The notes beneath the pieces were generated by a model that was not told where the DNA came from, searched no databases, and saw only the letters and a program-made list of their open reading frames with translations. From a virus: a DNA stretch of 34,047 bases. The stretch covers positions 1 to 34,047 of the IMG/VR virus record IMGVR_UViG_3300035695_000234; one strand, written 5' to 3'. Both the position numbers and the translations under genes were made by a program. Positions 1-34,047 of this stretch are shown piece after piece; the first letter of the stretch is position 1; each line of letters begins with the position of its first letter.

Positions 1-405
1 TCACCCCGGCAACCTGAACTTTCCATCGCCGTTTCTTTCAATTTCGCCGGCTTCCGCCATGCGCCGCAGCACCGTATGAATGGACGACAACAGATTCACC
101 TGTCCCACGCCGATCCCCATCTTCACCAGGTCATCGCGGATATCGGTGGGGCTTAACGCGGTTTGGCGGATCCTGAACAACCGCCGGATGGCGTCGGTAA
201 ATCCTGGCTTGGCATCAATGGCAAAGCCCTCTACCAGGAGAAGCTTGTCCAGTTCTTCCGCGGGAGCGCCGCATAGTTCGCCCAGCGCTTTCACTGTCTG
301 CTTGAGTTTGCGGATTTTCTGGTCCAGGTCGTCTCGCTTCTGCAGTTGTTCCAGCAGGTCGAGCTTCGCTGTCGCATATGCTTGCTTGTATGTCTCGCGC
401 GCCAT
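1..405 (-). CDS. Coiled-coil/winged-helix protein, possible regulator
   Basis: This 134-residue protein is complete; its stop codon is the first three bases of the window. Residues about 10-50 are rich in Lys, Leu, Glu and Asp with a heptad-like pattern (LLEQLQKRDDLDQKIRKLKQ) that predicts a coiled coil. Residues about 65-134 look like a small winged-helix domain (ALSPTDIRDDL, then SIHTVLRRMAEAGEIER and a Gly-Asp-Gly wing). I do not recognise a named family. It is transcribed away from the rest of the accessory segment, and its upstream region holds three direct heptamers and an inverted repeat that could be operator sites. A DNA-binding, perhaps self-regulating, role is an inference from the fold and the context. 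Confidence 0.6.
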   Translation of the reverse strand: MARETYKQAYATAKLDLLEQLQKRDDLDQKIRKLKQTVKALGELCGAPAEELDKLLLVEGFAIDAKPGFTDAIRRLFRIRQTALSPTDIRDDLVKMGIGVGQVNLLSSIHTVLRRMAEAGEIERNGDGKFRLPG

Positions 406-460
406 AAGTGTCTAAAGTCTAAATAATGTCTAAATAAACGTCAACAGTTGACAGTGTCCG
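406..460. promoter_or_regulatory. Operator-like region: three GTCTAAA repeats and a palindrome
   Basis: Directly upstream of the leftward gene are three copies of GTCTAAA (410-416, 417-423, 428-434) and a perfect inverted repeat GTCAAC-A-GTTGAC (440-452). GTGTCC at 454-459 also has its complement GGACAC at 518-523 inside the rightward promoter. The spacing between divergent transcription units fits a regulator binding site. Read leftward, the region also offers TTGACG followed 17 bases later by TAGACT, a weak promoter for the gene at 1-405. The binding protein is unknown; the adjacent winged-helix protein is the natural candidate. Confidence 0.4.
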
Positions 461-508
461 ATAATACGAACAAATTAGCTAAAAAAGTCGAAAATATCAT
501 TTTTTCTG

Positions 509-538
509 TTGACACCGGGACACGATCTGTCGTATAAG
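509..538 (+). promoter_or_regulatory. Sigma-70-like promoter
   Basis: TTGACA (509-514) matches the -35 consensus fully, and TATAAG (533-538) lies 18 bases downstream as the -10 box. The preceding bases are A/T-rich, as in a strong promoter. Transcription would start near 545 and run through a roughly 340-base leader into the zinc-ribbon gene at 886. Confidence 0.6.
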
Positions 539-544
539 ATGTCT

Positions 545-885
545 ATGCAGGGCGGAAGTTGGCTTTGCATAGCCGGGGAGCGGCGCCGGCTTAATCAAAC
601 GGCCTGCAACCTTCCCAAGGCCGGCGCACCGTTGGCGTCTGCGGCGGGAACCTCATTCTGGGCATTCGCTCTTGTGGCGCAATTCACTGCTTCGGCGGGA
701 ATGCGCGCCCATCGGGTGCAGAGCGCTAGGACCCCGTGGTCCTCACTCCACCGCAGAATGATGAGGTTCCCAAAGTGTGTCCAAACAAAATCGTTAATAG
801 AGCAGCGTGAAACCAAGCCTGCTTAACCACAAAGATTGCTGTTTTCATCTGCTCGCCGGTTTGCGTCCGGCTAGGAGGCATTTCT
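545..885 (+). other. Long foldable 5' leader or small RNA region, no convincing gene
   Basis: About 340 bases separate the promoter from the next well-supported start codon. The stretch is rich in inverted repeats: GCGCCGGCTT (583-592) with AAGGCCGGCGC (617-627); GGAACCTCATTCTG (647-660) with CAGAATGATGAGGTTCC (754-770); a perfect hairpin AGGACC-CCGT-GGTCCT (728-743) nested inside that stem; and GCCGG-TTTGCGT-CCGGC (855-871), which ends one base before the ribosome-binding site of the gene at 886. Open frames on either strand here have no ribosome-binding site or recognisable family. It may be a structured leader, an independent RNA, or a decayed interspersed repeat; the sequence alone does not decide. 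Confidence 0.4.
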
Positions 886-1146
886 ATGGCGCACGACCAT
901 AACGGCCGTGTGGGTCCGCCGCGCTGCGAAGAGTGCAACGCGCCCCTCAATTCCGACGATCGCCGGCTCGGCTCGATCTCCCCGCGATCGCTCTGCCTCG
1001 ACTGCCACCTCGAACGCAACCCGTTTCCTCGGATCAGGAAGAGAAAAGGCCGCCCGCCGCGCGAACTGCGTCCGTGCGCTTTTGAACTCTCATTGTTTAG
1101 TGCCCCCATCCCGAACTCCGAGGCCGAGCCTTTGGTGAGATCGTAA
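886..1146 (+). CDS. Small zinc-ribbon protein
   Basis: This 86-residue protein has two Cys pairs (Cys14/Cys17 in RCEECNAPL and Cys37/Cys40 in CLDCHLERN), the layout of a four-cysteine zinc ribbon. The start is well supported by AGGAGG seven bases upstream. Past residue 45 the sequence is basic (RIRKRKGRPPR), suggesting nucleic-acid contact, and the C-terminus has no recognisable domain. A hairpin ends just before the ribosome-binding site and could modulate translation. It lies downstream of the promoter at 509-538 and 43 bases before a secreted-protein gene. I do not recognise a specific family; a small DNA- or RNA-binding accessory protein is the most that can be said. Confidence 0.6.
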   Translation: MAHDHNGRVGPPRCEECNAPLNSDDRRLGSISPRSLCLDCHLERNPFPRIRKRKGRPPRELRPCAFELSLFSAPIPNSEAEPLVRS

Positions 1147-1189
1147 CGGCTTTAAAACTAGGGCCCTATGCCCCTGAAAAGAGATGACC

Positions 1190-1729
1190 ATGAACAAAAA
1201 GAAATTCGTTCTCGCCGTTCTAGCCCTTCTGTCCATCGCTACGCTTCTCGTCTTTGCTCAAACTACCAGCCAGTTTCCTGAACTGGATAAAAACGGCAGA
1301 CCCGTGCTCCCGCGCCCCATGCCGCACGTGGTGTACTCGCCTGCTGATCTTGCGCACAGTGCGGTGGTTCTGCCCGCTTCTATCGGTGGCGCAACACCCA
1401 ATACCGCTATCATCCGTCTTGGCGATGCTACCAAGATGACCGTCTTCGCCTCCTGCACGCAGAATTTTGATCTGGTCATGAGCGTTTACACGGCCGACGA
1501 TCAGGGCCAGTCCAGCCCGAATTTCATTCTCTATAACAGTTATGTCATCGCCACCAACATGGCGTCCGGTGCGCAGCAGGCATTCCTGGCCAGCGAACTT
1601 GCTCCCACCGTCACCAGCGGCACTCTCGGCGCGCCCGTACGCCTTCCTCAGTTGGCCGTCTCATTCTTTGAGAAGAATCAGGTCGCCACCGCCGGGTCCT
1701 GTACCGACCGCGTCATCGTCGGCTACTGA
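1190..1729 (+). CDS. Secreted protein of unknown function
   Basis: A 179-residue protein with a clear Sec signal peptide: MNKKK, a hydrophobic core to about residue 20, and likely cleavage after VFA at residue 23. An in-frame ATG two codons upstream (1184) touches the purine-rich stretch AAAAGAG, whereas the ATG at 1190 has it six bases away, so 1190 is preferred. The mature part contains two cysteines (in ASCTQ and GSCTD) that could form a disulfide after export, and it has a beta-rich composition. No family is recognised. It sits between accessory genes and the portal gene, an unusual place for an exported protein in a late phage cluster, which suggests inserted cargo. Confidence 0.65.
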   Translation: MNKKKFVLAVLALLSIATLLVFAQTTSQFPELDKNGRPVLPRPMPHVVYSPADLAHSAVVLPASIGGATPNTAIIRLGDATKMTVFASCTQNFDLVMSVYTADDQGQSSPNFILYNSYVIATNMASGAQQAFLASELAPTVTSGTLGAPVRLPQLAVSFFEKNQVATAGSCTDRVIVGY

Positions 1730-1762
1730 TTCGATCTATTTCTCAGATTGCCTGCTGCAAGA

Positions 1763-2211
1763 GCGGTTTGGAGCGAAGCGACACAATTTAATGTCACAGG
1801 CGGCGAGGCCCGGATCGCGAGCCGTCAGCATCAAGGCAGAAATGCAGCCCTTGGGATCAACGCTGCCAAAGCGGGTTGGAGCGAAGCGACCAAGATAAAA
1901 GAAGCAGCGAGCCCGACCACGCGGCGAGCTGCCTGCGTCAGGCGCCGAACACACTCAGTTCATCCACACTGCAAAAGCGGTTTGGAGCGGAGCGACCAAG
2001 ATAAAAGAAGCAGCGAGCCCGACCACGCGGCGAGCTGCCTGCGTTAGGCGCCGAACACACTCAGTTCATCCACACTGCAAAAGCGGTTTGGAGCGAAGCG
2101 ACACAATTCAATGTCACAGGCGGCGAGGCCCGGGTCGCCGAGCCGCCCGCGTCAAGGCAGAAATGCAGCCCTTGGGATCAACGCTGCAAAAGCGGTTTGG
2201 AGCGAAGCGAC
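1763..2211 (+). repeat. Five-copy repeat array with A-B-B-A interiors
   Basis: A 20-base core, GCGGTTTGGAGCGAAGCGAC or a one-base variant of it, occurs five times (1763-1782, 1871-1890, 1977-1996, 2083-2102, 2192-2211) at steps of 108, 106, 106 and 109 bases. The four interiors are of two kinds in the order A-B-B-A. Both A copies contain AATGTCACAGGCGGCGAGG; both B copies contain CAAGATAAAAGAAGCAGCGA and differ from each other at only about one base. The last core lies 22 bases before the portal start codon. Reading frames across the array simply translate the repeats and are not accepted as genes. The role is unknown. Confidence 0.85.
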
Positions 2212-2233
2212 ATAAAAAAACGGAGGCCTGACT

Positions 2234-3727
2234 ATGGCTGAAACACTCAATGGCGGAAAGATCACTGCGCTCGATTCTGGGTTGCTTGAAAGAAGCTTCG
2301 TCGCGCGTGTCGGCCGCAAACTGCGTGGCACGCTCGACGTCTGGTTCGGCCCCGACCTGCCTATGGCGCCCAGCGCTCCAGCCGGCACCCCACCGCGCAC
2401 GCTTGACTATCCGGTCGGCTATAACATCAACATTCAGCCTCGGAACATGGAGCCCATCTCGTTTGATCAGATGCGCTCCCTGGCCGACTCCTTCGATCTC
2501 GTTCGCCTCTGCATTGAGACGCGCAAAGACCAGGTCAGCCGCATGCCTTGGGCCTTTCGTCTAAAAACGCAGCCCGGCGGGCCAAAGCGTTCCCCCAACA
2601 CCAGCAACAGCGCCATTGGCGGTAATGACGATGAAGAGCGCGATCCCCGGCTTACCCAGCTGACCAATTTCTTCTCGTATCCTGACCGAGAGCATAGCTG
2701 GCAGCAATGGGTGCGCCTCCTGCTCGAAGATCTGCTCGTCCTCGACGCACCAGTGCTGGTCCCGATCGGTTCCCAGGAAGGCGAGCTATGGTCTCCGGGC
2801 AAGTCCCTTTATGCCCTCGAGGTCATCGATGGTTCCACCATTGCTCGCAAGATTGATGCCATGGGCCGAACGCCGGCATCGCCGGCCATCGCGTACCAAC
2901 AGATCCTTAAGGGCCTGCCGGCCGTGGACTTCACGGCTGACCAACTCATCTATCGCCCGCGCAACGTGCGCGCACATAAGTTTTTTGGTTTCTCGCCGGT
3001 TGAGCAGATCATTCTCACCATCAACATCGGCCTGCGCCGCCAGATTCATCTGCTCAATTACTACACTGAAGGCAACGTGCCGGAAGCGGTGGCGCAGGTC
3101 CCCAAAGAATGGTCGGCTGACCAGATCAGCGAATTTCAGGAATGGTTTGACAGTGCGCTGGCCGGAAACTCCGCTCGCCGGCGTCGCATCACCTTTGTTC
3201 CTGAATGCGGCAACCTCCAGTTTACCCGCGATCCCATGCTGAAGGATGCGCTCGACGAATGGATTACCCGCATCGTTTGTTACGCGTTTGGTCTCTCCCC
3301 GCAGCAATTTGTCAGCGTCATGAACCGCGCCACCGCCGAAACCAGCGTCGAGCAGGCCGCCGCGGAAGGGCTGGTGCCAATCCTCGGCTACCTGGCAGAC
3401 ACCATCAATTTCATCGTGGCCCGTCACTTCGGTTTCAGTGACATCGAATTTGTATGGGAGCAGGATCGCACCCTGAATCCGCTGGAGCAGGCAAAGATTG
3501 ATGACCTCTATGTTCGCGCCGGCGTGCTCTCCATCGACGAAGTTCGCCAAAGCCTCGGCAAACATCCCGTCGGTATGAGCAACGCCGTGATCACAACCAC
3601 GGGAATCTTTCCTCTTGCCATCAAAGGCGCCGCTCAAAGTTCCGGATCGCCGGCAAAATCTCAATCCGGCGAAGCTCGTGCGGCACAACCGCCCCGGGGT
3701 GTGATCGGATCGAATCGCAAAGATTGA
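2234..3727 (+). CDS. Phage portal protein
   Basis: A 497-residue protein that would form the ring at the unique vertex of the capsid, through which DNA is packaged and ejected. The length and sequence fit the HK97-like portal family: an N-terminal wing beginning around IQPRNMEPISFDQMRSLAD, an RLCIETRKDQVSRMPW helix, a central segment with RPRNVRAHKFFGFSPVEQI, and a long helix around AETSVEQAAAEGLVPILGY followed by a C-terminal tail. The start follows GGAGG with good spacing. The final 35 or so residues are low-complexity and probably flexible. It opens the head gene block. A terminase gene would normally come just before it, but accessory genes and a repeat array are found instead. Confidence 0.88.
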   Translation: MAETLNGGKITALDSGLLERSFVARVGRKLRGTLDVWFGPDLPMAPSAPAGTPPRTLDYPVGYNINIQPRNMEPISFDQMRSLADSFDLVRLCIETRKDQVSRMPWAFRLKTQPGGPKRSPNTSNSAIGGNDDEERDPRLTQLTNFFSYPDREHSWQQWVRLLLEDLLVLDAPVLVPIGSQEGELWSPGKSLYALEVIDGSTIARKIDAMGRTPASPAIAYQQILKGLPAVDFTADQLIYRPRNVRAHKFFGFSPVEQIILTINIGLRRQIHLLNYYTEGNVPEAVAQVPKEWSADQISEFQEWFDSALAGNSARRRRITFVPECGNLQFTRDPMLKDALDEWITRIVCYAFGLSPQQFVSVMNRATAETSVEQAAAEGLVPILGYLADTINFIVARHFGFSDIEFVWEQDRTLNPLEQAKIDDLYVRAGVLSIDEVRQSLGKHPVGMSNAVITTTGIFPLAIKGAAQSSGSPAKSQSGEARAAQPPRGVIGSNRKD

Positions 3728-3746
3728 ATACAGAAGACATCATCCC

Positions 3747-3770
3747 AAAGGCAGCCCATCGGCTGCCTTT
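3747..3770 (+). terminator. Perfect hairpin after portal gene
   Basis: AAAGGCAGCC, a CATC loop and GGCTGCCTTT form a perfect 10-base-pair stem in the 58-base gap between portal and protease genes. The downstream bases (GCCATTGGAGC) contain no U-run, so it is at best a weak intrinsic terminator. It may instead be an RNA-processing or stability element, since transcription must continue into the protease gene 15 bases further on. Confidence 0.5.
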
Positions 3771-3785
3771 GCCATTGGAGCAAAC

Positions 3786-4871
3786 ATGAAATCCTTGAAC
3801 CTCTTTGCCCAGATTGCCAAAATCGACGAATCCAAACACGAAGTCTGGGGCGTTGCCACCGCTGAAGTTGTCGACAAGGAAGGCGAGATCTTCGACTACC
3901 AATCCTCCAAGCCCTATTTCAAAACCTGGAGCGACGAAATCGCCAAAGCCACTGACGGCAAGAGCCTGGGCAACGTCCGTGAAATGCACGAGCCCAGCGC
4001 CGTGGGCAAACTCGTTGCCATCTCCTTTGACGACGACCTGAAACAGATTCGTGTCGGTGCTCGCATCGTCGACAGCGTCGCCTGGCAGAAATGCATGCTC
4101 GGCGTCTACACCGGCTTCAGCATCGGCGGCGCCTACGTGCAGTCTTGGAAAGACGGCGAATACGTCCGCTTCACCGCCAACCCGGTGGAAATCAGCGTCG
4201 TCGATAACCCTTGCGTTCCTGGCGCGCATTTCACGGCCGTCAAAGCGGATGGCACCTGCGAAGTCCGCAAATTTACGGCCAGAACCGATCAAGCTTTCAA
4301 GATTGGTGCCCGCCATTCCAAGGCCACGCGCGCGCACCTCGACGCGCTAAAAGCCTGCATGGACAAAATGGCGCAAAGCCACCAGGAAGCAGAAACCCAC
4401 ATGGACGCGTTGCTCGATGATGGCTCTGCCGATAACACCGCACGTTCGGCTTCGGCGGAAATGAAAAAGATCCCGGACGGTCCCCGTTCCGGAGTAAAGA
4501 CAGGAGATCAACACACAATGCTGGAAGCAAATGACAAAGCGCAATTGGAAAAGGCGCGGGCTGGTTCCGCGTCTGCGCTCGCCAAGCTGGCTGAAATGGA
4601 GCAGGAAGTAGCCGGCTTGCGCAGCGAAATGGAAAGCAATAACCAGGAGATCCAGCGCTCGCTGAGCAATCTCCTGTCATTGGTTGAAAAACTCGTTTCG
4701 CCGCAGGAATCCTCGGCGCGTGTGGCGCGTACCGGTTTGCCCGCGCACACCATCACCAAAGAGGATGATGCGCGGCCCGCGCTGGCCAAGTCCGCCGGCG
4801 AGCCCAGCGTCCACGAACTACTAAAGAAGACGCTGCAGAAACCCCAGCCGGCTTCCGTCTACTTGCGCTAG
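3786..4871 (+). CDS. Prohead maturation protease (XkdF-like) with coiled-coil scaffold tail
   Basis: A 361-residue protein. Residues 1-160 resemble XkdF/HK97-type prohead proteases, which cleave capsid and scaffold proteins during head maturation: the family-typical segments are REMHEPSAVGKL (His68), GVYTGFSIGGAY (Ser112) and PVEISVVDNPC (around 133-143), with His68 and Ser112 the likely catalytic residues. Residues about 165-361 are charged and helical, with a coiled-coil-like stretch (EMEQEVAGLRSEMESNNQEI), as expected of a scaffolding region. Protease and scaffold therefore appear fused in one chain, since no separate scaffold gene lies before the capsid gene. The start follows TTGGAGC. 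The roughly 200 bases between this gene and the capsid gene hold no gene that I can support. Confidence 0.8.
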   Translation: MKSLNLFAQIAKIDESKHEVWGVATAEVVDKEGEIFDYQSSKPYFKTWSDEIAKATDGKSLGNVREMHEPSAVGKLVAISFDDDLKQIRVGARIVDSVAWQKCMLGVYTGFSIGGAYVQSWKDGEYVRFTANPVEISVVDNPCVPGAHFTAVKADGTCEVRKFTARTDQAFKIGARHSKATRAHLDALKACMDKMAQSHQEAETHMDALLDDGSADNTARSASAEMKKIPDGPRSGVKTGDQHTMLEANDKAQLEKARAGSASALAKLAEMEQEVAGLRSEMESNNQEIQRSLSNLLSLVEKLVSPQESSARVARTGLPAHTITKEDDARPALAKSAGEPSVHELLKKTLQKPQPASVYLR

Positions 4872-5073
4872 AGCGCAATTCCCAGACCGCCCGGCTCGCT
4901 TTATTTCCAACCCAGGGTGGAGCAGGCATTTATGGGGCCCCAATGCGCGCCAGGGTTGTGCGTGTTGGCGCAGATGTATGCCTGCGGTTCTTGCCAATAC
5001 CGGCTTTGACCTCTGAGGTATCGAATTTACTTTCAACAACCGCAATTCTCTAGCGGAGAAAAGGAACAGAAAT

Positions 5074-6570
5074 ATGTTTGGCGATCTGAGTCAGCAGACG
5101 TTTGATCTGCTCAATAAGGCGGACATCTCCGCTTTAACCAAAACCACAATCAGTCAGACCACAATCAGTGGGGCCCCAGCAAACCTCAACGCCTTTGATC
5201 TTCGGGGGCCGGCGCTGCAGCTCTATCCGGTCATCACGCCATTGCGCAATCGCCTGCCGCGACAGCTCTCAACCGGCGGCGACCTGGCCACGCGCTGGAA
5301 AGCCATTACGGGCGTGAACACGGGCGGTTTCGAACTCGGCGTTCAAGTCGGCCGCCGTTCCGCGGAAATGGCGGTCACTGAGCTGGACTACACGGCCGCC
5401 TACGCCGGGATTGGTCTTGAAGCCTCCATCGACTGGGAAGCTGTCTGGTCCGGCGGCAAGGAGTTTGACAACAAAGCCACGCTGGTTCAGTCGCTTCTCC
5501 GCGCCGTCATGATCGGCGAAGAGAACATCATTCTCAACGGAAACAATTCGATGGGGTTTGGTACTATTCCGTTTCCTGCGCTTTCTGCGGGCGTCAACAG
5601 TGGTGGCTTTGCCACTTCCGGCACGACGGTATTTGTCGGGGTCGCCGCATTAACCCCGCGGGCTCTTGCCAACTCCAGTGTTACCGGCGGCGTCACCTTC
5701 GGTCAGACAACCCGCGTGAACATTGACGGCACCACCTCTCAGTACGGAGCCGGGGCAAGCGCCATTCCCACGCCTCTTGTTTCATTCACAACCAACGCTG
5801 CCAACCAACAGGTTAATGCGACTATCCCGGCCGTCAGGGGCGCTGCTGGTTACGCCTGGTACGTTGGCACTTCAGCCGGTACGGCAACGCTCGCGGCGAT
5901 TACCAACGTCAACAAGGCGACCTTCGGCGCCGTTGGCAGCGGCACGCAGAACGCGAGCGTCGGCACGGCAGCTTCGGATGGCTCCGCCAATTCGCTCGTG
6001 TTTGATGGCTTCATCACTCAGGCCCTCAAGTCGGCTACCGGATATTTCGCCTCGCTCGATGGCAACACGCTGACCGCGGACCAGGCCAACGGCATCGTCG
6101 AAATCGATACCGCGCTGCAGTGGTTCTGGGATAACAAGCGCCTCAGCCCGACGGAAATCTGGGTGAACTCGCAGGAGGCGCGCAACATCAACAAGAAAAT
6201 CGTTGCCTCCGGCGGCGTGCCGCTCTTCCGCTTCACGCTGCCGGGCAATACCGGCCCTGACGACAACCAACCGGCCCTGCTCGGCGGCGCCAGCATCGCC
6301 AAGTACTGGAACAAGTTCACGCAGCAGTTCCTGGACGTCCGCATCCATCCCAATCTCGCTCCCGGCACCATCTTTTTCAACAGCACCGAAATTCCGTATC
6401 CGCTCTCCGGCGTCGACAGTCTCTCCTTCATCCGTTGCCGCCGCGACTACTACCAGATCGAGTGGCCCGTGGTTTCACGTCAATATGTTTATGGCGTCTA
6501 TGCCGACGAGGTCCTTGTCTGCCGCGCACCGTTCGCGCTTGGCGTAATTGCCAATGTTGCCAACGGATAA
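5074..6570 (+). CDS. Major capsid protein
   Basis: A 498-residue protein placed directly after the protease, as in HK97-fold phages, whose capsomers it would build. The N-terminal half (VITPLRNRLPR, ITGVNTGGFELG, SLLRAVMIGEENIILNGN) and the C-terminal half (EIWVNSQEARNINKKI, PGTIFFNSTEIPYPL, ALGVIAN at the end) read as typical capsid segments. Residues about 185-300 are Gly/Ala/Thr-rich and include an Ig- or fibronectin-like stretch (VRGAAGYAWYVGTSAGTATL), best seen as a surface domain inserted in the fold. GGAGAAAAGGAA upstream provides the ribosome-binding site. A hairpin lies 78 bases past the stop. Confidence 0.88.
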   Translation: MFGDLSQQTFDLLNKADISALTKTTISQTTISGAPANLNAFDLRGPALQLYPVITPLRNRLPRQLSTGGDLATRWKAITGVNTGGFELGVQVGRRSAEMAVTELDYTAAYAGIGLEASIDWEAVWSGGKEFDNKATLVQSLLRAVMIGEENIILNGNNSMGFGTIPFPALSAGVNSGGFATSGTTVFVGVAALTPRALANSSVTGGVTFGQTTRVNIDGTTSQYGAGASAIPTPLVSFTTNAANQQVNATIPAVRGAAGYAWYVGTSAGTATLAAITNVNKATFGAVGSGTQNASVGTAASDGSANSLVFDGFITQALKSATGYFASLDGNTLTADQANGIVEIDTALQWFWDNKRLSPTEIWVNSQEARNINKKIVASGGVPLFRFTLPGNTGPDDNQPALLGGASIAKYWNKFTQQFLDVRIHPNLAPGTIFFNSTEIPYPLSGVDSLSFIRCRRDYYQIEWPVVSRQYVYGVYADEVLVCRAPFALGVIANVANG

Positions 6571-6648
6571 ACGATTCATCGGCGGCTTGATTTCCTCGAA
6601 TCGCCGCTGATGCTCCTCGCCTGCCAACCAGCAGGTTGCAGGAGAAGG

Positions 6649-6690
6649 AAGGCAGTCTGAGGCTTCCTGACCCAGACTGCCTTTCTCTTT
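6649..6690 (+). terminator. Hairpin terminator after major capsid gene
   Basis: AAGGCAGTCTG (6649-6659) pairs perfectly over 11 bases with CAGACTGCCTT (6673-6683) around a 13-base loop, followed by TCTCTTT. The position between capsid and connector genes suits an intrinsic, probably partial, terminator that lowers transcription of downstream genes relative to capsid. Confidence 0.6.
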
Positions 6691-6746
6691 CAATCTCACA
6701 AACCATACCCGTGCTGCGAAGCTGCTTCATTCTTGGAGGTAACCCC

Positions 6747-7319
6747 ATGGCTGCTGCTCCTGACGATCTTTGCACCGTTTCAGAACTCAAAGCATGGCTG
6801 CCCAACCAGGGCAACAATGACGATGTAACTCTGCAAAGCCTTATTTCCAATGCCAGTCTGCAAGTCCTGCAGTATATCGATCGCCCGCACATCCTGTCAT
6901 CAGTACTGGGTGCGCTTACGGAAAACTATGATGGAAATGATTCGGATCGGCTGCTCCCGCGCAATTTCCCCGTCATTTCGGTCTCCAGCGTCAGCGTCGA
7001 TGGCGTTCCGATCCAGCAGGCAACAACTCCCGTCACCGCGGGCTTCCTGTGGGACGGGCGGCGCATCTTGTTGCGCGGATTTCGTTTTTGCCGCGGCGTG
7101 CAGAACGTGCAGATCTCATACACCGCGGGCTACTTGAGCGTGCCCATCGATCTGAAGCAGGCAGCGATTGAGGCATTTGCCTTGACCTATCGCCAGCGCG
7201 TCCGCATTGGCGAAAAATCCAACAGCATGAGCGGCCAGGTAAGCATCGCGTTCGATATGGGCGATGTTCCGCCCCGTTCTCTTGCCATTTTCAGCCAGTA
7301 TCGGAGGTTGGCGCTGTGA
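6747..7319 (+). CDS. Head-tail connector protein (gp6-like)
   Basis: A 190-residue protein that by position and motifs is a head-tail adaptor forming a ring under the portal. The N-terminal part (CTVSELKAWLP, then TLQSLISNASLQVLQYIDRP) and the middle (LPRNFPVISVSSVSVDGVPI, ISYTAGYLSVPIDLKQAAIE) match the pattern of small connector proteins of the HK97 gp6/YqbG type, in which helices flank a beta insertion. The ATG at 6747 is preferred because GGAGG lies seven bases upstream; the frame is open further upstream but overlaps the hairpin. The stop overlaps the next gene's start. Confidence 0.75.
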   Translation: MAAAPDDLCTVSELKAWLPNQGNNDDVTLQSLISNASLQVLQYIDRPHILSSVLGALTENYDGNDSDRLLPRNFPVISVSSVSVDGVPIQQATTPVTAGFLWDGRRILLRGFRFCRGVQNVQISYTAGYLSVPIDLKQAAIEAFALTYRQRVRIGEKSNSMSGQVSIAFDMGDVPPRSLAIFSQYRRLAL

Positions 7320-7813
7320 TTACCGTAGAAATGGACAATTCCGACTTAGCGCACATTCGGGAACGTCTTGCCCAGCTTCCACCGAGGCTTCTCAGACGAA
7401 CTTATGCGGCGCTTCGGCCACTGATAAAGGATGCACTATTAAAGAAATTGAACAACCATTTTGCTGGGTGCGGCCCTACGACGGTAGTCCGTAATGGCCG
7501 TGAAGTTCCTCCGCCGACCCATCCGACAAAGCTCACGAATCGTTCGAACAATCTGTTCTGGTCAGTCTACCGCTCCTTGAAAATGTCAAGCAGCGGAACT
7601 GATTTCAGATTGAGCATCGGTTCTGATTTGTGCTATGCGGCGATTCACGAATATGGGGGCTTCGCGGGCAGATGCCCCCCATTCAAGAAACCTGATGGCC
7701 ACAGACCCTATATACATCCAAGGCCATATTTGCAACCGACTATAGACGATCTAGTTGAGGTCCTGCCAGATCTTCTTGAAACAGCAATTAGGAGAGCGCA
7801 GGCATCCCTATGA
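7316..7813 (+). CDS. Virion morphogenesis / HK97 gp10-like tail protein
   Basis: A 165-residue protein starting with GTG at 7316, which overlaps the previous stop (GTGA) and is preceded by GGAGG. An N-terminal helical part (LRRTYAALRPLIKDALLKKL) and the later segments SDLCYAAIHEYGG and RPYIHPRPYLQPTIDD match the signature of phage virion-morphogenesis or gp10-like proteins, which join head and tail. The codon use appears more A/T-rich than in its neighbours, which suggests a separate recombination history within the mosaic. The coupling to both flanking genes supports a head-tail joining role. Confidence 0.7.
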   Translation: MITVEMDNSDLAHIRERLAQLPPRLLRRTYAALRPLIKDALLKKLNNHFAGCGPTTVVRNGREVPPPTHPTKLTNRSNNLFWSVYRSLKMSSSGTDFRLSIGSDLCYAAIHEYGGFAGRCPPFKKPDGHRPYIHPRPYLQPTIDDLVEVLPDLLETAIRRAQASL

Positions 7814-8262
7814 TTTTTCCCCGTGAGCAAATTTATTCCGCGCTGTTCTCCGTGTTGCAGGGCGCGCTCCTCACGCCGGCTGGTCCGTTCAAAACGGTCA
7901 GCCGGCGCTGGCAGGATCCTTCGCAGCTCTCACCTGCGGACCGTCCATCGTTGTACCAGGTGCAGAAAGACGAGCTCACCGGGACCAGCATGAATGGCCT
8001 TCCCATCCACGCCAAAATAGCTGTCGATCTGGTGCTTTATACCGCGGGCGACAGCGAACCCAATTCGGTGCCTTCCACTGAACTGAATTCGCTTCTTGAC
8101 GCGGTGGAGTCGGCCATTCGCTCCTCGACGCCTGGGATAGCGCAGTCGCTTGGCGGCAAGGTTTCGCATTGCCGAATTGAAGGAAAGATCGAAATCGTCG
8201 AAAACGTGCAGGGCTCCATGGCTCTTGCCGTCGTGCCGGTGGAAATTCTTACCACCGCATAG
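7810..8262 (+). CDS. Tail completion/terminator-like protein
   Basis: A 150-residue protein with an ATGA overlap to the previous gene. Position between gp10-like and tail tube genes, and size, fit the tail completion or terminator proteins that cap the tail tube and join it to the head. Segments such as IYSALFSVLQGA at the start, AKIAVDLVLYTAGD in the middle and an amphipathic beta-rich C-terminus (GSMALAVVPVEIL) are compatible with that fold, but no diagnostic motif is visible. The assignment rests mainly on gene order. Confidence 0.6.
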   Translation: MIFPREQIYSALFSVLQGALLTPAGPFKTVSRRWQDPSQLSPADRPSLYQVQKDELTGTSMNGLPIHAKIAVDLVLYTAGDSEPNSVPSTELNSLLDAVESAIRSSTPGIAQSLGGKVSHCRIEGKIEIVENVQGSMALAVVPVEILTTA

Positions 8263-8347
8263 ATACCGGGTTCAGTCACGGACCGCATTCATCGGCGGAC
8301 TTAATTTCTGGGAGTGCAGGGTTGGCTCCCCAAAGGAGAAAGAAAAC

Positions 8348-9100
8348 ATGTTTGAATTTGGCGCAGGTACCTTGTGGGGCTTTCCCGTGGGCGGCAATAC
8401 CGCCACCAACCCCACTCCCATGAAATTCGGAACGCTGCAGGATGTTTCGCTCGATATCTCGGGTGACGTCAAGCAGCTTTACGGACAGAGGCAGTTTCCT
8501 GAGGCTGTGGCCCGCGGAAAATGCAAGATCACCGGCAAGTCAAAATTTGCCGCCATCAATGGCAAAATGCTCAATGACCTGTTCTTCGGCCAGACGATGC
8601 CCGCCGGTATGAAACAGGTGTCTCTTGATGAATCTCACGCCATCCCCGCTACTCCTTTCCAGGTGACGATTGCCCCGCCAAACTCCGGCGTGTTTGTGCA
8701 GGATTGGGGAGTACGTTACGCGTCCACGGGGCTCCCATTTACCCGCGTTGCCTCTGCCCCTGTACTGGGACAATATTCCGTCACGGCAGGCGGGGTTTAC
8801 ACATTTGCATCGGCGGATAACGTCGCTGGCGCCGTAGCTCTTATCAGCTACACGTACTCGCTTGCGGCTGTCGGATCACAGCTCAATATCACCAACCAGC
8901 TCATGGGCTTCGCGCCGACAATCCAGGTACTGCTGGAAAACGTTTACAACGGCAACCAGTTCAACGTGCTTCTTTACTCGGTGGTGGCGTCCAAGCTTAG
9001 CTTTGCCACCAAGCAGGAAGACTTCATCATTCCTGAGTTTGATTTTGAGGCCTTTGCGAATGCCGCCGGCCAGGTGATCGATATGTATTCCAACGAATAG
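8348..9100 (+). CDS. Major tail tube protein
   Basis: A 250-residue, beta-rich protein at the position where the tail tube subunit is expected. It would stack in hexameric rings to form the tail. The N-terminus (FEFGAGTLWGFPVGG, FGTLQDVSLDISGDVKQLYG) and C-terminus (DFIIPEFDFEAFANAAGQV) are typical of phage tube proteins. The middle contains a beta-rich stretch (FTRVASAPVLGQYSVTAGGV). The ATG at 8348 follows AAAGGAGAAAGAAAAC, a good ribosome-binding site; the frame is open further upstream but overlaps the previous gene. A decayed copy of its last dozen codons is found just downstream. Confidence 0.8.
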   Translation: MFEFGAGTLWGFPVGGNTATNPTPMKFGTLQDVSLDISGDVKQLYGQRQFPEAVARGKCKITGKSKFAAINGKMLNDLFFGQTMPAGMKQVSLDESHAIPATPFQVTIAPPNSGVFVQDWGVRYASTGLPFTRVASAPVLGQYSVTAGGVYTFASADNVAGAVALISYTYSLAAVGSQLNITNQLMGFAPTIQVLLENVYNGNQFNVLLYSVVASKLSFATKQEDFIIPEFDFEAFANAAGQVIDMYSNE

Positions 9101-9133
9101 CTCATCCGCGTTCACAAGAATGGAGTCGCGTTT

Positions 9134-9161
9134 CCCAACCGGAGCTGCTTGGCCGGTTGGG
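9134..9161 (+). other. Hairpin downstream of tail tube gene
   Basis: CCCAACCGG (9134-9142) pairs perfectly with CCGGTTGGG (9153-9161) around a 10-base loop. It lies in the same gap as the tail-tube remnant. There is no U-run, so termination is uncertain; transcript processing or stabilisation are alternatives. Confidence 0.45.
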
Positions 9162-9165
9162 GAGC

Positions 9166-9204
9166 GCTGCCGGCCAGATCATGGACACGTATTCCAACAA
9201 GTAA
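9166..9204 (+). pseudogene. Remnant of a duplicated tail tube 3' end
   Basis: These bases read Ala-Ala-Gly-Gln-Ile-Met-Asp-Thr-Tyr-Ser-Asn-Lys-stop in frame. The tail tube gene ends Ala-Ala-Gly-Gln-Val-Ile-Asp-Met-Tyr-Ser-Asn-Glu-stop. Nine of twelve residues are identical and the stop is in register, so a second copy of the gene's end lies about 100 bases downstream. No start codon or further homologous body is seen, so it is a fragment left by duplication, recombination or gene replacement. Confidence 0.6.
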
Positions 9205-9273
9205 TCACCAGGGCGGGCCGGTTCTGCACCTTTGGCTTTGCTTCGAATTCATTTCATCTATCGGGAGGAAATC

Positions 9274-9585
9274 ATGCTTAAGCAGCAAACCGTCCCAACG
9301 TCTCTGGGACAACTTACAGTGTCATCTCTAACGCTGGGAGAGCTCCGCCAGTTGGATTCCCTGTTTCAGAAGAAGGCTTCGGATGAGCCCCCTGGCCTTG
9401 GTTCGTTGTTGAGATATCTGCCCGTGGTCCTGAACTCAGTTCGGAAGGTGCACCAGGACCTGACGGCGGAACAGCTTGAAAATGGGCTGACCTTCGATGA
9501 TTTCACTGTTCTTTTCAATGCAGCGCTTGAAGTTTCCGGACTCAAGAAGGCGGCCGCGGGGGAACCAATTCCGGTACCGGTATAG
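9274..9585 (+). CDS. Tail assembly chaperone, short form (gpG-like)
   Basis: A 103-residue helical protein (TLGELRQLDSLFQKK, LENGLTFDDFTVLFNAALEV) between tail tube and tape measure genes, where phages encode the G/GT tail assembly chaperones that coat the tape measure before tube polymerisation. The ATG follows GGGAGGAA. The 3' end (AAAGEPIPVPV) overlaps a -1 reading frame that is open from 9531 to 9869, with a G-run (GGGGGAA) at 9558-9564 suited to slippage. The pair therefore looks like the lambda G/GT arrangement. Confidence 0.72.
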   Translation: MLKQQTVPTSLGQLTVSSLTLGELRQLDSLFQKKASDEPPGLGSLLRYLPVVLNSVRKVHQDLTAEQLENGLTFDDFTVLFNAALEVSGLKKAAAGEPIPVPV

Positions 9586-9869
9586 CGGAGTGGCCATTTA
9601 TTTACGGCCACATCGCCACTGCTACCGGATGGACATTCACACAGATCGACCAACTGACTCTGTGGGAAGTAACGGATCTGTTCGACTATTGGCATGAACA
9701 TCCGCCAACTCACGAACTCGTGGGAGCTTACCTCTCCGGGAATAAGAAAAGCTCTTCTGTTAAATCTCGGAAAGGTGCCGGCAAAACCAGCTTCGATGAG
9801 CTGGCGCAGGCCGTCACTTCCGTCGGAGGAGCAGTTAACAATGTATTGCCGGCGCTTTATAAAGTGTGA
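9531..9869 (+). CDS. Tail chaperone T segment, expressed by -1 frameshift (GT fusion)
   Basis: This frame has no ATG and no plausible start at its head, but it encodes a coherent protein: EWPFIYGHIATATGWTFTQI, then DQLTLWEVTDLFDYWHEHPP, a basic linker (KKSSSVKSRKGAGK) and a helical end (FDELAQAVTS). Gly-Trp-Thr, Leu-Thr-Leu, and Tyr-Trp followed by Pro-Pro recall the T part of siphophage tail chaperones, which contacts the tape measure. It lies in the -1 frame relative to the short chaperone and overlaps its last 55 bases. Slippage at 9558-9564 would give a fusion of about 198 residues (9274-9561 then 9561-9869). Gene annotators that require a start codon would miss it. Confidence 0.7.
   Translation, partial: SFRTQEGGRGGTNSGTGIAEWPFIYGHIATATGWTFTQIDQLTLWEVTDLFDYWHEHPPTHELVGAYLSGNKKSSSVKSRKGAGKTSFDELAQAVTSVGGAVNNVLPALYKV
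9558..9564 (+). other. Probable -1 frameshift site GGGGGAA
   Basis: In the chaperone frame this reads G GGG GAA. A -1 slip keeps perfect P-site pairing on GGG. It is not the canonical X-XXY-YYZ heptamer, because the A-site would re-pair GAA onto GGA, but it is the only homopolymer run in the 55-base window where both frames are open. Confidence 0.5.
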
Positions 9870-9895
9870 TTTTCATTTTGCAAGGCTAAAAAACG

Positions 9896-9924
9896 TTGCA
9901 TTTGCCCGGAGCTTTTGCTATTGT
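9896..9924 (+). promoter_or_regulatory. Sigma-70-like promoter of the lipoprotein gene
   Basis: TTGCAT (9896-9901) and TATTGT (9919-9924) are separated by exactly 17 bases, in an A/T-rich gap between the chaperone and the lipoprotein gene. The start codon is 54 bases further on. Its presence inside the late cluster suggests expression of the lipoprotein in the lysogen. Confidence 0.5.
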
Positions 9925-9977
9925 TTTGCCCCGAGAACTCAACTAACAGCTAAGAAAGTTTGGGAGGAAAGGTGCTG

Positions 9978-10700
9978 ATGAGGAAGGTCTTGGCCTGTGC
10001 AGCGGCTCTGGTGTCAATAATCGGTATGGCGGGATGTTCCGGTGGATCGCTCGACCGGAGTTCTGCGAAAAAAGCCATTCAGGAGCGCTTCAATGACGAT
10101 ATCAGCGGCATCATGGTTCAGGTGGGCAGGGTAGGCTCGCATTGCATGACCGAGGAGGGTGGTAAGCAGTTGCCGGAAGATTTGACACCTGACAAGGTTG
10201 TGGAGATTGTCACAGCGCGTGAGGCGGGCTATGTCAGTGTCACATCGGACGGTACCGATTACTGGCAAGTCAAGTTAACAGACAAAGGTAAAGCTGCTCC
10301 AAACATGGAGCGCCTGAGAGTGCACGATTATCACAACACCCTGAACGGCTGCGATTATCGGAACATCATGTTCTCATTTGCCACCATGGAGATTGTCGCG
10401 GTCACCGGGATCAGCAGTGACCAGGGAAAAGGCGCGGACGTTCGCATGGCCGAATTCCAGTGGCGATGGAAGCCGACGGAGCTCGGCGAAATGTTGCGTG
10501 CAAATGGCAGCGTGTACCAGAAACTTACGCCAGACCAGCGTACGAAGCTCCGGAATTTCGTTTTCAATCCCACCGACGATTCACGTGTTGAAATTCCGGT
10601 GCCGCCGGACGATGCTGTTAAGAATGCAGTGCTCCCGTTCAAGAAGTATGACGACGGCTGGCGCCTGCAGGCGCCACCCAAGATGAGCGATCGACGATAA
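9978..10700 (+). CDS. Lipoprotein moron in the tail cluster
   Basis: A 240-residue protein with a lipoprotein signal: MRKVLACAAALVSIIG followed by the lipobox MAGC, with Cys20 as the lipidated residue. The start at 9978 is chosen because GGGAGGAAAGG lies just upstream and the signal peptide begins there. The mature part reads as soluble and alpha/beta (SAKKAIQERFNDDISGIMVQ, DGTDYWQVKLTDKGKAAP, FQWRWKPTELGEML); I do not recognise a family, though it resembles small host-like lipoproteins. With its own promoter upstream and a strong terminator downstream, inserted between chaperone and tape measure, it has the hallmarks of a moron. Prophage lipoproteins are often involved in blocking superinfection; that role here is only an inference. 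Confidence 0.75.
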   Translation: MRKVLACAAALVSIIGMAGCSGGSLDRSSAKKAIQERFNDDISGIMVQVGRVGSHCMTEEGGKQLPEDLTPDKVVEIVTAREAGYVSVTSDGTDYWQVKLTDKGKAAPNMERLRVHDYHNTLNGCDYRNIMFSFATMEIVAVTGISSDQGKGADVRMAEFQWRWKPTELGEMLRANGSVYQKLTPDQRTKLRNFVFNPTDDSRVEIPVPPDDAVKNAVLPFKKYDDGWRLQAPPKMSDRR

Positions 10701-10716
10701 ACATAATTCTTTTTGC

Positions 10717-10746
10717 AAGAGCAGCCTGCGGGCTGCTCTTTTCTTT
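10717..10746 (+). terminator. Intrinsic terminator after lipoprotein gene
   Basis: AAGAGCAGCC, loop TGCG and GGCTGCTCTT make a perfect 10-base-pair stem (10717-10740) followed by TTCTTTT. This is the strongest terminator-like structure in the window. It separates the lipoprotein gene from the tape measure gene, whose start is 20 bases past the stem. Confidence 0.72.
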
Positions 10747-10759
10747 TGGACGTGAGGAC

Positions 10760-13231
10760 ATGGCTGATAACACGGTAAAAATCGGAATCGGGATTGACGT
10801 CAACGAGTTGAAAGACGATCTGTCACAGGTGGAATCGCTTTTTCGCGAATCCACCGGCACCGTTGCCGAATTGTGGGCAGATGCCGGCGAGAAGATCACG
10901 GAAGCTCTGGGCAAAGTTCTTTCGCAGGCCACATCGACCGGGCAGCAGTCCGCAGCACAGATGAATGGCGCTGCTTCGTCTGTGGCTTCGTTCGCCGAAG
11001 GGGCCGCCGCCAGGCTCAATGTCTACCTGCAGGTCGCGCTCCTGGTCATCCAGGCGGCTAAGGACATCTGGGAAGCACACAAGCGCATGCGCGAAGAGGC
11101 GTTCAACACTGAGCACCAGATGGCACAGTTGGCGCTTTCTTTTGATGGGGAAGCACACTCGCTCGAGATTGCGAACTTGAAGCTCGACGATCAAATATCC
11201 AAGCTTCGGGGCGGCGTCTCGCATAACAGGGTCAAAGAAGCGATTCTTGAAGCCAGGGACGCTGCCGATAAGTTGACCGCTTCCCTCGAAAAAGCATTGG
11301 AAGAAGAGAACAAGGTCCTGGAAAAGAAGGTCATCGGTGGTCTGTTTGAAGAGATCTTCGGCGGCGGCGCGCTGACTGAAGGATTCAAAGAAGTCACGAA
11401 CCAGATGTACGAGTGGCGCGCGGCCCAGGACCAGCTTGCGATGGCAGAGAACAAGCTGCGCGACGCCAAGACAAAGGGGGAGAAAGATGCCGCCCAGCAA
11501 GAGGTGGACACGGCCCGCCGAACGGCCGAGGAAAAGCTGAAAACGTATCGCAAAACGGTGGAAGATGAGCTCAAGGCGGAAGTCGATAAGCTCGAATACT
11601 TCAAGCGACTGAACAAGGCCGGTGGTGCAGGTGTTGGCTTCATTGATGACTATACGCAGCGCGTTGCTTTATTGACAGAATATCTCCATTCGCTGGACCA
11701 GGTTGGCCGCATTGAGAAGGCGCAAAAGGAGAACTCTGAGAAGCGCGAAACCGTTGCGCGCCTGGAAACTAAAAAGGAAGTCGATGCCGAGACTGCGCGT
11801 GACATCGGGCTGGAAAAACAGCTGGCGGAGGAGCGCGAGAAGACTGGCTTGGCTGGCTTGCAAAAGGAGAAGGCGCGCATCAGCGTGATGCGTGAGGATA
11901 CAGAAGCGCAGGTCGATGCGCAGGTCAGGGCTGCAACAGAGTTAGCGCAGAAAGAACGTGACGTCAAAGCCGCGGGATTGAAAGAGCAGAAGGATCTGCT
12001 CGATCAGTGGTGGGCCTCCGTGGACCAGAAAAACGCGCACAACGCCCAGGACTACAACACCCGGACCGAGGTCCTGAACCAGCAGCAACTGCAACTGCAG
12101 AAAAACTTCGAAGCTGAGAGCGAGAAAATCATTCTCGAGGGAGAGAAGAAGAAGACTGATATTCGCGTCAAAGCCTTTGAACGCTTCATCCAGGATCAGG
12201 AAAAGGCCCAGGACAGGTGGTATGCAAAGGAAAAGACCGAACTTGATGGAGAAGCGGAACTCGTGAAGGCAAATGCTTCACGCGGTCTCATCACCGTCCA
12301 GCAGGAGCGCGATCAACTCAAGGCGATATATGACCGCGAACTCGACGACCTGCGGACGAAGATCGAAGCGCAGCTTCGCCTGGAGGACCGTCTCCGCAAG
12401 GCACTTGATGCCAATGGCATGGGGCCGGGTTCCCCCGAATATCAGGCATCGTTGCAGCGCTCTCGCCAGCTTCAGGACGAACTGGATCGCTCCACCGCGC
12501 AATTTAGCAACATCATCTCGCAGCTAGACGTGAAGCTGAAAGGCCTCAGCCTGACTGGCCAGCAGTTCTCGCAAAAGCTTCGCACTGACATGCTGAACAC
12601 CATCAATCAGCTGAAGGTGGCCTGGCAGGGCATGATCCAGCAGATGAACAGCGGGTTCATCAGCAGCTTTAACAAGATGCTGGAAACCGGAAAAGGCTTT
12701 GGCCAGGGCATGATCGAAACCTTTGGCAAGATGGCAGAGAGCCTCATCGACATGTTTCTCAAGATCGCTGTGGAGTGGATTGAAAGCCAGATTCTCATGA
12801 TGGTCTTTGGCAAGACAAAAACCCAGACTGACAGCGACGCCAACGTAGCGAGGGCCCAGTCTTTGGCGGCCGTTGCGGCTGAAGGCGCTTTTGCCTACTA
12901 CTCGGCAATCTTCCCGCCCGCTGCTGCGGCCATGGCCTCTGCTCAGTACGCGCAGGGCTTGCTCTGGGCCGGTCTGGCCGCTTTCGAACTGGGAGGAGTC
13001 GTACCGCAGACCGGCCTCGCCTTGGTGCACAAAGGTGAAACTATATTGCCGGCATCCATGTCAGGGAAAGGCTTCGACGGCGCGATTGGCGGCGGACTTA
13101 CTGTGGTCGTGAACCACTCAGTAAACGCCGTCGACGCCGAATCCTTTCAGCAACACATTCGGCGCCACGGCAACATGATCGGCAACGAAGTGGCGCGCGT
13201 GCTCAAGAAGAGAGGCATTGCAGCCAAGTGA
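10760..13231 (+). CDS. Tail tape measure protein
   Basis: An 823-residue protein that would set tail length and be ejected with the DNA. It is largely helical, with long coiled-coil stretches between about residues 140 and 600, a hydrophobic segment near residues 80-100 (LNVYLQVALLVIQAAKDIWE), and a C-terminal region typical of lambda gpH-like tape measures (ESLIDMFLKIAVEWIESQI, then AFELGGVVPQTGLALVHKGE). The length is short for a siphophage, so the tail should be modest; using the usual one helix pitch per residue it would be of the order of 120 nm, an inference only. The start follows GTGAGGAC. Confidence 0.85.
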   Translation: MADNTVKIGIGIDVNELKDDLSQVESLFRESTGTVAELWADAGEKITEALGKVLSQATSTGQQSAAQMNGAASSVASFAEGAAARLNVYLQVALLVIQAAKDIWEAHKRMREEAFNTEHQMAQLALSFDGEAHSLEIANLKLDDQISKLRGGVSHNRVKEAILEARDAADKLTASLEKALEEENKVLEKKVIGGLFEEIFGGGALTEGFKEVTNQMYEWRAAQDQLAMAENKLRDAKTKGEKDAAQQEVDTARRTAEEKLKTYRKTVEDELKAEVDKLEYFKRLNKAGGAGVGFIDDYTQRVALLTEYLHSLDQVGRIEKAQKENSEKRETVARLETKKEVDAETARDIGLEKQLAEEREKTGLAGLQKEKARISVMREDTEAQVDAQVRAATELAQKERDVKAAGLKEQKDLLDQWWASVDQKNAHNAQDYNTRTEVLNQQQLQLQKNFEAESEKIILEGEKKKTDIRVKAFERFIQDQEKAQDRWYAKEKTELDGEAELVKANASRGLITVQQERDQLKAIYDRELDDLRTKIEAQLRLEDRLRKALDANGMGPGSPEYQASLQRSRQLQDELDRSTAQFSNIISQLDVKLKGLSLTGQQFSQKLRTDMLNTINQLKVAWQGMIQQMNSGFISSFNKMLETGKGFGQGMIETFGKMAESLIDMFLKIAVEWIESQILMMVFGKTKTQTDSDANVARAQSLAAVAAEGAFAYYSAIFPPAAAAMASAQYAQGLLWAGLAAFELGGVVPQTGLALVHKGETILPASMSGKGFDGAIGGGLTVVVNHSVNAVDAESFQQHIRRHGNMIGNEVARVLKKRGIAAK

Positions 13232-13254
13232 AACAGTTGGATGGGTTGACTCAG

Positions 13255-13280
13255 GCAGCCTGCGGGCTGCTTTTCTTATT
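13255..13280 (+). terminator. Hairpin terminator after tape measure gene
   Basis: GCAGCC-TGCG-GGCTGC (13255-13270) followed by TTTTCTTATT. Its 16-base stem-loop core is identical to that of the terminator at 10717, so the two probably arose by copying or belong to one family. Confidence 0.6.
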
Positions 13281-13304
13281 GCCGTAAAAAGGGTAAAGAG
13301 CAAA

Positions 13305-13964
13305 ATGTCGAATATTCTCTTTCCGAAAATCAAGGGGTTGGCGTGGAACATCGTCAAGACGCCCACGTTCTCAACGGAGATACAGGAATCGCTTGCCGGT
13401 CGCGAAGTGCGCATTCAGAATTTCCAGAATCCCATCTGGGAATACACCCTCAGCTACGAGTACCTGCTCAACGATCCCAGGCTGCGGGACGAAAGCGAAC
13501 AAACACCCCTGGAAACACTGGTTGGTTTCTTCCTGGCACGTGGCGGCCAATATGACGATTTTCTCCTGAACGAATCCGATCTCACAGATCGGCTCGAAGA
13601 TTCAGTCTATTCCGGTCAGCCTATTGGCACAGGCGATGGCGCAACGCAGTCTTTCCAAATCGTCCGCAACATCGGCGGTTTCCTGGAAGCGGTGCAGAAC
13701 CCAATGAATCAGACGGCTACCGTGTATGTGACCGGACGCGCGCCCCAGGTTCAGGGAACGGACTACACAATTGCGAATGGCCTGGTAACGTTCACTTTAG
13801 CGCCGGCCCCGGGCGCAAGCATTACAGCCGATTTCATCATGTTGCACCGGGTCCGGTTCCATACCGGCAGTTCCCGCAGCGGCAAAGAAGGAATCGAGTT
13901 CAGCAATTTCTATTTCAATCTTTATGAATGCAAGGAAGTCCAGCTGATTACGGTGCGCAAATGA
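13305..13964 (+). CDS. DUF2460-like tail protein
   Basis: A 219-residue protein resembling the DUF2460 family of phage and gene-transfer-agent tail proteins, which sit between tape measure and tail-tip genes and probably form the distal tail hub. The typical N-terminal segment is FPKIKGLAWNIVKTPTFST, with the family-like GREVRIQNFQNPIWEYTLSY; the C-terminus (EFSNFYFNLYECKEVQLITV) is also characteristic. The start at 13305 gives the N-terminus expected of the family; its ribosome-binding site (AAAGAG) is weak. The stop overlaps the next start in ATGA. Confidence 0.72.
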   Translation: MSNILFPKIKGLAWNIVKTPTFSTEIQESLAGREVRIQNFQNPIWEYTLSYEYLLNDPRLRDESEQTPLETLVGFFLARGGQYDDFLLNESDLTDRLEDSVYSGQPIGTGDGATQSFQIVRNIGGFLEAVQNPMNQTATVYVTGRAPQVQGTDYTIANGLVTFTLAPAPGASITADFIMLHRVRFHTGSSRSGKEGIEFSNFYFNLYECKEVQLITVRK

Positions 13965-14827
13965 AGACACCCTCAAACATCGGCGGCAACAATCTCGCGA
14001 CCTGGCTTCAGACCGCGACCGAGATTCGCATGGCGGACCTCTACACCATCATTTTGAAGAACGGCACAGCGTTGCGTTACAACACCTGGGATACAAACCT
14101 CATTGTGCTAGGCAACACATTTTTGACCGGTCCGCCGAGCATCGCCCGCTCCGCCATTGAAGAGAAGCTTGGCATGGAGGTTGCGACTCTGGAGGTGACG
14201 CTTGAAGCCGGCTTGACCGACACAGTCAATGGCGTGCCGATTCTCCAGGCAATCGGCCAAGGCATCTTTGACGGCGCCGCTTTCCGCATAGATCGTCTGT
14301 TCATGGATTCGGCCTCAGAGCAGATTGGAACGGTGGTGAGGTTTTCCGGCTTCATTGGCGCGGTCGATGAACTGACCCGTTCTTCGGCAAAGTTGACCGT
14401 CAACGCCGGCACGGCTTACCTGAATTTGCAGCTTCCGGCAATCATCCTACAGCCGGGCTGCACCAACACGCTCTTCGACGCGCGCTGCGGATTATTCAAG
14501 GCCAGCTTTGCCAACAACCTTGTGGTACAGGCTGGGAGCACGGCGAACAAGATCATCTCCGGGTCGTCCCAGTCGGATAAGTATTTCGATAATGGCCAGC
14601 TGATCTTTACCAGCGGGCCGAACACCGGCCTGGTGAAAGCCATTCGCCAATATGTGGCCGGGGTAATGTCGTTCAACTCGCCCTTGCCTTTTGCTCCCAA
14701 CGCTGGGGACACATTCACGGCTTACCCGGGATGTGACAAGACTCAGGCCACCTGTACGGGAAAATTCAACAACGTGGCGAACTTTGAAGGTTTCCCTTAC
14801 GTGCCTGCGCCAGAAACCGCGATCTAG
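13961..14827 (+). CDS. DUF2163/BR0599-like tail protein
   Basis: A 288-residue protein translationally coupled to the previous gene. The N-terminal part (WLQTATEIRMADLYTIILKN, LRYNTWDT) and the C-terminal cysteine-containing part (LQPGCTNTLFDARCGLFKA) match the DUF2163/phage BR0599 pattern, in which spaced cysteines lie near a conserved Leu-x-Asp-x-x-Cys. In gene transfer agents and related phages this protein follows the DUF2460 protein and precedes an NlpC/P60 peptidase, and the same order is found here. It probably belongs to the baseplate hub. Confidence 0.72.
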   Translation: MKTPSNIGGNNLATWLQTATEIRMADLYTIILKNGTALRYNTWDTNLIVLGNTFLTGPPSIARSAIEEKLGMEVATLEVTLEAGLTDTVNGVPILQAIGQGIFDGAAFRIDRLFMDSASEQIGTVVRFSGFIGAVDELTRSSAKLTVNAGTAYLNLQLPAIILQPGCTNTLFDARCGLFKASFANNLVVQAGSTANKIISGSSQSDKYFDNGQLIFTSGPNTGLVKAIRQYVAGVMSFNSPLPFAPNAGDTFTAYPGCDKTQATCTGKFNNVANFEGFPYVPAPETAI

Positions 14828-14839
14828 GAGAAATGCTCA

Positions 14840-15091
14840 ATGATTGAGGTACCAAACGCGACCGAGATTCTGCGAAAACATCAGGCCACGCAGCTCAGCG
14901 ATGCACTCACCTTCTTTCATCGGCACAAACGGGAATGGGTGGCGGAACATCGCGGCGAATTCATTTTGGTGGGAAAACATACTTTTGGCGGCTTTCACAA
15001 GACACACACGGAAGCCATGAAGGCCGGCATTCGCATGTTTGGGCCGGTCAGTCCTTTCCTGGTCGAACAAATCCTTGAAGAAGAAATGTAA
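14840..15091 (+). CDS. Small conserved-looking protein with FLVEQI motif
   Basis: An 83-residue protein. The segment VAEHRGEFILVGKHTFGGFH, then THTEAMKAGIRMFG and SPFLVEQIL, recalls a small bacterial family in which the pattern Gly-x-Phe-Val/Ile-Leu, a Tyr/Phe-containing turn, Ala-x-x-Ala-Gly, and Phe-Leu-Val-x-Gln-Ile recurs (DUF5678-like). Its function is unknown. It starts 12 bases past the previous stop, with GGAG nine bases upstream, and comes directly before the peptidase gene, so it is part of the tail operon. Confidence 0.65.
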   Translation: MIEVPNATEILRKHQATQLSDALTFFHRHKREWVAEHRGEFILVGKHTFGGFHKTHTEAMKAGIRMFGPVSPFLVEQILEEEM

Positions 15092-15100
15092 ACACACACT

Positions 15101-15550
15101 ATGCAACGACTCACGGCTGAGCAGCGGACCAACATCGTTCGCGCAGCCAAGGAGTGGCTGGGCACCCCGTACCATCATCACGCGCGGGTGAAGCACGGGG
15201 GCGCGGATTGTGCCATGTTCCCTTTGTCCGTGTACCAGGAGTGCGGCGTGCTGCCGCGTGACTATCGGCCTCCGGAGTATTCCGTGCAATGGCATCTTCA
15301 TCGCTCGGAAGAACTTTATCTCAGGGAAATTCAAAAGTTCGTGGTGGAAACCGGCGGGCCACCGCAGCCGGCAGACTTCGTCGTATTCCGCTTTGGCCGG
15401 ACGTATTCTCACGGTGCCATCGTCGTGGAATGGCCGATCGTAATTCACTCATATATTCCTCACGGCGTCTTGCTGAGCGATGCTCTGCGCGATGGCGAAT
15501 TGCTGGGTCGCGAGCGCAAACACTTTGCAATAGCAGTCAGTGTTCAATAA
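15101..15550 (+). CDS. NlpC/P60-family tail peptidase
   Basis: A 149-residue peptidase that would cut peptide cross-links of peptidoglycan during DNA entry, from the tail tip. The motif layout is that of the family: WLGTPYHHHARVKHGGADCA with catalytic Cys37, then RTYSHGAIVVE with His104, and a further His (about 116) in WPIVIHS. The N-terminal helix and length agree with gene-transfer-agent and phage cell-wall peptidases. It lies between the hub proteins and the tail-tip gene, as is normal. Confidence 0.82.
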   Translation: MQRLTAEQRTNIVRAAKEWLGTPYHHHARVKHGGADCAMFPLSVYQECGVLPRDYRPPEYSVQWHLHRSEELYLREIQKFVVETGGPPQPADFVVFRFGRTYSHGAIVVEWPIVIHSYIPHGVLLSDALRDGELLGRERKHFAIAVSVQ

Positions 15551-15645
15551 CCGGAATCAGCCGCGAGATCGAGCTGAGCGGCCAACTACGATGGCAGACG
15601 AATTTTAAGCAAGTAAATCTCTGTGCGGGTCCGGAGCGAAGCGAT

Positions 15646-18600
15646 ATGGGCTTAATGTCAGGCGGCAAAGGCGGCGGTAAGAATGCGCTCGCGGCAAAAC
15701 CCAATTTGCTGAACGCGCTGCGGGTGCAGACCAGTTCGTATGGACAGGTGATCCCAATTGTTTACGGCCAGAACCGGGTCTCGGGACGTCTGCTGTGGAG
15801 CGGCGATTTCGCGGCCATTCCCCATACATCGACGCAAAAAGTCGGTGGTAAGGGATTGGGCTCCGGCGGCGGCAACGCAATTACCAATACTACGTACACG
15901 TATCAAAGTGCCGTGGCGACGGCCCTATGCCTGGGGCCGATCCAGAACATCCATAACGTGTGGGACACCAAAGGGCGGCTGACGCTGCTGACCACATCGG
16001 CACAGTTCACCGTTCCCGTCGGAGGCGGATCGTTTCTTCCGCCGCCCGATGGGCGCATTTTTCATTCCGGCCGCGGCGTGTCGCGCCAGGATGCATTCAG
16101 CCTTCTGGTGAATGATTACGGCTCTGACGGTTCCAGCACGTTCTCCGGCAGTCAGCAGACGCCGATGGGGCTGGTGGGCAGCTCGCCTGGCGCCGGGCAG
16201 TACACGTTGGATACCACGACCGGCCTGCATACTTTTTCCAGTGCAGACGCCAACAAAGTGATGACGATCACCTATGTGTATTCGGTGCCGGACTCAAACT
16301 CCAACGGGCAGCCACAGCAGAAACTTAGCCTGACCTTGTTTACGGGGACACGCCCGCAAACGTCTTGGAGTTACCTGACGTCGCGCCATCCGGGCCAAGA
16401 CCTGGGCTATGGGGGCGTCGCCTATGTTGCGTCGTCGGCCATGGACCTAGGAGAAAGTGGAACGCTGCCGAACCTTTCCTTCGAGGTGCTGGGAATTCTT
16501 CCGTTCAATGCCGGGATTACCGACTGTAATCCTAAAGACGTGATTGCCGACTTGCTCTCCAATCCTTTCTATGGGCTCGGCACAGGATCGCACCGAATTC
16601 AGAGCAGCGGCGGAACCACGTTCTTCAAGTATTACTTGGATCTCGGCCTGGACACGGCCGGTGTGTCCTACCAGGTCAACATAACGGTTACGAACGTGGG
16701 CACGTCGCCTCTCAGCATTAGCACCAATCATGCTGGCGCTGCGACCACAGTGCAGCCGGGTGTCACACAGAATCTGGCGCTGCCGTTTACAGGCACAGGC
16801 GCGGCCGATCTCCAGATTGTTTTTAATACGGTGAATTCGGTTTCCGATTCCCTCAATGTGGTGGCGCGTGACCCTGCGATCATCCGGCTCTCTGACGGAG
16901 TCAACCTGGTGCCTGTGGCCCAGCGCACATTTGCCGGCTGGAATGTCGGCACAGGAGCAGCCGTTACAGTCCAGCCGGAGCAGCAAGTTCGTATGGGAGA
17001 CCTGACGCAATACTCAAACTATTGCGTCGCCAACGGCATTTTCCTGTCACCCGTGCTCGACGCCCAGAAATCCGCCGCGGACTGGATCCAGGAAAGTCTT
17101 GATGTAACGAACTCCGCCGCGGTCTGGAGCGAGGGAATGCTGAAAATCGTTCCCTATGGCGACACCACTGCAGTGGGTAACGGAGCGACTTTCCTGCCCA
17201 GCACTTCGCCGGTCTATGACCTGAGCAGCAATGATTTTCTGTCCCCGATTACGGTGAAGCGACCGTCGATCGCCGATGTGATGAATTCTGTGTCAGTGGA
17301 ATTTCTGAATCGAGCGAACGATTACAACATTGAGATCGCCGAAGACAAAGATGACGCCATGATCGCCGTGTACGGCCTGCGCAAGGCTTCACCGAAGCAG
17401 GCGCACTCCATCACTACCGCCGCGGTGGCCAAGCAGGTGGCAAATTTCCTGCGCAAACGCGAGGTGGAGATTCGGGCAACGTACACCATCACTCTGGGCT
17501 GGCAGTTCAACCTGCTGGAACCTATGGATCTGGTCACGCTGACAGTGCCGGAGCTGGGATACAACAAAAAGCCGGTGCGGATCACCGCGATTCGCGAAAA
17601 CGACAACGGTCAGCTTGAAATTGATGCTGAGGACTTTCCTTTCGGCACGGCGTCACCAACTCTTTATCCGCAGCAGGGACCTGGCGGCTTTGTTCCCCAG
17701 GCCAATGCCGACCCTGGCAACGTGAATACACCGATCGTGTTTGAAGCGCCGTTCCTGATGTCCAAGAGCGGGCAACACGAAATATGGATGGCGGTTTCCG
17801 GCGGGACCTGGGGAAACCTGCTCTTGTACTCCGAGCAGTTTGATAATGCAGTCTGGAGCGATGTTAATACGACGGTAACGGCGAATGCGGCAACCGATCC
17901 CAACGGCGGTGCGGCTGCCGATGCGGTTGCTTACTCCGTGGCCGGCACCGGCGCCTATATCCGGCAAGATGTCACGCCACCGATACCTGTGGCGAACCAG
18001 ACTTTCACTTTCAGTTGCTGGGTGAAAACGCCTTCCGGCACGAATTCAGCAAATCTGTTGATCGAAGACCAAACCGGCGCAGTCATCGTCAATACCGCAT
18101 TCCCGATTACGTCAAACTGGCAGCGATTCTCCGTTACCGGAACCATGGGGCCAGCGGCAACATCCATTCGGGTCTTTGTTTACAACCTTGCTTCAGCCGG
18201 AACGCTGCATTTGTGGGGAGCGCAACTGGAAAACTCCAACACCATGAGCGCGTACACTCTGACCACTTACACAGCTGAAAGAGTGGCCAATCCGAACTGG
18301 GGCGGCTGCCATGTATGGATCAGCCAGGACAATAGCGAATACCAGCAGGTCGGCCAGATCTTTGGACCGTCGCGCATGGGGATAATCACCGGGGTGCCCA
18401 GCAGCCGTTCGAATTTGCTGCTGAATTCAAATGGGTTCAACACTTCGAGTTGGGGAGTGGATGGCAGGTGTACTCTCGCTCAGGGTAATGCTTTCGGACC
18501 GGATACCGCGGGCACATCAGCCAGCACTCTTTCCCGGAATACTTCCACTCTTGCCCATGCCGCAGACCTTCAACAGATCATCAGTGCGAACGCCAACGCC

Positions 18601-20913
18601 AGTCCGTGGACATTTTCGATTTGGGCCCGAACCGCCAGCGGCACACAACCGATTCAACTTCTCCTGGGTGACATTACGACCACGCTTCTAGGCAGCAGCG
18701 GGTTGACGGCGACTACAACATGGCAGCGATTTTCATTCTCTTGCGCTGCGGGCGCTCTGGTAAACTCCGGCAGCATGCTCGGCGGTATTACGATTCTGCC
18801 CACCAGTGGCACAGGGTCGGCAGCCTCGGTGCAGGTTTTCGGCGCTCAACTGGAAAAAACAAGCGGAATGACGCCCTATATTCCGACTACGAGCGCCTCG
18901 GTGACGGTTACCGCCCTCATCAACTCCGGATCAGATCCGGATGTTACAAATTACTTTCCTGTTGACCTTACGCAGAGCGCGGGAGTTCTGCAGTCGGGGA
19001 CCCAGGCGGACGCTGATGTATATCGCACATTGTGTTATGCCGGAGGGGAGTTCATCGCGTTCCAGGGCGTAACGCTGTTGGCCACGAACAGGTACAACGT
19101 CGGGCAGGACTCTGCAGGCAATGTATACGTGCGTCGCGGATTATTCGGCAGTAACGTCACCACGCATGCGGCAGGCGAAAGCTTTACCCGGCTCGACGAC
19201 TCGATTTTCACCTATGTTTACGATCCTTCGTTTGTCGGCAAGACGCTCTACCTGAAATTCACCTCCTTCAACACCAGCGGGTTGATGGAACAGAGCATAG
19301 CCAATGCCACGGCGTACCAGTTCATTGTGACCGGCAAGTTTTGCCAGATGGAAACTGTCTCAAAGAACCTTCTGGCGAACCCAGGATTTGAATACAACGT
19401 TGCTGGGACCCCCATTTCTACCTATCCGGGCATCACCGTCATTGCGAATGGGCAAAGGCTCGGGGACAACTGGACGGTCTGGAACGGTTCGGGATTCGCA
19501 TCTGTCGGTGATCCATATATGACCATGGATCTTGAGACAACCAGCCCGCGCACGGGTGGCCTGGGTGCGCTGCTGTTAAATAAGGCAGGTGCTGTCCTGC
19601 CAAATGACGGACATTTCTATACGCACGGGATCATCAGCGACAAGGTGCGGGTGACACCGGGCGAGAGTTACTGCGTTGGCGGATGGATACGTCTGGTGGT
19701 AGATGGCAGTTTGCCGGCAGGAGTCGGCTTCTCAGGCTCGATTCGGGCAATCGCATACGACGCTTCCGGGGCCGTGATTGCCCAGATGAAGTGGGACTCA
19801 GCCACTGGCGGTGCAGGTTTGGGAAGTGGCAATCCCGATGCCAACTTCATTGGACCGGCAGGCTCGGCGGTATTCAATGGCGGATACTACCTGCAATCGA
19901 CCTATTTCACTCTGCCGACCGCGTTCCCCGGAGCGGCGAACCAGAATAAGCCGGCCTATGTTGCCGTTTGGTGCGTTGGCATTCTCCAGAACACCGGCGC
20001 CTCACCGTGGACGATGTCAGGATTGCAGGTCGACGCTCGATTTGACGACTGCTTCCTCTTTCCACAATGGAGTGCGGCGGGCGACGAAATTGGCAAACAG
20101 GGCTCGATGTCAAACACTTACACCGGCGGCCTGACCTATACCAGTACTACCAACTCCATCACCTGGAGCTGGAACATCACGGCCAGCCGCACAGACAGGG
20201 CCATGAGCGTCAACAGTTACTCCGGGTCGCAAACCATTACCGGCCTGGCTGCGGGTACGAGCTACAATTTTTATCCGTTCATCGATGAAATCAACCAGGT
20301 CGTGACCATGGTGGCGACAGGTGGAACCGGCTCTCCGAGCTGGGCCCATTCCGGAACCGCTGTTGCGTGGGTGCAGGAACAGGCCCGTGGCGACCATTTT
20401 CCGCTTTCCTCCGCTCCGGTAGTCGCGTCCACTACAACTTCCGGCACCGGTGGCGGCTCAGGCGGCGGAACAGGCGGATCGTGCCTGCGCGATGACGTGC
20501 TGGTGCGGGAGAAGAAGAAAGGTGTTATCAAGGTGCGCGACCTCGTTGCGGGTGACTGGGTCAGATGCCCACAAGACCAGGACACTCCAGACGGCTGGGC
20601 CGAAGTCTCTGAAGTGGTGAAGAACGGCGTCAGCCGCGAATGGGTACATACTTCTTTCAACGTTGATGACTGGCTGGCTACTACGCCGGGCCATCCGTTC
20701 ACATTGGAAGATGGGTCCATGAAACGGGCTGCACAGCTCTCTCTGGAAGACGCAGTCCCGTGCACCACAGGTATCACTTATCCCGTCAACCATGCGTTGG
20801 AAATATACTGTTCCCACAAAGTTTCGGTGACGGTCCGAAGCAAGCGGCATGTTTTCTATGCTGGCATGAAATCTCCCTGCATCCTGCAACACAATCTTCA
20901 ACCCTTTAGTTAA
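15646..20913 (+). CDS. Tail-tip/host-specificity protein with carbohydrate-binding-like inserts and a terminal Hint domain
   Basis: A 1755-residue protein. The start is placed at 15646 (GGAG ten bases upstream; the alternative ATG at 15655 gives MSGGKGGG); the longer frame to 15289 overlaps the peptidase gene. The N-terminal part (LRVQTSSYGQVIPIVYGQNR, ILPFNAGITDCNPKDVIADL, SPVLDAQKSAADWIQESLDV) resembles gene-transfer-agent/phage tail-tip proteins that contact the host. Two related jelly-roll-type inserts interrupt the later body, near residues 725-885 (NLLLYSEQFDNAVWSDV ... LWGAQLENS) and 921-1085 (NLLLNSNGFNTSSWGVDG ... VFGAQLEK). A third such domain lies near 1239-1475 (NLLANPGFEYNV). A Gly-rich linker leads to a Hint domain (1613-1750). 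Confidence 0.82.
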   Translation: MGLMSGGKGGGKNALAAKPNLLNALRVQTSSYGQVIPIVYGQNRVSGRLLWSGDFAAIPHTSTQKVGGKGLGSGGGNAITNTTYTYQSAVATALCLGPIQNIHNVWDTKGRLTLLTTSAQFTVPVGGGSFLPPPDGRIFHSGRGVSRQDAFSLLVNDYGSDGSSTFSGSQQTPMGLVGSSPGAGQYTLDTTTGLHTFSSADANKVMTITYVYSVPDSNSNGQPQQKLSLTLFTGTRPQTSWSYLTSRHPGQDLGYGGVAYVASSAMDLGESGTLPNLSFEVLGILPFNAGITDCNPKDVIADLLSNPFYGLGTGSHRIQSSGGTTFFKYYLDLGLDTAGVSYQVNITVTNVGTSPLSISTNHAGAATTVQPGVTQNLALPFTGTGAADLQIVFNTVNSVSDSLNVVARDPAIIRLSDGVNLVPVAQRTFAGWNVGTGAAVTVQPEQQVRMGDLTQYSNYCVANGIFLSPVLDAQKSAADWIQESLDVTNSAAVWSEGMLKIVPYGDTTAVGNGATFLPSTSPVYDLSSNDFLSPITVKRPSIADVMNSVSVEFLNRANDYNIEIAEDKDDAMIAVYGLRKASPKQAHSITTAAVAKQVANFLRKREVEIRATYTITLGWQFNLLEPMDLVTLTVPELGYNKKPVRITAIRENDNGQLEIDAEDFPFGTASPTLYPQQGPGGFVPQANADPGNVNTPIVFEAPFLMSKSGQHEIWMAVSGGTWGNLLLYSEQFDNAVWSDVNTTVTANAATDPNGGAAADAVAYSVAGTGAYIRQDVTPPIPVANQTFTFSCWVKTPSGTNSANLLIEDQTGAVIVNTAFPITSNWQRFSVTGTMGPAATSIRVFVYNLASAGTLHLWGAQLENSNTMSAYTLTTYTAERVANPNWGGCHVWISQDNSEYQQVGQIFGPSRMGIITGVPSSRSNLLLNSNGFNTSSWGVDGRCTLAQGNAFGPDTAGTSASTLSRNTSTLAHAADLQQIISANANASPWTFSIWARTASGTQPIQLLLGDITTTLLGSSGLTATTTWQRFSFSCAAGALVNSGSMLGGITILPTSGTGSAASVQVFGAQLEKTSGMTPYIPTTSASVTVTALINSGSDPDVTNYFPVDLTQSAGVLQSGTQADADVYRTLCYAGGEFIAFQGVTLLATNRYNVGQDSAGNVYVRRGLFGSNVTTHAAGESFTRLDDSIFTYVYDPSFVGKTLYLKFTSFNTSGLMEQSIANATAYQFIVTGKFCQMETVSKNLLANPGFEYNVAGTPISTYPGITVIANGQRLGDNWTVWNGSGFASVGDPYMTMDLETTSPRTGGLGALLLNKAGAVLPNDGHFYTHGIISDKVRVTPGESYCVGGWIRLVVDGSLPAGVGFSGSIRAIAYDASGAVIAQMKWDSATGGAGLGSGNPDANFIGPAGSAVFNGGYYLQSTYFTLPTAFPGAANQNKPAYVAVWCVGILQNTGASPWTMSGLQVDARFDDCFLFPQWSAAGDEIGKQGSMSNTYTGGLTYTSTTNSITWSWNITASRTDRAMSVNSYSGSQTITGLAAGTSYNFYPFIDEINQVVTMVATGGTGSPSWAHSGTAVAWVQEQARGDHFPLSSAPVVASTTTSGTGGGSGGGTGGSCLRDDVLVREKKKGVIKVRDLVAGDWVRCPQDQDTPDGWAEVSEVVKNGVSREWVHTSFNVDDWLATTPGHPFTLEDGSMKRAAQLSLEDAVPCTTGITYPVNHALEIYCSHKVSVTVRSKRHVFYAGMKSPCILQHNLQPFS
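20482..20895 (+). other. Hint (bacterial intein-like) domain at tail-tip C-terminus
   Basis: The last 143 residues of the tail-tip protein have the motif order of a self-splicing or self-cleaving Hint domain. After a Gly/Ser-rich linker comes Cys1613-Leu, then VRDLVAGDWVRC (the block A-like DLxxGD), TTPGHPFTLEDG with the block B Thr1680-x-x-His1683, and near the end RHVFYAGMKSPCILQHN with His1749-Asn1750. The residue after the Asn is Leu, not Cys, Ser or Thr, and only five residues follow. This fits an A-type bacterial intein-like domain better than a splicing intein. No endonuclease domain is inserted. Confidence 0.75.
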
Positions 20914-20975
20914 GCGCGCGGGGCCATAGGCGCTACCGGCGGCGATTCTTGCGTTAAAAAGACAACACAATACCT

Positions 20976-21410
20976 ATGAGAAGACTTTACGTTTTGCCCA
21001 AAGACATCTGGAGCGGCGCAGTACAGACCGGAATGCGGGCCATGCCTGACGGGCCTGAGGAGCCGGTACTGTTGCCGATGGCGCAGCTGTTCCATCCTGC
21101 CATCGGGTCGCATTACATTGACCTGGCTGGCGGGCTGGTCCTGATGATGACCAGCTTTGACCACGACGAGCGTAGCGAAGACCTGTTTCACGCTCATCCT
21201 GCGGTGGCGATCCTGCCGCATCCTTCAGTCGATGGTAACAAGCCGCTCAAAAACCACATTGGTGCTGCGGGATACAAGTTCGCGCAGCACCATCTGGAAG
21301 CCCTAACCGCACATCCCCACCTCGGGATCATCGAGACCGACAGCGTGCTGGACGTGGCGCGCAAAGCGTCGGCGATTCATCCAGAGGTCAAGTTCCGGAA
21401 TGCGCTCTAA
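20976..21410 (+). CDS. Histidine-rich protein of unknown function
   Basis: A 144-residue protein 62 bases past the tail-tip stop. It is unusually rich in histidine (FHPAIGSHYIDLAG, SFDHDERSEDLFHAHPAVAI, FAQHHLEALTAHPHLGI) and has no signal peptide or membrane segment. I do not recognise a family. The start has no obvious ribosome-binding site, so translation may depend on the upstream gene or be weak. The position directly after the Hint-tipped protein suggests a tail accessory or chaperone, but this is only context. Confidence 0.6.
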   Translation: MRRLYVLPKDIWSGAVQTGMRAMPDGPEEPVLLPMAQLFHPAIGSHYIDLAGGLVLMMTSFDHDERSEDLFHAHPAVAILPHPSVDGNKPLKNHIGAAGYKFAQHHLEALTAHPHLGIIETDSVLDVARKASAIHPEVKFRNAL

Positions 21411-21494
21411 CCCAACAACTGCACTCACGGCAAAAGAAATCTTGCAGCAGCGATTCCACGCTGGATCGCAGCATATCTAATTTCAGGAGCAGCA

Positions 21495-23603
21495 ATGAAG
21501 AAGCTTGTCTTGTTAGCGATCATGCTGGCGTGCGCGATTCCCCTGAGCGCACAAAATTGGACTACGGTCACCGCTTCAAACATCACTGACCTTAATCAGC
21601 AGAAGCTGGCGACGGGGCAGCTGTGTTTTCTGGCCACCGACCAGAATGACGCGCCCATCAGTTTCAACGTAGGTGGCGGCGGACAAGTGCTCAAGCGGGC
21701 TTTCTGCTCTGCTGTGACCAACGGCACGGCGGCATTATTCACTGTCCCGAATCCGGCAGGCACAACCCCTGCTGGAATCTACTATCGAGTAACTGTGAAG
21801 GACGTGAACTCAGGGCAAGAAGTGTTGCGGTACACCCAGGTGAGCTTCACAGGCGCAACCTTCAACTTTGACAATTATGCCCCCACCAATTTTGGGCAAT
21901 TTGCTCCGCTGACTGGAACTGCCGTGAGCGGGAATTTGAGCGTGAATGGCAATTTGTCGATAACCGGCTCTTTCAGCGGGTCGAATTTTGGCTTGCTCGG
22001 CGTGCAGGGGCTGGGCATCAATGGAGCCACCGCCAACAGCAACGCCGTGAACGGCCCGTCTGGCTGGACTCTCCAGTCGGGTGGAACGAACGAGGTGACG
22101 ATCAATTCTTCGGGCGTCACCATCAATAATCCTTCGTTTATCGGCAACCTGACGCTGCCAGCCACTGGAACGGCGACTTCAGGCAGCAATTTCGGGTCGA
22201 TCACTGAGTCCTGGAATGGATCGTACTGGAATGGAACGTCTGCTGCCGCGGATAACTGGACCGCACAAAGCTTTCTTGCGGCTGGGACAAACCCGAATTC
22301 ATTTCTGATTCTCAACCATAGCGGCTCGCCGGGTTCGTTTGTTCAGGTGAATTCGGCGCTCCAGATCCCGACGACGACTGCGGCGACCTCCGGCAGCAAC
22401 GTAAACTCACCCACGCTGAGCCTGCTGGGCAATTACTGGACTGGCAGTGCGTCGAATGCCGATACCTGGGGGATTCAAGATGTTCTCGGCGCGGGCGCGA
22501 ACCCGCCATCCACGCTGACGCTAACCCATCTCGGAGGATCCACCGGAGCAACCACCGTCGACGTGAGTTCGGTGGGCACGCTCAAGACTGGAGCAATTAA
22601 TGCCGCGGCAAACGCTATCACCGCGGCAACGTTCAAGAGCAACTCGGCAAATGCAGCGGCGTCGGGCCAGATTGAACTCGCTGCGAACGACGCCATAAAG
22701 TTTCGCAACAATGCCAACACGGCGGATGTGAATGCTCTAAGCAAGAGCGCATCAGACGTCATCCAAATTGGAGGCGGGCCAGGAGTGGGTTTGAGCGGGT
22801 CAGCCTCGGGGACAACGGCGATCGTTGCCGCCGCCACCGCTTCCGGAACGCTCACTCTGCCGGCCGCCACGGACACGCTTCTTGGTCGAGCCACCACCGA
22901 CACGCTCAGTAACAAAACAATTGATACAGCCAGCGCCAACGTAATCAAGGTCAATGGCAACACTCTGAGCGCCGCCGCGGGATCTGCGACCGTGAGTATC
23001 CCGGCTGCGACGGACATTCTTCTAGGGCGGGCCACCACCGATACGCTGACGAATAAAAGCATCGACGCAGAAGCCGCTGGAAATACGATCACGCTTCCGT
23101 TTTACGTTCAGATTCCTGCTGCGGGATGCAACAACGCTACGGCAAGTCCGAACTGGGACCTGCCGACAACGAACGCGCCTACTCCAAATTGTCTTACGGG
23201 CACAAATACGCAGCAGGGAACCATGGACTTTGATGACACTGCTGCCCGTACCATGCAGACATCTTTCGCTCTTTCGCCCGGCTGGACTGGAAATGTCGAT
23301 GTGGATATCGACTGGCTGGTTACCGCGGGCGGCGGCTCGAACACCGTGAAGTTTACGGTTGCAACGGCGTGCTCGGCTGCAGCAGCAACTTTTGATCCCG
23401 CTTTCAACGCGGCCAACACGATCACCTCAGGCACCGTGGGCGCCAACAACGCGATGAATGTCACTTCGCAAACCGCGATCACCATGACAGGCTGCGCGGC
23501 GGGAAACGTGCTTCACATCAAGTTTGGCCGCGACAACACGGATACCTCCACCGCCACCGTGAGGGTAGTCAACGTAGCCTTCACGATTCGGAGGTCGATG
23601 TGA
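21495..23603 (+). CDS. Exported fibre-like protein A
   Basis: A 702-residue protein with a Sec signal peptide (MKKLVLLAIMLACAIPLSA, then QNWTT). Residues about 20-150 match the downstream paralogue closely (NWTTVTASNITDLNQQ, GQLCFLATDQND, GIYYRVTVKD, EVLRYTQVSF). A Gly/Ser/Asn-rich middle follows. Then comes a repeated motif, LLGRATTDTLSNKTI and again LLGRATTDTLTNKSI, which is common in phage tail fibres. The last 170 or so residues (from QIPAAGCNNA) are a separate beta-rich domain. CAGGAGC precedes the start. A signal peptide on a tail-fibre-type protein is unusual; it may be exported by the lysogen. Confidence 0.78.
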   Translation: MKKLVLLAIMLACAIPLSAQNWTTVTASNITDLNQQKLATGQLCFLATDQNDAPISFNVGGGGQVLKRAFCSAVTNGTAALFTVPNPAGTTPAGIYYRVTVKDVNSGQEVLRYTQVSFTGATFNFDNYAPTNFGQFAPLTGTAVSGNLSVNGNLSITGSFSGSNFGLLGVQGLGINGATANSNAVNGPSGWTLQSGGTNEVTINSSGVTINNPSFIGNLTLPATGTATSGSNFGSITESWNGSYWNGTSAAADNWTAQSFLAAGTNPNSFLILNHSGSPGSFVQVNSALQIPTTTAATSGSNVNSPTLSLLGNYWTGSASNADTWGIQDVLGAGANPPSTLTLTHLGGSTGATTVDVSSVGTLKTGAINAAANAITAATFKSNSANAAASGQIELAANDAIKFRNNANTADVNALSKSASDVIQIGGGPGVGLSGSASGTTAIVAAATASGTLTLPAATDTLLGRATTDTLSNKTIDTASANVIKVNGNTLSAAAGSATVSIPAATDILLGRATTDTLTNKSIDAEAAGNTITLPFYVQIPAAGCNNATASPNWDLPTTNAPTPNCLTGTNTQQGTMDFDDTAARTMQTSFALSPGWTGNVDVDIDWLVTAGGGSNTVKFTVATACSAAAATFDPAFNAANTITSGTVGANNAMNVTSQTAITMTGCAAGNVLHIKFGRDNTDTSTATVRVVNVAFTIRRSM

Positions 23604-24265
23604 GGAGACGCAGGTACGCTGCCATTCTCTTTCTTCTGGCGATGATTGCGCTGGCCTTCGCCAACACGGCCGGCCCGAACATCGCAGGAACGGGAGGAAC
23701 ATCGGGAACATGTAATGGATCGACCACTTTTTGCTGGACCAGTCCAGGCAACATTACTGCGAACGACGGCGTAAACGCGCAAGTGGTCCTGGGCGCAAGC
23801 GGCGCCTCCAATGAGTTGCAAGGCACGAATTTCGGTTTTGCGATTCCGACCGGGTCCACCATCAACGGCATCACCGTGGAGATCAAGAAGCAGGCGGTCA
23901 GCGGCATCGGCAATCCCACAGACGTGGACGTAACCATCCTAAAGGGCGGCGTTGCCACTGGTACCAACCTGGGGCACACGGGAGCAGGCAACGGATGGCT
24001 GTCAGCCGGTGGCATTGACACATACGGCGGCGGTTCCACGCTCTGGGGAACAACGTGGGCCCCGGCCGACATCAACGCCACAAACTTTGGCGTGCAGATC
24101 AGTTGCGTGGAATGGACAGGCGGCGCACCGAGCACGGCGGGCGTGGATTTCATCCGCATCACCATCACCTTCACTCCGCCGGCGGCGCCACCCGCCGGTG
24201 GCAAACATCGCGTGATTGAAACGCAGGTCCGTGATGGCCGGCCAGAGTTGCGGTTGCCGGCCTAG
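23600..24265 (+). CDS. Secreted beta-rich protein
   Basis: A 221-residue protein beginning with GTG at 23600, overlapping the stop of fibre-like protein A, with GGAGG upstream. MRRRRYAAILFLLAMIALAF and likely cleavage after AFA form a clear signal peptide. The mature part is beta-rich with several Gly- and Thr-rich stretches (FAIPTGSTINGITVEIKKQA, GVDFIRITITFTP), resembling extracellular beta-sandwich proteins. The coupling to gene A suggests that the two products are made in fixed proportion and may act together. The C-terminal tail (RVIETQVRDGRPELRLPA) is Pro- and Arg-containing. No specific family recognised. Confidence 0.72.
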   Translation: MRRRRYAAILFLLAMIALAFANTAGPNIAGTGGTSGTCNGSTTFCWTSPGNITANDGVNAQVVLGASGASNELQGTNFGFAIPTGSTINGITVEIKKQAVSGIGNPTDVDVTILKGGVATGTNLGHTGAGNGWLSAGGIDTYGGGSTLWGTTWAPADINATNFGVQISCVEWTGGAPSTAGVDFIRITITFTPPAAPPAGGKHRVIETQVRDGRPELRLPA

Positions 24266-24352
24266 CCACGGCGCGCAACCGAAATCGTTAGATGTGCCGA
24301 GCGGCAGGCATTCAAATTACACGCGGCAAGGATTAAAAACATTGGAGCCAGA

Positions 24353-26119
24353 ATGAAAAAGTCTTTCATGATCGGTCTTTGCTGTTTATGGGGAGCGCAG
24401 CTTTTCCTGGCAATCAACGCCCAGGCACAGAACTGGACCACCGTAACGGCCACTAACATTACTGATCTCAACCAGCAGAGGCTGGCAGCCGGACAGTTGT
24501 GCTTCATAGCCACCGACCAGAATGACAATCCCATCAGCACCGGCGTTGGCGGCGGCGGACAGCTCTTGCGACGTCAATATTGTTCGCAAGTCACGGCAGG
24601 CGCCCTGCCGACGGCGTTCACCGTTCCCAATCCCGCCACCACGCAGCCCGCCGGAGTCTACTATCGCGTCACGGTGAAGGACTCTTCCACCGGGCAGGAA
24701 GTGCTGCGGTACACGCAGGTCAGCTTTTCCGGAACCAGCTTTAATTTTGATACCTATGCGCCGCTGAACCTCGGCACACCGGCGCCGCTTTCCGGCAATG
24801 CGGTCACGGGAAACCTGAGCGTCGCGGGAAACCTGTCGGCTACCGGAACCGTGACGGCGTCCAACATACCGGCCAGCATTCCAGGGATTGGCAGTTGCAC
24901 CAATCAATTTGTTCGAGCGCTAAATCTGGCGGCGGCCCCAACGTGCAGCACGGTTGGCTCATCCGATCTGGCCGCTTCTCTGGCCCTGACCACGCCCAAT
25001 CTTGGAGCTGCCACCGCAACAACTATTTCCGCAACCGGCGTCCTTGCGAGCTCAGGAGCAACAGGGTTGCCCACAGGCGGAGGGGCAGCCACGTATCTCT
25101 TCAGCCAGAACTCCACGCCGCACGGCGGTGCGCTGATTGTTGGCGACGGCTCAGGCTGGCAGTTTGACTTTCTGAAACGGACGGCGAGCACGAACACGGT
25201 GCTTGCTTCGCTCAAAGACAGCGGCGCGCTGACGTTCGGAGCGTCTTCCGATGCCGGTCTTTCCCGTACCGCCGCAGGCACGGTCGCCGCGGGAAACGGC
25301 ACGGCCGGAGACGTAAGCGGCAACTTCAAAGCCGCGCAGATTCAGATTCCCACGGCGGCAAATACGCTGACCGCATTCATTTTCAACGACGGAGCAGGCG
25401 GGCTTACGGCACAAAGCAGCAGCGGCCAGCAAGTCCGGCTGACCGATGCCACGGGAAATCTTTATATATCGCAGCCGGGGAAATCCATTCTGTTCTTTGG
25501 CGGGACGTCGGGCAGCACCAGCGTGAGCGCGTCGGCTGTGGCGTCAGGGGCGCTCACGCTGCCAGCGGCCACCGATACGCTGGTAGGTAAGGCCACAACC
25601 GACACGCTGACGAATAAGACCCTGATTTCGCCAGCGATTTCAACCATCAGCAACACTGGCACTCTCACTCTGCCAACGTCAACAGATACCCTGGTCGGCC
25701 GGGCCACCACTGACACTCTAACCAACAAGAACCTAATCTCTCCTCAATTCAACGGCATCACAATTTCGGAAGCTCCTGTTATGACGTGGAGCACATTCGT
25801 CCCAGGTAATTTGACGATCATTACCGGTGTCTCTCAAATCACCATCCCCAAGGGGATTACCATTCTTAGATTTGAGTCAATCACTTACGCCAACGCTCCA
25901 GCAGGATGTACTACAAATGCTGTTCTAAACATTGCTGATATGACGAACACAAGTACTTTGACGACCTTGACTCAAAGCGCTCAAGTTTCAGATAGTGGTC
26001 CTCTTTTGATTAATGCGTCCGCAGGCCATGTTCTAAGGGTGGGAGTTTCAACTGCCGCCTCAGGCTGTACCACAACTCCGCAAAATGCAATGGTCGAAGT
26101 TCAATACCGAATGCAGTGA
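24353..26119 (+). CDS. Exported fibre-like protein B (paralogue of A)
   Basis: A 588-residue protein with a signal peptide (MKKSFMIGLCCLWGAQLFLA, cleavage probably after AQA) and the same N-terminal module as protein A (NWTTVTATNITDLNQQRLAA, CFIATDQNDNPIS, VLRYTQVSFSGTSFNFD). It has the fibre motif twice (LVGKATTDTLTNKTL and LVGRATTDTLTNKNL). The final 120 or so residues, after about nucleotide 25735, are unrelated to those of protein A and look more A/T-rich, as if a different tip had been exchanged in. GGAG precedes the start. It looks like a duplicated fibre gene with a variable tip. Confidence 0.78.
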   Translation: MKKSFMIGLCCLWGAQLFLAINAQAQNWTTVTATNITDLNQQRLAAGQLCFIATDQNDNPISTGVGGGGQLLRRQYCSQVTAGALPTAFTVPNPATTQPAGVYYRVTVKDSSTGQEVLRYTQVSFSGTSFNFDTYAPLNLGTPAPLSGNAVTGNLSVAGNLSATGTVTASNIPASIPGIGSCTNQFVRALNLAAAPTCSTVGSSDLAASLALTTPNLGAATATTISATGVLASSGATGLPTGGGAATYLFSQNSTPHGGALIVGDGSGWQFDFLKRTASTNTVLASLKDSGALTFGASSDAGLSRTAAGTVAAGNGTAGDVSGNFKAAQIQIPTAANTLTAFIFNDGAGGLTAQSSSGQQVRLTDATGNLYISQPGKSILFFGGTSGSTSVSASAVASGALTLPAATDTLVGKATTDTLTNKTLISPAISTISNTGTLTLPTSTDTLVGRATTDTLTNKNLISPQFNGITISEAPVMTWSTFVPGNLTIITGVSQITIPKGITILRFESITYANAPAGCTTNAVLNIADMTNTSTLTTLTQSAQVSDSGPLLINASAGHVLRVGVSTAASGCTTTPQNAMVEVQYRMQ

Positions 26120-26214
26120 GCATGCAAGGGAATTGCCCAGCGAAAGAAAGTGTCCAGTTCTCGCCGAACTGAAAGACGAGCGGCTGCTCGGTTGATGCCG
26201 TCGTTGCCCACGCT

Positions 26215-26243
26215 TTGCCTGCGTGCTGCTGATCTCGGATAAC
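26215..26243 (+). promoter_or_regulatory. Possible promoter of methyltransferase-like gene
   Basis: TTGCCT (26215-26220) and GATAAC (26238-26243) are 17 bases apart, each a 4-of-6 match. Transcription from here would start near 26250, which leaves a 27-base leader before the ATG at 26277. A separate CAGTTC-TCGCC-GAACTG hairpin (26155-26171) precedes it and could end transcription of the fibre gene. Confidence 0.35.
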
Positions 26244-26276
26244 CCAAATAAATCATAAGTGATAAACTCTGTTTCT

Positions 26277-27095
26277 ATGTCAACCAAACATCCAACCGCG
26301 AGAGAATTCCGCAAAAGCAATGATCCTGCTCTTGAGAGAGAATTCCTCTCGCGCGTGATGTTGCCATGTGGCGCTTTTATGACCACAGATCGCAATCGGT
26401 TGGCAGATGTGGACACTCTGCTGATGCTGCATCTGCCTTCGCGCGGCCCGCTGGATATCATGGATGTAGCCGTATCATCAGGTATTACTACGGTAGAGTT
26501 AGCGCGGCGCTTTCCGAACCACAGAATTATCGCGACAGACAGAATGCCAACAGCTAGGTTGGTCCATGTATTTAAGGGCTTCGACGTTCTGGTTGACGAC
26601 AGCCGTAATGTGCTTCATTTCGACATCGCTGGGTTTGGCTTTTCTCCAAGTAGGAGCACGGTATTGCGACCGTTTAAAGCAGCAGCACTGCAACTATTCA
26701 AGGCTCTTGATAGGCCATCACTCCCAGCCGATGAAGTTACTCTTAAATCGCAGTTAGCGAATGGTCTCAGCGTAGTGACAGATGACGTATTCGAGCAAAA
26801 CCCGCCAGAGTGGATAGGCCGATTTGACGTGATCCGCGCGGCGAACATATTAAATTTGGCTTACTTCCATCCGGACCGCATTCGTGCCGGTGTTGCAACA
26901 CTGAAACAGCGCCTAAAGAATGGCGGCTTACTGCTGGTTGCCCGCACAGTCGCGCGCTCTTTGATGTACGTTCCAACGAACGATTGGGTGAGTGCGAACG
27001 ATGCAACCATATTTCGACTAGATTGCGGCAAGCTATCTGTTATTGGTCGCCTAGGCAATGGTTCAGAGATAGAAGACATCGTGCTCTCTTACTGA
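26277..27095 (+). CDS. Class I SAM-dependent methyltransferase-like protein
   Basis: A 272-residue protein, if the ATG at 26277 is used; a GTG six codons earlier is also possible, and neither has a good ribosome-binding site. The core reads as a Rossmann methyltransferase: DIMDVAVSSGITTVELARRF is the SAM-binding motif I region, IIATDR gives the acidic residue after strand 2, and FDVIRAANILNLAYF and LKNGGLLLVARTV match the post-motif regions. The Gly-rich loop is only partly conserved (AVSSGITT), so catalytic activity is not certain. The substrate is unknown. The gene looks A/T-richer than the tail genes and probably arrived separately as lysogen cargo. Confidence 0.6.
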   Translation: MSTKHPTAREFRKSNDPALEREFLSRVMLPCGAFMTTDRNRLADVDTLLMLHLPSRGPLDIMDVAVSSGITTVELARRFPNHRIIATDRMPTARLVHVFKGFDVLVDDSRNVLHFDIAGFGFSPSRSTVLRPFKAAALQLFKALDRPSLPADEVTLKSQLANGLSVVTDDVFEQNPPEWIGRFDVIRAANILNLAYFHPDRIRAGVATLKQRLKNGGLLLVARTVARSLMYVPTNDWVSANDATIFRLDCGKLSVIGRLGNGSEIEDIVLSY

Positions 27096-27198
27096 GTCAA
27101 CTCCACCATAAACAAGCTACCTGAAACGTGTTTGCGGCGGCGAGAACAATGCGATTGCTGAAGAGACGCTGTGCTGCTTTGTCTGTGGTGGAACTGGT

Positions 27199-27666
27199 TC
27201 AGTTGAGGTGTAAACTTTTTTGGGAAAGCCGCCACTCACTAAAGCGAACACGCAGCCTGTCAAGCAACGGAGGTGGGGTGTCACACGCAATGAAGTATTC
27301 AATACCGCATTCAGAAGCGGTTTCGCCGTCATAGACCCCAGCCGCCTTGGTCGCCAAATGCCATCGCTCAGGGTAGTGGTCTATGAATGTTGACTTGTAC
27401 ATTGAGCGCGAAGTGGGTGGGTCCTGATTGATGCTTTTTTCGCGATATTGTTTTTTGGTAAACCGCTGGACCCATACGCAGCCAATCAGCCATATGATAA
27501 AGCCGAGCCATAGCCAATTGAAAAGGTGTGGATAAAAACAGGCTGCGACGCTCCATGTAAGGAAGACCAGGCCCGATACGGCAGTCAATTCGCCGGCGCG
27601 GTCGCTCCACCATATCAAGCGATACTCGCGGAACATCCGTGCTCGTACGTAGTCTGGTTCAGGCAT
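27199..27666 (-). CDS. Two-helix membrane protein of unknown function
   Basis: A 155-residue protein with two adjacent hydrophobic helices near residues 28-62 (TAVSGLVFLTWSVAACFY and LFNWLWLGFIIWLIGCVW) and a cytosolic-looking basic segment after them (QRFTKKQYREKS). The rest is soluble and not recognisable. It lies 80 bases downstream of the SGNH lipoprotein gene on the same strand and could share its transcript. No good ribosome-binding site is seen before either ATG (residue 1 or 11), which lowers confidence. It is convergent with the methyltransferase-like gene. Confidence 0.5.
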   Translation of the reverse strand: MPEPDYVRARMFREYRLIWWSDRAGELTAVSGLVFLTWSVAACFYPHLFNWLWLGFIIWLIGCVWVQRFTKKQYREKSINQDPPTSRSMYKSTFIDHYPERWHLATKAAGVYDGETASECGIEYFIACDTPPPLLDRLRVRFSEWRLSQKSLHLN

Positions 27667-27746
27667 AGGAAAAGGCAGCCGGGAGACGTCCCCAAAAGTC
27701 TATCACTGATACCAGCGAGTGCAGATCAACCTCGACCAAGCAGCAT

Positions 27747-28361
27747 TCATTGCTGTATGGGTAACAAAGCAGCCTGGGCGACGGGAGCTATAGCGGCGTA
27801 GCCGGCATCGTTGAGGTGGACGGTGTCGGCTGCGAACGCCGGCTGCAACTCTCCGTCTGCGGGATCAACCAGGGCGGAGTAATAATCCGCCAGAGGGATT
27901 TTGTTGGTCGCGGCATATGCCTTCAACTGGCTGTTGAGGTCGACAATCACAGGATTATGAACGGCCTCTGTGGAGCGCATGGGCGGCAGGGTACAAATCA
28001 CAAACCGGATGCCCTGACTCCGCGATTGGTCATACATGGCGGTCAGGACAGAAAAAATATGGCCGGCGTTGTCGCCCTGGAGCACGTCATTGGTTCCGGC
28101 CAGAATCATCACCGTACCGGGATGGCCGGGCGAAACGGCAGTATCAAAATCAGCCGCCAGCGTGACGGCCGTCGCCCCGAAAACGCCGCGGTTGACATAA
28201 GGACTGCCGGGAAATGACTTCGAGAGGTCCCAAAAAGACGTCAGAGAGTCGCCATAGAACACTGCCGTGAACGGCCGTGCCTGGACCTGCGGCTGAACTT
28301 GTTGGACTCGCCCTGGGCAGCCGGCCAGCAGGAGAGCCATGGCGAAAATCGCACCTTTCAT
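27747..28361 (-). CDS. SGNH/GDSL-family hydrolase lipoprotein
   Basis: A 204-residue esterase-like protein with a lipoprotein signal (MKGAIFAMALLLAGC, lipidated Cys15); this start is chosen because it yields the signal. All key blocks are present: FYGDSL with nucleophile Ser39, NRGVFGATA (block II Gly59), AGTND with Asn91, and DTVHLNDAGY with Asp179 and His182. It would hydrolyse ester bonds, for example acetyl groups on a polysaccharide, at the cell surface. It lies on the strand opposite to the late genes, directly after the tail-fibre block, and appears to lead a two-gene leftward unit. A role in changing surface receptors, and so excluding other phages, is an inference. Confidence 0.8.
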   Translation of the reverse strand: MKGAIFAMALLLAGCPGRVQQVQPQVQARPFTAVFYGDSLTSFWDLSKSFPGSPYVNRGVFGATAVTLAADFDTAVSPGHPGTVMILAGTNDVLQGDNAGHIFSVLTAMYDQSRSQGIRFVICTLPPMRSTEAVHNPVIVDLNSQLKAYAATNKIPLADYYSALVDPADGELQPAFAADTVHLNDAGYAAIAPVAQAALLPIQQ

Positions 28362-28455
28362 TCCGTACAGTGTAATCCGGAGTTGCTGCACGGGCGAGCC
28401 AGATTTTTCTCCGCTGACTGGCCCGGGCGCACAAAAGTAACGAGGGATTTCCATT

Positions 28456-28486
28456 AGCGGCAGCCCGTTGGCCGCTTTACTTTTTT
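28456..28486 (+). terminator. Hairpin with T-run before small membrane protein gene
   Basis: AGCGGC (28456-28461) pairs with GCCGCT (28471-28476) around a 9-base loop and is followed by TTACTTTTTT. It stands in the divergent gap between the SGNH gene and the gene at 28519, so it could end rightward read-through. Confidence 0.5.
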
Positions 28487-28518
28487 GAGATCGACCCAAC
28501 ACTTTCCAAGAGGAACCC

Positions 28519-28683
28519 ATGCCATTCCACTTTTCCGATTTCGCTACCGCCGCGAACCTGTTGGTGCTGCTGGGAATTTACCGCAAGATGTCAATCATTG
28601 TGTACCAGCACAAGCTCATGTGGAGCGACTTTGCCGAACGCAAGGGCATCAGCGCGAATGGGAAGCATGCGGCCAGCGTGTAG
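28519..28683 (+). CDS. Small membrane protein
   Basis: A 54-residue protein: MPFHFSDFATAAN, a hydrophobic stretch LLVLLGIYRKMSIIV, then YQHKLMWSDFAERKGI and a short tail. The aromatic-rich His-x-x-Met-Trp-x-Asp-Phe segment recalls small proteins in other prophages near lysis genes. The start follows AAGAGGAACCC. One transmembrane helix and a place just upstream of the lysis region suggest a holin-like or accessory lysis function, but it could equally be something else. The overlapping longer reading frame from 28485 has no ribosome-binding site and poor composition, so it is rejected in favour of this one. Confidence 0.6.
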   Translation: MPFHFSDFATAANLLVLLGIYRKMSIIVYQHKLMWSDFAERKGISANGKHAASV

Positions 28684-28774
28684 CCATCAGGAAAACCGAT
28701 TCAGCCGCGAATCAACGCGAAGAACGCGAATCAAATCATCTTAAAGTTTTCAGTCGCGAAATTCGCGTGCAGCA

Positions 28775-28834
28775 GGGGCTAAAGCCCGGAACCAGTTGAG
28801 GCCATCCACGGCACGGCTGAAGCCCGTGCCCTGA
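28775..28834 (+). repeat. Interspersed twin-hairpin repeat, copy 1
   Basis: GGGGCTAAAGCCC (28775-28787) and GGCACGGCTGAAGCCCGTGC (28810-28829) are each self-complementary and form two hairpins separated by about 22 bases. A second copy of the same arrangement and almost the same length is found at 30114-30172. Short reiterations of CGCGAA (around 28709-28725) precede it. This 193-base gap between genes holds no further gene. Confidence 0.6.
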
Positions 28835-28876
28835 TACGAACCTGAAAGCTCACCTGCATCAAACCGAGACCAACAA

Positions 28877-29338
28877 ATGAAACTGACTCCACGGGAAAAA
28901 TTTCTGGCCAAGGTCTGCGAGGACGCAGCCAGCGGATGCTGGCTGTGGCAGGGACTGGTGCGTCCCGATGGGTATGGGGCCGTGCGATACAACGGCAAGG
29001 AGCACGGCGCGCATCGGGTGGCCTGGATGCTGTTTCGGGGCAAGATCGGAGTGGGCATTGTGGTCTGCCACAAATGCGATGTGCGGGCGTGCGTGAATCC
29101 CGAGCATTTGTTTCTGGGAACCGCGGCAGAAAATGTGCGGGACATGGCGGAGAAGGGAAGATGCCCGCGCGGAGAGAGGCATGGTTCGGCAAGATTGACC
29201 GCGGAAGAGGTGGGCCGCATTAAGACGATGCTGGCGGAAGACCGGATGTACATGAGCGAGATTGCGCGGGAGTTTGGGGTTTCTCCGACAACGATCCGGG
29301 CGATCAAGACGGGGAAGACGTGGAAAGGGGCGCTCTAA
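28877..29338 (+). CDS. HNH endonuclease
   Basis: A 153-residue protein with the HNH_3-type layout of phage homing-like nucleases: AHRVAWMLF (His46), then VCHKCDVRACVNPEHLFLGT, in which His65, Asn74 and His77 form the nuclease core with nearby Cys64, Cys67 and Cys72, followed by AENVRDMAEKGR. The C-terminal third (SARLTAEEVGRIKTMLAED, MSEIAREFGVSPTTIRAIKTG) is a helix-turn-helix that would give sequence specificity. It would cut DNA at a specific site and spread itself, or cut competing phage DNA. It is a stand-alone gene just before the lysis region, not embedded in an intron as far as can be seen. Confidence 0.8.
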   Translation: MKLTPREKFLAKVCEDAASGCWLWQGLVRPDGYGAVRYNGKEHGAHRVAWMLFRGKIGVGIVVCHKCDVRACVNPEHLFLGTAAENVRDMAEKGRCPRGERHGSARLTAEEVGRIKTMLAEDRMYMSEIAREFGVSPTTIRAIKTGKTWKGAL

Positions 29339-29535
29339 TCGCCGTGATCGACCGGAATCGCCGTGAGCGCCGGAAGCGGAAGGGCGAAGACTCACCGCGC
29401 ATGAACACGGATGACGCGGATAAGACAATCGGGAAATCGACCTGTTTTAAAAGAGATTTTTTGAACTCGCAAACCGGCACCAGATTTTTCCTGTTCGCGG
29501 ACCTAAACAATCGTTCTGGATTCCTGGAGGTATTT

Positions 29536-30054
29536 ATGGCTGACTTCAAATCGGCTTTTGCATTTGTGTTGCGGCATGAAGATTCAACCCGCTCCGGCAA
29601 GGTGACCGTGGATGCCGGCGGACGCACGCGCTTCGGCATCGCGGAAAAGTTTCATCCTGATCTGCCCGAGGAGTTCTTTGCCGGGCCGGCAGAAGACGCG
29701 CTGGCCGAGGCAGCGAAGATTGAAGAGCGTGAATACTGGGACGCGATGAGGCTGGCCGAGGTTGAGAACCAAAATGTGGCCAACAAGTTATTTGATATGG
29801 GCGTGAACATGGGAGCGCGCCAGGCCGCGGTCTATGCCCAGCGGGCGGCGAATGTGCTGGTCGCGGTGGATGCGCGCGTGGCGGAAGATGGAGTGATTGG
29901 CCCCAGGACGCTGGCGGCCATCAACGCGGCTGGTCCGATAGCGTATTACCAGTTGCTGTGCCAATTTAGTGCGGCGTATTACCGGCATCTGGCTGCGGTG
30001 AATCCGGCGCTGGCGGTAAATCTGGCCGGGTGGCTCAAGAGGGCGGAAGCGTAA
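29536..30054 (+). CDS. Endolysin, GH108 lysozyme with peptidoglycan-binding domain
   Basis: A 172-residue lysozyme that cleaves the glycan backbone of peptidoglycan at lysis. The GH108 signature FVLRHEDSTRSGKV with catalytic Glu15, then DAGGRTRFGIAEKF, is clear. The C-terminal half (LFDMGVNMGARQAAVYAQRA, then DGVIGPRTLAAINAAG) matches the PG_binding_3 domain typical of this family. The ATG at 29536 follows CTGGAGG; the frame is open upstream but has no such signal. No signal peptide is seen, so export would depend on a holin. The 197-base gap before it contains host-style repeats, including the direct repeat AATCGCCGTGA at 29337 and 29355. Confidence 0.85.
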   Translation: MADFKSAFAFVLRHEDSTRSGKVTVDAGGRTRFGIAEKFHPDLPEEFFAGPAEDALAEAAKIEEREYWDAMRLAEVENQNVANKLFDMGVNMGARQAAVYAQRAANVLVAVDARVAEDGVIGPRTLAAINAAGPIAYYQLLCQFSAAYYRHLAAVNPALAVNLAGWLKRAEA

Positions 30055-30113
30055 GCTCCTAGCCGTTGGCTCTTGGCCTTTGGTTGTTAGCCGTTAGCCC
30101 TTTGCGGTGATCA

Positions 30114-30172
30114 GGGGCTAAAGCCCAATGACTCTTTATGGCAAAGATGGCACGAGTGAACTCGCGCCCTGA
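30114..30172 (+). repeat. Interspersed twin-hairpin repeat, copy 2
   Basis: GGGGCTAAAGCCC (30114-30126) followed by GGCACGAGTGAACTCGCGCC (30149-30168) and CTGA gives the same order and length (59 against 60 bases) as copy 1. The region around it (30055-30311) has no gene but many degenerate AGCC/AGCT units, such as AAAAGCCAAAAGC (30238-30250). Confidence 0.55.
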
Positions 30173-30311
30173 CACTTGTCTCGCTCAGGGAAAGAGCTTC
30201 GCAAGAGCCAAGAGCTGAGAGCGAAAAGCTAAGGGCCAAAAGCCAAAAGCTATCCGCAACTTTCACAATTTCAACTTCACAAAACCTTTCAACAGAAAAG
30301 AGGAAAACACC

Positions 30312-31061
30312 ATGAACCTGAAAACCTGGTTCAAGGGGCTGGGCGTGTTTGCGCTGAGCTCAATGATTACCGCGTTGGCGACCATGTCACTGGACCCGGC
30401 GAGCTTCAACTTCTCCCGCGCCGGGCTGGCCAAAGTGGGCGCGGCGGCGCTGGTGATTGGCGCGAAAGCCGTCCTGCTGTACCTGAAACAGTCACCGCTG
30501 CCGGGAAGCCAGCCGAACAGCATTGCCGACTGGACGAAGATCAGCAGCGTGCTGTGGCTGTGCGTGATCATTCCGGCGAGCGGATTGCTTGTGGGCTGCG
30601 TGAGCACGTGGGACCGGACGACATATGTGTCGCTGGCCACAAGCAAGTCGCTGATCGACTGTGCGGTGGCGGGCTACAACCATTTCGATGCCGACATCCG
30701 GCACTTATGCGCTGGGGGTTCAGAGGATGCCGCGCAAAACCCAGCTTTTGATGCGAAAGCTTTTTATCTGCCACAGACCCGCGAAGCGCAGCAGGCGATA
30801 GAGAAAGCGCGCCAGGCGCAGGTGGCCGCGGTGGAAGCCTTTGCCGCGTATGCCGTGGCCAAAGTGGCAAAAGACAAGACCGCCACGTTGCAAGAGAAAC
30901 AGGCAGCAGTGATCGGTTACCTGGCGCAGTTTCCCACGTTGCTAGGGGCAGTGCGCGGGCTGATGGGGAAGAAGCCCGTGGGAGTTATGCGGCCGCCTGA
31001 TCATTGGAATGTTGATGAGGCGATGGCGGCGTTGCGGCCAGAGTTGGGTTTCGTACAGTGA
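30312..31061 (+). CDS. Holin-like membrane domain fused to a lipoprotein-like domain
   Basis: A 249-residue protein that appears to join two parts. Residues 1-65 have two hydrophobic helices (GLGVFALSSMITALATMSL; VGAAALVIGAKAVLLYL) and a short polar end (KQSPLP), like small phage holins. From residue 79 a second hydrophobic stretch ends in a lipobox (LLVGC, Cys96), followed by a soluble, Ala-rich helical part (TTYVSLATSKSLIDCAVAG; AIEKARQAQVAAVEAFAAYA) resembling prophage lipoproteins near lysis genes, some of which act as outer-membrane spanins. No stop lies between the parts. A GTG at 30549 could start the lipoprotein separately. It follows the endolysin. Function as holin plus spanin is an inference. 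Confidence 0.6.
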   Translation: MNLKTWFKGLGVFALSSMITALATMSLDPASFNFSRAGLAKVGAAALVIGAKAVLLYLKQSPLPGSQPNSIADWTKISSVLWLCVIIPASGLLVGCVSTWDRTTYVSLATSKSLIDCAVAGYNHFDADIRHLCAGGSEDAAQNPAFDAKAFYLPQTREAQQAIEKARQAQVAAVEAFAAYAVAKVAKDKTATLQEKQAAVIGYLAQFPTLLGAVRGLMGKKPVGVMRPPDHWNVDEAMAALRPELGFVQ

Positions 31062-31194
31062 ATGCAGGCTAAAAAGCCCAAAAAGCAGGAGCAGGCTCCT
31101 CGTAGCCACAAATGGCCGCCCTTCCGCAGGTCACGAGCTAAAAGCCAAATACTAAAAACCAATTACCAAATACCGATTTTCACGAGGTGCAATC

Positions 31195-31488
31195 TTGGCA
31201 ACAAATTCTGTGACAATTATTCCCACGGCAGACAAACTGAAGAGCATGCTGAAGACAGTGACGGACGCGGCGCTGTTTATTGAGCAGATCATTGGTCAGG
31301 CCGGGACGGCCAGCGGCCCAGGCGGCTTTGATCCGGCTGCGGCGGAACGCGTGACCGAGGCGTTTGCCAACCTGGCATCGATTGCGATCCAGGCGGCGCA
31401 TGATGCGGAGGGCAGGGAAATCACGCCTGAAAGCGTGCAGGCGCTGCTGCCGGTGGGCACGCCGTTGGCACCCCCGGTGGGAGGATAG
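31195..31488 (+). CDS. Small phage protein, TTG start
   Basis: A 97-residue protein (ATNSVTIIPTADKLKSMLKT at the start, then an Ala-rich helical middle). The TTG start at 31195 is favoured by GAGG seven bases upstream, and no ATG start is available upstream in the frame. It contains no signal, membrane segment or recognised motif. The Pro/Gly-rich end (LLPVGTPLAPPVGG) looks disordered. It is the last structural-side gene before the integrase. The 192 bases between this gene and the integrase hold a CCGGCC/GGCCGG hairpin (31627-31647) and a possible TTGTTG-18-TAACAT promoter, but no gene. Confidence 0.55.
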   Translation: MATNSVTIIPTADKLKSMLKTVTDAALFIEQIIGQAGTASGPGGFDPAAAERVTEAFANLASIAIQAAHDAEGREITPESVQALLPVGTPLAPPVGG

Positions 31489-31680
31489 CAAGATGCGCGC
31501 GGCAGCTGGAAATGCAGCCAAAACCATATATTGTGGTCGCCTGCCCCACAGTTACGCTATATTTTGTTGTAGCGAATATAAATCGAATAACATAGAATAA
31601 ACATTGAACCCAAGTAGGCAGATCGCCCGGCCACTCCCTCCGGCCGGAGAGCTGCAAAGCAAGCAGGCACAAAAGTTTTT

Positions 31681-32619
31681 ATGAGAGTAATGACACCATT
31701 ACAGTTTCGTACTCTTCCTTTCCAGGAAGCGGCCCGGCAGTGGCTGGAGATCAAGAAGATGCATAGCAAGAAGCCGCGTACCATCGAAATGTATGAATGG
31801 TACATACGCAACTTGAGGAAGATGTTTGACGGCGTGCTGCTGTCGCAGATCCATATTGGGCACTTTCTTGAATACCAGCGGCAGAGAAGAATGGAAGCGG
31901 GCGCGTCATGCGTGAACCATGAATTGAATACCATGGCGCAGATCTTGAAGACGGCGGACCTATGGGACTTGATCGAGAAACACTATAAGCCGCTACCACT
32001 GCCGAATTGGACGCCGCCTAAGGTGCTGACGGCAGAGGAAGAAGAAAGATTTTTCCGCGTGGTGGCAGGGAATCCCGACTGGAGCGTGGCGTACTGGGCG
32101 GTGTCGCTGACAAATAATACTTCAGCCATGGGAATCGAGCTGCGGCACTTGCAGATGAAACACGTATTTCTGGAGCAGCAGCCGGCGACGATCCATATTC
32201 CTGATAGCAAGGTGAAAAACGAATTTCGAGCACGTGTTGTGCCGCTGAATGCTGTTGCGGCGAAACAAGCACGCAGGATCGTGGAGCGGGCAAAACGCCT
32301 GGGAGCGTGGCATCCGGACCATTATATTTTCCCGTTTCGTCTGAAACCAGGGACCTATGACGTGGCGAGGCCGGCGTCGCCGTACTTTATACGGTCGGCA
32401 TTCAGGACGATGCGCAAAACGACCGGACTGGAGTGGCTGCAGCCAAGGAACTTTCGCAATCAGATCATTACGAAACTGTTTGAATCAGGAGCGCCTGATG
32501 AAACCATTATGTCGATTGCGGGACATCAGTCGATTAAGATGTCGCGATATTATTCAAGGATAAGAATCACAGCCAAAGCAGAAGCACTGAATGCTATTTG
32601 TCCTGGGGTGCGCTCTTGA
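31681..32619 (+). CDS. Tyrosine-recombinase integrase with degenerate active site
   Basis: A 312-residue protein with the layout of phage integrases: a core-binding domain (EMYEWYIRNLRKMFDGVLLS, VNHELNTMAQILKTA), a catalytic Lys in KVKNEFRARVVPL, then FRNQIITKLFESGAPDETI, the AGHQS motif with His and YYSRIR with the tyrosine nucleophile. Two expected residues are altered. The box I arginine is Met in NTSAMGIELRHL (ATG where AGG would give Arg), and the His of the HxxR motif is Arg (QPRNFRNQ). A recombinase lacking the first Arg is expected to be inactive. No clear ribosome-binding site is seen. It lies next to the tRNA-Arg fragment, its likely attachment site. Confidence 0.82.
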   Translation: MRVMTPLQFRTLPFQEAARQWLEIKKMHSKKPRTIEMYEWYIRNLRKMFDGVLLSQIHIGHFLEYQRQRRMEAGASCVNHELNTMAQILKTADLWDLIEKHYKPLPLPNWTPPKVLTAEEEERFFRVVAGNPDWSVAYWAVSLTNNTSAMGIELRHLQMKHVFLEQQPATIHIPDSKVKNEFRARVVPLNAVAAKQARRIVERAKRLGAWHPDHYIFPFRLKPGTYDVARPASPYFIRSAFRTMRKTTGLEWLQPRNFRNQIITKLFESGAPDETIMSIAGHQSIKMSRYYSRIRITAKAEALNAICPGVRS

Positions 32620-32772
32620 TGGATTTATGCTCACGAATAAGTTACGTCCAAGAAATGCTCTGTAGTTATAGCAAAATATGAAGCTTTATTAATACAAATC
32701 CTATACTTGCTAGGTATCTTATGATGGCTTACAGCAAAGGCGCTACGACCTTCAGCTTGTATCTTATGCACA

Positions 32773-32822
32773 TCTGCCTTCTAAGCAGAGGGTCGTAGGT
32801 TCAAGTCCTGCCGGGCTCGCCA
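32773..32822 (+). other. attR candidate: 3' half of tRNA-Arg(TCT)
   Basis: Bases 32773-32789 form an anticodon arm (TCTGC, loop CTTCTAA with anticodon TCT, GCAGA). Next come GGGTC, a T arm (GTAGG-TTCAAGT-CCTGC), CGGGCTC and G-CCA at 32819-32822. The 5' acceptor strand expected (GAGCCCG) and a D arm are absent upstream. So it is a partial tRNA, the usual product of integration into a tRNA 3' end. The intact gene would lie at the other end of the prophage, outside the window. Confidence 0.7.
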
Positions 32823-33462
32823 CTCTGCTGTTTGGTTTTTGGTCCAAAGCCCAGCCGTAGCTAGGGGATAACGTGTCTTGATGAGAGCGTGTTTCAAAAA
32901 TAGGGGTTCTTGCTGGCGACGACGAGTGCCGCTTAAAATCCGTGCCTCGGCCATTGGTTCCGGCGATGGCTCTGTCTTTAGAAAACACGTCCTAATAGTT
33001 TTCGGATAACCACCCATCAGATAACCGTTGCGGCCACGGCGTTTGATGGTCGGATACTTCATACCACGTGCCCGATATCTAGACACGTGTTTCGCGAGAT
33101 AACAAAAGCAGAAGGGAGGAGCTAAACATCCAAAGAGCTACAAATTTAACACCAAAGGCCAAGAGCCAAATATTCAAGGTCTTAAACATCCAAGGTCTTA
33201 AACGTCCAAGATCCAAACACCCAAAACACTCAAGATCTAAAACAAACCCAAAGATCTAAAAAACCATCCAAAGGTCTTAAAATCATCCAAAGATCTTAAA
33301 CATCCAAGATCTAAACATGCAGGATCTAAACATCCAAAGAGCTAAGCATTAAAGAAGCCACAAACTAAAAACCAAGAGCCAAGCGCCAAAGGGCAAAATG
33401 TCAAGTGCAAAGCACCCCAGGTACCAAGCACTAAGAGCCCTTTGCGATTTGACTCCTCTTTT
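32823..33462. other. Host intergenic region, no supported gene
   Basis: No convincing gene is present between the attachment site and pepA. Leftward frames at 32764-33086 contain the translated tRNA fragment and are artefacts. Points seen: palindromic ACACGTGT at 33081-33088 and related CACGTG/ACGTG words nearby, and a degenerate repeat tract from about 33117 to 33440. Confidence 0.5.
33117..33440 (+). repeat. Degenerate tandem repeat tract (ATCCAAGRTCTTAAAC type)
   Basis: A unit of about 15-19 bases recurs many times with variation, for example ATTCAAGGTCTTAAAC, ATCCAAGGTCTTAAAC, ATCCAAAGATCTTAAAC, ATCCAAGATCTAAAC and ATGCAGGATCTAAAC. The flanks shade into AAGCCAAGAGCCAAG-like units. The strand shown is very A- and C-rich and poor in G outside the repeated motifs. 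Similar purine-rich AGCC/AGCT tracts occur at 30190-30250 and 31130-31150. Confidence 0.65.
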
Positions 33463-34047
33463 CTACTTCACCTCAAAGCTCCTGACAAACTCAATCAAGC
33501 TCCGCACGGCGATTCCCGATGGCCCCTTGGCGATCCAGCTTTTGTTTTCTTCCATCCAGGCGGTACCGGCAATATCCAGATGCAGCCATGGTGTGTCGTC
33601 GACGAACTCTTTTAGAAAGACGGCGGCGGTGCTGGCGCCGCCCCAGCGTCCGCCGGTGTTCATGATGTCGGCGATGTTGGAGCGGATCTGGTCGAGATAT
33701 TCCTGGTCGAGCGGCAGACGCCAGAATTTTTCTCCTGAGCGTTGCAGCGCCTGGGTGAAGTGCTGGTAGGCGTCTTCGTCGTTGGCAAAGACGCCGGCGT
33801 TGGCGTAACCCAGCGCAACAACGCATGCGCCGGTAAGGGTGGCCGCGTCGATGAGGTGAGTGCAGCCCAGGGTGCGGGCGTAATAGAGGCCGTCGGCCAG
33901 GACCAGGCGGCCTTCGGCGTCAGTATTAATGATCTCAATCGACTTGCCTGACATGGCAATCTGCACGTCGCCGGGTTTCTGCGCTTTGCCGCTGGGCATG
34001 TTTTCCGTGGCACAGACAATGCCAATGACTTTGACTTTCGGTTTGAG
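33463..34047 (-). CDS. pepA: Leucyl aminopeptidase (M17 family), C-terminal part
   Basis: 195 codons including the stop; the gene runs off the right edge of the window, so the N-terminal portion is missing. The M17 signature NTDAEGRL is present, as are GKSIEIINTDAEGRLVLADG, the following DAATLTGACVVALG and the family-typical end (PWLHLDIAGTAW, PSGIAVRSLIEFV). The enzyme is a cytosolic metallo-exopeptidase with two metal ions; Asp and Glu of the signature bind metal. It is a normal host gene and marks chromosomal DNA beyond the prophage. Transcribed leftward, towards the repeat tract. Confidence 0.9.
   Translation of the reverse strand, partial: LKPKVKVIGIVCATENMPSGKAQKPGDVQIAMSGKSIEIINTDAEGRLVLADGLYYARTLGCTHLIDAATLTGACVVALGYANAGVFANDEDAYQHFTQALQRSGEKFWRLPLDQEYLDQIRSNIADIMNTGGRWGGASTAAVFLKEFVDDTPWLHLDIAGTAWMEENKSWIAKGPSGIAVRSLIEFVRSFEVK

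Follow-up and report, generated by a model that had tools for sequence, protein, structure and literature searches.

Introduction

Does the tail-tip protein of a phage end in a domain that processes itself, and what would such a domain do at the part of the particle that meets the host? In the papers that we consulted, phage inteins lie in terminases, ribonucleotide reductase and helicases, and we found no description in the open-access literature of a Hint domain in a tail-tip protein. Bacterial intein-like domains (BILs) have no nucleophile at the +1 position; those of type A keep the terminal His-Asn, mostly cleave, and can splice via the freed amine (PMC4031507, PMC7664689, PMC7765530). 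The known type A BILs occur where non-conserved bacterial proteins are hypervariable (PMC7765530), and HINT is reported never to have been found with T6SS or PVC systems (PMC3482391). A conserved domain of the self-processing type at the host-contact end of a phage, accompanied by an uncharacterised partner gene, would provide a concrete case for BIL-type function, and the presence of such a Hint and partner cassette in tails points to a route, so far unstudied, by which the host-contact part of the phage may be matured or coupled.

Results

Genomic context of the tail-tip gene

The whole stretch of DNA analysed here, called the window, is an IMG/VR virus record of 34,047 bp. Its gene set includes a portal, a head-maturation protease, a head-tail adaptor, a tail tape measure, tail assembly genes and an integrase. 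The association of portal, head and tail genes with an integrase therefore indicates a tailed phage with a temperate life cycle. The tail-tip gene (15646..20913, + strand) encodes a protein of 1,755 aa that resembles GTA-megatron and phrog_1101 proteins; its start was taken as the ATG at 15646, from which the numbering of Cys1613 and Asn1750 follows. The protein matches phrog_1101 with an E-value of 5.5e-108 and the NCBIfam models GTA_spike_fiber (3.2e-46) and GTA_megatron (4.7e-29, below the cut-off of that model). It contains a Phage-tail_3 domain (PF13550; 17062..17592, + strand; Pfam 3.3e-23), which corresponds to residues 592-768 of the long ORF.

Catalytic residues of the C-terminal domain

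The original prediction placed Cys1613, a Thr-x-x-His block and a terminal His-Asn at the end of this protein, and both its coordinates and its residue numbers proved exact. The predicted domain, a Hint of the type A BIL-like kind, runs from Cys1613 to Asn1750 (20482..20895, + strand) and measures 138 residues from Cys1 to Asn. Cys1613 (20482..20484), equivalent to intein Cys1, is the predicted nucleophile of an N-S acyl shift. The tetrapeptide Thr-Pro-Gly-His (TPGH; 20683..20694) represents the TxxH of block B and aligns with TPDH of GyrB inteins, whereas block F is represented by the His of HVFYAG (20848..20850) and block G by His1749-Asn1750 (20890..20895), all on the + strand. These six catalytic residues (Cys1, Thr, His, block-F His, penultimate His and Asn) are identical in 17/17 Hint members, among which identity to the window Hint falls to 28%.

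The surroundings of the domain also agree with what had been predicted. A Gly-rich linker, SGTGGGSGGGTGGS (20440..20481, + strand), precedes Cys1613, and this region is Gly-rich in all relatives. On the other side, Asn1750 is followed by Leu and by five residues in all, LQPFS (20896..20910, + strand), directly after which comes the stop codon (20911-20913). A short tail is present in every relative (LQPFS, LMPES, FQPLS, VNKIPVS, YTFSS/YNFSS/YTFNS). Its first residue, the +1 residue, is Leu in two members, Phe in one, Val in one and Tyr in 13, and never Ser, Thr or Cys. The dN/dS ratio in the Hint is about 0.06 (0.056 between the window and L021, a rough value because dS is high), close to that of the tail body (0.047), and shows purifying selection on the Hint domain.

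Homology to inteins and intein-like domains

From the window alone the identity of the domain was only modestly supported. Its match to Pfam Vint (E 8.5e-5, 22.8 bits) lies below the curated cut-off of 27, NCBIfam intein models did not match the window tail-tip protein, and a phmmer search of the PDB with the single Hint domain returned chance matches to nanobodies only. The question was settled by the relatives, since their profiles match inteins and 2lwy. A profile built from four Hint sequences and searched against 396 Acidobacteriota genomes retrieved the GyrA and GyrB inteins, with which it was aligned by hhalign at 96.9%, Cys1 on Cys1 and TPGH on TPDH. In the PDB, a 17-member profile matched best to the bacterial intein-like domain 2lwy (E 1.4e-7); the match extends from close to the start of the Hint up to the final HN and covers almost all of it. 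Moreover, members of the family match six Pfam models of the Hint clan (Hint, Vint, Intein_splicing, PT-HINT, Hint_2 and Hom_end_hint). These significant matches to Hint models, whose absence would have counted against the original prediction, confirm that the tail-tip C-terminus is a genuine Hint domain. Its fold is predicted from sequence, AlphaFold2 models of the Hint made with 2 and 4 sequences having a pLDDT of 34.

The bacterial intein-like kind that had been proposed was likewise upheld, with His-Asn kept and the +1 nucleophile absent across the family and 2lwy as best match. Like this type A BIL, the tail-tip Hint has a C-terminal His-Asn, no +1 nucleophile, a length of about 135-140 aa and no room for an endonuclease. 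Known type A BILs, however, lie in variable bacterial proteins, whereas the Hint described here forms the end of a phage tail-tip protein, is followed across the family by only 5-7 residues, and is accompanied by an fn3-like module and a partner. With class 1 inteins (GyrA, GyrB) it shares Cys1 and TxxH in register and the His-Asn at the end, but we rejected a canonical class 1 intein: the +1 residue is Leu and not Ser, Thr or Cys, the five residues after Asn are no real C-extein, and a homing endonuclease gave no Pfam match in the window Hint. Hedgehog Hog and Vint domains are also C-terminal Hint domains on larger proteins, and weak Pfam Vint and Hint matches exist, but the tail-tip Hint keeps His-Asn; a Hog reading was discarded as well, nothing that could be a sterol-recognition region being present after LQPFS. 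The PT-HINT domains are processing Hint domains in large bacterial proteins, and some members show a weak Pfam match to them; a pretoxin was nevertheless dismissed, because the stop directly follows LQPFS and a toxin domain is absent.

A cassette found in unrelated tail proteins

Close homologues of the tail protein that carry the Hint were found in L004 (77% in the Hint), in L021 (84%), which comes from a Terriglobia MAG, and in L020 (48-49%). Other close homologues do not carry it (L007, L008, L010, L012 and L013), most of them stopping after Gly-rich ends; in L003 the region ahead of the Hint is the same as in the window and the contig then ends. The tail C-terminus differs between related phages, but the Hint cassette as such is phage-borne and conserved. 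L013, whose similarity to the tail body is 60%, has the fn3 module without the Hint and ends in GLGGTLRKV (..TTTTGLGGTLRKV), close to the position at which the processed tail-tip protein would be expected to end.

A second Hint type was found in L111, which comes from the same MAG as L021 and is prophage-like, having genes for an integrase, a portal and a capsid. Using the L111 Hint as query, we retrieved many Terriglobia genomes encoding a protein of about 345 aa that ends in a Hint. These proteins belong to prophage loci that we call podovirus-like from their gene order, in which a gene for a large virion protein (phrog_3287) precedes them and an endolysin-like gene follows. Their N-terminal parts do not resemble the window tail body. 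By contrast, the region ahead of the Hint in the window (20092..20475, + strand), comprising a module that we named fn3-like by eye and the linker, is homologous to that of 16 podovirus-type proteins (hhalign 99.7%, E 3.4e-26). As this module is shared by otherwise unrelated tail proteins, it makes up a single cassette together with the Gly linker, the Hint and the short tail; the cassette boundaries were set by alignment and by eye. By sequence comparison, siphophages and podovirus-like prophages of Acidobacteria have this cassette on tail proteins that are otherwise unrelated. Searches of 50,697 phage records by tblastn with the Hint and with the partner gave nothing convincing.

The podovirus-like locus that combines Hint and partner, represented by L130, L142 and further Terriglobia loci, occurs in roughly 17 of 398 Terriglobia genomes, and it might be a partly domesticated element. 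The second, divergent type of C-terminal Hint is carried by different tail-like proteins, in L111 (8368-10452, HN-PILPRS) and in L140 (7457-11371, HN-YPILPC), where it belongs to a 1,187-aa tail protein. A third type ends a 402-aa ORF with a long Gly run in L163 (1267-2472; G476:C77), which has HN-KLMLL at its end; the first-type partner was not found in this locus.

The partner gene

Directly 3' of the tail-tip gene lies a gene of 144 aa (20976..21410, + strand) that co-occurs with the Hint. Searches of Pfam, PHROGs and the PDB gave no match, and it could not be assigned to a known family. Relatives of this partner follow the Hint in L004, L020 and L021, and a partner follows it in all 13 podovirus-type genome loci examined. 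A profile search of 398 Terriglobia genomes detected the Hint in 19 and the partner in 18, all of them among the 19; in each of these the partner lies 3' of the Hint in the same orientation, separated from it by 37 to 2,834 bp. The two genes are thus linked (hypergeometric 3e-30), although this count ignores relatedness and overstates independence, because many of the 18 genomes share one related prophage type. The sole Hint genome without a partner, G476, has a more distant Hint type. Among new IMG/VR loci the partner adjoins the Hint in 5/6, the remaining one (L190) having the Hint alone. The coupling is not strict, since L190 lacks the partner and L013 has a partner without a Hint. In L013, about 570 bp without clear coding (11502-12069) separate the Hint-less tail gene from the partner gene; this gap is about the size of a lost Hint, and no Hint remnant was seen in it.

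Siphophage and podovirus partners probably represent one family, judging from an hhalign comparison (P 7e-5, probability 63%) and from their position. L111 and L140 each have a small downstream gene of their own, and these two genes are homologues (32%, 1e-15); their inclusion in the family of the window partner was unsupported (hhalign P 0.05). Met1, one Tyr, one His and one Pro are the only invariant residues among 17 partners, and neither a conserved Cys nor a conserved N-terminal nucleophile was found.

Internal Hint domains in proteobacterial tail proteins

Six proteobacterial megatron-like relatives of the tail protein contain an internal BIL-like Hint of 135-136 aa in the N-terminal Gly-rich loop (L042 2508-4874; L067 6937-9795; L068 578-3409; L070 8038-8934; L072 8236-11097; L094 4887-7721). 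Their junctions read GGKGGG(S/A)G ahead of the Cys and GGG (GGGSK) after the HN, with Gly at +1 and a single open frame; Acinetobacter relatives without the interruption read SGGKGGSSKT at this site. Five of the six frames continue into the remaining tail protein, the one of L070 being cut by the locus end, and splicing is therefore the simplest reading. Nucleophile-less splicing is likely for these internal domains, and their occurrence supports the view that a Hint without a +1 nucleophile can be accommodated where tail proteins are Gly-rich. Such splicing at Gly-rich loops would be of use in protein engineering too. The original prediction held that domains of this kind cleave and do not splice. 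Its likening to BILs stands, but the restriction to cleavage was too strong: type A BILs can splice, and the internal-Hint tail proteins seem to need it.

Discussion

A self-processing tail-tip precursor

What might the domain do? From the comparisons above we infer its chemistry, the products and the role of the partner. The explanation that we favour, and consider probable, is that the tail-tip protein is a self-processing precursor and that the partner is part of the same system. The Hint would most likely remove itself, by cleavage or by nucleophile-less splicing, and a working like that of type A BILs is suggested because the +1 nucleophile is absent and His-Asn is kept, the marks given in the reviews. 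The protein would be synthesised as a precursor in which the Hint and its five-residue tail occupy the last 143 residues. Once the precursor is folded, Cys1613 would attack the preceding Ser-Cys bond (N-S acyl shift), placing the C-terminus of the tail tip on a thioester, and Asn1750 would cyclise with the assistance of His1749 and release the LQPFS tail. Since His-Asn and the short tail are preserved, this C-terminal step would also be under selection. The thioester could then be resolved by water, giving a mature Gly-rich end; alternatively, the freed amine of LQPFS could attack it, so that the Hint would be spliced out and Gly-linker-LQPFS left, as in type A BILs. Both predicted products resemble Hint-less related tail proteins that end Gly-rich, such as that of L013. 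The partner would most likely be a chaperone or a trigger for the C-terminal cassette, a role that we rank above that of acyl acceptor because the partner has no conserved Cys.

Alternative explanations

In tail spikes, C-terminal chaperone domains of the Peptidase_S74 type are removed from the phage tail protein by autocleavage. The Hint could similarly be a folding or assembly domain that removes itself, its chemistry serving for removal only, with the partner acting as a Tfa-like assembly factor. We hold this reading as a tentative possibility; it is a special case of the favoured explanation, and the confidences that we attach to the readings overlap. Its C-terminal position on tail proteins, the downstream partner gene, placed as fibre-assembly genes are, and the presence of a partner with the fn3 module alone in L013 all fit. 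However, the Peptidase_S74-type domains belong to another family with another chemistry and no sequence match to the tail-tip Hint, PHROG and PDB searches detected no similarity of the partner to known assembly proteins, and Hint-less relatives evidently fold without it. The same two genes could serve in acyl transfer, the thioester of the tail tip being passed to the partner or to a virion or cell-surface protein in a covalent, Hedgehog-like adduct; attachment to a virion or surface protein was the idea of the original prediction. Such chemistry is available to every Hint thioester, a small gene nearly always lies 3' of the Hint, and the mature end would be flexible and Gly-rich; we nevertheless think it unlikely, given the 17 partners without a suitable conserved nucleophile, the retention of a His-Asn and short tail needless for simple N-terminal transfer, and the partner without a Hint in L013. 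We are as doubtful about a phage-specific combination of maturation and conjugation, in which the partner would receive or direct the acyl group of the Hint-made thioester, an adaptor would become covalently fixed to the tip during assembly, and the two-gene cassette would spread between unrelated phages.

Two further readings would deny the domain a processing role for the phage. That it is a selfish or decaying intein relic of no use to the phage agrees with its patchy distribution, with the absence of a C-terminal extein of any size, and with broken copies in two of the 19 genomes (a frameshift in G579 and an in-frame stop in G701). Even so, we regard a relic as quite improbable, for an endonuclease is absent, the catalytic residues and the short tail are strictly kept at a dN/dS of 0.06, and the domain is tightly linked to a second gene. 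Least probable of all would be a catalytically dead Hint fold with a purely structural role, against which stands the invariance of Cys1, TxxH, the block-F His and His-Asn in all 17 members despite identities as low as 28%.

Fibre-like genes 3' of the tail tip

Three fibre-like genes of the window (21495-23603, 23600-24265 and 24353-26119) encode typical N-terminal Sec signal peptides, for example MKKLVLLAIMLACAIPLSAQNW. Fibre-like genes with Sec signals are also located 3' of the tail tip in L004, L007, L008, L010, L012, L013, L020 and L021. Sec signal peptides are odd for virion proteins, and their presence on fibre-like genes is conserved across the Acidobacteria phages compared.
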